The position numbers and the translations under genes are program-made. Below, piece after piece: positions 1 through 64,000 of a stretch of 64,000 bases of DNA. Source of the stretch: Apiotrichum sp. Y4204 (taxonomy: Eukaryota; Basidiomycota; Tremellomycetes; Trichosporonales; Trichosporonaceae); contig JAMYHL010000009.1 in NCBI GenBank assembly GCA_025531455.1, positions 62,001 to 126,000 of the forward strand, given 5' to 3'. The notes beneath the pieces were generated by a model. The model was not told the origin of the DNA, searched no databases, and saw nothing but the letters and a program-made list of their open reading frames with translations. Positions within the stretch are counted from its first letter, which is position 1, and each line of letters begins with the position of its first letter.

Positions 1-542
1 CGCACACAGGAGCCGCCTCCTCGCCACGTACTTTATCCTCCAAGTGTACCAGTGCATTACCCCCATTATCTACTCGTGGTGCTTTGCCAACACCGCCGGA
101 CACACTAAGAAGACGACCATGACGGGTATTCTGTATGTCGGCTTGACAGTCGGAAATGTGAGTAGAATCTGAGGGTTACCATGTTGGATTCTGAGCTGAC
201 GTTCAGATTGTCGGGCCGCAGCTGTACAAGACCAAGCAGGCGCCAGAGTACCGCGAGGGCCTGACCGCAAACCTCATCTGCCTGGCAATCTTGACCTGCC
301 TGATTGTGATGATGGCGTTCTACCTCCAAGTTCTCAATCGCCGCAACATCCGCCGCCGCCGCGCAAAGGGCAAGACCGGCGAGGTGCTAGACTACTCGCT
401 CGAAGCGTCGTCGCGATGGGACACGACCCGCGCCGAGCAGCGCGCCATGGACGCACAGGAGGGCCACATGGAGCGGCACAACGACCAGGCGTTCTTGGAC
501 CTCACCGACCTCGAAAACGAGGACTTTGTGTACTCGCTCTAG
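1..542 (+). CDS. MFS transporter, allantoate permease (DAL5) type, C-terminal part
   Basis: This is the 3' end of a gene that begins left of the window. Exons are <2-157 and 207-542, joined by a 49-nt GT..AG intron. The visible protein starts in a membrane helix (ATYFILQVYQ), then has NTAGHTKKTTMTG and IVGPQLYKTKQAPEYREG. That loop is a hallmark of the anion:cation symporter branch of the major facilitator superfamily (DAL5, TNA1). A last helix follows (LICLAILTCLIVMMAFYLQ), then a basic stretch and a cytosolic tail ending DLTDLENEDFVYSL, the usual C-terminus of this branch. Family members import allantoate, ureidosuccinate, nicotinate or similar organic anions at the plasma membrane. The exact substrate cannot be read from this fragment. 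Confidence 0.9.
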
Positions 543-2815
543 ACGTCGGGGGAATTGCAGTAATGTTGGACCGAGTTGTCTTGTTTGTAGGTTGTCTTTC
601 AGATGTTATCGGGTTGTTCAGTGTCCACCGTTGAGCAGGGGTACGGAGAATAGCATGCTCTCTCTGCCTCACGACAACGTAATGTACCCGGGAGTCCTCT
701 ATAGGTCTGGATTTTAACCTCGCCTTGGTCCGTGCTACAATAGCACCTCTTTACCGCCGAGGCTTCCGGAGGGTTGTCAAACGCGCATCGTATACGCGTC
801 CGAGTGCTGTTCCTCTCTCCCAGTCCTCGTTCCTGTGGCCTGCACATTCTTCCCATCCCAATCACTAGGATTTTGAGGACATTCCGCTTGATGAATCCTC
901 TCGATCCAGATGGTCGGATCATAAGCTCCGTGTCTGGGCTCGTGTTTCGGTCAGAGATCGAGGTACGTGGGTCGCGCCCTCGAAACAAGCAACATTGAGA
1001 GACTCGGTGCTGTCTCAAACGACGCAGCAGCCCGTTTCCAAGTTTCCAAGTTTGTAGCTTTGCACTCCACGCAACGCTCCACAATGCCCATATGCACAAA
1101 CCTAAATGCACATCATTTAACCTCATACGGGACCTGTAACGCATGAACGCACGCAGCAGAGTTTCGGGCTTCCAGATCCCAGGTCCATGATCAAGTACCT
1201 AGCCCCGCGGCGGCGTGTGCTGCGGGACCTGCCCGGGAACACTTGTCGGTCCTCGTCGCATGGCCCGCAAGTCCGATCCGCTCCGCTCAACCTTCCGCTG
1301 GGACGTCTGCGGCGCTTCGCGTGGGTCTTCTACCCAGCTGTGCTGGATTGTAGTTACAATTCCAACGTTCCAAAGACGAGGCCGGGTGGCGCCGTGAGCC
1401 AAACGGCAAGAAGATCGACGGTTGTGATGGATCGACCTGCTTCAGTGAGTTTGGAGTTCTTTAATAAAGAGAGATGCAGGCGTGGCGAGTGTCCAGGTCA
1501 TTCATAAGACAAGCATGAAACTTCGATTGCGACTGCGACCTGTTCCGAATCGAGTGCCTTTTCCCAGTACCTCTGCCGGCAGCAGTGGTCTGGACATCTA
1601 TTATGAGTTGGGCTGCGGGGGTGGGGCCGCTCTGATCGTGCTGCTCGAGGCACTGGGTGGCGACGATTCCCCCCGATGTCGAGGCAGGGAGACTGCTTGT
1701 CGGGCATCCAAGTGGAAGTGGACTGTCGCTTCGCCTTGTTTGATTGAGAGGGATCCAGCAACTGCCTGCCAGTAGTACTCCCCTTCCATTCGAGGAGAGT
1801 TCCCCACATGCCCGCAGGGATCACGGACAAGCCAGGGTGGGTTCAGTCGTGTCGTTCCACTTTGAGCTGCCAAGTCTACATATCTCAACCCACAGTTATC
1901 CGATCTTTCCCCATGCATGACAACATCCCTCAGCACATCGGCATTCGGATGCAGTCCTAGTAGTGCTGTCTGCGTGGCACGACTGTCCCCCGCTCTGTGC
2001 TGCCGCGCCGGCACGTACGCCGGCACATGCCGCCGCTGAACACCGGAAGCCCGGAAGCTTGCACGGCACGATGCGGCCCGGGGTGTTTGCTGTCCTCGTG
2101 ACCCAGTTCCAGGCCAGGGCAAGGCCGCGGGTAGCCTCAAGGTTTACTCGTCACCTTGGTGACTCGTCGCAGCCAGAGCACTCTACACACATGCAGAGGT
2201 CGGAGATCAGCTGGGATGTCTTGCCTTTTACCTCGTGCACCCCACCCTTGGCAAACAATGTACATACGCGGTGGAGCATGACTGTGAACGTGCACGAGGA
2301 CGCGGTAGGCGTCATCCGCGCCTTGGTCGGGCCGCCGGGCCTTGACGGCCCGGTCGCCACCATCGCACCGCCTGATCAGCTCCATCCCCCACACAAGCAC
2401 AAGAGGTCAGACAACAGGTCCGTCGTCTAGCGCACAAAGGTACCAGACGTTGGCCGACACTAACACTTCCCCGTACTCTACCCCTCTTCCGGGAAACCAG
2501 TCTATATATATCAAGAGCCTCTGAACACTAAAGTAGTTCTTCCCGATTCGCATCTACAGAACTACAGACTGCAAACTAACAACCTCACATTCATATAAGC
2601 AGCCGGCTGTTTCATCTTGTCGAGCTAGCTCGAACTCCCATCGACGCGAGCGGCTTGTTTTAACGCTACTTCTAGTTTGAACGGCATCTGGCGCGTCAAT
2701 ATCCCACATCATGTCCAAAGAAGAGTGGGTGTTATCGTGGGAGCTCTCTACAGAGTGGTGTACACGTCTCCGGCACGGATATCAATACCATCTTCGAAGA
2801 CCTTGACAATCGTGC
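543..2815. other. intergenic region, 2.3 kb
   Basis: I see no supportable gene. The open frames are short, overlap on both strands and show no domain motifs. The right end is the promoter of the next transporter, with a TATA box at 2503-2510. Confidence 0.6.
2503..2510 (+). promoter_or_regulatory. TATA box for the sugar/quinate-type transporter
   Basis: TATATATA lies about 305 nt before the chosen ATG. The spacing implies a 5' leader of roughly 270 nt, which could itself contain an unrecognised intron. Confidence 0.45.
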
Positions 2816-4738
2816 ATGGCCGCTGACAGTGATAGCGTTAGCGTAGAGGCGCGTAGTGTTGAGACGCACCGTGGCGATGAGGCCATTTTCCACGAGAAGC
2901 GCGGCGCATTTGCTCACTCTCGAGCTGTAAGTCTCACGTCCGGAATCACCCCACGACGGCTAACATCCTCAGTATGCCATGGCCTTCATTGGCTTCTTGG
3001 GTATCTTCCTCTTTGGCTACGATACCGGTCTCGGCGGTGGTGTTCTGAAGCTTCCCACGTTCCGGAAGGAGTTTGGTCTCGTCGGCGCGGACGGCAAGGC
3101 GGTGCACAACATTGACACGCTGTCCGGTAACCTCGTTTCCGTGCTTCAGGGTGGTGCCTTCTTTGGTGCCATCTTTGCCGCGCCCGTCGAGGACAAGCTC
3201 GGCCGCAAAATGGCCCTCATTGTCGGCTGTGCAATCTTCATCGTCGGCGGCGTCGTCCAGACTGCGTGCTTTGGCTCGCTGGACCAGTTCTACGTCGGCC
3301 GCCTCGTCGCAGGCTTTGGGGTCGGTATGATGTCGTGTGTGTGCCCCACCTACGCCGGTGAGATTGCGCCAAAGGAAATCCGTGGCCGCATCACCGGCCT
3401 TTTCCAGATTCTCGTCGTCGTCGGTGTACGTATCAGAGTGTTCCTCTTGATCTCAGAAAATGCTTACACGCTCTAATAGGTTGCCGTTTCGTTCTGGATC
3501 AACTATGCGGTCAGCTTTATGTCCGCATCAGCCGGATCCAAGCAGTGGCGCGTTCCTATCGGTTTCCAGCTCGTGCCTGTCGGGATCATGATGATGCTCC
3601 TTCCGTTCCTCCGCGAGTCGCCGCGCTGGCTGGCCGTCAAGCACCGCGACGAACGGGCGTTGCGCAACCTCGCCTGGATCCGCAAGTTGCCCGAGAACGA
3701 CCCGCGCGTGCTCCATGAGATGGCAGAGATTACCGCCGCCATCCGCGAAAACGAGCAGGCAACAAAGGGGGCGTCGTGGCGCGACGTCTTTGTCCGCGGC
3801 AACCGCTCGCGCTTTATCATTGCGTTTGTCATGTTCACCCTACAGCAGTGGAGTGGCCAGAACTCGATCCAGTACTATGTGAGTACATTGGGACCCATGG
3901 CGCTGTTCGTTCTGACATGCAGGCGCCGATTGTCTTTGAGTCTATCGGCTTCAAGGGCGCCCACATCACCCTCCTCGCTTCCGGTATTGTAAGTGTTTAG
4001 CCAAGCTCCAGGCCCTGACTTGCCCAGTACGGTATCGTCAAGATTGTCGCGACTACTATCTTTGTTGCCTTTGGTGTTGAGAAGTTTGGCCGCAAGAAGC
4101 CCCTTGTTGTCGGCCTCATCGCGATGGCAGCTTTCCTCTTTATCATCGGCGCAGTCTTCAACACGCACCCGCCTGACAAGAAGGCGCTCTCCCCATCCCC
4201 CGCCTCAATCGCGATGGCGGCCATGATCTACCTCTACGTCATCCCGTACTGCTTCAGTGTCGGCCCGCTGCCGTGGGTTATCTGCTCTGAAATCTTCAAC
4301 AACCGCACCCGTCACTACGGCCTGATGACGGCCTCGTGCTCCCAGTGGCTGTGGAACTTTGCCGTCTCCATGTCCGCCCCGCACATGATCTCCAAGCTGA
4401 GCAAGGGCGGCATTTTCTTCTTCTTTGGCTGCATCAACATCATCTCCACCATTCTCACCATCTTCTTCCTCCCCGAAACCAAGGGCGTCTCCCTCGAGCA
4501 GATGGACGTCATCTTTGTGAGTAACCACGGGAGAGCTCCCATTTGCTGTATACTAACTTGATAGGGCCTCACCAATGCCGAGGAGCGCGAGCGGCACGTC
4601 GCGATGGCGGAGCAAGACTACGTCGACCACGGCGTCGCCCATGTTCCCTTCTCCGAGAATGGGGTTTCGCACGTTCTCTCGCACGAAAGCGAGAGCAAGG
4701 ACCCGATGGACCGCAAGGCCTACAAGGAGGCCGTTTAA
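2816..4738 (+). CDS. MFS sugar transporter, quinate/hexose-permease type
   Basis: Six exons (2816-2926, 2973-3425, 3480-3878, 3923-3988, 4028-4516, 4565-4738) give 563 aa, normal for fungal sugar porters. Family signatures are present: FLFGYDTGLGGGVL in helix 1, EDKLGRKMA after helix 2, RESPRWLAVKHR before the central loop, QQWSGQNSIQYYAP in helix 7, KFGRKKP, PWVICSEIFNNRTRHYG and LPETKGVSLEQMD. These place it in the MFS sugar porter family, a 12-helix plasma membrane proton symporter or facilitator. The clade looks closest to quinate or hexose permeases, but the substrate is inferred. Introns are 39-54 nt. The ATG at 2816 was chosen because it opens the frame directly before the first helix. 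An ATG at 2711 meets a stop unless an extra intron exists. Confidence 0.92.
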
Positions 4739-5033
4739 GTACTGGCGCGGGACGTTGGGAGTCGAGTAGTGAAATAGTGTGTCTAGTTGATAATGGTCCA
4801 GCCTCTGGGCCGCGTCCGCAGGCTGCAAGCGCCTGCGCCGTAATTTGTACGAGTGGACGCGGCGTGCTCGTGTTCTGCTGTTGTAGTGTCCGCCATGAAC
4901 AAAATAACTGATCTCCTCTTAAACACCGGGATCGGCTCGCAACGCTCAGGCAAGCCGTGGCATAAGCGCAGGTCGCTGACCTGCCAAAGGAGCAAGGATT
5001 ATAAAGTATACAACAGTACAACACTGCCGAGGA

Positions 5034-6368
5034 CTACTTGGGAGGGTGATGGGGTTTGAGCACGTCTTGGCGGTCGTCGCGGGATGGGGTATGGTACACA
5101 GCGACGTAGGGCTGCCAATATGAGCGCGATGTATGCCGCTGCATCGTAGAGATGGGTGGAAGTACGGTGCGCTCTTTCAGTGCAAGCTCTTGTCGACGCG
5201 AAGAGGTGGGTGGAGGACCGAGTTTGGGCGGGAAGGAGAATGACGGAAGGACATGCGGCGAGGGGATGGGTGGTGGCGGCTGCATTGAGATTGTGTTGCG
5301 TCGTGTCAGCCTGAACAGGTCTGGAGGGAGGAGCAGGGGACGCGGGCATTTGTCCTGTTCGCGCAGCGGGGGTGCCTGCCACTCGAGCTTGATCTCGACT
5401 TCAGTGACTTGGGTTTGGGATGGCCCCGCGTCTGCAGACGCGGGCGGGGAGGGTGATTCTTGCGACTTGGCCACGAGGGGTGGGGAGAGGACAGGCGGGG
5501 TGAGTGGGTACTGCACCTGCTGGGGTGGTGGCTGACGGTGGAACGGTTCTGGGGCCCTTTCGCTCGATGAGGCTCGTGTTCCAGTTGCTGCGGGACTGGA
5601 CGCATCGACTGGCGAGGTGGGGGTTGGGGTCCGGGATGCTGTAAAAGCGGCGTGCGTGAGGCTGAGCTGCTTTTTGGCCTGCCTTGTGGCCTCGGCGGCG
5701 GAGTAGTAGCGATACAGCTCGGACTGGAGGGACGCGACGGGCGGGACAGCGGGATCGGCGGAGAGCAGCGTTGCAACCTGCCCAATGGCGGCGTTGAGGT
5801 CGTTCTCCGCGGCACGCAGCTCCTGCTCGCATTTGAAGAAAACGTCGACCGCCTGGATCACACACTCTGCCACAGGGGCAGGTCCATCAAGCCCAGTTCC
5901 CCCGGCAGCGATCTCAGAGTGCCTTGGACAGTCAAGTTGGCTACGCTGGGCATGGACGAGGCGATCCACGATGGACGCTGCGATGCGGCGTACGACCGGA
6001 TCGTCCGGCGACTGTGGAGTGGACACGCCGTCAAAGGGTTCGGGTAAGAGTGATCTGGGGAGGAGAAGGGGCGAGGCGTGGTCCGCGTGGTCGTCGTGGG
6101 ACAGGTCGGAATCTACGCGCCGCCGCTTGGCACAGCGGCGGGGAGGGCTGGCAGGGTGGTGCATGTTGTGCAGCGCCAGCGCGACCTCGACTTCGACCGC
6201 AGCGTCGGCGGGCCCACTACCGCGGTGAGCAGTGCTTGGGCCCGGAGCTGAGCACTGCAGCGTCGCTGTTGAACTGGTTGCGATGGGTGTTGAAGCGTCG
6301 CGGTCATGGTTGTGCGGATCGCCGTGGTTTGTGGCGGGCACTGGCAGGGAGCTCGTTGCGGGCGACAT
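5034..6368 (-). CDS. hypothetical Ser/Pro-rich protein
   Basis: Single-exon frame of 444 aa, converging with the transporter on its left (295 nt apart). I do not recognise a family. The ends are low-complexity (Ser, Pro, Thr, Ala). A basic cluster, CAKRRRVDSD, near residue 80 could be a nuclear localisation signal. The middle, roughly residues 115-250, is less biased and predicted helical, with a Glu/Ala/Asn-rich stretch around CEQELRAAENDLNAAIGQVA that could form a short coiled coil. The rest is proline-rich with many SP/TP sites. It may be a regulatory or nuclear protein, but this is inference. Frame length in a GC-rich genome is weak evidence, so the gene call itself is moderate. Confidence 0.5.
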   Translation of the reverse strand: MSPATSSLPVPATNHGDPHNHDRDASTPIATSSTATLQCSAPGPSTAHRGSGPADAAVEVEVALALHNMHHPASPPRRCAKRRRVDSDLSHDDHADHASPLLLPRSLLPEPFDGVSTPQSPDDPVVRRIAASIVDRLVHAQRSQLDCPRHSEIAAGGTGLDGPAPVAECVIQAVDVFFKCEQELRAAENDLNAAIGQVATLLSADPAVPPVASLQSELYRYYSAAEATRQAKKQLSLTHAAFTASRTPTPTSPVDASSPAATGTRASSSERAPEPFHRQPPPQQVQYPLTPPVLSPPLVAKSQESPSPPASADAGPSQTQVTEVEIKLEWQAPPLREQDKCPRPLLLPPDLFRLTRRNTISMQPPPPIPSPHVLPSFSFPPKLGPPPTSSRRQELALKERTVLPPISTMQRHTSRSYWQPYVAVYHTPSRDDRQDVLKPHHPPK

Positions 6369-9022
6369 GAGCGGTGCGAGTGGGGGCGAGTAGAGTGAAG
6401 GTATGTCAACGGTGTGGACGAATATAATGTCAGTTGGGATGGGGGGAGGGGGGAGTGAGTTACCAGTCGTCTACTTTTGAGTCAGCCCGTTCGCAGCGTT
6501 CTCAGCTTGAGCACAGTCGTCCATAGGACACGATGCGGCACGAGTGACCTACAGAAGGCACGCAAGACAGAGGGTACAGAGGATCAGAGGACGACACCCC
6601 CTCGGAAGCCAAGGGCCGCGATGCTCGAGATGGATCGCAGTCGATCACCTGGATGAGTAAGAGTGTGTGCACTGTTCTGTGTGAGTCGTGTGCTCGGTGT
6701 CCACTGGCCACTGTCCCGTGTCTGAGCGCGACCAGACATGTATGTGCGCGTCGGCTAGAACGGCGACCAGGGAGGCAGGAAGCATCGAGCAGGGCCAGGT
6801 AGGGAGCAGGGCCCGGCCCCGGATCACACGAGTGAGACGTGGGTGCAGCGCGCAGCGCGCAGCGCACACCGCATGGAGCGTGGAGATGGCGACGGGTGCA
6901 TGGGAGGGAGGCGCCGAGGACCTCCCTCGAGGACAATACGCACAGTATGGTATGCGATAAATGAGTAATAGAAGCTTGGAGCGTGTGGCGCGCGACCGTG
7001 CGCGAGGCTCGCAAGGCTCGAGGCTCAAGACTCGAGGCTCGAGTTTACCGGGCGCCGCGCGCGGGGACCTGTTGCACCCCCAGCCCTACGCGACCACCGC
7101 CAGACCCAGACGCCATGCTCCAGGCCCTCCTTTAGGCTTGGCTCGCCGCTGAGAACGGAGCGGACAGGAGGTGCCGCCGGCTGGCCCGCGGCTAGCGGGC
7201 CGACGCGACAAACATGGGAACCAGGCATGGCCAAGATAGTAAGTGGTATCATAGCGCTGCCAATAGGAGGTAGTAATGGCGATGAACAGGATTGATGGGC
7301 TGGGCCTGGTCCTTTCTAACTGGAGGCAGCCTCAAGCAAGATGGGCATCGAGATTCAGTCAACTGTCAGTCCACGTCAGTGAACTTGAGACGCCCTGCCG
7401 CAGTCAGGTGGCAAGCAGCCCATGGTCAGTTGCTCTTTCTCCAAACAAGAGTGTGGACGGCATTGGATGCAGACCTCGGAACTTGCACCCGACGACGACG
7501 ATTGTCCTCCTTCATAGCGCCACGGCACTCCTGGTGGGACTGTGCGTGAGAACTGTACGCGGGCCAATCGCGAGCACGGAGAGAGTAATGCAAATGCAAT
7601 TGCGCACCGCGAATGGATCAGAAGCTCAGAAGATCAGGATCGCAGGCATGTCCAGTCGGCTCGAGCGCGAGATCCAAGATCCAAGGAGCCATGACGTGCG
7701 CCAGCACGCTAACATCTCTTGTGTGCAGAGATGTCCGGGAGCCCCGGCGGCTTATTCTCGGATTCTCCGGATCTATACCTCGACGCGTCAAGTTGAGGCG
7801 TGGCCGCGAGGCCGCGAGAATCGCGAGGCAAGGCCGCCAGCCCATCTGTAACCTCGAGGTTCGCGATGTGGTGCCCGTGAACGCCATCAGGTATCAAGCA
7901 TATCAGGGCGACTCGGCTCCGGGGCATGGCGTCCCCCTGTCGGGTCCGGGTCCCGAACGCAGGAATCAGCGTGGGTCAGCGTGGCTGCGGCGCGACGGAA
8001 TGTACGGAATGTAGATTGAAGGTTGCGAGTGAGAGAGATTGCTCGAGATTGGTCGGATTGCGTGGGGACGTGTCGCTTCGGATTCAGGTATCAGGAAATG
8101 ACTGTCTCTAGGAGGGCCCTGGAACAGGAACGCAAGTGGGTTGGGCAGTGTACCAAAGCGTCGTCAGCTCGTCACTCTGTGGCTACGTGGCTGCGCGATG
8201 CGCGATGCGCGAAATGCGAGATGCGATATGCGATGCGGATACTCGTTGCCGACTGCTGACCGCAGCGCGCAGAGCGTATGTCGTGGCGTCGTGGCGCATT
8301 CCACACCGCCATGGGCCGCAGTGGGGATGCTGACGACTCGTACATGATTACTCCGACGACCGCTGGCTGCTGGGTATGTATGAAGCCGGGAGTACAATAC
8401 TGAAGCTGGGAGCGGAGCGGACAGACTGCGACCCCCATTCCGCTCCGCCCAGCTAACAATGAGGTACTCTCGGCGCCAACCTGCCCCAAATGCAACACCC
8501 CGCATCTTCGCGTTACAGATGCACCGCATGTACCGCTATTGTGGACCCCACCTTTCAGCCTCTGGACTTAGTCTAGGTCCTGGTGACCGATGGCGCTGAT
8601 GGCGCTATGGGAGGGGTCCTTTTCATGCCTTGCCCATGCCTATCGCAAAGCCTTTGATGGTTGGTTCTGAGTGTCTCGCTCAGCAGATGATTGTCGGTGC
8701 GGCATGATAGTGGACGGTGGACGTATCCCGCTTGAGAGAATCACACGTTTTGTGCAGTGGTTGAGCGTGGCGCTGATTCACAGGTACTCGTTGTCTTCTC
8801 ACCAAGACGCCAAGAATGAAAGACTAATTTGCGCGTGACAGAGGCTGTTCATGACCGAGATCTCTTCATGACCTACGCAATACACCGATACATGGAGATA
8901 CAAGTTCACAAGATGTCTATGTCGTCTATGTACTGTAGTCCGGAACCGCCCATTAGGTCATCAAATGGCCGCGACCGTCCAGCGGTCGCGAACCAAGGGT
9001 CACACCAGCCTTGCACAGTTGC
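6369..9022. other. gene-poor region, 2.65 kb
   Basis: I find no gene here. The stretch contains several internally repetitive blocks: CGCAG-type words near 6845-6870, GGCTCGAG/GACTCGAG words at 7008-7044, and GCGATG-like words at 8191-8240. A transcribed non-coding RNA cannot be excluded. Confidence 0.5.
8191..8240. repeat. imperfect GCGATG-type short tandem repeat
   Basis: Repeated CGCGATG, GCGAAATGCGAG and ATGCGATATGCGATG words run over about 50 nt. They look like degenerate slippage products and lie in the gene-poor region. Confidence 0.5.
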
Positions 9023-10237
9023 TCAGAACTGCGAGATGGCTGCGAGCTTAAAGTCCTTGAAGTAGGCGGTCTCGTCCTTTGGCGGCTTGAACTTGTCTTG
9101 ACTTCCGCCGAAGAAGCTCTGCGCCATGATGCCCTGAAAGCGGACGTTGTCCTGCTGGCGGATCCTGACGCCGGTGAGGAGAATCTTGGATTCGCCATTC
9201 ACAAACAGCTCCTGCTCGCCGTTTTCCTGTCCGACGTCGTTGAGCTTTACGCGCTGCGCGACTTCGACCCATTGGTTCTTCGGGAAAACAAACGCGCCCC
9301 GGTCGACAGAGTAGCCATACTTGTCGTCGCACACCGTCTGGATCGTCCCCGTATTGTGCTTCGGGTCGTCACAGTACGCCTGCTTGCCGCCTGGGAAGTA
9401 GTTGTACAGCTCGCCCTTGCCCTCTGAGCGCCACATGAGGCGGGCCGAGAAACAGTCGTTGCGCTGGTCGCCCCCAGAGCATCCCTTGCCGCCCTCCTTG
9501 GACGTGCCGCCATACACGCCAGGCAGCTTGCCACCCTGGACAAAGTCAAAGTCCTCGGCAAACATCACCTTGTACGTGAACAGGATCTCCTTCATCTGCG
9601 TCGGGTCGAAGGCGTTGTCCGGGCCCTTGGTGTAGAAGTTCAACATGCCCTTGGAAAGCAGGCCCTGCGGGTACACGTGCTTTATCGCGTCGGTTCCGTC
9701 GGGCGCCTTCTCCGTATCAGGAATCTTGCCAAAGTCCTTCACCATGTCCTTTGGCGAGCCGGCCTCCCACTGGGCGAGAAAGTTGTTGGGAAGACTGCCG
9801 CCACCGCCGCCGCCGCCGATGAACCCGCCCGGCATCTGCGGTGCGGGCTGGTTCTGCTTCTGGTTTTGGTTCTGGTTATTCTGCTTCTGGTCGTTATTCT
9901 TGCCCTTGTCACCCTTGTCCTCTTCGCCGTCACCCTTGTCACCGCCCTCCTCCTTGGGAGGGGTGACAGGAGGCGTCGACTGTTGGCTGGCCGGAGGCTG
10001 GGCTGCAGGTTGAGCTGAAGGTTGAGCCTGGACGGGGGGTTGAGCCTGGACTGGAGGCTGGGCGGGAGGTACCGGCTGGGCGACCGCGCTCTGCACGGTC
10101 ACCGGCTGGCTGGGCGGCATGTCGGGGGCCGGGTTGTTGACGTTTACGCTGCCTGCCTTTTTGCGGCAGGAGCGCTTGATCGGGCCGGCGGTGACGGACG
10201 ATGCGGCGAGGAGCGCGACTAGGACGGCGGTGCGCAT
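9023..10237 (-). CDS. secreted polysaccharide lyase, family PL14 type
   Basis: Intronless, 404 aa. Residues 1-17 (MRTAVLVALLAASSVTA) are a clear signal peptide. A long low-complexity linker follows: PVQAQ-type Pro/Gln/Ala repeats, a Gly/Asp/Lys acidic stretch, an Asn/Gln/Lys stretch and a poly-Gly run near residue 145. The catalytic-type domain covers about residues 160-400. It carries EDFDFVQGGKLPGVYGG, GCSGGDQRNDCFSARLMWR, VDRGAFVFPKNQWVEVAQRV and a C-terminal QSFFGGSQDKFKPP, matching the jelly-roll alginate/glucuronan lyases grouped as polysaccharide lyase 14 in fungi. Expected role is secretion and beta-elimination of uronic-acid polysaccharides, either environmental or in its own capsule or wall. 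The substrate is not proven. Family assignment is from remembered motifs. Confidence 0.85.
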   Translation of the reverse strand: MRTAVLVALLAASSVTAGPIKRSCRKKAGSVNVNNPAPDMPPSQPVTVQSAVAQPVPPAQPPVQAQPPVQAQPSAQPAAQPPASQQSTPPVTPPKEEGGDKGDGEEDKGDKGKNNDQKQNNQNQNQKQNQPAPQMPGGFIGGGGGGGSLPNNFLAQWEAGSPKDMVKDFGKIPDTEKAPDGTDAIKHVYPQGLLSKGMLNFYTKGPDNAFDPTQMKEILFTYKVMFAEDFDFVQGGKLPGVYGGTSKEGGKGCSGGDQRNDCFSARLMWRSEGKGELYNYFPGGKQAYCDDPKHNTGTIQTVCDDKYGYSVDRGAFVFPKNQWVEVAQRVKLNDVGQENGEQELFVNGESKILLTGVRIRQQDNVRFQGIMAQSFFGGSQDKFKPPKDETAYFKDFKLAAISQF

Positions 10238-10452
10238 CCTGACGAAGGGGGGTGGGGAGAGGGGGAGAGAGGGGTAGTGAATGCGTGAAGGCGTGAGTGA
10301 CGGCTGCGGTCAACGCAGTGGTCTAGTTAGAGTCGGGGGTGAAAGAGTGTGGGGGCGATCAACGCTGAGGATGGGGTATCAGACCGGCTGACAGTGATTC
10401 AGTGAACAAGGGCTGGATGAAGGACAGAATCATCGGGGTATCTGGCCTGGCA

Positions 10453-10459
10453 TATATAT
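10453..10459 (-). promoter_or_regulatory. TATA box for the PL14-type lyase
   Basis: TATATAT on the minus strand, 216 nt upstream of the lyase ATG. Confidence 0.4.
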
Positions 10460-12278
10460 CGCCAAGACCGGCCCTCACCATCGGGGCGTGAAGTTGGTTA
10501 GAATAGGTGAAGGCGATGGAGATCTGCAGCGACGTGCACCCGCACACACAAGTGCATCGCCTGTGCGTGCGAGGGAGTGCAAGGGGGATGTGAGACCAAT
10601 GTGGGAAGGAGATGAGGATGTGGGACGGACGTCTCATGGAGCGTTTTCTAATGTGGTGGTGGGCGGTGCAAGGCGGCGCCGAGCGGGCGTTTCATCCTGC
10701 CTCCTTGTGTGAAAGAGTCGTACACGGTGCAGAACGGCTGGAGCACTGTCGTGAGTGGGGTCAGTATCGGTATGCAGTGAGGTGTAATGCATAGGTTAGC
10801 GCTACATGTGTGAGACGTGGAGATCGAAGATCTAGACTTGCGTCCACGGGCACTCCCACACACGGAGGTGTGCCAGGTGGTTAGAAGCCGAGGCTATTCC
10901 CCGATCCGTCTCATGTTTCCGTTTCCGACAGACAGAGAAGCTTGTCTCATGTTTCTCACAGGCTCGTTCCTCCAAGCCTCTGCTTTCGCATTGTGAGGTA
11001 GAGCATTCCTGTTGACTAGTGATCGTATGGTTTGTTAGCGATGGGTGTTGACCGAGAGTGCTGACATGGCAAGACGCAGACTGTGAAGTTGTGAGACTGT
11101 GGGCACCGGGATTGGAAGCACGCGACGCGTCCCCGTTTTGCGCCCCGTTTCGCAAACAACCTCATCATGACACGCACACCATACATGCACCCCACCTCGT
11201 CCGATTAAAGTGTTTGGGTTGCCCAGAATCGTACATGCAATACCACAGAAAGCACATCTGCGTAATGGAGAGCACGCGCAAGACATCCCTCCAAAGCGAG
11301 TTGCGCGTGCCAGACGCGTCGCAGATCCAGATCCCAGATCATATGCCCAGTGGACTGAAAATAGCTCGGCGAGCATCAAACCCACCTCGTCGTGTTACCT
11401 TGTCCAGTGCAAGGCGTGGGAGCGAGACTAGGTATCACACAATAAATCTATTCTCCGTCCAAGTGCACTGCCCCCTCCTCCTTTGCACTGTGACGTTTGA
11501 GAGACATTGTCTCAACTGTGCACGGGACTCCGATTGAGACCGAGATCCAGTCCCTTCCGCTCAGACTTCGGATGTGTTTGGGGGTTCAGTACATGCACGT
11601 AAAGTCTGGCCTCGTGTCTATACATATATGACCGGGCTTGAGAATAAAGGACCTCGGTAATGTTTACAGTAAGCGCACCGCTGTGCACCCTCTCTTGACC
11701 GGTCTGGGCCCACCACCATCCAGATAGATGTCGGACAGCCAAGCCCACCTGAGACACCTTTGGTTATGGCTATCCGTCCGAGTCTTCATCGATGTGATTC
11801 TTCTTAATGTGCTGTGAAACCCGAAACGAGGTCCCTACGGTAAAATGGACAACAGCCAGGTTGGCAGGCTGTTGCACCGCCCCATTCGTTGCGCCAACGC
11901 CTGTTCCCGACTCGCGCTCTGACGCTTCTTTCCATTCTTCTGCAGCCCTGTCTCCCATGCTATATCCCCCACCCTCACCATGACTTTCCATGTCCTCTTC
12001 TTCGTATCCCTAATCTTTGGTGTTATCGGGCGGGCCCCCTCCCAGAGCTATCAAGTTATCCGTATTTCACTATCCATCTATCCATATGAGACTCAGACTA
12101 TAGGCTGCTAGGATTCGCTAAGCGCGGGCTCCGATTCACCTAGCTCCCGGTATGCACCGACCGACGGCCGCAGCACGAACACCAGCAGCTCAAGCAACAC
12201 AAACATGACCCAATCCAGCGCCGATCCCCCAATTCAAGCAGTCGTGCCACCACACTGATCCGCGCAGATAAGCATATC

Positions 12279-12298
12279 CACACACACACACACACACA
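12279..12298. repeat. CA dinucleotide microsatellite
   Basis: About ten uninterrupted CA units. Confidence 0.9.
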
Positions 12299-12379
12299 AA
12301 CGAATGTGGCAGTCCAATCAACCCACCTTCCTTTGGCTGACCTCAGCCCCGAAAAGAGAGAAACGCGAGAGACATAAAC

Positions 12380-12425
12380 GGCCGCTTAGCTCAGTTGGTC
12401 TAGAGCATCGTACTAATACGCAGCA
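12380..12425 (+). pseudogene. tRNA-Ile(AAU)-like 5' fragment
   Basis: The stretch starts like a eukaryotic tRNA-Ile: acceptor half GGCCGCT, D arm TAGCTCAGTTGGTCTAGAGC, and an anticodon-arm-like CGTACTAATACG with AAT in the loop. The anticodon stem is damaged. No T arm and no matching 3' acceptor half (AGCGGCC) follow within 100 nt. I read it as a truncated or decayed copy rather than a working gene. Confidence 0.4.
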
Positions 12426-12850
12426 CGCGTGTTCGGTATGCGTAAGTAAGAGCTCCCCAATTGTACCTCTAATCTCAGGGCCCTAGGCCACCAACCGAAT
12501 CCAACCGTTCAAGCCTGTCAGTGGTCAGTGATTCTCTCGAGAGATCTTTTTGAGTCGGCGAATGAGCGCGAGGGAGGGACTTGTCTGTGCGGAGGGGCAG
12601 ATGTAGATTCGCGGTTGCGGTCGGGAGCGCCTGCGTTGCCCTTGGCACTTGCAGTTGCGCGACAGATGAGCTGATGAAGGCGAACGTGTGGCACACGGGG
12701 GTAGGCGATCCCGAGCATGCTACAGAGCTACAGACACCTGTCGGCAGCATACGTGCTGCCCAGGCGGCTATTGACCGATGCGAAGTGCTCGCACCTGCCC
12801 TGGCACCCTGGAAGTTTGCAGACCCTCGGACGTTCCTGAGGGCTGAAAAG

Positions 12851-12955
12851 GCCCTTGCCCGGATTTGAACCGAGGACCACTCCCAGTCAAGCCGCGTTGC
12901 GGCCGGCATCCTTCGAATCCCGAAGGGAGTATGATAGCGACTACACCACAAGAGC
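12851..12955 (-). tRNA. tRNA-Pro (CGG), intron-containing
   Basis: 105 nt. Acceptor strands GCTCTTG and CAAGGGC pair, and the T arm CTCGG-TTCAAAT-CCGGG is intact. The anticodon stem CTCCC/GGGAG encloses a loop reading TTCGGG, which puts anticodon CGG at 34-36 with G37. A 33-nt intron follows position 37, the standard eukaryotic place, so the mature length would be 72 nt. A TTTT run follows on the transcribed strand. Nearly identical to the copy at 57020-57124, with a few changes in the intron only. Confidence 0.85.
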
Positions 12956-13174
12956 TATACGAAATTTTGGAATGGCAAGGGGATTGATATTGGTGTGCGC
13001 TGAACGGCCGCGCCTGATTTTTATTCCACCGTCTTCTTCTGCGCAACATCTTCGGGTCTGTGCCACTGGGGTGCAATTGCGAGTGCGAACCTGTGCTAAT
13101 TCATACCCCTTCTTTGCATACAAAGCTACCGACAATACAAGCTAGAATCCTGCGTCCCCAAACTCCTACCACCA

Positions 13175-15042
13175 CTAGGGCAGCGCCTGGTGGACATACT
13201 TTGTGTTGACGAGGGCGGCTGCCGGGCCGCCGCTGAGGTCAATGTCCTCGAGGGGGATAAACCGCTGGCGCCCGCGGTAGAGCCACCACGCGAGCCAAGC
13301 GGCCGCAATGACGGGTAGGGAGATGTAGGACGCGAGAAAGTCCTTGTAGCGGAAGACGGGGATGAATGCCTTGAAGCCGTTGAAGATGATGATGAGGGAG
13401 AAAAAGACAATCACCGCCCACGCGAGGTATGGCTGGGCCCATGTCCGGAGCGGAAACGCGCGGCGGTCAACGCCCTGGACCTCGCACGCAGCCTTGAAGC
13501 GCACAAAGCAGAAACAGATGCTGACCCACGTGACCATGTTGACGAGGGCGGTGAGGTTTGAGAGCCATTCGAATGCCTGGGCCGCACCATCAGAGAGGGT
13601 GAGGTATGCCAGTGGACCGAATGCTGCGCCGATGCACACGCCGACCCAGGGAACGCCGTGGCGCGTAGTCCAGAGGAAGCACTTGAAACCGCAGTTGTTG
13701 CGGGTCATGCCCATGAGGCAGCGCGCGTGGCCGTACAGACTCTCGTTTCCGGCGGACCACGCCGAGGTGATGACCACGGCGTTGATGATGTGGGGGAGAA
13801 CCTTGACGCCTGCCTTTTTGGCGATGAGGACAAACGGCGAGGAAGCGGCCGTGTTACCCCCGAGGGCATTCGCGTCTAGGAGCTCAGGGTCGTTGTAGCG
13901 GATATTGAGCCCAATGATAATAACCGAGATAATGTAGATTCCCGTGATGCGGTAAAAGACGGTGCGAATGCACATCCGCAGCGTCTTGCGGGGATTGTGC
14001 GCCTCTCCCGCGACGAGCGCCACACTCTCGATACCGGTGAATCCAAAGGCCGCCTTTGTGAGCACGGCCCAGTACCCCAGGAAGCCCGCAAAGCTCGGAG
14101 GCTTGACGCCCAGGTAGGTCGTGTTGAACGGCGCCTCGCGCCAGTGCTTGCCGCCAGTAAACACCTTATGAGTCGGGATACCGCCGAGATTCGCGATCAG
14201 GCCGAAGATGATCAGTCCGATAAGAGTCGTAAGTTTTAGGACGCCCATCACAAACTCGACTTCGCCATACCACCGCACGCTGATGAGGTTGCAGCCAAGA
14301 GTAATGAACAGGAAGATGGTGATGTATATGGCCGCATGCTTGGTGTTGTCGTCCCAGTAGCCGATAAGGAGCGCGACAGCTGAAAGCTCGGAGGGGACGG
14401 AGAGGCCGACCTTGAGCGCATACGAGAGGCCCATCATGAATCCAAAGCTCTCGTTGACGTACTTGGCGCCCATCTCAACGAAGCCTGGCGTGAACAACTG
14501 TTCCTCGAGAGGAGAGAGACCCACCTCCAATGGTCGGCGCAAAACACATCATCTCACCCTGCCGTCAGTCACTCTGCCGCACCTCCTTTCTCACAAGACA
14601 GTACATCATGCCACCGATGCCCATGCCCATTGTCGTATAGCCCAGAAAGCAGCCTACAGGACCGCCCCAGGCCAGTGCAGATCCCGAGCCGAGGAAAAGT
14701 CCGGTACCGCTGCAATGTCAGTACTCTCTATTCAGCAACACTTACATCGTCCCAGCCAGCGCTATCATACCCGCCACACGAGGCGACTGTTGTCAGCTTG
14801 AAACAACCTCGAGTCATGACGGTGCTTCAAGCCGCCACGTGCCCCGCAACACCGGCGGCGCCACTGGGCGTTGTTATTGCTTGACTTACCAGTGCGCGCT
14901 TCGTGCCGTGGTCGCCCTCATACGTTTCGGCGAGCACCTCGTCATTCTCCGCGAGGTACCGCGCATTATCGTCCGCGACCGAGTGCACGACCGCCACGTC
15001 GTTCAGCGACCCCTTCTCGTCCGAGTAGCCGCGCTTCAGCAT
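13175..15042 (-). CDS. amino acid permease, APC/AAT family
   Basis: Five exons on the minus strand (15042-14890, 14786-14746, 14709-14595, 14558-14525, 14484-13175) encode 550 aa. After an acidic cytosolic N-terminus comes KRALSPRVAGMIALAGTIGT, the typical start of helix 1 in fungal amino acid permeases. The helix 1-3 region continues GLFLGSG, GGPVGCFLGYTTMG and GEMMCFAPTIGGF. Later family marks are GFTGIESVALVAGEAHNPRK, SAWSAGNESLYGHARCLMGM and GVPWVGVC. About 12 helices, plasma membrane proton symport. Specificity is unknown. The four introns are crowded into the first third and are 103, 36, 36 and 40 nt; the 40-nt one was placed because it restores the conserved GGF junction. Confidence 0.9.
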
Positions 15043-16174
15043 TGGGAGGTATGCCTTTGGTATTGGGATGAGTTCAAGTCAGTAGTGATAGAGTCGTGTC
15101 ATCAAGACGCGGGGCCACGGGTTGTCCGCGTCCTTAAACACTTGCTCGTCGGCATTCATGACAGTCCCCGAGATCAAGGTTTGCCCACATTGGGGCCTTT
15201 CGGTGCCCCGGAGGCCGCGGCCGTCGACACCGCACAAAGAGGCCCGCATGCGGCGGCTGCCTTGGGGAAATGGAGCGTGTTGAGAGATACGACGGTGTTG
15301 GCCGAGCTGGATGGAGGAGGGAGACAGTACGGGGTCGCATGTGCCTGCCGGATTAGTCGACGCTGGTCATGGGTCACTCCCAAATACGCGACCGAGTACA
15401 AGCGCAAGGCGACCACAGCCAGTACAGTTGGACAATAAGCTCTCTGCTGGCGGATATCACGCGAAAGGTGTTCCGCGAAACTCATCCAGCTCCTCGGCGG
15501 ATCGCGAAATGACCGAGGTCGCGTTGCTGGAATGGATATAGAATGCCGTGAAAGGAACGTCCCGTGTGTTGTACACCGCGATGGACAAAAGGACATGTGG
15601 TTCTTGTCGGAGGACGCCGGATGCCAAGAACAAAGTGTTTGATGTTATGTTGTCGGATATCGAGGTTTAACCGTGGTCGCTTGGACGTGCCAGAAATTGA
15701 CCACCCGTCTTGGCTTTGCCCTTGAGCAATGCCGGGTCCTCCTGGGCGTCGGAGCTTGCGCAGAACTCGTTCTCTTTCTCGTTCGCAATCGAACACCATT
15801 GAGCGGACTCGCGTCCTTCACAAGCGCAGGGCCGCAGACGGATATTGGTCTCACACGGCTTGGCCACATGGTATTGCTCGTTGCGAGAGCCCGATGCTCG
15901 AGCTGGAGACTTATGCTTCTGGATTATGCCACTGCGCTATTGCCTGGACAATATCTTGATGTCTGACGGCGGAAGACAGTAGCTCGGATCTGAACTTCCA
16001 GGGCGTGTGTTTGGTATTCCTCGACCGATGCCCGTAGTCAGTTGCCATCTGGGTTGTTACATCGCCTTCTAAACATCCCAATGGTGAGATAGGTACACTA
16101 TGCATTCTTCTGAGCTCGATTCTCCCGGCTTAACCAACACAATTTTTCAACATAAGCCCGCCTCGGATCAGCGG
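15043..16174. other. intergenic region, 1.1 kb
   Basis: Upstream region of the permease and 3' flank of the cupin gene, which lies on the same strand. No gene seen. Confidence 0.6.
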
Positions 16175-17160
16175 CTACTGCGCACTCGTCTCAAACTCCT
16201 TGAAGCCGGTGCTCATCCCAAGGAGTTGCTGACCAACGACACCGCCTGGAAGTGAGGAAAAAGCACAGTAAAAGTGGAACGATGTAGGTTCCGTGACCTC
16301 GTCGCATCGAGGACTCACCAAGCACAAAGTTCACAGCGCGGCCTAGCCCGAGAGGCAGATCGGCGAGCACGACGTCGGCGCTGTTCAGGAAGACAAAGAG
16401 CTGGATAGGGTTGGGGGCTACGCCCTTGATGCCGCAGTCGGAAACGTAGCCGTCTGCTGTTAGAAGGAAGGGAGGAATAACACAGGCGTACAAAAGTTGC
16501 GGACTGATGTCAGCCAAGATCCCGGGAGACGGATGAGAGAGGCGCAGCTACCCCGGGAGCTGCTACTCACCAAAGTGCTCGTCAAAGCCGGGCCGGTCAC
16601 CGCCGGTGGTGCTGATGGTGACGTCCATGTCCTCGGTCGCACCGTCGGGGTTCCAGAATGTGTGCGGCGCGCCAGGAGGGATGACGAGCGACTGGCCCGC
16701 GGCGATGGTTCCCTCCTCATCGTTGAGCTTGTATGCGAGGGTGCCAGAGTGCTACTGTCAGGGCCAGATGACGGACAAGCTGAGAAAGCGGGAAAGGGGA
16801 ACGAGCCCCACCCTCTTGCCATGACACGCACGACATTAAACGTCTCGGTCTGGTACCAGTGCCAGTGGTACGGCGGGGTGCCGGTCGCGTTCTTTCCGCA
16901 GGTATGCTTTGAGCCGGCCTTGAAGACCATGCGCGTGCGGAACGGCGTGTCCGAGGCGTACGGGAGGATTTGGACCTACAGTTAGAGAGAAGGGTGGGGA
17001 GACGAGAGCTCCCAGGGGGCTCAATCATGACGCACTGTGAGGTCGCCGCCGAAGAGGAGGAGGCGCCCGTCCGCGTCAGTCCGGACAGGGTCGAGCGCGG
17101 GCTGCCGTTAGTGGCTGTAGCGATGATACATACCTTCGGGGCAAGGAAAGAGAGCGACAT
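16175..17160 (-). CDS. cupin-domain protein
   Basis: Six exons (17160-17134, 17101-17036, 16975-16832, 16751-16571, 16456-16319, 16245-16175) encode 208 aa. The cupin barrel is evident. Motif 1 is YHWHWYQTETFNVHSGTLAY, with the HxH...E metal ligands and a later Gly. Motif 2 is PPGAPHTFWN, with the third His. There is no signal peptide. The family includes dioxygenases, isomerases and small-molecule binders, so the reaction cannot be assigned. The intact ligand set suggests a bound metal. The acceptor at 16457 is a NAGNAG (AACAGCAG), so isoforms differing by one alanine are possible. The first intron is only 32 nt, among the shortest in the window. Confidence 0.82.
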
Positions 17161-18211
17161 TGCGAGTGGTAGGGGGAGTGAAAGCGAGAAGGACGAGTTC
17201 CCAGACTATACACTGGTGTATGTTAGTGGTGGCGTGGGTGTCGTGACTGCTACTGCGCATTCCCCGGTCATCCCATCAGTCTGGTCACACGCGTCGCGGG
17301 TCAGCACGTCGAGCACGCCGATGCGCAGAGGAGAGCGCACCGTGTGCAGCGTTAGAGATGGCCCATGACCGGGCGCATTGTTGCGTACTGCGCCCATGTG
17401 TGGCGCCCGTCGCAGTCACAACGCCAAAGGATGAAGTGATACTTACGACTGTGGATGCGACCGTCAACTCTTGCGCGTGGACGTAGCGCGCGTGGGCAGT
17501 AGCTCCGTAAATGTGCAGTCGGTTTCGAGCAACGACGGAGACCGGAGCAGGGGAGCCGGCAGCTGTGAGATTGTAAGAATACCAGGTCTTGCATCTCGTG
17601 GTCGTCATCTCGGTCTCTCTTGGGAGTTTTGTTTGTGCACCGCCTGTGGAGGTTCTTGGCACCCCCCTCTCGGAGCCTCCGGAGATTCCAGCAGCTCTCC
17701 GCATGTCAAAGTCCGGGGACTAGAGCTTCTCTCGGCATATCCAAAGCAGCAGCGGCAGTGCAAGAAATAAGGTTTCTGGATAACACGTTTCTGTGTCATT
17801 CAGTTTCAGGCGTAACGTTGTTTTCCAGGGAGCAACTGTCCGACCTCGATGCGATCTGATCTGATCTCTTTGATCTCTGGATGCGATCCAAAGGTGCAGC
17901 TCGGGAACGATCTAACAGTCATCTATAATTTGTCCCATCTGTAGAGCCTGCTTGTCGTGCATCTTGTGTTGCGCGCTGTATAAACCCCGCTCGGCAATGG
18001 GTGGTTGCAGTCTCGGACTCGGTCGGTTTCTCGGGGAGGCGATGCGCTGGAAAACGTTGAATTGTCAAGTGCCTTTTTTTCTGTTGCAACCAACTTCGTT
18101 ACTCTCTTCTTGTCCATCCTTGACAACGAGGCAGCGACCACTCCATTGCCACTCTCCATCTACTCTATCCAAACGCATGCTTGCCCCTTGTCCTCATCAC
18201 TCTCGAGCACC
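17161..18211. other. divergent intergenic region, 1.05 kb
   Basis: Shared upstream region of the cupin gene (minus) and the mannosyltransferase gene (plus). A TATA box for the latter is at 17979-17985. No gene seen. Confidence 0.6.
17979..17985 (+). promoter_or_regulatory. TATA box for the OCH1-like gene
   Basis: TATAAAC lies 233 nt before the ATG at 18212. It is only about 26 nt before another in-frame ATG at 18005, which argues that 18005 lies at or upstream of the transcription start. Confidence 0.5.
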
Positions 18212-19914
18212 ATGCGCAGCGGATACCAGCTCCTCCCCACCTCGCTGTGGAGTGCCGAACGCGCCTCGGACACACCACCCGCACCGCGCCAGCTGTCGTG
18301 GGCGCCGACACTCTCGATCTCGAAGCGCAGGATGCTCGTCGCCGCCGCCGTCGCGGGCGTGTGCCTCGTCACGGTCGGCTGGGCGCTCTACCCCGGCCCA
18401 CCACCCCCGCCCCCCGAAGTCGTGCCAGAGCCGTACGAGCTTCCCATCGTCCCCGTCTTCACGCCCCTTACGACCGAGCTCCCGGGCAACTTTACGATTG
18501 CGAGCGTGCCCGTCGAAGGAGAGGTGGATGGCACGGGGAGGATACAGATGGACCTCGGCGAGGAGGCGATGGCGCGCTATGATGTGGATGCCCACGAGGG
18601 AGGGGATAAGATGTGAGTCTACTGACTCGCGGTTGGTCGTTGGGCCGTGCACTTGGGCTTCCGTCCCACATCGCCTACTGAGCGGATAACTCTTTGCGCG
18701 TTCATTTACGTGCGGCAGCGCTGACACCAGCTTCTTCAACCGCTTGATTCACTTTGTGGAGGAGTACATGCCGCCAACACTAAAGGACACAATGCTCGAT
18801 TCCATCGCACTACGCCTACCTCCGTCACTACACACTCTCCTCGAGCGCAAAGGGAGCAGCGACCCGGCTCTTCTCAAACCCGCAGTTGAATTTCGCAACA
18901 TCTTCCAGACGGACAAGAACCCGCCCGGCCCGTGGTCCTTTGACTGGGTGCTCATGAACAGCCTCGACCGCTGGGCACTGGACTTTTACGACGACGCCCG
19001 CGCGGAACAGTGGGTCGACACCACGTTTCCCTCGACGGAACCGCGGGGCATCAAGTGGTCGTACCACTCTATGAGGCGCGGCGTGCTCAAGGCCGATTTC
19101 CTGCGCTATCTCCTCCCTCTCGTCGAAGGCGGCGTGTACATTGACACTGATGTACGTTTACGCTCTCAACCAATGCTGACAGCAGACCCGGCCACTGCAG
19201 CCCATCAACGCCTGGGGCACGCACGAGCCCGAGTTTTGGGACATTGGCGGCACCGACGGCGCAGACTGGAAAGACACCCTCCAGCCGCTCCCGGCGATGA
19301 TTGTCGGCATCGAGATAGACATCCACGAGCGCCTCGACTGGGCAAACCCAGACTTCCAGTGGGCCCACCCGCTGGGTATCTGCCAGTGGGCATTTGCGAG
19401 CGCGCCGTACCACCCCATCCTGCAGGAGATCACGCGCCGCGTGGTGAACAGCTCGCACGTCGTGGCGGACACGGGCAAGCAGATGAATGTCCTCCACTGG
19501 ACGGGCCCCGGGGCATTTACGAACGCTGTCATGTCGTGAGTTTGGCGGAGAAGAACATAGCACACAAGAACTGACGGCGAGATATCTCTCTGCTCGGTAC
19601 AACGTGACGTGGAAGCACCTGCGGGGCCGCCGGCGTCCCCTGCGCATCGGCGAGGTCATGGTGCTCCCCGTGACGGGCTTTTCGCCGCTGCCTGGCGGCC
19701 GGGCGGACTTTGGCGCGGAGAAGAGCGACTCGCCGCAGTGCGCGCTCGTCCATATGTGTGAGTACAAAAGGAAACAAGAGGTGAAAAGCTGACAATAGTC
19801 AATGGGAGCTGGAAGAGCGTAGAGGATGGATATGGCGAGGAGGAGCTCAATAGGACGGGAAGTGTGCATACGCAGGGCTTGGCGCGGAGGTTGACGAAGA
19901 GGATATGGGGATAG
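18212..19914 (+). CDS. OCH1-like alpha-1,6-mannosyltransferase (GT32)
   Basis: Five exons (18212-18612, 18719-19151, 19186-19535, 19582-19757, 19799-19914) encode 491 aa. Topology is type II: a short cytosolic tail, one hydrophobic anchor near residues 40-60 (MLVAAAVAGVCLVTVGWALY), a Pro-rich stem, then the lumenal domain. GT32 marks include NIFQTDKNPPGPW, GVLKADFLRYLLPLVEGGVY and the DxD metal/GDP-mannose site YIDTDTRP at the exon 2/3 junction. VLHWTGPGAFT follows, and HMFNGSWK closes the fold. In yeasts this family starts the outer chain of N-glycans in the early Golgi. The ATG at 18212 has a good context (GAGCACCATG), and the TATA position excludes the upstream in-frame ATG. The acceptor of intron 2 is NAGNAG; the downstream AG gives the usual DTDT. 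Confidence 0.9.
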
Positions 19915-20966
19915 ACTGGTCGCCATGTATCACTTAGACTGTATTGCTCGATACGCGATGTAAAGCAACGGCTTATTGGCTTGTATGTGTAGAACAGGCG
20001 GTGACGTCTTGATTTTATCAACATTGGTGCGGGAGCCTGTAGCGGAACGCGTCCCACCTGCGACAGATGGCTTCGGCTTCACTGCTTGACACAGTTACCA
20101 CCGCGGAACGTCGTGACAAGCAAGGCAGTGGCGTTGGGCCAGGCAACCCGAGAGACAGGCAAGCATGTCGTGGTCGCGTGATTCTTCACCTCCTTCACCT
20201 CCCGAGCCAGACCGCGGCGGGAACGACAGTCTCCAGATCTCCAAAGGGCTCCAGGTTCAGGTGGATGAGCACTTGCCGGCGGTTCCCTCAGCCTTGAACA
20301 GTACGATTAAAAGGTAGAGACAGCCGCTCGCCGGGGTCGCCGACTCGCGTCCGTGGATCTGGCAGAATGTGGAAAATGGAGCTCGAGCAAAGTACAGTAC
20401 GCTTGCACAGCGCGGGAATTATGCCGCAGCCAATTCCCCTTGCTCCTCGTTGCCGACGTCCTGCACGACAGGTCGGAGGTGGCCGACCGGCGCCCATGCT
20501 GTATCTCGGTTCATCCACGGCGCCCCTTTCCGAGCTCGACACCGAAACGACAAAACAACAATGCACAATGCCCATGATGCTCATGATGCCAACGATGCCC
20601 ACTCTTCTTGGCAGGCACCCGCCCTGCACTCAGCTGACGATGTGTTTTGTTTCTCGGTGACGATAGCGATAAGGAACTGCCGCGGCGTCCCCGGTTCCCC
20701 GGCCGGTGACTGGATTATACGACGCAAGAACAGGATATACGCTCGCCGTCGCTTTGGATCTCTGCAAGTCGGTGTTTCGCTCGGCATTCATCCCGTCGAG
20801 CACCATAGAACAGCGCCGGGCATATACGCCGAAACGAGTCGGAGGCCGAGCTGCGTACTGAATTGTGCCGAGAGTATGGTCCATGGTCCACGTCCATGAC
20901 GTCCAAGTCCTTGCCCCCACTCTCTCTTCTTCACCCATACTCGTCCTCCACTCGCCAGGATCAGGC
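19915..20966. other. intergenic region, 1.05 kb
   Basis: 3' flank of the mannosyltransferase and upstream region of the LysA gene. I see no gene and no clear TATA box near the LysA start. Confidence 0.55.
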
Positions 20967-22265
20967 ATGACGAACACGACCGCACAGCAAGCAATCCACC
21001 GCCCGGACGGGACACTGCACATTGAGGGTGTGCGCGTGGCGTCTCTCGCAGAAATACACGGTACGCCGCTGTACGTCTACTCGCGGGGCGCGCTCACCGC
21101 CGCGTGGGAAGCGTACGGCGCGGGCATTGCGCGCTCGTCCCGCGCCGCCACCCCCGACAGCGTACAGGTCCATGTGGCAGTGAAAGCGAACAGCAACCTC
21201 GGCGTTTTGGGTGTCTTTGCGCGCCTCGGGGCGGGGTTTGATATCGTTTCCGGCGGCGAACTCACACGGGTCCTTGCCGCGGGGGGGAAGGCGTCAAATG
21301 TCGTATTCTCAGGCGTGGGCAAGACGGCCGACGAGATGCGCGCAGCCCTGGTCGCCGGCGTGAAATGCTTCAATGTCGAGTCTATCCCCGAGCTCGCGCG
21401 GCTCGATGCCGTAGCCTCTGAATTGAACACAAAGGCGCCAGTCGCACTCCGCGTCAACCCCGACGTGGACGCCAACACGCACAGCTACAATACGACCGGC
21501 AAAAAGGGCAACAAATTCGGTATCGCGTACGACGACGCGCGGGCCGCGTACGCTGCCGCCGCGGCGCTCCCCCACCTCGAGGTCTGTGGTGTCGACTGCC
21601 ACATCGGCTCGCAGATTACGGATACCGCGCCGTACCTCTCTGCTCTGGACCGGGTACTCGATCTCGTCGACGCGCTCGAATCCGACGGCATCAGCATCAA
21701 GCATATCGATATCGGCGGCGGGCTGGGTATCGACTATGGCGATGGCGCGGTGCCCCCTCCCACGGCGGAATTCGTGTGCGCGCTGCTCGACCACATTGAT
21801 GCGCGCGCGCCCGAAAAGGAGGTGTGGTTCGAGCCCGGCCGGTCCCTCGTCGGCGCCGCCGGCGTGCTGCTCACCAAAGTAGAGTACCTCAAGCCGGATA
21901 CGGCGGGGGGCAAGAACTTTGCAATTGTCGATGCGGCAATGAACGACCTCGCGCGGCCGGCAATGTACGAGGCGTTCCACCGCGTCGAGGCGGTCGCGCC
22001 GCGCAAAGGCGAGACGAGCGTGTATGATGTCGTCGGGCCCGTGTGCGAGAGTGGTGATTGGCTCGCGAGGGCGCGCGAGCTCAATGTCGAGGTCGGGGAT
22101 CTGCTCGCTATTCGCGATACGGGTGCGTACTCGTTTGTCATGTCGAGTAATTACAATACGCGGCCGCGAGCCGCCGAGGTGCTCGTTGATGGGAAGCAAG
22201 CGCATTTAGTGCGCAGGCGGGAGACGGTGGAGCAGCTCCTTGCGCAGGAGAGCGTCGTCCCGTAG
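20967..22265 (+). CDS. lysA: diaminopimelate decarboxylase (LysA), bacterial type
   Basis: One uninterrupted exon of 432 aa, the normal bacterial length. The enzyme uses pyridoxal phosphate to decarboxylate meso-diaminopimelate to L-lysine, the last step of the bacterial and plant pathway. Landmarks are in order and intact: TPLYVYSRG; the PLP lysine in VHVAVKANSN (Lys73); GGELTRVLAAG; RVNPDVDANTHSYNTTGKKG; CGVDCHIGSQI; HIDIGGGLGIDY; EPGRSLVGAAGVLLT; VGPVCESGDWLA; and GAYSFVMSSNYNTRPRAAEV. The wording resembles beta/gamma-proteobacterial LysA. Neighbouring genes of this length carry four or more introns; this one has none. The ATG at 20967 matches where bacterial homologues start; in-frame ATGs further upstream add unconserved sequence. 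No other lysine-pathway gene is visible nearby. Alternative: a related PLP decarboxylase of altered specificity. Confidence 0.93.
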   Translation: MTNTTAQQAIHRPDGTLHIEGVRVASLAEIHGTPLYVYSRGALTAAWEAYGAGIARSSRAATPDSVQVHVAVKANSNLGVLGVFARLGAGFDIVSGGELTRVLAAGGKASNVVFSGVGKTADEMRAALVAGVKCFNVESIPELARLDAVASELNTKAPVALRVNPDVDANTHSYNTTGKKGNKFGIAYDDARAAYAAAAALPHLEVCGVDCHIGSQITDTAPYLSALDRVLDLVDALESDGISIKHIDIGGGLGIDYGDGAVPPPTAEFVCALLDHIDARAPEKEVWFEPGRSLVGAAGVLLTKVEYLKPDTAGGKNFAIVDAAMNDLARPAMYEAFHRVEAVAPRKGETSVYDVVGPVCESGDWLARARELNVEVGDLLAIRDTGAYSFVMSSNYNTRPRAAEVLVDGKQAHLVRRRETVEQLLAQESVVP

Positions 22266-22400
22266 TTGGGTACACATGCCTTGTAGTAGAGAGCGCTGCA
22301 CGCCGGTCAAAGTAGTCAATATTTCACCGTCGCCCATCGCCACTCAGTCACCACGCTCCACCAGGCCATCATATGGGTTCCTACATCGCGTATAGTACAT

Positions 22401-25400
22401 CTAGGCGTCCACCTCCCAGTCGTCGACCTGCATTGCGATGGCGTGCAGATCAATGAGATATGTGTTGAGCTCGTCCTCGCCCTCTGCGCCGCACTGCAGC
22501 TCCAGCATGGCATTATAGTCTTCAAACGGGAACATGGGCTTGTTGGGCGCAATCCCGCCGAGCATTTTCTGTCGTCAGCGCCAACCAGCTCGATAAATTT
22601 GTACCCACCTTCGGACCCTTCTCATACAAATCCCAAAACTCGGTCGCGCGCATGAGCATTCCCTCGGCGTCGGACTGGATGATGCCCCGCAGCGTCTGCT
22701 GCAGCGAGAGAATGTTGCGGCGGATCTTGCGCACCCCAGGCACGTTTATCTGCTTGATGTCCTGGGCCGCGTTGACAAACAGGTGGTCAATGTGCGTGGC
22801 CAGCCCGCGGAAGAGGTACTGCTTGTCCTCGTTGCGCAAGGTGCGCGACGCAATCGTGTCCATCTCCATGAGCGTCGAGTTGAGGTCGACAATATCGGGA
22901 TCGGGCTCAAATGCCTCGCTCTCGAGTCGCTGGTCGGCCTGGAGTAAGAATGCAAGACGAGCAGGATACTTACCCTTGTCAAAGACGCCCGGAGGTTGCA
23001 CAGCACGCGGCAGCGCACCTCAAGATGCAGCGTGTTGAGCGTCATCTCAATGAGCTGCTCGTACGTGTGGACCAATGCCTCGAAGCTCTCCGACATTGCT
23101 GGTGTCAGAGGCAAGCGAGGCGCCTCTCCTGGTTCAGACACACGGGCCTGGGGGTTGTCGAGCTCCTCCTCATCCGCCAGCTGTTGGAGATCCAACAAGG
23201 CGTTCATAAACCACCGCATGCTGTTGGCAAGATTGGCGAGCGATTCAAACTTGCGCGTCGAGTTGAGCAGCTGCGTGTCACGCGGGTGCTTGCCGTCCAG
23301 CAGTGCGAGCATCATCTTGATCTCCCGCCGTGATGCACGCGCAGCGCTCACATAGTCCTTTGCGGGTACCTTGCGCAGCTTGGCAAGAACAGGCGCGACG
23401 TCCTCACGCTGAGCCCACACAGCAGGCAGTGCGGTTTCGCCGCCACTGGCGAGTGAACCAAGTTCTGGAGTTAGCTTCTGGGTTCGTGCCCACTTTGAAA
23501 AACCCACCCTTGAACCGCGAGTGCAGTTGCTGATAGTACTGCACGACTACGCCGACAACCAGACGGCTGTAGTTTTCCCGGTGGAACGGCGTCTCCTGCA
23601 GCATTATACACAAGCTTTGGATGAGCGCCATGACACGGACACTCGACTTGAGCGGCGGCTTCTCGAGGCCGATGATCGGCCGGTGGTCGAGCTGGAACGC
23701 ATCCGAGCCAGAGACGGCGTGCTGAAATGAAGCGGTAACCTTCTCGTCCAGCTGAGGGAGGAAGACCGACTTGACAAAGTCTTCGAGTCCAGAGCCAAAC
23801 TGCGGCACCTCCTCCTCGAACCCGGGGGGTACGATATGGCTGACGCGGTCGATGAACGCAAGAGTCGGCTCGAAGAGCACAGTGACATTGAACGGATTCG
23901 CAGGTATGAGGGTGCGATACTTGCCCGACGTCGAGTACCGGTCCTCTCCTGATGAGCTTCCGCTGATGACGTTAATACTCTCGCTCGCCTGGAGGTTGAT
24001 CAGGCCCGGCACAGATGCACGCAGTGTTTGCTTGAGCGACTCGTCGAGCTCTTTGATCTCGGAATTGACCACACGGGTGTCAGAGTTGCTAAACTTGAAC
24101 AGTTCCTGAGAGTTAGCAACGCAAAACTTTATTAACTCACTCTCTGCTTGTCGCGGTTCAGACGGCCCTCACGGAGCACCTGGTTGATGCTCGGCAGGGC
24201 ATTCTGCGGCAAGGTCGAGCCTTGAGACTCGTCTCGCAGGTAGCCCTGCAGCAGCGCGCGTACCTCCTGCTGCACAGGGCGCCATACTTCAATCACAGGC
24301 ACATTCAGATTCAAATCAGATTTCGTCATGTCCTTAAAGTCTCGTCGTGACGCGATCCAGCGCGACACTTCGTAAACGGCTCGGTGGCCCTCCATGACGG
24401 CGGCGAGCTTGGAGAAGAGGGTCCAGAACAGATCGCGCAGCACCATGGCGTGTCTGGGTGGTCCGCCACCGTCGAGGGACAACACGACACGCAGAGTGTC
24501 GTTGTCGAACAGCGGCATGCTCTCGAGGTCATGTTTTTCGACAAGAAGCACCTGCTGGGGACGCACAACGGTGAGCGCACTCAACTCTTCCGCTCGCTGG
24601 TCAGCGCGGTCGTCAACCTCTTCCATAGTTCCCTCAATCAGAGTGTGGATCTCTGACGGGACGCGCTGGACGAGAGTGTCCAGCGCCTGACCTAGTCGTC
24701 CAAGCGCGGCCAGCGCTTCCAGCAAGCTCTCCATGTAGGCAAACGAGTCGGTTGCCTCAGAGTCAATCCCCGCGAGGGAATTGATCGAAGTGATCGAGGT
24801 GGTGTTCCGCAGCGCGGCCGAGCTCCGCGCCGGTCGCCGAACAGTGAGCTCGTCGAGTATCGGCTCCTGGTTGGGTTTGATTGCAAGGTGGGAGAGATAC
24901 TGGGAGAAGCGCGAGGACTCGTCGCCCATTGCCGCATCCTTCAGTTCAGGACTCTCAATCACAGGCACTGTTGTCAGCGGGTCTCCACAACAGATACCCA
25001 CATGTGTGTTGCCCCGGGGTGTAGGTGCGCCAGCGCGATTCGTTGTTCATAGTTTTTAGGTAAATGTGGCTGTGAAGCTCCTCGATGAGAATGTCCGCGA
25101 GTGCCGTCTCCTGGGAGAGGAAGTACTGGCGGAGATCGGACATGGCGCCAACCTCGCGCATGTCCTCGCGGTTGATCGCCTTGATGCTCTTGACGAGCAG
25201 GAGGGCGGCTTGGAGGAAGCGCTTTTCAGCAATGTTCTCCTCGAGCTGTTCCGGGACCTGCTTCAACTCGTCGCTGGAGTCAGCCACACTCGTAGCATTA
25301 GACTCACATGACATCCAGAATCTTGAGCATCTCGCGCACCATCCTTTCCCTGTTGCGCACGCTCGCGAGCTCTGCCTTGCCCTTGCCGCTGATGCCCTCG

Positions 25401-26573
25401 CGCGCCTCTTTGAGCGCTTCACGAGAAGACTTGGTCTGCGCCATGGCGCGGTCAAGCGTGGCCATGAACGAGGCGTGGGTGGGGAGACTGGCCGCAAAGG
25501 TCTGGAAGTGGGACTGCACGGCCTTTTGCAGCGATGTCGACAGGGCGCCGTGCACGGCCATGAAGGAGCCGAGATCGGGGTGGGGCGGCATGCCGCGGGT
25601 GGGCTCCTCTGAGAGAAGTGATAGCGCGAGCGAGGAGGGGGAGAACTGTGGTGGTGAGTTTAGCGTCAGCGTCCGCAACTCACGTCGCCCTCGAGCACAA
25701 ACGGCCACTGCTTGTGAATCTTGCGCATAACAGCTTTTACGGTTAGCAACCCGCGAGCCGCGCTTGCTCACCATCAATCTCGGCAAACCTGCCGCCAGTA
25801 GCGCCCGCCCCGCCGACAATCTCATCCCAGCTCTCCTTTGTAGCCTGCGTCTTCCGCCGTGGCGGCCGGCGCGCCCCCTGCTCGGGCTTCTTGGCCGCCA
25901 TGAACGCGTTGACGACATTGCGCGCTGCGTCTCCCGATCCAGCACGTTTCGCTTCGGCCGCAGCGTACGCCGAGTCCTTGCTAAACTGTCGTGCCTGCTC
26001 TCGCTGCTCGCGCGCCTCGTCCCACGGGTCGACGTGCCGCCGCGGCGGCTCCAGCGGAGATGCGAGCGGAGACGCAGGCGGAGAGGGTATCAACGGCGCA
26101 TCCATGTGCATGGGGGAAGCCACCATGTGCATGTCGCCATTTCCCCTCGACGGCCGGCGTGGACCCCCAGACGCGCCATTGCTCCGTGTGCTGAACGCGT
26201 TCGCCGCGCTCGCCTGCAATGGCGGGGCGGAATCCCCCGGAGACCGCCGCTGCGATCGCGCGGGCCGTATCGGCGACCCTGAGGTATTCGATCCGCCAGA
26301 AGTGTTGAGCGATACGGCTAGACTGGGCGGCGCGCCGAGAGAAGTGTCGCCATACCGTGCGCCAGCTGCGCCGACACCGGCGCGGTTCTCGCCGCCAAGG
26401 GATCCCAGCGAGCTCGAGTCGTACGCGCCGCCGCCGAAGCTTGATGTCGGCAGGAGGGAGGGGTATGGGCCGCCGTTGCTCGAGCTTGGGAGTGAAATGT
26501 GTTGCGATGGCGGGGTGTTGTACGGTCTCGGCTTGGAGATGTTGTAGCGCGACGATGGGGCGTTGCGCGACAT
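22401..26573 (-). CDS. SEC8: exocyst complex component SEC8
   Basis: Nine exons (26573-25772, 25733-25684, 25645-25308, 25273-25002, 24967-24141, 24105-23508, 23464-22974, 22938-22609, 22568-22401) encode 1291 aa with introns of 34-44 nt. The first 260 residues are Ser/Pro-rich and disordered, as in many fungal SEC8 proteins. The conserved Sec8 N-domain begins near AVMRKIHKQWPFVLEGDF and includes KQVPEQLEENIAEKRFLQAA, SDLRQYFLSQETALADILIE and ELHSHIYLK. The C-terminal region has THIDHLFVNAAQDIKQINVP, GVRKIRRNILSLQQTL and ATEFWDLYEKGPK. SEC8 is a subunit of the octameric tether that docks secretory vesicles at the plasma membrane. It converges with LysA, only 135 nt between the stops. It diverges from NDUFA8. 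Confidence 0.95.
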
Positions 26574-27255
26574 TGTGAACGGGGCGAACGGGGCAACGTC
26601 GCCGGACCGCGAAAGAGAATGGCGACGGAGGCGGCGATGGCGATGGAGAGGTGAGTAAGGGTGAGTGTGGGTCGAGTGACAAAGATGAGAGAGTATGTGT
26701 GTGTCTTCCCTCCGATGTCGGGGGTTGAGGCGAGTTGACTGTGTCACACGTCGTCTGGAGGGGGGGAGGCAAAGGGAAAGGGAAGGCGGTCGATGCGCGC
26801 AAATGTCCGTGTCAACGATCAACGACAGACAGACAGATCCGCGCGATCCGCGCGCCACCCAACAACGTACACACGGAATGGCATCAGCACCATCAGCACC
26901 ATCAGCACCATCAGCAACACACAGATCCGCGCGCGATGACGTCCACGCAGAAAACACGAGGCAGAACAGCCAGAGTGGGCCCCGGATCATCCCAGATGCC
27001 ACATGCCGAATTTGCCTCTACGGTGAGGTCGGATATTTCGGAGTTAGCCACGTGGTGTTCTACCGGGCCCATGGGCCCAGTTGCTCCCGCCCCCCCGCGT
27101 CTTCAGGCTCTCTCCAACCAGGTGGCAGCCATCGCTCAGCGCCAGGGATGTTGTAATGCAGCCTCGACTTCGGACGGGTTCACCATCAAACAGGCCGTTG
27201 ACACCACCACTCCCCTCCCTCTCGTCACTCTCTCTCCCATCTCCTCCTGCCCGCC
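26574..27255. other. divergent promoter region of SEC8 and NDUFA8
   Basis: 682 nt between two divergently transcribed housekeeping genes. It contains a 9-nt tandem repeat at 26882-26919. No gene seen. Confidence 0.6.
26882..26919. repeat. 9-nt tandem repeat (CACCATCAG)
   Basis: CATCAG followed by three CACCATCAG units and a CAACAC end, in the SEC8/NDUFA8 divergent promoter. Confidence 0.85.
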
Positions 27256-28656
27256 ATGCCTACCCACCGCGAGGCCACCCAGCCCGACAGGCCGTATGTC
27301 GACCCCAACCCCCTCCCCTCGTCCGTCCCCCACGTCGACGAGCTCGGCACCACCTCGGCGCCCCTCAAGTCGGCAGCCTTCTTCATCGGCGACTACTGCC
27401 GCGACGTCAATGGCGAGTGTTCCGTGTCTACCGTGTTGGATTCGTTGGCGGCGATTGGAGAGGTTGGAGAGGTTGTGCGCGCGTGCAGCTGCGGCGGAGC
27501 GGCTGGAGATCTTGCGAGCTTGCGAGTTGCCAGTCGCGAAGTCCGGGTAGTTGCGAGCCCGGGTGGTTGCGATAACCTACCATTGTCAAGGCCGACGGCG
27601 GACGGCGTACCGCGCGGCTTGCCATTGGGAATGGGAAATAGGCGATGATCGGAACGTGCGGCGCGAGCTGTTGTGCTCTGTCGCTGTTCTACAAAGCCGT
27701 CATTTCATGTGGGCAGTGAATCAGTCGCTCTGCCACCCGTTTCAGTCTCGGCGCACTCTTCACCTCTGCGCCAAAAACACACCCTCAGTCCATCTCGTTT
27801 GAACACTGCTGACCCCGCAGAGGACTTTATGCTCTGCAAGAACGAGGACCGCGATCCCGCCCACTGCCTCAAGGAGGGACGGAAAGTGACCCGCTGCACC
27901 CAGGAGATTATTGGGAAGATCCGGGAGTCGTGTCTGGTCGAGTTTGACGCGCACTGGAAGTGCCTCGAGATGAACAACCAGGTGGGTGTTGGTCTGTGTT
28001 TTGAGTGGCAGTGTTCAGTGGGCGAGGGCTGTGACGCGGTGTGCGATGTGCCAAGCTCGCGGTGGGCGCGCAGATAGTGCCTCGCAGTGTGATTGACCCG
28101 TTGTGCTTGACATGTCGCCGAGTTTGCGCAACGGGCCAGGCGTTGAACGGTAACAGCATGGGGCGAGCTGAATCACCTCCAAGTGTCCAACCGTTGTGTT
28201 TAGCACGCGTGTTATGGACATGGTGTTTTATGTTCACAGCGTCGGTCCGAGCGTCCAACATTACCTTCTACGAGATGCGCGCTGGCAGCAGTTTCGCGAC
28301 TGCTTTGCTTTCTGTCGGCCGCAGCCGCCCCTATCCCAAATTCCATTCCCCTCTCCTTTCCACGTCTATGATGAGAAATACCTCAGTTATCCCTGTCTTA
28401 ATCTCCATGTCGACAGTCTTCGCGGGTGGTACCGCATTCTCTGACCGTGATTCCCAATCCCTCTTTCCCACCCTCCTCTCCTTTGTTTGTCCTTGCTAAC
28501 AACCAGTACTTCCAGGCGTGCCGCAAGCCCGAGAAGGCGCTCAACTCGTGCGTGTTCACCAAGCTCAACCTCAAGAAGAACATTCCCGGTTCTCCAGAGG
28601 GCCAGCCCCAGATCTGGGAGAAGAAGTCGCCCATCATCACCACCGTCCAGAAGTAA
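27256..28656 (+). CDS. NDUFA8: mitochondrial complex I subunit NDUFA8 (19-21 kDa type)
   Basis: Three exons (27256-27412, 27821-27981, 28507-28656) encode 155 aa. The protein has the family core TSAPLKSAAFFIGDYC, NEDFMLCKNEDRDPAHCLKE, GRKVTRC, ESCLVEFDAHWKCLEMNNQ and CRKPEKALNSCVFTKLNLKK. Several Cys pairs have CX9C spacing, as expected for an intermembrane-space subunit oxidised by the MIA40 route. It is an accessory subunit of NADH:ubiquinone oxidoreductase. Intron 1 (27413-27820, 408 nt) only keeps frame and the conserved YCRDVNEDFM reading if its donor is GC (GCGAGT), so it is a GC-AG intron. Intron 2 (27982-28506) is 525 nt. Both are about ten times longer than other introns here. Confidence 0.93.
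28364..28449 (+). ncRNA. candidate box C/D snoRNA in NDUFA8 intron 2
   Basis: A perfect C box ATGATGA (28368-28374) and a D box CTGA (28441-28444) are 66 nt apart. They are flanked by CACG and CGTG, which could form a short closing stem. Host position in a long intron of a highly expressed gene fits. The internal C'/D' boxes are weak and I could not match a guide to rRNA, so this is a guess worth testing. Confidence 0.25.
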
Positions 28657-29007
28657 AACCTATAGTCGCATAGAGAACAATCGACAGGCGAGGACGATGG
28701 TGGTGGACGAAAGGCGGACCCGGCGGCCGCTGCGACGCTGCGACGTGGCGACGCTGCGCACCCGGGGCTCCTGCCAGGCCGCGCGCGGCCGGCTGCGGAG
28801 TGATCCGTAGTCTATGCATTGCAGAAAGAACACGGCATAGTGGGCAGTGGGATGGGGAGCTGTGGTGAGCAACTGACGGAGCACTTTCCTGTTAGCTGGG
28901 ACGCTATACGACTGACTATCGCGCCCGCTAGGAATGTGCAACAGCATGTGTGCAGAATTATACAGGCATCTATTCTAACAGTGCAAGAAGTACTCTATCC
29001 CTCCCCC
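28657..29007. other. convergent 3' flanks of NDUFA8 and the ArAE transporter
   Basis: 351 nt between two stops. Only 3' untranslated sequence is expected; nothing else seen. Confidence 0.6.
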
Positions 29008-32000
29008 CTACGCCATATGGTCATTGAGCGTCAACTCATCCACCCGGAAGTTTCCAATATGGAAGTTTTCTCCCAGGAGCGTCTTGCACGCGACGACAAT
29101 GGCATCGAGACGCGCCATGAGCGCATAAACGGTCGTCACGCCGAGCGCGTACCGCATATAGTCGTCGCTCTCGAGCACCTCGACCGTCACGTGGTCGGGC
29201 AGGTCGTCGTTGTGGTGCGGGTCAAGCGGGAGGTCGAGGCCCTTGTATTTGTTCATGTGCTGCACAAGAGTTAGCAATCTAATTGTTTATTTCTGTACTC
29301 ACATATTTGGCGACGAGGGGGCCGGGGGTTATCTGCGGAAGCGGGGCGGCCGACTTGAGCGCTGCCGAGGTCATGGAGATGACGGCGAGCACGTCGCCGA
29401 GAAACAGCGGGTCGGCCATGCGCGTGCGCGCGAGCAGCGCGCGCCGCCACCTGATATCCATCTGCGGGAGGAGGTGGTTGAGCTGCGCGAGCAGCGACAT
29501 TGTCTCGACGAGCGTGTTGAGCAGTCCCTGTGGAAAGAAGTGTGAGTTGAAAACGTGTAACAGCTGCTTATATACTCACTTGGTACCGCTCCTCGGGCCA
29601 GCGGCCGCGCACAGAGACCTCGTTGACGGCGTTTACGTGTCGGACGGACATTTTCGAGAGTTTGGTGCGCGCCTTGAGCAGCTCCTTGCGCGTGCGGCGG
29701 TACTGCCCGTCGTCGGTGTGGTAGTGCGGATCGTTGGCGGTGGACAGGAGGTCGCACAGGATGCGCCCGACCGACATGATGCTGCGCGCGTACGACTGGC
29801 GGATAGCCTTTTTGGCCGAGAATGACGGGGGTACTGGAGGTGTTAGATGAACAAACAAAAGGGGAGGACGTACCGACAGACCACACCCATGCGGCCGAGA
29901 TACCGATAACGACGCAAACGTAGCGGCGCCAGGCGACGTCCCAGCCCCAGGTCGTGGTGCCTGCCCTGACGATATTCCCGTTCTGCCACGAGTACCCGAC
30001 GACGAGCATGATGGACGTGGTGAAGACGACGGTGGTGAGCACGCCGGCGGGGTAGTAGAGTCGTGCAAACATGGCAAACGGAAAGACCACGGCGGTGACT
30101 ACTCCAAGCCCAAACGGGTTGCCTGTTCCCCCGCCCGCGCCGACGTACCACACCGCCATTCCGACCAGGATGCCCCAGAACGTCGCGACCATGCGGTGCA
30201 TCCACGAGCTGAGCGTGTCGCCGGAGAATACCGCGAGCGTCATCTGTGCCATGACGGTGCACCACATGCCACGGTTGTTGTAGTAAAAGCTTGCGGAGCT
30301 GGACAGGAACGCAGGCAGGGTGGTGAGCGCGGAGAGCATGCCGGCCTTGAGCGCAAACATTGCAGAGCGGGACCCGAGCAGATCCGGGATCTTTGACAGC
30401 TTGGAGAGAAGCACCATGAACGGCGAGTTGAACGGGCGGTAATCGGGATCTCGGCGGCGCGCCTCTCCCAGGAGACCGGTCGTCTCCCCGTCGCTGTGGT
30501 AGTACTCGTCCTCATCTTCGTCATGCGGCACGTCCTGCTGCGTCTCGCCCTCGGTCCCGTCCTCGGTGTGGTGCTTGACACTCTCTTGAAACTGGCCAAA
30601 CAGCGCAATCCACGAGTACGGAAACCACAGCCGGCGTTTCTGGCGCTTATTGTCCAGCTCGATAATCTTTGCGAGCAGCTTGATGACCGCATCGCTAAAC
30701 TCGATGAGGTGGTACTGCGCCACAAAGCAGTAGTACAGCCCCGCGTGTTGGATCGTGCTAATGTCCGTCGCGGGCTGCGACGGGTCAAACAGGTGCCGGT
30801 ACGGCTCAGTGACTTCTGTGCGGTGTTCCTTGAACTCTTCGAGCATGACGCTGAGCACGCCGTGCGTCTTTTGCATGGTGCGCAGGAAATCATGCCGCTT
30901 CTTATCCCCCGTCCTTGTCCATGTGATCGCGTCACCAAGCGCCCTGCGGAGCGATTTCACCAGCGGCCGCGCGCCACAACTCAGAAGCTCAAGCTGCACA
31001 ACCAACCTCTCCAGATCCCGCTCGTCGCCGCGCTCGAGGTCCATGTATCGCTGCGACTCGTACACCCCGACCGGCTGTTGCTGTTTCCTGAGATGCTCCA
31101 GGAGGCTGATGCTCGAGTTTTTCGACACGAGCGGGAAGCCCTTGGGTGTCTCGAGCCGGATCGAGCTCTTGGACGCCCCGCGCGAGTGTCCATGTCCATG
31201 TCCGTGATGGAGTCCGTGGTGGTGGGCGTGCTGGTGTTTCTCCAAGCTGCTCCGCGAGTGCGATCCCCGCTGGAACGCCAGCCGGAGATGGTGCGCCAGC
31301 GACATTTCGTGGTCGTGCTCGTGATGGTCGTCGACATGGCTGGGACGCCGGCTCTCGGACCGCCGGTGGTCGTCGTCCGTCTCGTCGTCCGTTGTCATGT
31401 CGTGGTTCCCAAGATCCCGCGCCGACGCCTGGCGCGACGGCGCGCGGCTCGGCGGCGCACTCTCAACCAAGTCCGCCCTGCTCCCGGATCTGCTGGCCGG
31501 CCGGCTCCCCTGCCGGCTTACCGTGCGCGCAGACTGGACATCCACACGGCTCCCCTGCCTGCTCACTGTCCGTGATGCCTGCCGGCTCATCGTCCGCGAC
31601 GCCTGGATGTCCGCGCGGCTCTGGTTCCGGCTTATCGACTGCGTGACCGTGTCGAGTGCGCTGAATCCTTGAGAGTCGAGGTGCGTGTGCCGCACCTTGT
31701 TGACAATCGCATTGAAAAAGAACGACATGCCAGACGCGCGGACCTGCACCGACGCGAGAATGTCAAACAGCTCCCACATGTCGTGCCCCGACAGCCGGCC
31801 GTAGCTAATGTCCACACCGAGGTAGCGCACCTGGGACTGGAGCGGCTGCATGCCTGCGAGGGACGCGACGAGCGTGGTGCGGATCTCGGCGGAACGGTCG
31901 CCCCACGCTTTGATCTTTGCCTCGCGCTCAGCCGTCGGGTCGTCAAACGTCACGCGGTGCTTGTCCTTGTCCAGCGCGCCGAACGTATCCATCGAAGAGG

Positions 32001-33632
32001 CGTCGGTGAACAGTCGCTCTATCTCGCCCATGCCCGTTTCCAGCGGCTTCAGCACGCCCTGGAACCGCCGCCGGAACTGCGACGTCACCGACACGGGGAA
32101 GATGACGGCCGAGCACGCGAGGCCAATGGCGCTCTGGATCATAATCGGCCGCCAGAGGGAGAACGCGAGCATGTAGTTGGCCTTGCCGTACAGGGGGGTG
32201 ACCGTAAGGGTCTACCGTCAGTGACACTCGTACGGCTTGACCCACCGCATCGATAATAATACAGCTCAGGACGAGGGGGAACGTCGCGGGACTCGGTGCG
32301 GTGCGCATCTTCCACCAGAGGAGGATGCCCGTCCCGACCGAGAGAAAGACACAGCACACAATCGCGGGGTTCTCCTGGAGGAACACGCCCTCGGTGACCT
32401 GCAGTCAGCACGACCCAACACCCAGTGCTTACGAGCCACAACTCGAGGTTGACGCCCTTTGCGTTTGGATGGCGCGCCATTGCCTGGCCCACGAGGTCGG
32501 GGTCGGTCGGCACGCGCGTCGAGTGCGCAATGACCGTCGCGATCGCGCACCATGCCCATGCTATGGACGTGTAAAAGACCGTGTTGAGCACAATCTCGAG
32601 GACCTGCACAAATGGCTGGAAGGGGGGCACCATACACGCCACGATGAGGACGAGGACTGCGAGTCAGCCACTGCTGCCATCTCGCACTTACAGGCAGCGA
32701 TACCCAGCATGGTCCCCGATTCGCGGATCAAGATGAGCAGAAACCCGACCCATGCCTGTTGTTTAGCTCTACCCAGATGAACAACTCACGCTGACAGAGA
32801 TGCGGATCGCGGGCTTGATGTCGTCCCAGGTGAGTTTCGGGGGTATCCACGCGATGCGGGGGTTGGCAAGCACGCGCGCGACGAGCGCGTCGAGGCGTTT
32901 CCCAAGCCAGGTCTTTGCCGGCTCCTCTCGCTTATCTCTATCTCCGTCCCCATCGGCGCCCCCATTCCCCACGCCGCTGGCGTTCCCGTTCCCGTTCCCA
33001 ACGATACCCTCCTCGCTCCCGTGGCTGTGCTTGCTCGTCTGGTCCTCGCTCTCCTTCCGCTCAGAGGGGGGATACTCGTGGCGCTCAAACACGACGTGCG
33101 GGCTGCCCTCGCGCGCCTCGCGCCCCCTGTCCCCCTTTTCTCCTCCCTTTGTATCCAGCGTCGAGAGGGGTATACCCTCCGTACTCTCCGGCTCCTCGTC
33201 GTCATCAAGCGTAAACGTCGCCCCACGCTTCCGTCCCCTCTTCCGCCGCGATGGGACGGGGGTAGCAGCCGCGTGCTCGGGAACGAGTGCCGGCGTCGTG
33301 GTGGTGGTGGTGGCAAGCGGGCTGGGGGGCAGATGTGGATGTGGATGTGACGGCGCGAGTCGGTGGCGCGACGGCGACGCAGAGCGGGCGCGGCGCGGCG
33401 CCGCGATCGGCGAGGTCGGCGAGATGGCAACTATCGGGGATGTGGGGTCGATGCGGATCGCAGGAGGGGCGACGGGGGTGAGCGGGGTGCGTGACCTGCC
33501 CGGCGGGTGGCGCGGCGAGGGCGGTCGCGGAGAGGGAGATGGAGAGGCGGAGGGGGAGGGGGGCGTCGCGCCGGCGCTCCCCTGCGGTGTGCGCGAGCGC
33601 GGCGAGCGCGGCGAACTCGGGCCTGCATCCAT
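29008..33632 (-). CDS. ArAE/BRE4-like membrane transporter (FUSC family)
   Basis: Eight exons (33632-32790, 32755-32692, 32656-32433, 32398-32246, 32211-29874, 29833-29580, 29527-29303, 29259-29008) encode 1450 aa. The first 240 residues are Ser/Pro/Asp-rich and disordered. The first membrane block follows (AWVGFLLILIRESGTMLGIA, FLVLIVACMVPPFQ, NPAIVCCVFLSVGTGILLWW, FPLVLSCIIIDA, GKANYMLAFSLWRP). A long cytosolic segment includes Ser/Arg-rich SRQGSR-type and His-rich HHGLHHGHGHGH stretches. A second membrane block follows (MFALKAGMLSALTTLPAFL, FWGILVGMAVWYVG, GVVTAVVFPFAMFARLYYP, GISAAWVWSV). This two-block layout is that of the fungal aromatic-acid-exporter/ER transporter family with DUF2421, related to yeast BRE4. 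Role is inferred: export or intracellular transport of organic acids. The large exon 5 (2.3 kb) contrasts with 34-52 nt introns elsewhere. Confidence 0.88.
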
Positions 33633-34279
33633 CGCGCAAACCGGCGGAGATTGGGTTTATCGCAGGGGTTATGGTTATCCCTTCGCCTGGTTGATTATCA
33701 ATATCGTGTGCGATGCGCAATGTTTGTCCCGATGGCGATGGCGGTGGCGGCTGGAATGGGTAGTATCCAGAAAAAAACGCTTATCGCCCCCCCTCGAGAG
33801 TTCCAAAGCTTGATGTCTCGGCGGTTGCGGTTGCGATGGAATGAAGGGGGTTTGTTCAAGATGTTTTCTATGATTGAGTAACCAACATGGTTAAACCATG
33901 TGGAGCAGCCGGTGACATCAGCCACAGGTAAGGCACTGATGCCAGTACCCGAACCCCGAGGATTGGGCGGGGCCGACCAACCACACGAGTCCGAATGGGG
34001 TTGCCCGACGGACTGCGGTGCGGCGCGGCCCTGCGGCCCTGCGGCGTGCGTGCGGGGTGTTCGGGGGTTCCGGGTCTCGGCCCGCGGTGGCGTCGCGCAT
34101 ATCAGCAGCATGGCGACTGCGATTCTGTTAGTCATGCCGTACACTTAGCAGTGAAACTCTGGGCACTTTGCAGCGTATTGTCACCTCGACAACATTCATA
34201 TGGATATGGATACTTGATACTTGATGCTAACAGATATCACGGCTTGTACAATCAACGCCCCCAAGATGGAAACACGATG
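33633..34279. other. intergenic region, 650 nt
   Basis: Upstream region of the ArAE transporter and 3' flank of the sucrose-type transporter, both on the minus strand. No gene seen. Confidence 0.6.
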
Positions 34280-36817
34280 CTACTCGTCGGCCGCCTCGCG
34301 CATCTCGGCCAGGCGGCGGCGCATAATCTGCCGTCCGTCAGCACATATAAATAACAGTACCCACCTTTTCCTGCTTGGTCGGCGGGACGCGGCGGCAGAT
34401 GGCCGCGCCGACGAGCGCCATGAGCCCGCCGAAACGGAGTACCCACGCGACGCCCGATTTCTCCTGCCACTCGGGCGCCCCGTGCCCCGCATGCACCGCG
34501 ACGGGCTTGGCGTCGCCGTCTGCAACCCGGAAAATGACCGACGCAACGATCGCAATGATAAATTGCGGGAGCACGATCGCGAGGTTGTGGATCCCCATAA
34601 TCGTCCCGCCCGCGACGGGGCCCTGCCCGATATACTCTACCGATGCGCCCTCGAGGTCGGCGGTCGAGTAGCTCCGCATCAGCAGCGGGCGGCGCTCGCT
34701 GTTCCGGTCATGGTGGGCGCGTGTCGGCGAGTGCGTGTGTGTGTGCGTGTGGGTGTGTGTGCTGAACGACGCGGAGCGGCCAGAGCGGGCGGAGCGGCCG
34801 GAACGCGAAACGGCCGAGGCGGATGGCGAGGTCTGCGCGCGGTTCTGCTCCTCCTCTACTTCTTTCAGGAACGCCATGATCATCTCAAAGGGCACCCAGC
34901 AGGCGACGGCCCAGCAGATGCCGACGAGCGAGATCATCACGGTGGCTTGCCAGACGGTGGAGATGAAAAATGTGCTCATCATGAGGACGAAGAAGAGGAG
35001 CAGCGCGGCAGTCCACACGTTCCGGAGCATGAAGGGCACTGGCGTCAGAACAAAGTCTTCCTTTTGGCTGTTTGGCCATCACTCACTCCTCGGGAGACGC
35101 AGCGGACGTCCTGTCCTGTCGACATCCGCCTTCCACTGCTGCACCATTGAGCGAATGTGCGCGTGCTCGTCTTCGTCGCCTTCGGACAGCTCGTCCTCGT
35201 CCGGCAGCAGCCGGTGGTCGCGTTCCGAGAGGTACGGCAAGATCGTCCCGGCCGCGTACGCTACAAACGCGTTGAACATGAGTGCAAGGCTGCCGGTCCG
35301 TGTCGCCTCGTCGCCTGCCTCGCGGCCCAGCTCGTGCGACATGACGTATTTCATATAGTGTGTCGCGTAGAAGAGGAACGGGAACCAGCCCATGAACGCC
35401 ATGATTTGGACCTGGGGTGAGCAGCTGTCGTATCGTATCCACACATCACATACCATGCAAATCCTGCGCACAGGTTTGGGAAGGGTGAGAATTGCTTCGT
35501 GAATGGTGTTGAGCATCTGGCGGAGTGTGGACCGCCGCTCGCCGAGGAGCGGACTCGGGCGCTCGTCCTCTTCCGTCGTAAAGCACGTAATCCACACTGT
35601 GACAAGCAGCAGCAGCATCGACAGGATGCAGAGCTTTCTAAACTGCTCGCCGCCGAGGAAACTGATAAACCCAATGTCGTTCAGGTTGATAAACCCTACG
35701 GAAAAGCCGACAATGCTGCCAATGTGGTTGAACCGGCCGTTCCATGCGTTGGCCGAGTTGAGCTGGTCGGCGGGCGTGACGTCGAACACGAGATTCCGCA
35801 GGGATGCCTGTAGTCTGTGGTCGCGGTCAGACGACACCAAGATCCCTACACCCACCCGTTGAGCGCAAAGTCCAGCATGTAGAAGCAGAACACTGCGAGC
35901 GCAATCGCAGCCTGCGCCGCCTGGAGTCAGCCTTTCCTCTCACATCCTCTCACAGCATCCTCTCACTCACCCAGACCTTGCCCTGCGGATCCCAGTCGCC
36001 CTGCCCAACGCCAACGAGATCCACGAGCGCCTTGGCTATCGGCCCGGCAAACGCGAGGCCAAGCAGCGAAAGCACAAGCAGCGCAGTGGACGCGACGACC
36101 CAGAACCGGCGGCGGTACTTGCTCGTGCTCGAGTCGGAGATTGCGCCAATGAGCGGCTGGACCACCAGGCCCGAGATCGGGCCCGCGAGCCACACAAGGG
36201 CCGTGTACTTTGTCGGCATGCCAAGTCCTGTGAGATATGGCGTCCCGTACCCCAGTTCACTAATGTTAGCAGCCATCTACCTCACGCAATCAGCTCCATC
36301 GCGCAACGCACACTGTCCACACGATCTGCCGTCAGTCCTCGGTCCACTTCACTCGCACGACACCCACCTGGCTCCCGCCCATGGCAACAGTGAGCGCGAT
36401 AAGCTTCCACAGCCCCATGTGCCGCTTATCCCTCTTCGCCGCGCCCCTGCTTCCCACTTCTAGCTCCCGCTCCCCGCTGCCCGGGATAGTCCACGGGGGC
36501 ACATCCTCGGCCGGCGCCGCCGCCTCCCCGCGCGAAGTGTACCGCGTAACCTGCGCAAAGTGCGCGCGCCGCGGCGACGTGCCCGCGCTCGGCGGGGAGC
36601 CGGGCCACTCCATCCGGTGGTCCCGGTCCGGCGAGCGCATCAGACTCGAGAGGGATGTGTACCGATGTCCGTGTGGTGCTTCGGTGGCGACGGGGGAGGT
36701 GCTCGGGCGTCCGAGGCCGATTCCCCCATTGGTCGGGGAGGTGCCGTGGTCGCCTGCGGTGGTGCTGTTCCCGCCGTTCGAGCCGTTTGCGCGCCGTGGC
36801 GTGCTCGTCCGTGACAT
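34280..36817 (-). CDS. sucrose/alpha-glucoside transporter, GPH (SUT1-like) family
   Basis: Eight exons (36817-36368, 36325-36312, 36259-35971, 35920-35856, 35814-35454, 35411-35087, 35038-34365, 34327-34280) encode 741 aa. Exon 2 is only 14 nt and completes VAMGGSQIVWTVELGYGTPY, the first helix and loop. Family marks are GPISGLVVQPLIGAISD, SKYRRRFWV, MLDFALNGLQASLRNLVFDV and NAWNGRFNHIGSIVGF, followed by MGWFPFLFY. These fit SUT1-type proton/sucrose or maltose symporters of fungi and plants. About 12 helices. The N-terminus (about 130 aa) and the large loops are Ser-rich and charged. One loop contains a Thr-His repeat encoded by a GT-rich tract at 34732-34762. Substrate is inferred. Confidence 0.9.
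34732..34762. repeat. GT-rich imperfect microsatellite inside a coding exon
   Basis: GTGTGTGTG/GTGCGTGTGGG alternation in exon 7 of the SUT1-like gene. On the coding strand it reads as a Thr-His dipeptide repeat, so length changes in units of 6 nt would be tolerated. Confidence 0.8.
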
Positions 36818-37782
36818 AATGCAATGTTGAGATGTGATGTGATAGGGGATGGATGGATGGAGGATCGGGGGTGGCCGTGATGCCTACGCGAGTGACTACG
36901 GTAGCATCTCACCAACCAACGGAAGAGAGAGTCACGCCACCCAACACGAACCCCCACACGGGCAACAGCGCGAACAGCGACGTCATTGTGCGGATAAAGG
37001 AGAGGGCGGGGATTGTGTCAGGAAGAACCCCCCAGGACTATGGCAGAGACGACGAGCCCAAGCTGTACACTGCTGGTGCATCTTGCAAAACCAGTCCATG
37101 CCGCTGTCGCACATATATCCGGCGTAGGCATACAGGCACTTTGACATGTTCCACAAGCCGAGAACCGAGACGTATCTCCCACCTCGTAATGTTGCTGCAC
37201 ATTTCAACTCTCATCAACAAAGGTCTTAAGGCCGTCGCAATGTGGCGGCGCCACTCGCAGCAAGGACTAATCTCATCAGAGTACCAGAGTGAATATCGGT
37301 GGACACTGCGAGCAACTGGCGTTTATTCAAGTGTAGGATATCTATCCCAGCACGGGGACAACACCCGACTCTTGTGATGCTGTGCAATGTCGATGTGCGC
37401 GGTGTGGCCGTCTCCGTGGCCTGTCTTGTGGTCCACGTCCACTGGTGCCGGCGATGGGCTCAGCAGTGATTCCATGAGACAAGCAGTAAAAGTACGAGGT
37501 GATCGGCGCCTCTCGACTGCGATGCGGCCTGGCTCTAGGTGCGGGCGATGCAGACGCACGTGTGGGCAAAGGCGATGGTGACAATGGGTGACAATGGAGA
37601 CGTCAGTGGGGAACGCGACGCGAAACACGACGATGTCGTTTTCTTCTGAGCAGCTGGTATCTAGCTCCCAGGGCTCCAGCTTAACGTGATCTCTTTCAGC
37701 AGTGAGTGGGAGCTCTCAACGCGCCTCGTCACCTCGACTATCGCATCAATATCAACTCCCCAGCATCCCAAAAGTTTGAGTC
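36818..37782. other. intergenic region, 965 nt
   Basis: Upstream region of the SUT1-like gene on its left side, then unannotated sequence up to a proline tRNA. No gene seen. Confidence 0.55.
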
Positions 37783-37886
37783 GCTCTTGTGGTGTAGTCG
37801 CTATCATACTCCCTTCGGGATACGAAGGATTCCGGCCGTCCGCGGCTTGAGTGGGAGTGGTCCTCGGTTCAAATCCGGGCAAGGGC
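37783..37886 (+). tRNA. tRNA-Pro (CGG), intron-containing
   Basis: 104 nt with the same acceptor (GCTCTTG/CAAGGGC), D and T arms as the copy at 12851. Anticodon loop TTCGGG, anticodon CGG, 32-nt intron after position 37 that differs from the other CGG copies at several sites. A T5 terminator at 37888-37892 follows the gene. Confidence 0.87.
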
Positions 37887-38717
37887 CTTTTTGAGCCCCG
37901 GGCTGGGGCAAGCTCATGGCAGTGAACACCGAGGAGACCGAGAAGCGATCGAGGGTTGAAAGAGTGGAGAGCGCGACGATGAGGGGTAGGGAACAGGGGC
38001 AGGGATTGTGCTGAAGGAATGTGGGCAGCACGTGCAACGTCATGGTGAAAGGTCGACAGAAGTGGTGGAATCAGTAACGGTCAACTGGCGCGGTGTATAC
38101 GAGTAATGATAGTACCACAGATTGATGCGCGAGGCAGATATGATATGCCCACAAGACGCGAATCCATTCAAACAAGATTAGGGATGTTGGTAAGTGGTCC
38201 GTGGCAAAGTTGCGCGGCGACCTCTTCACGCTTGGGAATTCGGGTCAGATTGCAGTCTTGATTTCATCAGGCCATATAGAACAAACACAAGGTGGTGACG
38301 GGCGCCGGTACGAGCTTTCATGGGTCGTGACAGCGCGACTCGTTGGGTGGGTACTTGTTGGTACTGGGGCAGATGGTGATGGATATTGCGATTCGATAGC
38401 GATGCCCGTGTTGGACGTGGAGGAAGGCGAGATGCGAGCAATGCGGCGGGCGGGCGGACCAGAGCAAGCCACGGCGGACGCGCACGGGACAGACATTCGG
38501 GATGTGAGCATACGACTCGAGCGAGGCGAGGTGGGACAGGGGATGGACATGATGGTAAATGTGGCTGTTGGCAAATGGACGCGCGGGGTCCAGCGATGTG
38601 GGGCGCCGGACGGGTGGTCAGATTTTGATCCTGGTATCCTGGAACACAATACCCGAGCTCGACGCCTCCGTCTGTGCAGACAGGGCGGGGGCGGGCGGGG
38701 CGAAGATCCAAAACGTT
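37887..38717. other. intergenic region, 830 nt
   Basis: Flank between the tRNA and the 3' end of ETFRF1. Open frames on both strands lack any recognisable domain. I see no gene. Confidence 0.5.
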
Positions 38718-39396
38718 TTACGATCGCGAGGCCTGTTCGGCAGCTTCGATAGAGGCGTAATGATCCGAGATCGCGCGGGGAGGCTCGTCGCGGTGGTACG
38801 CACGGCGGAGATGGCGGTACTTGCGAAGCGAGTACATGGCCACGATCTCTGGGAGGAGTCAGTATCCTGCGTGGTGTTCAAAGTCTGGTTGAGCAATGCA
38901 GCATCATACCAAGGCCTCATGCAGGGCGTGCTACGGGTCTGGGTCCGATGCACACTGCACTATACGCACCCTTCTTGATGTGCTCGGCGAGGTCGAGCTG
39001 CTGCTTGAGCTTGACGGGGTCGTCAACCTTGGCGTTCTCTGCGGCCGTGTCAGATAGAGTTCGGGGGTCAGTTCCCTAAGACGCACTCTCAAAAGCGCGG
39101 CGGAGGCGCATATTGAAGTTGTACTCCGTGTCCGGGCTGGAATCAGTTAGTGGATGCGGGGCCGGGGATGCTCACTAGTCGCGGCCGAGACGGTGCAGCT
39201 GCGGGGTCAGAGTGAACGATAAACGATGTTTCTCTGTACTCACCTCCTTGTAGACCTTGCGAGCGCGGGCGCGGAGCTCCTCGACAGAAGGGATGGCCTC
39301 GGGGGTGGGCGCGGCCTGCGAGGCGGCGGGGGCGGGGGCCGCGGCGGTGCTGGCTGCCCGGCGGGCGATGGGGAACATGCGGCGAAGGGCGGACAT
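38718..39396 (-). CDS. ETFRF1: LYR-family protein, electron-transfer flavoprotein regulator (ETFRF1/LYRM5)
   Basis: Five exons (39396-39244, 39198-39176, 39136-39087, 39038-38970, 38848-38718) encode 141 aa. The first 35 residues are Arg/Ala/Ser-rich without acidic residues (MSALRRMFPIARRAASTAAA), a good mitochondrial targeting peptide. The LYR-type domain reads ARKVYKELHRLGRDYPDT, NFNMRLRRAFEKNAKVDDP, DLAEHIKKEIVAMYSLRKYR. It matches the ETFRF1 pattern, which has a LGRDYP segment and SLRKYR close to the end rather than a strict LYR triplet. In animals ETFRF1 binds the electron-transfer flavoprotein and displaces its FAD. The same role here is inference. Exons 2 and 3 are only 23 and 50 nt; the last intron is 121 nt. 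Confidence 0.85.
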
Positions 39397-40200
39397 CTTG
39401 GGGGTATGTTGGGGGCGAGGTGGGGAACGGAGGTGAGGGAAGACGGTTGGCTACACGTGTGGGAAGAGACAGAAAGCGATGGAAGAGGTGGCTACATAAA
39501 CCGAGCAGAGAGTGGTGAGTGGATCTGCACAAGATGGGGTTGAATCCTGCAAGGGTACCTCGTCCTGGACAAGAAGTCTTGGTCGATGAACGAGTTAGTT
39601 GATGATGTGGAGAAGAGAGAAAGAAAAGAAGAGAAGAAGATGAGAAAGAAGAGGATGCTCTTCGATCGTGTCGCCGCCCATTCTGATGGCATACACACAC
39701 AGAGCCTTCTCTCCCCGGGGTTCTTGGCTCGTGTCCACTCGAGTCGAATCAGCTTGCAGATCCTTGCTTTCCCAATAGCTGGGCCCCCGCGTCATTGCTG
39801 CTGATACCCAGGGCGTTGCACGGCAACACAGAGTGGCCGATATGGGGGGAATACCACAATACCACTATAGACAGTGATTACATAAACATACCTCGGGTAA
39901 ACGCGCGCTTCGGACTGGAGTCTAAAGCTACTAGATGGGAAATGACGTCAATTGAAGCACATTATCCTAATAAGCCTTAATACTCTATTATCAATTTTGT
40001 TATCTGTTTGATTTTATTTGCTTCCGCTTATTACTCTCTCTCTCTGTGACTGTGCTGATTTACGCCATCCATTGCCATTCCATTTGTACTCCGAGCTCGG
40101 AGGGAAGACAGGGAAGACCCAAGATTTCCGAACGGCACAGCTGAATCATCCATCTCTGAGCTCGTTTCCTCCTCCACCACCACCTCCGAGCTCGTCGACA
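39397..40200. other. divergent intergenic region with an AT-rich block
   Basis: 800 nt between ETFRF1 (minus) and COX17 (plus). Positions 39890-40025 are clearly richer in A and T than the rest of the window. It is the likely shared promoter area; no gene seen. Confidence 0.5.
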
Positions 40201-40220
40201 ATGAAGTTTGACACCTCCGC

Positions 40221-40257
40221 ATCATCATCAACAACAACAACAACAACAACAACCACC
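40221..40257. repeat. (ATC)n/(CAA)n trinucleotide repeat in front of COX17
   Basis: ATCATCATC followed by about eight CAA/AAC units, directly before the ATG at 40258. If the upstream in-frame ATG at 40201 is used, this tract would encode a Ser/Thr run. Confidence 0.85.
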
Positions 40258-40560
40258 ATGCCCGACGCGTATGTTCTTCCCCTCAGGCCCCTCTAATCCC
40301 AGCGCCCCCGCCGAGAACCTCAACCCGCGCAACCTCAAGCCGTGAGTAGTGTCCTCCTGTCGTTGTGGCAAAAAGCCGACACCCTCCCTTCGCATCTTGT
40401 GATACTGATACTGACCCCCAGGTGCTGCGCGTGCCCCGTCACAAAGTCGGCACGCGACGACTGCTTTATCAAGTACCCCGGCGACGAGGCGGTCGTCAAG
40501 TGCGCCGACTTGATAGAACAGCACAAGGCGTGCATGCGCGGCTACGGCTTCAAAATCTAG
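40258..40560 (+). CDS. COX17: COX17 copper chaperone for cytochrome c oxidase
   Basis: Three exons (40258-40268, 40303-40341, 40422-40560) encode 62 aa, like human COX17 (63 aa). The copper-binding motif [16 protein letters not shown] is intact, followed by a CX9C pair ([11 protein letters not shown]) and the conserved end MRGYGFKI. The other Cys spacing (C-12-C around [12 protein letters not shown]) is longer than usual. The protein carries copper in the mitochondrial intermembrane space to SCO1 and COX11. Introns are 34 and 80 nt. An in-frame ATG at 40201 would add 19 residues, mostly Ser/Thr from a trinucleotide repeat. The 40258 start fits family length and has a good context (AACCACCATG), so I chose it. 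Confidence 0.9.
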
Positions 40561-40874
40561 ATGTGCTAGAATCTCTAGAATTTCTAGATTTCCCGCCCAG
40601 CGCTTTGCCTCCTGCAACCACACACCCGGCTTTTCGGCCTCTCGGATCCCATCGCCACTCATCTACTCCTGTTCGCCAGCACCTGGCCTAGACTCTCGAC
40701 CTTCAGGTCCCCTCAATATACTCAGCATATGCAGCACCATTCATTATACAGTCCTATCGTAATGTCCCAAGTCCTACGGAGGGTATGACCAAGCGGCGAC
40801 ATCTCCCAATACGGCTTCGGATCTGGCCGCAAAGTCTAGTTCTATAAATCTCCCCATATCGTACACTACTCTAC
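40561..40874. other. convergent 3' flanks of COX17 and GPI2
   Basis: 314 nt. Short CTAGA-type repeats immediately follow the COX17 stop (40558-40592). Nothing else seen. Confidence 0.6.
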
Positions 40875-42017
40875 TCACAGCCGCCGGCGGACACGCACCT
40901 TTGCGACATCCCAGTTGCCGTCGCGCCGCGCCTTCCACCGCCAACCCCACCAGAGCACGAGCGGCCCGCCGACGCAGACGATGATGAGTACGATGAGGAA
41001 CACGCGCGTCGCGCCCGACGGCAGCGGAATGGGGCCGATGTGTCCGCCATCCGAGGGCGGGAAGAGCGAGAGCGACAGCCATATCATTGACGCCGTCAGC
41101 GCCGCCGAGAACGGCTTTCCTGATTCCTGCCGTCAGATAGAAGCACCCACGTATTTACGCACCCGCACAGCCTTGGCGAGCGTGGGCCAGCCGCCAAACA
41201 GGCCCGCCGCGAGCATGACGAGGCTGAAGACGTGCGCGGTGGTCGGGAGGCGGGACGCGAGGACGACAGATGCGCTCAGCGCAGACGTGAGCGAGAGCGA
41301 GGACGAGAGGCTGCGTTGTGAGCCCTGCGCGGGTAAATGTAGTCCTACCTCTTCTCCTCGACGGGAGTATCTCTTGTTCCGACGCTGCTGCTCCGCCGCC
41401 GCCGTCGGCGCAGGAGTGCGCGCCGGCGCGCATCCGGCCCAGTCGTAAAGTCAGCGAGGAGGATGTGCACGAAGAAGAGCCCCCCGGCGAGCGGCCAGAT
41501 CGAGTCCGAGGTTGTCGCGCTTGTAAGTGTCCCCAGAACTGGGGCGAGGAGCGAAAGAAGTAGCGGGGGGAGGACGAGGGGCCGCAGCGCAGACGCAGCG
41601 GGAATGAGTGCTGCGTGTGAGTTTGAGTTTCATACTCTATATCTACAGGAGCAACTCACGAGGGGCAGGCGGCGGGGTCGCGACCCATCCGTAGCGGTAG
41701 AGCGCATATGCGAGCAGGCCGACGGCGGCGCACGACCACCCAACCTCGGCGGGGGAAAGGGTGCCGACGAGCATGGCGTAGAAGACGGCGAGGAAGAGGG
41801 CAATCACCGCAAGGTGCTGCGCGACGGGAAACGTGGCGACGAGTAGCGGGAGGAGCTTTGGCCGCGGCCGTTGGGCTGTACGTTAGCTCTGTTGTGGGTT
41901 TGTGGACGCACGCAGCTCGGCGAGCTCGGAGAGGTACGATGGCGGGACGTAGTTGTCGGCATAGGGCTGTTGCCGCCAGAGGACTTTCTCCCATGGCGGG
42001 TCGTCAGAGTCTGGCAT
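40875..42017 (-). CDS. GPI2: GPI-GlcNAc transferase subunit GPI2 (PIG-C)
   Basis: Five exons (42017-41912, 41875-41660, 41610-41349, 41310-41163, 41126-40875) encode 327 aa. The N-terminal signature WEKVLWRQQPYADNYVPPSY is highly characteristic of GPI2/PIG-C. The rest is a series of hydrophobic helices: FPVAQHLAVIALFLAVFYAM, GLLAYALYRYGWV, LVLPPLLLSLLAPVLGTLTS, WPLAGGLFFVHILLADF, SLVMLAAGLFGGWPTLAKAV and VFLIVLIIVCVGGPLVLWWG. GPI2 is a subunit of the ER complex that transfers GlcNAc to phosphatidylinositol, the first step of GPI-anchor synthesis. Introns are 36-49 nt. The gene is divergent from the TAPT1-like gene with about 300 nt between the two ATGs. Confidence 0.93.
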
Positions 42018-42037
42018 CGAAGGGGGGAATGGATGGC

Positions 42038-42058
42038 GAGAGAGAGAGAGAGAGAGAG
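42038..42058. repeat. GA dinucleotide microsatellite
   Basis: About ten GA units, 21 nt upstream of the GPI2 ATG, so it would lie in the 5' leader as a CT tract. Confidence 0.9.
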
Positions 42059-42319
42059 TGAGGTAGGAGTTGGATCGAGACTGACAAAGCGGTTCAGAGT
42101 TGAGAGGTGTTGGTGGACGAGACATTTTCAGGCACCGGCATTGCCGCCATGCCATCATCATCATTCGCTCGCGATCACTTTGGGCGACCTCCACATGTGC
42201 ACTGTACACTACTACTGTCCTTCACTCTACCCTCCTCACGACCACTCTGTCCTCTGTCCGCTGTCCTCTCCTCGTTCAGATCCCAGGCAGATTTTCCAAG
42301 AGGCAAAAGTGCGAAACGG

Positions 42320-45157
42320 ATGCACGGAAACACGGACACACATCACAGCATGCCACCCGCGCCTCTGCCCCCACTCGACGGGCACGATGGGCACAGCGGG
42401 CGCAACGGACGCGACGTGCACGACGACATGTGGGGCCGCGGGTCGCCGGAACAGGCGGAGCATACAGAGCATGCAGAGCATGTCGTGTGGGAACTCACGC
42501 GCACGCTGTCTTCTACTGTCGAGGAGGAAAAGGAGGATATTGATGACGCGCACGAAGCAGAGGTGAGTGTGTGCGTGTGGGTGATCGTTTCCTGGAGATG
42601 TTTCGTGTTCCAAGCTCCCCCTCCATACTGATCCCAGGCGTCGTCCATCGAGGAGAAGCTCGATCTCCACACACTCGATCTACACATCAACGCTCTCCGC
42701 TCCACGCCCTTTGCCACCCCGCTCCTGAGCGACGACTCTGTCGGGGCCACTCCGACCTCGGAGCTCTTCGACGTCGACATGATCGCAGGGGACAGGACGT
42801 ACTCTTCTCTTCCGCCGTCTCCACGCGCGGACGCAAGCGCCGAGTTTGGTCTCGATCGGAGTCTGGATCTCGGCGAGCTGCATGCCCATCCGACATTCAT
42901 GAAGGCGGGTGGGAGTCCGCGCCGCCGGCACTCGCTGGGGAACGAGACGGAGGACGAGGGCGACGTCTTCTGGCCGGCACTCAGCAGGCGGCAGACGATG
43001 GACGGCGACACGCGGCCGGTGCTCAGCAGGCGGACGACGCTCGAGGCCGGTGAGATGCCCGCTTTTCTTGCGAGTAAGCCGCCGGTACTGGAAGTCCAGC
43101 CCGAAGCGCCCGAAAGCCCTGATCCGGAACAGCACCGAGAGCACGGGGATGGCGAGGGGGAGGAACATGGCGCTTCAATTCTGGATACCCCGCTCACGTC
43201 GCCGGGGTACGACCATCCGGTACCTGAGGCTTCGGGCATCAACCTCTGGGACCTGCTCAAGGATGAAGACGCCGCGGAGCACTGGGAGGGGTGGATTGCG
43301 GATGGCAAGTGGTGCGTTGGCTGCAGATGGCACAGAGCTGACTACCAGGGAACGCATTCAGAACTTTCTCGCAGTGCCAGTAGCCGTGGAGAAGGTGGGA
43401 TATGAAGCCAATTGATATGTCTGACATTCAGGTAACGATGTTTGGCGCGCTGCTCTGCCTCGACGGCTTTCTCTACAACTTTACCATCCTCCCCATCCGC
43501 GCGACGTTTGCCGCGTCCCGTATCATGTCGCGCTTTATCCGCGGACAGCCTATCGCTCCCATCCCCCCTGCACACGTCCAGAGTCTCCTGCGCTTAATCC
43601 TCCTCGTCATCCCGTCTATTGTGCTCATGGTGGCCACAGACTCTTCCAAGATGTACCACACCGTGCGGGGCCAGGACACGATCAAGCTCTACGTCATATT
43701 CAACGCGCTCGAGATTGGAGACCGCCTCTGCTGCGCGTTCGGCCAGGACGTCCTCGACACCCTCTTTGCAAGGGATACGCTCACGTACAGCGTCCCCGCA
43801 CCGGGGAAGCGGCGGAAACGCGAACGCGTGCGTCCCGTCTTCTTCCTCTGCCTCTCCCTCGGCTATGTCTGTACGTCGAGGAGGGAAGGGTAATGCTGAA
43901 CTACAGTGGTCCACACTCTTGTCTTCTTCTACATGCTCATCTCGCTCAATGTCGCAATCAACTCGTACGACTATACACTTATCTCCCTCCTCATCAGCAA
44001 CCAGTTTGTGGAGATCAAGGGATGTGAGTTGTATGGATTTTGTAAGTCAACTCACACCGCAGCCGTGTTCAAGAAGTTTGAAAAGGAGAACCTCTTTCAA
44101 ATTATGTGTGCCGGTGAGTTGGCGGATACGGACGGACAACTCATACCAGACATCGTGGAGCGGTTCCAGCTTGGCCTCATGCTCGTCGTGATCGCCGTGC
44201 GGAACATGATCGAGATGGCGGGCTCCGACCTCGCATTCCTTCCCAAGAGCTTTACCCGCGGGAAGAGTCTGATCGAGCGGATTCTATCGGTGGGTTAAGC
44301 TATACCGCACGTCTAACCCCAGCCCGTGCTCTTCGTGCTGGCGTCCGAGATGGTCGTCGACTGGCTCAAACACGCTTTCATCGCAAAGTTTAATCACGTC
44401 CGCGCGACCGTGTATGGCAGGTTCACGGACGTGCTGGCCAAGGACGTCCTTCTCGCCGGCACAGTCGGCGGGAGGAAGCGCAAGGTGAGCTACAAAAGTT
44501 ATGGCCCAGCTGACAGCAGCACCCAATTCTACTCGACCAATCTCCGCTTGTCGCCCGCCGCCTGGGCATCGCGTCCGTCCCGCTGGCAGTCCTTGTCATC
44601 CGCATTGCGGCCCAGATCTTCGGCATGCTCACCTCCAGCACGCACCACATTGACGGGCAGATCCGCACCGACTGGTTCTGGACCGCGCTCAAGTGGGCGG
44701 CCGGCATCCTCATCACCGTTGCTGCGTGGGGATGGTGAGTGCGTTCAGTGGGTTTTGACTGACAGTAGCCTCGTCGCGCTCAAGATCCTCCTCGGCCTCG
44801 GACTCCTCAGCTACTCTGCCCTCCGGCAGGCAGGCATGGATGAGCGCGAGGCAGAAGACACGGTCAACGACTTTGGCCGCCCCGACGTCGGCATCAGCAA
44901 GGAGGAGATGGTGGGTGAGCTTTATTCTTTTGCTGACCCGCCAGGAATACAACGAGCAGACAAAGCAGTACCTCTCGTCGCCGGCCGACGACCTGGCAGA
45001 GTATCCTGCCGCATCGCCTGCGCTCGCAACCACGCTCGAGTCGACGCCGCGCGCCGCGCCACCACCGCTGCATCCAAAGGAGAAGGAGAAGGGGAAGAAG
45101 AAGTCGTGGCGCCTCGAGGAGGTCGAGCGGTGGACAATGGTCAAACGCATTTGGTAG
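42320..45157 (+). CDS. TAPT1/EMP65 family membrane protein
   Basis: Eleven exons (42320-42562, 42638-43311, 43349-43394, 43432-43870, 43907-44023, 44063-44113, 44150-44289, 44323-44484, 44520-44734, 44769-44910, 44945-45157) encode 813 aa. About 320 acidic, Ser-rich residues precede GWIADGKWERIQNFLAVPVA. The conserved DUF747 core follows: TMFGALLCLDGFLYNFTILP, RLILLVIPSIVLMVATDSSK, YHTVRGQDTIKLYVIFNALE, IGDRLCCAFGQDVLDTLF, LISLNVAINSYDYTLISLLI, SNQFVEIKGSVFKKF and VLASEMVVDWLKHAFIAKFN. Yeast EMP65 sits in the ER with SLP1 and protects folding proteins. Vertebrate TAPT1 is linked to ciliary and ER functions. The ATG at 42320 is the first in frame after an apparently untranslated leader; 42350 is possible. 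Ten introns of 33-75 nt make it the most interrupted gene here. Confidence 0.92.
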
Positions 45158-45251
45158 AGCTCGGCGGCGCCTACACCCACGCCTACACCCACACCCGCAC
45201 CCATAGCACATCCACTGTTGTACCTCTAGTCTGATGCAGTGCATAATACAT

Positions 45252-46017
45252 TTACTTGGCGGCCATGAGAGACTCGTCCTTGCGCTTCCCGGCCCAGTCG
45301 AACTTTGCCTACCCCGTCAGCATTACCTCTGCGCCTCTGTACCCACATCAGACTTCCAGAACGAGTACGCGCAGATGGCGGGGAAGACGAGCCCCCACGC
45401 GACGACGCTGCGCGTCGCCTTGGGCGTAAACTTGAAGTGCTGGTACACGTTCTCGCGCATCGCGGCCCAGCGGTCGATCGCCGCATCGTGCTGCCGTCAG
45501 TGGTGTGCTGGGGAGTGGGGAGTAAGCGAGATGGGCGGGTGGAGCGAAAACGTGACGTTGAAAGGGAAACTGTGGTGCGGAACGGGTTAGAACGAGATGG
45601 GGAGAGAAACGTGGCCCGTAGTCCCGAGCCCCGCAGAGAACATAGAGCTCGCAAGCCAGCGCACATGGAAGCCGGTGGAGAGCAAGATGGGCGACCGACG
45701 AGGGATGTCGGGGGATTCATCACCTCCACAGTCCACCCGTGGGGCAGGCCGAATACGCCGCGCCGCTTCCTTCCATCTCCCCTTCTCGCGTAGTGTCGGT
45801 ACTCAAAACCACGACGAGGCCACCGAGAATCTTAATCCGCAAGATGATCCGTATCCGTATCCGTATCCGTATCCGTATCCGCATCCTTCGCCCATTCGTT
45901 CGTCCACCACCCCTCTCCCTCTCCCTCTCGCCCGCTCAAAAGGCCCCGCGCGCAACTCACCCTAAGGTGTCCGTCTGCCGTCAGCGCCATCATCAGTACA
46001 CACTCACGGTCGCCCAT
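45252..46017 (-). CDS. complex I subunit, NDUFB4/NUO6.6-like
   Basis: Four exons (46017-46008, 45974-45961, 45490-45347, 45308-45252) encode only 74 aa. The protein starts MGDHGHLRHDAAIDRWAAMR and continues ENVYQHFKFTPKATRSVVAW, a single membrane helix (GLVFPAICAYSFW) and a basic tail KFDWAGKRKDESLMAAK. This fits the small single-helix accessory subunit of complex I called NDUFB4 or NUO6.6 in fungi. Exons 1 and 2 are tiny (10 and 14 nt), supported by frame and by the conserved GHGH...HDxAIDRWAAMRE reading. Intron 2 is 470 nt, far above the local norm, and contains a GTATCC repeat. Weak point: the very short first exons deserve transcript support. Confidence 0.8.
45846..45886. repeat. hexanucleotide tandem repeat (GTATCC)
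   Basis: Five GTATCC units plus degenerate flanking units, inside the 470-nt intron of the NDUFB4-like gene. A CCCTCT-rich tract follows at 45907-45930. Confidence 0.9.
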
Positions 46018-46297
46018 GTTTGCTATGATCTTGGATGGTGGTGGAGAGCTCGATGCGGTTGATGATGAGCTCGAGTGTCGATGTCCGAGTTGCAGAGTGT
46101 GGGCCAGTGAGGGTTGCGCCGATTCCAACCCAGCCAGAAAAGCTTATTTATGTGTACCGATTATCACTGATGTGTATGACGGATGCTAATTGGTCCATTC
46201 ACCGTCTTCGTTTCGCCTCCACTCTCTCTCTCCCTTCTTATCCTCTCTTGCCTTCTTGTCGTTCTACATTCACTCTTCTTCCACATTCACATCCATC

Positions 46298-49233
46298 ATG
46301 CACGGCAGGTACTCCCCCTCCCGCGCCGTCGGGGACGACAGGCGCGACCGCGACTGGCGTGATCGGGAGCGCGAACGTGAGCGCTCCCCGCCGAGGAGAT
46401 ACGACGACCGCGACCGATACGACGACCGTGACCGCGTTCCCCCTCCGCGACACTATGACGACCGCGACCGCGACCGCGACCGCGCGCCGCCGCGGCACTA
46501 TGACGAGTACGACGACCGTGTCCCCCCGCCGCGGCATTACGACGATGACCGCTCCGCGCCGCGACACTACGACGACGAACGTCGTGGGCGCGACTATGAG
46601 AGAGATTATCGCGGCGACTATGGACACGAGCGGCACGAGCGGCACGAGCGGTATGAGCGGTACGAAGACCGCGACCGCCCGCGCGGCGATAGAGATGAGC
46701 GTGATCGTGGCCAGCCGTCCTCGCCTTCCTCGCGGGACATTATTTTCCTCGGCCTCGATCCACAGCTTGGCGAGAATGAACTCGCGGGCTTTCTGCGTAC
46801 CGAGTTCCATGCCGAGCTTGAGTCGGCCAAGATTGTGCGCGAGAAGAGTGGCGTCAGCAAGGGGTTTGGATTCGCGACGTTTACTACGCTCCAGGAGGCC
46901 GAGCGCTTTGTGTATGACAAGTGAGTGCTCAGAGGCTATATCTTGGATGTCACCGGCCCGATGACATCCATTGAAATCCCCCATCGCCTTCGCCTCACGC
47001 CGCCGGATCTAACCACAGCTACCCGACTGTCACTATGCCGGCGCTGTACGGCCACTCGTCCGCCAGGCGTGTCAAGATCGACTTTGCAGGCTCGCGGTCG
47101 AACAATGGCGGGCCTGGCGGTGCCCCTCCCGTGCCTCATCCCCCACCTGTCCGCGGTCACGATGGCACCCGTGACATCGGCCAGCCGGACGGCACCGGGC
47201 GCGTGCTGCTCCTCCGTGGTCTGGACCCAGGGACATATGTCGGCGAGGTGTCGCGGCGCATGTTGGAGGAGATTGCGCGCATGCTCGGCAAGGGCGTGCG
47301 CGAGGCAGAGGGCACAATCACCCGGGTTGTCATGATTGTCGACCGCGCGACCGAGGCGCTGTGGAGCTTCTGCTTTGTCGAGCTCGTCACCCCAGAACTT
47401 GCCAGCGCCCTCCTCCCCTTCCTGCTCTCCCCGGAACACCAGCCAAATGGCTTCCTCATCGCACAGGTGCCGATCGCGGCCTCATTCGCCAACCCCGGCG
47501 CATTCATCCCCACGCCGGCCGGTCCCCTCGGCGGGCAGTATCTCGTACGCGCTGCGCCCGACGGCGGCATTGGCGCCGCGACCATCGACTCGCCAGATGG
47601 AGAGTGGTGCGCGTACTGGCACCAGGCGGCCGGCGCAGAACAGACTGTCCCCCGCGGCTCGCCCGGCATTCCGCCAAAGGGCACGCCGCTGCAGATGTCG
47701 GATGAGACCAAGACGTTCCTCGGCAAGCTGGCAGGCGTGCACGCGACCCCCTCCAGCGGATCCATCCCAGCGGGGTTCGGCCTCCCCGGCGCTACCGCGG
47801 CCGGCCCGTCCACGACTGTGTCCGACGCGCAGTCGTCCGCCCTCCCGCCCACCGCCATGCAGCCCATTAAAATCGGCATCAATCTCGGCGCGGGGGTGAA
47901 GCGCAAGGCGCCGCCGAAGATTGAGGATGGGATTATCCCGATTTCCCACAAGAACGTGCTGGGCGACGACGACGATGAGGGCGATCCTGGCAAGGACAGC
48001 GTGCTGCTTTCACGGAGTGCGTTGGCAAATTGAGATGCAGCTGACCCGCCAGCAAAGGGCGCCAAGATCATCCCGCCGACGTCTACGAGCCGGAAGGTAA
48101 AAACACTGGTCGGCGGCAGAGGTGCCATGCTCACACTCAGATTGCGAAGAATATCAACAAGTGGAACACCAAGCAGACCGAGCTGGCGAAGCCGCCGCCG
48201 CCAAAGGAGCCGAAGGAGAAGAAGGGGCCGGTTGGTGGGTTCTCCGTGAATGCCATTCCGCTGGGCGGCTCGGCGCCAGCTCCGCCCTCGACTTCGCCTC
48301 CCACGGCACCGGCACCAGCAGCGGCATCGACGTCAACATCGGCATCGAAATCTCCCAGCAGCGGCGACGACTTTGACTTTACCGACACCTCGACGTTTGC
48401 AACCACTGGCAAGGGCGCGTGCCTTCTGTGTCAGCGCCAATTCAAGACCGAGGAAATGCTGCGCAAACATGTCGCGCTATCTGATCTCCACAAGGCTCGC
48501 ATTACATTCTTGTTTTTCCTGGACCACCGCGCCACGCGTAGTAGGTTCAGGCCGAAGTGGGGACTGACTGGATCTCTTGACTTCTCACGACGACACATTG
48601 CGACTTGATATACTTTGGCACATCAACCTCAACGTCAACTGCAACTGCATTACTACCTCAACCCTGTCCACACCCTGAAAACCTGGAAATGGAATACAAC
48701 GCTACGCACCATGATTGTGAATACAGACTAACCTCGCGGACCCCATCATCCGTGAAGCAGGGCGGCAACGCAAAGAAGCCCTCTCAGGACCAAAGTACCG
48801 CGACCGGGCGGCCGAGCGGCGCGAGGTCCACAACCAACCCGTCAAGCCAAAGCTGCCGGATCCATACCGCAAGTACAAGCAGAATCAGCAGGGGTCCAGC
48901 GGGAACAGTACCGCGACAAGCCAACCTCCCCCACCGCCGGCACCCACGCCCGCCACCGACACCAATGTCGGTAACAAGCTGCTGGCGAAGATGGGCTGGA
49001 CGGCGGGCAGCGGGCTCGGCGCGGGCGCCGACGGCCGTGTCGAGCCGATCAAGGTGCAGCAGTTTGAGGAGCGTGCAGGCCTCGGTGCCGCCAAGGGCCG
49101 CGAAGCGGGCCGGTGGAGCGGGCCGGGCGGCTGGCACGAGCGCAAAAAGGACATGGTCGGTCTTGGTGTACTGGGCCGCGGCTGACGTCAGACAAAGGAG
49201 CGATACGAGGCCGCAGACAGGACAGAGCACTGA
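46298..49233 (+). CDS. RBM5/RBM10-like splicing factor (RRM, C2H2, G-patch)
   Basis: Six exons (46298-46920, 47019-48016, 48053-48096, 48141-48494, 48727-49155, 49192-49233) encode 829 aa. Residues 1-145 are Arg/Asp/Tyr repeats (YDDRDRYDDRDR, PPPRHYDD). RRM1 follows (IIFLGLDPQLGENELAGFLR, KSGVSKGFGFATFTTLQEAE), then a second RRM-like domain (GRVLLLRGLDPGTYVGEVS). A zinc finger CLLCQRQF...H...H is at 48417-48490. The G-patch (KLLAKMGWTAGSGLGAGADG) is at 48975-49040. The gene ends KKDMTKERYEAADRTEH after a 36-nt intron. This domain order is that of RBM5/6/10, which act in early spliceosome assembly and alternative splicing. Intron 4 (48495-48726, 232 nt) needs a non-GT donor (AAG/GCTCGC) to keep LSDLHK-TNLADPI in frame, so that junction is uncertain. 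Confidence 0.88.
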
Positions 49234-50490
49234 CGCGGGCTGGTGGCCGTTGTACTGTGATGCAATGTATTTTGACCGAGCGGCTGAAGTGGGACACTGA
49301 CGAGCGCGGGCAGATGATGTCCGCCAGGGCGTACAGCGTGTGCGCGATATGACACCCTGTGCAAGCTGAGACTGAACACGAAAGAGTTGGAAATGGGTCT
49401 GTCGTGGTCGAGCAGCTGACTCGCACGAGTCGCGAGGGTGCAAGGGCGGTGTTCCACACTGTGTGCGTATCTCGCCGGCTCCGAGGGAGGGCACATTGCA
49501 GTAGAGATCTGGAGCAAAAGGCACGAATGGGCAGATTCAGGTTCGGTGTTGGGAAAAGCTGTGGGCTGGCAGTGCCGCTGGATCGGGACAGAGTAGAGTA
49601 CCAGTTCTAGTGCAACCACCTGATGGCTCCTATTCCGCATTCCGGGTGGGCCATGTGCAGTGCACCGCCTACCACCGGCATCGTTCTCGGCATCGGCATC
49701 GGCATGAGATTGGAATAGGGATACATGGAACAAAGCAGAAGGATACAATGAAAACTAAATGGTGAAATGTGGGTCACTCAAACGGGTTGCGTATTTTGGT
49801 CTTGTGGCACTTTTGCACTTTTCGGCGAGGCGGTGCGGAATGGCAACAATGGATCAATGGAGAATCATCACGCGCTCCAGGCATCCGGCGGCCGGAGGGC
49901 AGATGCGGAGCAGCAGCATGCGTGGATGCAAAGAGGGGGAACAACGTCATGCAATTTTTATCGCAATCTCCGCCTTGGTGATCGATGCCTAGTGGGCAGT
50001 TGCGTTTTGGTCGTGTGTTTGCGCGTGTGTGTGTGGAGTCGGAATGATTAAACTGTGATATGCCAAAGAGTATGAAGAGGTGCGGTATACGGTATACACG
50101 TGCAGGGTGGCTGCCGGGGGGGTGGGATTGCGGTGACGAAAGTAGTGCAGGCAGCTGACATTCGGGCTTCGGGCGACGAGGGACGTGGCGTGGGAACAGG
50201 TGTCGACGGTGGGCACGATGCGCACGATGCGTAGCGGAGGGTGGGAGGGTGGGGATATGGAGGCGAGCACCGACGGAAACCGGGACGGTTCCCGCCTCTG
50301 GGATGTCCGGGGCAAATGCCATGGCAACGACGACGACGTCTCGATATGCAGAGCAAGGCGTCGACCTCGAGTAGAACCCTCCTGCGGAACAGGCAAGACA
50401 AGGGCGACAGAGGCCAAGTTTTCCTGAAGGCTGAGGTTGGGATCCATCTCCTTTCCATCGGACGTATGGGTCCAAGTCTCGACCACGGGT
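49234..50490. other. gene-poor region, 1.25 kb
   Basis: No supportable gene. Short frames on both strands lack domains and codon structure. Confidence 0.5.
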
Positions 50491-51069
50491 CTATGCCGAG
50501 GAGCGGCGGCCGCGCGCGCAGATGCCACACGCGCACGGCGAGCGGTCATCAGCCGCGGCGCGCACGGGGGGACTATTCGGCGTGCTATGCGTGCTTTGCG
50601 AGCTGTGCGAGCTGTGCGTGCTGGTGTTGTCTGGGAGGGAGGCGGTCGTGCTCGCGCTCGCGGTGGAGAGGCTGCGTTCCGGGCGGGTATACAGCTGGGC
50701 GGGGGGGAGGAGCGAAAGCGGGAGGGGAGTGTATCCGGGAGCGTACCCCGGCGGCGGGAGCTCGTCGACAGAAGAAGAGGCGGCGAGGCCCGAGCGCGGG
50801 CGGGTGCGTGTGCGGCTTGTGGTGCTTCCGTTCGCTGAGGGAGAGAGCGGGGAGAAGGGGGAGAATGGGGAGAATGGCGATGGGGAGAGCTGGGACGAGT
50901 GGGAGCGCTCGGGCTGGAGGAGACGGAGGGCGCTGCGTTCTGGGCCGCGGGACGAGGCGCTGCTGCTCCGTGCGGGGCGGGGGCCGATGGGGCGCGGTGG
51001 CATCGACATCGGGGGTATCGGGGGCATCGAGGACAGAGAGGGCGAGGATGCCATTGTCAGTGTTGGCAT
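50491..51069 (-). CDS. hypothetical low-complexity Ser/Pro-rich protein
   Basis: A 192-aa frame without introns. I recognise no domain. It starts MPTLTMASSPSLSSMPPIPP, carries FSPFSPFSPLSPSA repeats, a proline-rich segment DELPPPGYAPGYTPLPLSLL and Ser/Thr/His runs, and ends Arg/Cys-rich. The PPPGYxP piece resembles disordered tails of fungal membrane or adaptor proteins. It could be the last exon of a gene whose upstream part I cannot define, or an open frame by chance in GC-rich DNA. Confidence 0.3.
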   Translation of the reverse strand: MPTLTMASSPSLSSMPPIPPMSMPPRPIGPRPARSSSASSRGPERSALRLLQPERSHSSQLSPSPFSPFSPFSPLSPSANGSTTSRTRTRPRSGLAASSSVDELPPPGYAPGYTPLPLSLLPPAQLYTRPERSLSTASASTTASLPDNTSTHSSHSSQSTHSTPNSPPVRAAADDRSPCACGICARGRRSSA

Positions 51070-51602
51070 TGAACAGATGAGGGGATGTGGGTTGTGTTAC
51101 GAGAGTGCCGAGGATATATGTAGGGAACTGGAGTAGTGTAGAAGTGGAGCCTTGTTGTTGTTGTTGTTGTGGCAACGTGCTCGAGATGGTCCATCTGCTC
51201 GCAGCGCAATTATCACTGACAGCTTTATCATCTACATGCCGCCGCCCGCAGCTGGAAAGAGCAGTGGAACACTCTGGCAGCAAAGACCCTTGTCCCCTTG
51301 CCTTGTCTTGTGCTCTAGCGAGACATGTGCCAAGGATCAAACGATGGCAAGACATGTCGTACGTCGTAGGTCCTTCGGACACAGCGCACCGCGCAATGCG
51401 CAATGCGCAAACAGCAATACGCAGTACGCACCTTGGCACTCTGGCGCCTCGAGTGTTCTGCCCGATACGACCATTCGCCAACGCCAGCGCTCCATTCTGC
51501 GCTGTCAGATGGATCTTGTATCGGGATGCTCGATGCCCCGTGTGCGTTCTTGGATCTTGGCACCGGCGCCGGCCACTGTTGTACGACTCTTGTGATCTGT
51601 GA

Positions 51603-51650
51603 CCCCTCTCCCTCCCCTCTCCCTCCCCTCTCCCTCCCCTCCCTCCCCTT
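51603..51650. repeat. CCCTCTCCCTCC tandem repeat
   Basis: Polypyrimidine tandem repeat of about 11-12 nt units, four copies. A purine/pyrimidine mirror tract of this kind can form non-B DNA. Confidence 0.85.
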
Positions 51651-51736
51651 CCGAGATCGAAACATTTCTTCTCCAAGCAATGCGTAATCTCCGGTTCCTG
51701 AGCCGTAGTAGACTGTCCTCTGCGCGGCGCCACCAC

Positions 51737-51770
51737 CCGCAGACCGCAGACCGCAGACCGCAGACCGCAG
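51737..51770. repeat. CCGCAGA 7-nt tandem repeat
   Basis: Four to five CCGCAGA units in a row. Confidence 0.85.
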
Positions 51771-52917
51771 TGCCCGAAAGCACAGCACAGCATACCTCGA
51801 GACAAGGACACTGGTCTCCCGGGTCCCGGGTCCTTCGGAAGCTGACATCGAGCCCTGCGGCCTGAGGGCCCTGCGGGCCTGCGGCGGCCCGTGGCTGTAT
51901 GCACCCACGGACAAGATTGAGCACGGGCGGACGTGCAGCTGTCGTGCAGTACATGTATGTATACCTGGAGTACGCGACGCAGTGCGCACTCGCGAGCGCA
52001 CAAGTCCCAGTGGCGGTGTGGCGCAGGGGCACGTCGGCGTCGCTGCATACATATCTGCAAGAATCGAGTACTGGGAGCTAGAGGGCGCATAAGACTTTAC
52101 ACTGAGCATCCGCTGGCAATGATGGCGGCGATTGCGGCTAGGACTGCATCTCTCTCGATTGTCCCAGATCCCAGTAGCGATGGTGTATCTCGGGCACGAG
52201 ACGCGTCCTGCCCCGCATATCTACTCCGTACAGCCCACGGCGGCAGATACCATGGCCTCATCGTCCTGGCCACGCTCTCTTTCCTAGCTCTCATTTCGCC
52301 GCGTTCCACCCCCAAAGTCATTGTGCGTGCATCGCCCACAGGTCCACCAGCGAGGTACGCCACCGCCTCTCGGGTCCAGTCGCCGGCCCTGGTACCTTCC
52401 CATGTGATGTAGTGGTCTGTAGTGCGCGTGCGAGGCAGACAAACTATGGTCTTGTGGACTGCGCGCTGTGTACACGACTATAAGTGTCTTTCTATTTGTG
52501 CACAAGCCCAACTGGGCGCGTGCACGTCCAGCAGGCTAACGACCACAGATCACAGCTCACAGTCACAACTCACACCTCGTAGCTCGCAGCTCACTGGCAG
52601 CCGGCCAACGGCCAAGTCACTCCCCCCACGCCGCCTCCCGACGGACAAGTCATGACAGGGCCCCTCAGGGCAAATAAGCTGTCCCGGGTCGAGCTAGAGT
52701 GGTAGGTAATCTCTGGCACGCACCGCTTGGCCCCCCGCATGTGCGAAGAAGAAACAGTGCAGACCCGTCGAAAAAGAACGCTCCACCGCCACGCCCGCGT
52801 CCCTCACGGCGTCATGACACCAACCTCCGCGACGGCGTCACCGCCGCATGCATGGGTCTAGAGCCTCCAAAATTCTTCAGGAGCATGCATGTGACTATTG
52901 GCTACAATAACATCTAG

Positions 52918-53415
52918 CTAGAAACCTGTTGCGCGGCCGTTCTGCTGAATAACGGCGCGACGGCGATCCTCCATTGAGAGAACTAGCCTGTTGACCGTCT
53001 CCATTGGGATCGCATCCCACGCGCGAACCACCTCGAGCCACAGCTCATTCTCAGTAGTGGGACATCTAGGTAACATGCGGAGGTGCTGCTTGACAAGAGC
53101 CCCCATGTGCTCAATTGGGTTGAGGTCCAGAGAGGACGCTGGATGCGGCAGGGTGGGGAACTCCACCAGTTCGCGCACCTCCGAACTCACGTCGCCAAAG
53201 TGAATGCCACTGCCATCCTCGACTAACCTCGACGCGACCAGACATCCCACGGAGCGAGGTATACTTCAGGTCGAAGGCGGCATCATTTGGACGCACCACA
53301 CGGACCACACGGACCTTGGCATCCGGCGCCGACGACTCCGAGCACTCATCAGTGAAGATGACGTGTTGCCAGTCCGCGTTGTCCTCAGCCCATTGGAGAC
53401 GGCAAGAGGAGCATT
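52918..53415 (-). pseudogene. Tc1/mariner-like DDE transposase remnant
   Basis: On the minus strand, one frame near 53395-53230 reads WAEDNADWQHVIFTDE, the region of the first catalytic Asp. The next block, in a shifted frame, reads VEDGSGIHFGD (second Asp) and then FPTLPHPASSLDLNPIEHMG, the signature around the third acid (Glu). It ends ENELWLEVVRAWDAIPMETV and a stop. The part that should link the first and second Asp (about 40-50 residues with a VWG-type motif) is missing at the frame switch, so the copy has an internal deletion with a frameshift. A weak HTH-like stretch may lie further upstream (to about 53710). I could not define terminal inverted repeats. The copy cannot be active. Confidence 0.75.
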
Positions 53416-54223
53416 CCCATTCTCGCGTGTGCTTTCTTTTCGTCCTTCGTCACACGACGGGCCACGCTCGACGTCGATCATGCACCACAATGCATTCGTT
53501 TGCTACTCTGCCGTCCCCTCGACGAACAGTGCACTGCGCTCCGGGATGCTGGTCATCGTGTCTCACTACACGTCTTTGCACGCGACACTGACAACTCTCG
53601 CACGCGTCGGAAGCTATTGAACGCTCGATTCTGCGAGATTAGCCGGCTCACCGGACTCATGGAGAAGCATGGTTCCTCGAGACGATTTGTCTCTTTGTCG
53701 TGACCCTTTGAGGTTCAAGAGTATTCGATAGAGACTCGGATGCGGAACAGAGAAAGCTCGCCTTGGTCATCCATGGACAAGGCCTTCAACGCACCGCCGA
53801 GCGCGCCGAGCTCGGGCAAGACTCACATGGCCCTGTGCTCTGCCGATCTGGGGTGAGAAGAAACCATGTAAGCTGGAAACCGATATGCTTGCACGCACCG
53901 CCCGTCCACAAGGCCGCGATCTCGGATGTCGAACAGTACGCTGGCCGCTGGGAAGCATAAGATAAGGTTTCCGGCTTCCCCGGGGACTGCCAGATGGCCA
54001 CAGCTATCCAGCTGAAACGGCGGGCCGTAAACCCAAGATCTTGCGGTGAGGGATCTTTGCGATGAGGGATCTTTGAACAGCCTGCACAGATAATCAACCT
54101 TGTGCGTAGCGCAAAGTACTGTATCCTCACAAGCAAATCGAAACGAGCAAGCCGGACTGCTGCAGACTATAAAGGAGCTACCAGTAACTCACAAGACCTG
54201 ATCATCCATCAACATCGCCAGAC
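53416..54223. other. intergenic region, 800 nt
   Basis: May contain the decayed N-terminal part of the transposon. The right end is a promoter with a TATA box at 54178-54184. Confidence 0.5.
54178..54184 (+). promoter_or_regulatory. TATA box
   Basis: TATAAAG, 46 nt before the ATG at 54224. It supports that start and a very short leader. Confidence 0.55.
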
Positions 54224-54712
54224 ATGTCCGCCATCGCCTCTACCACCGTCGCCAACGCCACATCCGTGCCAACCAGCACCCCGACCGCCAACCAAACCGA
54301 GTTCGGGGCCGAGGTTTCATCGTGCAACAACCCGACGTGGTACGAGAACTATGAGTCAGACAAAGGGGAACTGGCAGTCTGCATGGTGAATCGACGCACG
54401 TACGACGACATTCCCATGGACGCAAACGTGACTGCCATGTGCTGCGATGCCGTGGGCGGCCGCCTGTGGACGAACAACTTCGACACGCCCGAAGCAAAGG
54501 CGGAAGGCTGCGACGGGTTTCCTCCCGTACTCAACTGTCTCACCAACCGCTCGTCGGACTGGTTGGCTTGCAACCCTAAGGGCATGCGACACTCCACATG
54601 TATCGGGGTGATCCGTAAAAAGGACTCAAGCGCGCCCACCGGTGTCGCGGCGCTCGGTCGTGCGACACTCGGCGTCCTCGTCGTCCTCGCCCTGGCCGTG
54701 GTCTCGCAGTAG
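54224..54712 (+). CDS. hypothetical Cys-rich protein with C-terminal hydrophobic tail
   Basis: Single-exon, 162 aa. I do not recognise the family. The N-terminus is Thr/Ser/Ala-rich (MSAIASTTVANATSVPTSTP). The centre has about nine cysteines (SSCNNPTWYENY, ELAVCMVNRR, AMCCDAVGG, EGCDGFPPVLNC, WLACNPKG, HSTCIG) and three N-glycosylation sequons (NAT, NQT, NVT). The C-terminus is a hydrophobic tail ATLGVLVVLALAVVSQ preceded by small residues, which looks like a GPI-anchor signal or a tail anchor. A cell-surface protein would need an N-terminal signal peptide, and none is evident, so an upstream signal exon may have been missed. A TATA box 46 nt upstream argues against this. Confidence 0.65.
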   Translation: MSAIASTTVANATSVPTSTPTANQTEFGAEVSSCNNPTWYENYESDKGELAVCMVNRRTYDDIPMDANVTAMCCDAVGGRLWTNNFDTPEAKAEGCDGFPPVLNCLTNRSSDWLACNPKGMRHSTCIGVIRKKDSSAPTGVAALGRATLGVLVVLALAVVSQ

Positions 54713-56633
54713 CTGGGTCTCCTCCTCTGTTTCGCCCCCTCCCCTCCCGCTTTCTGCGCTTTTCTTGTTGTGTTTCTGCTTAGACTAGATGCATACAGTC
54801 TATCGTGCGTCGCATTAAGGTGGATAGGAATAGAGATTAGGAATTTTAGAGTTTTTTCAAGAGCAGCGCATTCCATACCCTTCGGTGTTCTTTGCTTGGC
54901 CCCGGTCCGGGTTCTTCGCATTCGGAGAATCAGGTTGTACTGTACATGAAAGCCGAACGCCAAAGCATGCCACACTGTTTGCAACTTTGTAACGCGTGTG
55001 GGGATGATAGCCTAGCACGGCAAAAAATCCTTGAGCAACGCAAGCGCGATCGGTCCGTACAATGGCATTGCATTAGGGCTGCATACATAAATGTTTTACG
55101 GTTGCTCCTGGACACCCTCGCGTGATTATAGATTGCCATGGTACACCATCCCATCCGATACGACGGCGACACAGCACGCGAAGTATCGGACATGGCCTAC
55201 TAATCAAAAAGGCAGTGCAACAAACTTAACGCCCACGAGATAAGAATCTACAGATCTGTCGTGAAGCGATACATACAATCAGAACGCGTAATCAATCTTA
55301 TTCTCAACACCTAAGCATTGCACCGCGTGATGTCATGCACTGCGTGTTGGTCTGTCATGTCGGAGGTGTTTACCTCCTCTTGCCAGGTTCGTCTGAGCAT
55401 TTCTCTTTTCACAGCTAGCGCATGTGGTATGTACTGTAATGGACAATACAAGCATGGCAATTTAATCCAAAACACGGCAACCACAGATTCGTGTCGTTTC
55501 GTGTTAGTTCCACTTCCAAGGTCCGGGACGGATATGCGGTGCCGGACCGCTTGGCTGACCGGGATCTGGATCTCGATCTGGGAACAGACGAAACACCGAC
55601 AAGGATATCCGGAGAGAGTACGCATGTGACAGAGGTCTGCAACTCGGGTCTTTCTGTGCGTTGCATCAAGAGCTTCCCCTCACTCGCCCAGATCCAAAAA
55701 CGGACTGACCACACCGCTGAGAGTCGTAGGATTGAAAGCATCGGGTACAGAAGTTGAAACACTGGTCCGAGAAAGACCATCAGATCTGGTGACATCATGA
55801 TGAAACACCTCGGCCCTCTCCATCCCTCACAGTGCCGCTGGGTTTCCTGGTCTCAGATCGGGATCCGGATGCAACAACGTGGGGCCGAGTGGTTGAGGGT
55901 GATGACACAAGAATTCGCCGGCAGTTAACAGTGAGTGTGGTATCTGCTGTAGTGCCTAGACTGACGAGACCGGTCCTCGGTGAGTGTTAGGAAACGACCG
56001 TCAAAACAGGGGAGCCACGCTGCCCAAACTCCTCTCATTTTCGGCGACAGTCCATGTCCCGAGACAATCGGAAACACCCCCATAAAGTGACCGCATGATG
56101 CCAGACGAATCTCGGTTTCAGCACCAGGCAAGTATCTTGGGCCGTTTCTTGAGTCCCTGGTTCGGCGGGGCGCGTTCTGCATGCTCCCGCTGCTCGAAAG
56201 TTGAGTGATCCAGGGCAGGGTAGTAACTGTCCATTCTTGACCGCGGGTATGGCGGCTACTTATGAAGGTCTGAATACTCATGCTGAGACATTGTTTGGTG
56301 GGGCAAGTTTGATGTGGCAATGCCACATTGGGCGAGTGTTTTGTTTGTTGACTTTCTCAACATCCACGAAAATGGACATGGCAGCTGCGGCACCTGCGCA
56401 TGCGTTCGTTATCGTGGCATGAGTTCTTCTGTTTGCCGTAAACGCCAACTCTTACTTAACCTTTGAGCGCGTCGCAGCCGTTTAACAATGGCTCTGAGGA
56501 GACGAAGAACGAGGAGGCCATGCCGCCTGCGTCGTCCACCCCACGGAAGCGGTCAACCGACCACATCCACAACTCCCCGAATCCCCGCTGCTATCCCCGC
56601 TCCGCGGACAGCGCCAGAGACCGAAAAAGCAAG
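54713..56633. other. gene-poor region, 1.9 kb
   Basis: No supportable gene on either strand. The right end is the 3' flank of a proline tRNA. Confidence 0.5.
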
Positions 56634-56726
56634 GCCCTTGCCCGGATTTGAACCGAGGACCACTCCCAAGCTTAAGATGGACTCGCCAACCCTAAGAGAG
56701 TATGATAGCCACTACACCACAAGAGC
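56634..56726 (-). tRNA. tRNA-Pro (AGG), intron-containing
   Basis: 93 nt. Acceptor GCTCTTG/CAAGGGC, anticodon stem CTCTC/GGGAG, loop TTAGGG giving anticodon AGG with G37, 21-nt intron after position 37, T arm CTCGG-TTCAAAT-CCGGG. A T5 terminator (AAAAA at 56624-56628 on the plus strand) lies just past the 3' end. Confidence 0.87.
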
Positions 56727-57019
56727 CACTGATCGGGCGTTTCGGGGCAGAATTCCGACGGCGCCGAGCAGTTCCGTGGCGTTGGGCGGCGTTCTGCGGT
56801 GTCGGGACGGGGTGAATACAGGTGACGGCTCAGTAACGAAGGTTGTCGGACCGGTGATAAACTGATGATCAAGATTTGCTTTCCAAAGAGCACGACGACC
56901 ATCGCGGAATGAGTCGGATTCACACTCGTCTCAGTACCCATGTTTCTCGCTTCCTTCTCTTCTATCTCGAAGCCGTCCTCCGTCTTAGGTCAGCCAGCGC
57001 CATGGCTACATTCAAAAAG

Positions 57020-57124
57020 GCCCTTGCCCGGATTTGAACCGAGGACCACTCCCAGTCAAGCCGCTTCGCGGCCGGCATCCTTCGAATCCCGAAGGGAGTA
57101 TGATAGCGACTACACCACAAGAGC
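57020..57124 (-). tRNA. tRNA-Pro (CGG), intron-containing
   Basis: 105 nt, anticodon CGG, 33-nt intron. Differs from the copy at 12851-12955 only at a few intron positions. T5 terminator (AAAAA at 57014-57018 on the plus strand). Confidence 0.87.
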
Positions 57125-57402
57125 TGCTGGTCATGCGAAATGGGCTCGCGATCAGAATCGGTGAGGACTGGCCCCGCGCGTTACTGGCCATCTTGTTATG
57201 TTGCGTCTGTATGCGTGTATCTGTGAGTGAGGGAAAGAAAGCATGTGTGAGGGTCGAGAGAACATGTGCGTGGGCGAGGGAGTATATGTGCGGCCGTTGT
57301 CCAACCCACACCATTCAGCCTCTGTCTCCCACCTCCGCCTCCTGCACCCGCATCCCACCTAGCCTCTTTCCACGACAGCACCGTCGCACATCGAAAAAGC
57401 AG

Positions 57403-57495
57403 GCCCTTGCCCGGATTTGAACCGAGGACCACTCCCAAGCTTAAGATGGACTCGCCAACCCTAAGAGAGTATGATAGCCACTACACCACAAGAGC
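57403..57495 (-). tRNA. tRNA-Pro (AGG), intron-containing
   Basis: 93 nt, identical to the copy at 56634-56726 including its 21-nt intron and a few bases of 5' flank. T5 terminator (AAAAA at 57394-57398 on the plus strand). Confidence 0.87.
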
Positions 57496-57879
57496 CACTG
57501 ACATTCCGATTCGGAGGACTCTCCGTTTCGGAAAGAGTCAGATTAGATGGGGGACTGGAGAGGTGGCTTATCAGTTTTGTGAGGGAGTGTGTCTCGGAGC
57601 CAAGTTCCGTTTAAACTCATGCGGAATCGGTCCTTCGGAGAAGCGTCTGACCGTTGGCTTCCGTACGCTGAGGACAACCAGTCAGCGATGATCAGTCCGC
57701 TACTCAAAGACGAGGACCTGCAGTTCAAACTTCTTATTTGTTCGATACAACCTGTGTCCAGTCGGCATGCTTCTTCCTCCGTATTCCAGTTTTACGTGGT
57801 TCTTGCGTTAATCATTCTGCCAACACATTGTGCAGGCGACAACTGCAAGCCTTATCAATGGGATGTCAGTGTACTCACC
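57496..57879. other. intergenic region, 384 nt
   Basis: Between the tRNA cluster and the 3' end of the basic protein gene. Nothing seen. Confidence 0.55.
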
Positions 57880-58404
57880 TCATAACGCGGACACCCAGCC
57901 TTCCTCGTCGCCCATACACTCGTCAATAGGCGTAAACTCGTCAATGGGATCGCTATCAATGTTCTCAAAAGTTAAACATCGCGTTTGGCCAGCTAGATTT
58001 TGGTGGAAAACGCGAACAGCCGCTGCACATCAGAGCGGAAACCGGCAACACACACCATGACCTCCTCAATGGGCTGGTCCCAGGGCACGTGCATGTCGGC
58101 GCCGTACGGGCTCTCAGACCAGGTGGCAATACTTTTGTTGGTGTTGAAATCGGGATACAGCTTGAGTACCCTCGAGACGGTGCCTGTGGTAAGCTCTACC
58201 ACGGGTCCGATAGCTTACCACCAGTCTTGCTAGATGTCTTGGCTGCCTTCTTGGTGGCCGGAGTTGACTTCTTGGTCGTAGCTTTCCTGACCACCTTCTT
58301 CGGTGCAGCCTTGGCCTTCTCAGCAACTGGTTTGGCTGCAGGGCTCCGTCGCTTCTCGACGCCGTGCGCTGCGGCGGCGCGCTTCGGCCGGGTGGTGGCA
58401 AAGT
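57880..58404 (-). CDS. basic Lys/Ala-rich protein with acidic tail, 5' end unresolved
   Basis: Three exons can be joined in frame: 58404-58219, 58183-58056 and 57963-57880. The first reads TTRPKRAAAAHGVEKRRSPA and then AEKAKAAPKKVVRKATTKKS, resembling the tail of linker histones or other chromatin-binding proteins. The second is better structured (GTVSRVLKLYPDFNTNKSIA, ESPYGADMHVPWDQPIEEVM). The third is acidic (DSDPIDEFTPIDECMGDEEG) and ends WVSAL. No ATG lies in frame before 58404, and the sequence there looks like a splice acceptor (CCATCAACCAG), so a first exon must lie upstream, perhaps near an ATG at 58613. Alternatively the second exon runs on to a stop at 57993. I do not recognise a family; nuclear location is inference. 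Confidence 0.5.
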
Positions 58405-58913
58405 CTGGTTGATGGTATTGTTGGAACAGGCGGGTGGGTGAGGAGGAGAAGAAAAGATGGGAATAGAGATAAGAAGAATAAGGAGGTGTGAGACCCCGTA
58501 GATGGTTGGACAAATGACGCGCACGGTTCGGTTGACGAAGGGTGACTGGGCTGGGTTGGACTGTGTCGATCGCCTGTTTGGATGTTTGTCGTGACGTAAC
58601 GGAATGTGACCATCGTGGCTGATTTTTCTTTTTCCTTTACCCAGACACTCCATGTTCATGTGAATGCGCATCTTGCACTTCTACTTCTACTGCTACATAT
58701 GTGTTCCTTTCTGCCTACCTACCTTGCCTATCCCCGCATATCACTTCTTTTCCTGATGGACCTCGCCACTTGAAACAGAAAGTACAAACAATATCCATTT
58801 GCGCGACACACTAAAATCAAATAATTCCTACAGACGTACAGACAACCCAATCTAACTGCCCATGCGACTGTGGGCATTCCCTCGGTGAAGGCCTATTCCC
58901 TACCGCTGTCGCG
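58405..58913. other. intergenic region, 510 nt
   Basis: Probably holds the first exon and promoter of the basic protein gene (minus) and the 3' flank of the CPL1-like gene. No complete gene seen. Confidence 0.5.
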
Positions 58914-59963
58914 CTACTGAACACATCGGCCATCAACCAGGGTCCATCCACGCGCACACTGTGAAGCCCTACACCTGCCATTCTCACACGCCGCGCCACG
59001 GCCGCGTCCACGGAGGCCAGGAAGCTGCGTGCAGCTGCGGTTAGTGCTCTCGTCTCTGTAAACCCTACTCACTCAAGACCCGCGCTCCTCCGATTCCTCC
59101 CATTGTCCCCGTAGTACCCGTGCCGACACCCACCGCACGACTCGATCTCCGTGCGCACGTCAAGGCATTCGTATGCGTCCCCGTCTGGGGTGATCTTGCA
59201 CGCCTCGAGTCCCGGGCGGCAGGGGCCGAGTCTGAGGAGTCGCTGGTCCTCCGCTGCGCGCCGGGCGCGGCGGGCAAGGCCGGAAGCAGCCTCGACAGGC
59301 GTGTGCTGATACATGTACAATCCAGAGGGGGCCGCGCCGACACCCGGGCACTGTACGTTTGAAGGGCCCGTCACCTGGGGCGGCAAGTTGAGGCAGTGGC
59401 AGTAGTATGCGTCGCTGCGGGGCATGACTATCGCGAAGAGGAATGGCGCGCAGATCGTGAAGCACTGACTGATGTCCGGCACCGCGGCCTGCGGAACTGG
59501 AGGATCTCCAGGGAATGGATTCATAGAGCTCCCACAGACCGCGAGGTCAAAAGTCGTGCGCAGGTTGATTACCTGGAGGGTTAAAAAGCTTGTAGACGGT
59601 TCGCTCACTCACATCGTAAAGCATGGAACCCGTCTGAAAACAGGGCCCGTTGAACCGCCCGAGCTGAAGCTCGACTGATGGCGGGGAGAACGCCGCACAC
59701 CCACAGAAAAGGGATCCAGGGTTGTAAAAAGCGTAGCTATGGGCCGGAATGCCACGGCACGCGTTCTGCTCCAGTCAGTACTTTTGACGGGAAGAAGGTG
59801 GGATGGAGGAAAGGCTCACCGCACACGCTGCCTGTGAGAATTGAAGGGTGATTGATAGCGAGAGATCAATAAACGTGTTGTGCGTAGCACACCCCACATG
59901 CGTGTCGGCGCTCGCGGGGGCGAAAAGGATGCTCCAAAGTGTGACGACTATTGCGACCCACAT
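58914..59963 (-). CDS. secreted protein with CPL1-like domain
   Basis: Four exons (59963-59820, 59765-59613, 59572-59073, 59034-58914) encode 305 aa. Residues 1-20 (MWVAIVVTLWSILFAPASAD) form a signal peptide. The N-terminal half has paired Cys motifs (ACANACRGIP, FCGCAAFSPP, FTICAPFLFA, YYCHCLNLPP), a repeated extracellular Cys module. A dibasic stretch LARRARRAAEDQR is a possible processing site. The C-terminal half has CRPGLEACKITPDGDAYECL, DVRTEIESCGGC, GLDCTQLPG and CENGRCRASQCARGW, the CPL1-like domain of basidiomycete secreted proteins. In Cryptococcus, CPL1 affects capsule and host interaction. A similar surface or secreted role here is inference. An upstream in-frame ATG at 60059 would bury the signal peptide, so 59963 was chosen. 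Confidence 0.87.
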
Positions 59964-60938
59964 GGTGAACAACAATGTTCGAGTTGAAGAGGGATGGAGG
60001 AGAACTTGTGGGAAAGAATGTTGTTTTGTCATTTTACGAGCTTCATTAATGCCACACATACTTCACTGCCAAGCCCACAACTGCCTCGGCACTTTCATGT
60101 TGACTCCAGGAAACTGAGCATAACAAGCTTTTCAGATGGCCCGTCGTCTGATCACGCAGCCCTCGCTGCATGGCCTAATTTATGGCCAGGCTTGACGGCT
60201 GAAGTGTGAATTGGAAGAACTGCGCTACGGCAAACACAGCACGCACCCCGCCTTCATCTTGCAGGCGCCGTAGGCCTCGTCCACACCCATCGCCTTCCTC
60301 ATCCGGCCACACGTATTGTATCAATCAATGCTGTATCAATCAATGACAATGAGTGGCGGGCTGCTGACCGTCCACTGCAATGGACCGGCTACACACAGTA
60401 GTGAGTGTCCACTCTTAACGCGGCTGTAAGTGACGGCCCAGAGCAACAAGGCCGATCACGGTCCCCGGAGCTCGGAGGATCACCACGGCTCCGTCTACGT
60501 CCGCCTCTCGGCACCCCCAATCCCCCATCGCGCAGCTGAACATTCCACCGCCCATCAGAGCAGCGCCCAGCGCGGCCGTTCCGGAAGACCGTGTTTCGCG
60601 TCTCACAATTTTCCGATCCGGATTTTCATGTTCCCTGGAGAAAGGGACTACAGTGCCACACTATGTATCCGCGGATCCCCCATGGGATCGGCATGACGTC
60701 AGCCCACAGCGGTTGCAGAAAGCCGAGGGGTGTGGAAGAGTGAGTAGAAGAGTGGAGTGGGAACGAGCAAAAGTGAAAGTGTCGAATGGAAACGACGAGG
60801 TTGCGCGCGCGGGAGTGGAGGAGCGGTCGTCAAGAGAGCAGATGCATGATGGCTGAATAGCAGTACCGGGGAGTATATATACACCAAGAGGTGTAGTCCC
60901 CCTCCGCACTCCATCCACTTTTTGCACTACTCTGCACG
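59964..60938. other. divergent intergenic region, 975 nt
   Basis: Between the CPL1-like gene (minus) and the GST gene (plus). TATA box for GST at 60874-60881. No gene seen. Confidence 0.6.
60874..60881 (+). promoter_or_regulatory. TATA box for the GST gene
   Basis: TATATATA, 58 nt before the GST ATG. Confidence 0.65.
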
Positions 60939-61870
60939 ATGCCGCCCAAGATCACGCTTCACCACCTCGTGCAGTCGCGCACGATGCGCGTCTTCTGGTG
61001 CCTTGAGGAGCTGGGGCTCAAGTACGACGTCAAGGTGCACCAGCGGGGCGCGGACGGAAGGGCGGACGGGAGCCTCGTGAATGTCTCGCGGCTGGGTAAA
61101 GTGAGTCGTGGCGGAATATGGGGATGGGGGTCTGGAACGATGGAACAGTCTTGTGTTCCGTTGGTTGGATTGCATTCCCGCCCATATCACCTTCCTTTCG
61201 GTTTGTTCTTCTCCTGACACCAGGCGCCCGTCCTCGAGATCGACAACGAGACCCTCCCCGAGTCCGGCGCCATCATCAACACGCTGCTGAACCGCTTCTC
61301 GCACTCGGGCGTCGAGACGCCTCCGGGCCAGAGCTCGGTGTACTGGTCGCACTTTGTCGACGGCTCGCTCATGCAATACATTTACGCTGCGCGCGCGTCG
61401 GCCTCGGCTACCAAGCAGCTTTTGGCGGCGGCGAAGAATGAAGATGAGAAGAATGGGATCCGCAAGCACCACGACGCGGTGACCAAGTGGGCGACGGACC
61501 AGGCGTTTCCGGCCCTCCAGGAGGCCGAGCTCTACCTCGGCGAGAAGAAGACGTTTACCGGCCGCGACGACCTTATTGGCGCTGGAGACGTGGGTACCCT
61601 TAGAGAGTGGTGTGTGAGCTGGGAGGGATTTCTGCGCTTATTCGTCCTCACTCTCGCTGCTCGGTTCGAGGCTCCGCTCACACACAGTTTATGATGACCT
61701 CGTTCTTTGGTCTGCAGCAGATGATCGCCGATATGGACGCGTCGCCCTCTGACAAGAAGTTTAGCCTCAGCGACGCGACCAAGGCGTATGTCGCGCGCAT
61801 GCGTGCCCGGCCCGGATGGAAGGCGGCCAACGCGCGCCGCGAGGAGGAAGAGAAGAAGCAGGCAAAGTAG
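60939..61870 (+). CDS. glutathione S-transferase
   Basis: Three exons (60939-61100, 61224-61589, 61688-61870) encode 236 aa. The N-terminal thioredoxin-like domain reads ITLHHLVQSRTMRVFWCLEE, LGLKYDVKVHQR, then APVLEIDNETLPESGAIINT, with the cis-proline and the ES glutathione-binding pair. The all-helical C-terminal domain includes FPALQEAELYLGEKKTFTG, DDLIGAGDFMMTSFFGLQ and ATKAYVARMRARPGWKAA, then a Glu/Lys tail. This is a cytosolic detoxification enzyme of the yeast GTT1-like group, conjugating glutathione to electrophiles. Introns are 123 and 98 nt, longer than most here. The TATA box at 60874 gives a short leader. Confidence 0.92.
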
Positions 61871-62046
61871 GGAGAGAGACGAGAGGTGGAATCGGAGAAA
61901 AAGTGTCGGGTTAAATTCGCCAGGATGAAGCATGAAGCAATTCAACAAATACAAGTTTCGATGAGCAACTGACTCGGATGCCTGATTTCTTGATGCATGC
62001 AGAGGAATACAACGTGCAGGGTATGTCTAGTCTCTATCCCATCAGC

Positions 62047-64000
62047 TTACAAGACCTCGCCGTCCTCGGGCCACTCTACTGGTGGGAGGGGTGTCTCCCA
62101 GTCGACCTTGTCCGCGCCCGAGGGGGTAAGCCAATGGAAGCCGGTGGAGAGGAACGCGCGGGCAAAGCCCGGGAGGTTGGTTTCCGGCAGCTCGGAGAGC
62201 ATGAACACATCGAAATGGGGGACAAGCCGCCGGAGTACTGAGTCCTGTACCTGCGGCTCGAAGGTGCCGCGGCCCTTGCGTTTCTTCTTCGGCTTGACAA
62301 ACTCTTCCGCCGGCTCCTCCTTTTCCTTCTCCGTCCCTGGGCGGATGAAGCCGGGGATGTACTCGCCCAGATCGTTGCCCAGGAGCACGCATTGCGGGGC
62401 GGCACCGAGACGCGGAGCGTAGTTGGCAGAGAGGAAAGACTCGTAAAGTGCCTTTGAACAATGCGGCATGTACACCAGGTGTGGCGAGTCGTCCAGTTTG
62501 TGCTCACCGCGCAGGTTCTCCTCAATCACCTCGCATCCGAGGGACTGAAGCACCCTGCAGTCACCCTCGTCGAACACCGGGTCGTATGCCTTGATGACTG
62601 ACACGGACGCGCCGAGAGCAGCGGTCAGCTCGAGAATGAAGGCAAGCTGAATCTTGGCTGTACGGTCGCCGTACGGCTTGCCAAGGCCAAGGCAGAGCAC
62701 TGCCAGATCGGCCACCTTGTCAGTGGCACCGTACACCCCAAGAAGTCGAGTGATGAGGTCTGGCGTAAGCTTTTCACAGCCATAAATGAGCTTACCTGTC
62801 CAGTCGGTATCCCACTTGTCCACCATCTTGGTCCTCAGCGCCTGGATGTCGCTGGCAGCGCGCTCGACGTCCGCGTCCGTAACTACGACTTTCTCGACCT
62901 TTGCCTGTTTCCCCTTCTTGCCCTTTGTTTTGGGTGTGATAAACTTGTCGTCAACCTTGGGCTTGGTCGGCGGTGGTGGCGGCGCCTTAGCCGCCCTCTT
63001 AGCCTCCTTTCGTGCCTCCTTCATCGCGGCCTTGGCCGCCTCCTCCTCGGCCTTCTTCTTCGCCTCGCGTGCGCGTCGCTTCTCGCGCTTGGAGAGCTCG
63101 GGCGCTTTGCTCTCGGCATCTGATGCGTCTTCGGCGGCGCTATCCTCCTTTAACGGTGCTGCTGGCTCAGGTATAGGCTCCGGCATTGGCGATGCCGTGC
63201 CGCGAGTCTTCTTCTTCGACTTTTTGGGCGCCTCGTCTTCCTCGTCCAGCTTGACGGCTTCACTGCAGAGTTAGAGAGCGACTTTCTGATAACTCACGCA
63301 AGCGACTGCTCCTCTGCCTCCTGAATTTCCAGCTCCTCCAGGTCCTTAACTAGATCGTCCTCGTCAAAGTCGATGTCTGAATCCTCAGAAGCCGTCTCCT
63401 GCGGGGTGGCAAAGTCGTCCAGGTCTTCGCCCATCTCGCCCGCCTCGGCGCGCATCTCCTTTGCCAACCTGTGAATGGGTTAGTATGCACTAGTGTTGGT
63501 ACCTACCTCCAGACCGCCTGTTTGTGCTTCTTGCTCCGCTCATGGTTACTCCAGCTCGCCTCGCTCTGGAAAACCTTGTTGCACGCGACGCACTCGAACA
63601 CTTCGCCGCCCGCGCCATCGTCCATGCGGATGCCGGTACCGTCGCCCTGGTCCTGGTACTCCTCCATGTCCTCGGCCTCTTCCTCGGGGTCTTTCCGGAG
63701 TTTCTGCCACTCCTGCTCCTGGAACGCCTCGGCCGCCTTCATGCGCTCTTCGTCGCGGCGGCGGGCGGCTTCGCGATCGACGCGTGGTCCACGAGACGAT
63801 CCGGGCGTCGAGGTGCCAGAACGACCCTCGGCCTTCCGTGCCTTCTTCGCCTGCGCCTGCTGAAGCATATATGCCTTGTAGCGCGGGTCACGATGCTGAA
63901 CAAACTGTGCCAGAGCCCTCACCGCGTCCATGTACTCCTTGCGGTGGTCTTCGCGCAACTTCTTGTTCTCCTTTTCCATAAGGCGACGGATATTGCGATC
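62047..64000 (-). CDS. JJJ1: JJJ1/DNAJC21-type protein fused to an SRR1 domain, partial
   Basis: Minus-strand gene entering from the right edge. Visible exons are >64000-63507, 63468-63298 and 63262-62047, about 627 aa, without the J domain, which must lie beyond 64000. The first part, IRRLMEKENKKLREDHRKEY, ALAQFVQHRDPRYKAY and the zinc finger FECVACNKVFQSEASWSNHE, is typical of JJJ1/DNAJC21, a cofactor for recycling pre-60S factors. The middle is acidic, then basic (LSKREKRRAREAKKKAEEEA). Instead of the usual second C2H2 finger, the frame continues into an SRR1 domain: DLAVLCLGLGKPYGDRTAKI, QLAFILELTAAL, YDPVFDEGDCRVLQSLGCEV, YMPHCSKALYESFLSANYAP, CVLLGNDLGEYI. Both junction introns (35 and 38 nt) keep frame. 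A separate SRR1 gene starting at 63186 would lack its own promoter. Confidence 0.88.

Follow-up and report, generated by a model that had tools for sequence, protein, structure and literature searches.

Lysine synthesis in fungi is held to run through the α-aminoadipate route, and diaminopimelate (DAP) serves as a marker of bacteria. Bacterial-type DAP genes have been described in oomycetes (PMC2705460) and in choanoflagellates, in which dapF but not lysAC cleared the filter applied by the authors (PMC7971027). The whitefly Bemisia tabaci has an acquired lysA (PMC8659303), and higher fungi, for example Valsa mali, carry an acquired DapE, for which the use of intermediates from bacteria was proposed by the authors (PMC5025739).

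Here we describe a lysA-like gene, encoding a bacterial-type diaminopimelate decarboxylase (DAPDC, or LysA), in the window, by which we mean the whole 64,000-nucleotide stretch of yeast DNA that was analysed. Like the whitefly lysA, it is a late DAP-pathway gene that passed from bacteria to a eukaryote; according to PMC8659303, however, the symbionts of the whitefly supply most of the route, whereas in the yeast no partner was seen and α-aminoadipate genes are present. It resembles the fungal DapE described in PMC5025739 in being an acquired DAP-pathway gene in a host that has kept the α-aminoadipate pathway, but it is another enzyme in another lineage, and LysA alone converts DAP to lysine in one step. 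Compared with LysA of Burkholderiaceae (Paraburkholderia, Mycetohabitans), the window protein is of the same family, length and fold, has the same PLP lysine and distal Arg/Arg/Glu set and is 65–70% identical, but it differs in a seven-residue insert at residues 56–62, in a lid reading NTTGK and in its location in a fungal nuclear genome with no dapB or dapF match. In the literature searched, which most subscription journals lie outside, no report of LysA in Trichosporonales was among the matches listed. An acquired lysA in itself is known from whiteflies; what is new is a LysA homologue that derives from Burkholderiaceae, has a changed lid and stands alone in a yeast.

Results

Reading frame and protein family

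The gene occupies a single frame:

20967..22265, plus strand: lysA-like ORF, bacterial-type diaminopimelate decarboxylase, 432 aa, intronless

This frame is uninterrupted from an ATG at 20967 to a stop codon ending at 22265; the mechanically called ORF that holds it has its upstream start at a GTG at 20865. The initial annotation, made by a model from the letters alone, had proposed an intronless 432-aa LysA, and the NCBIfam lysA model TIGR01048 agreed, with a score of 495.4 bits against an equivalog cut-off of 297.9. The motifs AVKANSN, HIDIGGGLGIDY, EPGRS, CESGD and SNYN were all found, the protein has the DAPDC fold, and the orthologue in C. oleaginosum is already labelled diaminopimelate decarboxylase in database records. 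Family and fold make the product a PLP decarboxylase of fold type III, which would be a dimer located in the cytosol.

Other PLP decarboxylases fitted poorly. The window LysA shares 24–27% identity with DokD and reached 178.2 bits with the D-ornithine/D-lysine decarboxylase model NF052544 (cut-off 700). It is also unlike eukaryotic ornithine decarboxylase, at 22–26% identity in structure alignments and at most 72 bits by sequence, and placement in an old eukaryotic clade of that enzyme, which the initial annotation had named as one outcome that would count against it, was rejected. Besides a second copy, a genome search with the window LysA returned two other weak matches (27–28% identity). 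An antisense ORF of 298 aa within lysA (21309–22205, minus strand) was considered as a rival gene and discarded because stops interrupt it in the second copy; it is probably a by-product of GC-rich codons.

Chromosomal context and second copy

The window belongs to contig C172; the assembly comprises 182 contigs and 48.9 Mb. The second lysA copy, whose protein shows 96% identity, is found on contig C2 within a 10-kb collinear stretch that aligns to window positions 17239–27227 at 91.9%. Both neighbours of lysA are read as host genes, recognised from exon pieces:

18690..19157, plus strand: upstream glycosyltransferase exon piece, host gene; PF04488 (DXD sugar-binding type), 28.3 bits, cut-off 23
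23404..24072, minus strand: SEC8 exon piece, convergent downstream neighbour, host gene; PF20652 (Sec8_C), 44.1 bits in 23407–24072

A further piece by SEC8 (22525–23001) had no Pfam match. A nearby 933-aa ORF of the ArAE transporter type had its best named match in C. oleaginosum (51%; 25 matches), and its named matches came from Cutaneotrichosporon, Vanrija, Cryptotrichosporon, Kwoniella, Tremella and one agaric, all but the agaric being Tremellomycetes. The host would thus be a Tremellomycete, probably from the Trichosporonales and either a Cutaneotrichosporon or a close relative. With a second syntenic copy and the host-type SEC8 and ArAE-type neighbours, the earlier proposal that lysA is embedded in a fungal chromosome held up.

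The region occurs on C172 and C2 in two collinear versions with an identity of about 92%; LYS2, homocitrate synthase and other families searched were likewise paired. The genome would be a hybrid or a diverged diploid that carries two genome copies which have diverged; the host's family is known to include hybrid genomes, as described in PMC7026411 and PMC12820176.

The codon usage of the window lysA correlated at 0.90 with four host ORFs and at 0.80 with Burkholderiaceae lysA, and all 11 bacterial lysA genes tested gave the opposite order. GC content was uninformative, since the lysA GC3 of 0.78 falls where the host (0.73–0.81) and bacterial (0.73–0.88) ranges overlap. We give almost no credence to contamination or misassembly, for which no support was found: lysA stands twice in the host genome in collinear context, its codon usage and flanking genes are of host type, and orthologues in three named Cutaneotrichosporon species dispose of the concern, raised at the outset, that the gene might be missing from independent assemblies.

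Homologues and bacterial origin

The closest proteins, P0001–P0004, were those of C. oleaginosum (76%), C. spelunceum (76%) and C. cavernicola (72%) together with P0003, a database protein without a species name (74%). P0005–P0008 followed at 66–69%, and then Paraburkholderia and others at 68–70% at best. A profile search gave the same top set, with no other named fungi among the best 120 of 7,999 proteins scored; given that view of the best 120, lysA may occur in other fungi at lower similarity.

We built a quick tree of 100 rows and a careful tree of 72 rows; for the latter the longest ORF per locus was taken, 18 of the 50 added loci were left out, and one gene is included twice, as L125 and as L152. 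The two copies of the window genome, the three named Cutaneotrichosporon proteins and P0003 formed a fungal clade of six rows with support of 99 (quick) and 100/100 (careful). Joined with P0005–P0008 and P0062 (98 and 100/99, respectively), this clade fell within the Burkholderia-Paraburkholderia radiation, and a topology in which the 59 other ingroup rows formed one group and the fungal-plus-sister clade stood outside it was rejected (p-AU 0.024). The gene is thus nested in a bacterial clade, resides on the host chromosome and is shared by related hosts, as horizontal transfer predicts; the proteobacterial acquisition originally proposed is upheld by a phylogeny that nests the fungal clade in Burkholderiaceae.

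The nearest bacteria were four Mycetohabitans-type rows, one of them named (92/85 in the careful tree, 87 in the quick tree). Grouping the clade with 14 rows of Paraburkholderia sacchari/ferrariae type gave a p-AU of 0.064, and grouping Mycetohabitans with those rows a p-AU of 0.318, on long branches. The Mycetohabitans sister relation is not significant by these values, and the trees point to the donor at the level of the family Burkholderiaceae. Mycetohabitans is an endofungal genus, and the gene could have come from endofungal Burkholderiaceae and have served, or still serve, to draw lysine from a partner's DAP as in the whitefly, whose acquired lysine genes, as PMC8659303 describes, rescue E. 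coli mutants and whose lysine and symbiont titres fall when lysA is silenced. The position of the nearest bacterial branch agrees with such a legacy, but the link to it lacks significance, both branches are long and the assembly holds no symbiont DapB or DapF; we regard this origin and role as improbable.

P0005–P0008 and P0062 carry lgn as their sole source code, which was taken to denote Logan assemblies. P0008 had matches in 392 of 398 genomes of the family of Mycetohabitans, with a top identity of 74% among the matches listed, so that P0005–P0008 may represent additional copies in fungi or a donor lineage outside the sampling. These four and P0062 are LysA relatives that share the lineage insert described below, and for all five an origin in more fungi or in the donor lineage is conceivable.

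Catalytic and distal-site residues

Next, we compared the window protein with 284 other LysA rows (128 bacterial genome loci and 156 database proteins, some without a species name) and with 11 clade rows (six fungal-clade, five sister). Lys73, His212, Ser215, Glu289, Arg292, Arg330, Tyr334, Cys360, Glu361, Tyr388 and Tyr396 were invariant in 284/284 and 11/11 rows. Those in recognised motifs are given below; roles given by analogy are mapped by motif from the Thermotoga maritima enzyme (TmDAPDC) as described in PMC8277567:

21183..21185, plus strand: Lys73, PLP Schiff-base lysine (AVKANSN)
21600..21614, plus strand: HIGSQ motif, residues 212–216; His212 and Ser215 unchanged in all rows, Gln216 retained in the window
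21831..21842, plus strand: EPGR, residues 289–292; by analogy Glu289 (PLP pyridine) and Arg292 (distal carboxylate)
21954..21968, plus strand: RPAMY, Arg330 and Tyr334, by analogy on the distal-carboxylate side, the Arg role being that in PMC8277567
22044..22049, plus strand: CESGD, Cys360-Glu361; by analogy Glu, from the other subunit, to the distal amino group of DAP
22152..22154, plus strand: SNYN, Tyr396, putative PLP phosphate contact, analogue of TmDAPDC Tyr343

The PLP-site residues of fold type III (K73, H212, S215, E289) are therefore all present, as are those corresponding to the distal DAP site, R292 and R330 for the carboxylate and E361 for the amino group. By analogy with the T. 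maritima motifs (PMC8277567), Arg292, Arg330 and Glu361 would read the distal half of DAP. Gln216 of the HIGSQ motif, present in 284/284 other rows, was replaced by Gly in P0001–P0004 only. The initial statement that every active-site motif is intact was correct for the motifs it listed; it does not extend to lid residues 173–179, which it had left unlisted and which are altered.

Active-site lid and lineage insert

Two segments set the lineage apart:

21477..21521, plus strand: active-site lid loop, residues 171–185 (THSYNTTGKKGNKFG); usual bacterial form THPYISTGLK..KFG; changed in 6/6 fungal-clade rows; lid role from PMC8277567
21132..21152, plus strand: lineage insert before the PLP-lysine motif, residues 56–62 (seven residues in the window), placed by motif spacing and alignment

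In all six fungal-clade rows, residues 171–180 have changed from THPYISTGLK to TH(S/A)YNTTG(K/R)K. For residues 173–179, nearly every one of the 284 other rows has P-x-I-S-T-G-L (conserved fraction 1.0 for P173, I175 and L179, and 0.982 for S176), and the fungal clade has S/A-x-N-T-T-G-K/R. The window thus has N-T-T-G in place of the shared I-S/A-T-G, with Ile found in 284/284 other rows and in 5/5 of the solved DAPDCs listed; the Ile-type lid is a shared trait of LysA, not a defining criterion of the family model, and we lowered our substrate claim accordingly. Some of the lid changes recur in other DAPDC structures, position 173 being Ala and position 179 Lys in Brucella, and position 176 being Ala in Aquifex. 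Across the relatives, the lid reads ISTGL in P0008 and P0062, NTTGG in P0005–P0007 and NTTGK/R in the fungal copies, possibly a natural series of lid remodelling.

Residue 175 aligns, without length difference, to position 168 of the H. pylori DAPDC chain, which would be Ile148, assuming a 20-residue tag on the chain. Hu et al. in 2008 reportedly found that Ile148 mutants of the H. pylori lid lose activity. The title of PDB entry 3c5q describes an I148L mutant of H. pylori DAPDC; with Ile in the query, the match scored 80.1 for the wild type and 79.2 for 3c5q, and with Asn it scored 50.4 for both. In TmDAPDC, according to PMC8277567, the lid (133–152) is contributed by the second monomer, shuts on the substrate and aids recognition of the reactive D-carboxylate; a switch of substrate follows from changes at Glu315. 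Together, these data suggest that the remodelled lid may tune catalysis or reactive-centre selectivity.

A larger shift is conceivable, in which the enzyme, re-purposed after transfer and lid remodelling, has as its chief substrate a different D-amino acid or an analogue of DAP (a further DAP stereoisomer, lanthionine, D-lysine or D-ornithine) and serves, for instance, nitrogen use or detoxification. P173S/A, I175N, S176T and L179K/R and, outside the lid, S160A, N297A, S384D and A385T are fixed in 6/6 fungal-clade rows, where the 284 others show conservation of 97% or more, and these changes, the grading of the lid through the sister rows and the roles described for the TmDAPDC lid and Glu315 (PMC8277567) all speak for it. 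On the other hand, the distal-site Arg292, Arg330 and Glu361 are the same in 11/11 rows, and Brucella and Aquifex show that altered lid positions also occur in DAPDCs; we treat re-purposing as the main alternative, although an unlikely one.

Between TPLYV and VKANSN the 11 rows of the fungal clade and its sisters have a spacing of 34–40 residues, compared with 32 residues in 228/228 measurable rows of the 284 others, 56 of which were not measurable; two of the 50 added loci (L138 and L139) were left out of this set.

Selection

The two lysA copies differ at 65 nucleotides, 47 of them in third positions, with dN = 0.019, dS = 0.155 and a ratio (omega) of 0.125. Their alignment has no gap columns in the five 250-base bins wholly within the lysA ORF; SEC8 bins are nearly gap-free, and the bins at 20000–20999, directly upstream, have 8–45. 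These comparisons indicate that, between the two copies, lysA has been retained intact under purifying selection, and the dN/dS ratio bears out the initial suggestion to that effect. A decaying relic without function, to which the altered lid and the loss of Gln216 in P0001–P0004 might be ascribed, is very hard to reconcile with an omega this low, with a lack of indels in the bins inside the ORF and with a frame that is full length in the window, in the second copy and in P0001–P0004 (72–96% identical to the window).

Discussion

The pathway context was surveyed by six-frame profile searches of the genome that ignore introns, which can hide short domains. For dapB (DapB_C model) and dapF these gave no match, and for dapA and dapE eight matches each, all under the cut-off (best 80.9 versus 206.15 bits and 52.8 versus 361.8 bits); we read the latter as general aldolase and M20 families, and scoring exon by exon depresses such values. 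A complete DAP pathway in the yeast was rejected on these grounds, in line with the premise of the initial annotation that the host lacks this route. Loss of the α-aminoadipate route was rejected as well, because LYS2 and homocitrate synthase, the only steps searched, were both over the cut-off, in two copies each. Since these two genes are present, LysA should add to the host lysine route rather than replace it, and since dapB and dapF had no match, its substrate should come from outside the cell. Of peptidoglycan hydrolases, the three families searched in six frames (Amidase_2, S66 LD-carboxypeptidase and GH25) had no match in the genome. Peptidoglycan, suggested in the initial annotation as the origin of the meso-diaminopimelate, is a candidate source.

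We consider it most likely, with a probability of about 0.63, that this lone Burkholderiaceae-derived LysA, under selection, makes lysine from scavenged meso-diaminopimelate (meso-DAP). The substrate is proposed on the basis of the missing dapB and dapF matches and of the Arg, Arg and Glu retained at the distal site; with the lid remodelled, the substrate may have shifted, and this is the reason for our uncertainty about meso-DAP. Tree, synteny and host-like codon usage show that an ancestor of Cutaneotrichosporon-like yeasts acquired a Burkholderiaceae lysA in its nuclear genome, with the trees establishing the donor family and not the exact donor. Taken up from bacterial debris or neighbours, meso-DAP would form an aldimine through its D-amino group with the PLP held on Lys73, while Arg292, Arg330 and the partner subunit's Glu361 would grip its L-half; lid closure, loss of CO2 at the D-centre and release of L-lysine would follow. 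The benefit would be the sparing of the α-aminoadipate route.

If the selected LysA uses DAP, the fungus could turn bacterial wall material directly into lysine, which would matter for the flow of nitrogen in soil and for the use of DAP as a biomarker of bacteria alone, and the altered lid would constitute a natural test of reactive-centre selection in DAPDC. A more speculative history, which we think rather unlikely, would have the lysA of an endofungal symbiont persist after that symbiont was lost or never kept, its lid being rebuilt so that the yeast could eat DAP or a similar D-amino acid.

Two further genes of the window deserve mention. An amino-acid permease (PF00324, 298 bits) at 13178–14542 on the minus strand, approximately 6 kb from lysA, is a possible importer, although such genes are common in fungi. 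An intronless 404-aa ORF at 9026–10237 on the minus strand carries a Polysaccharide lyase 14 domain (238 bits).
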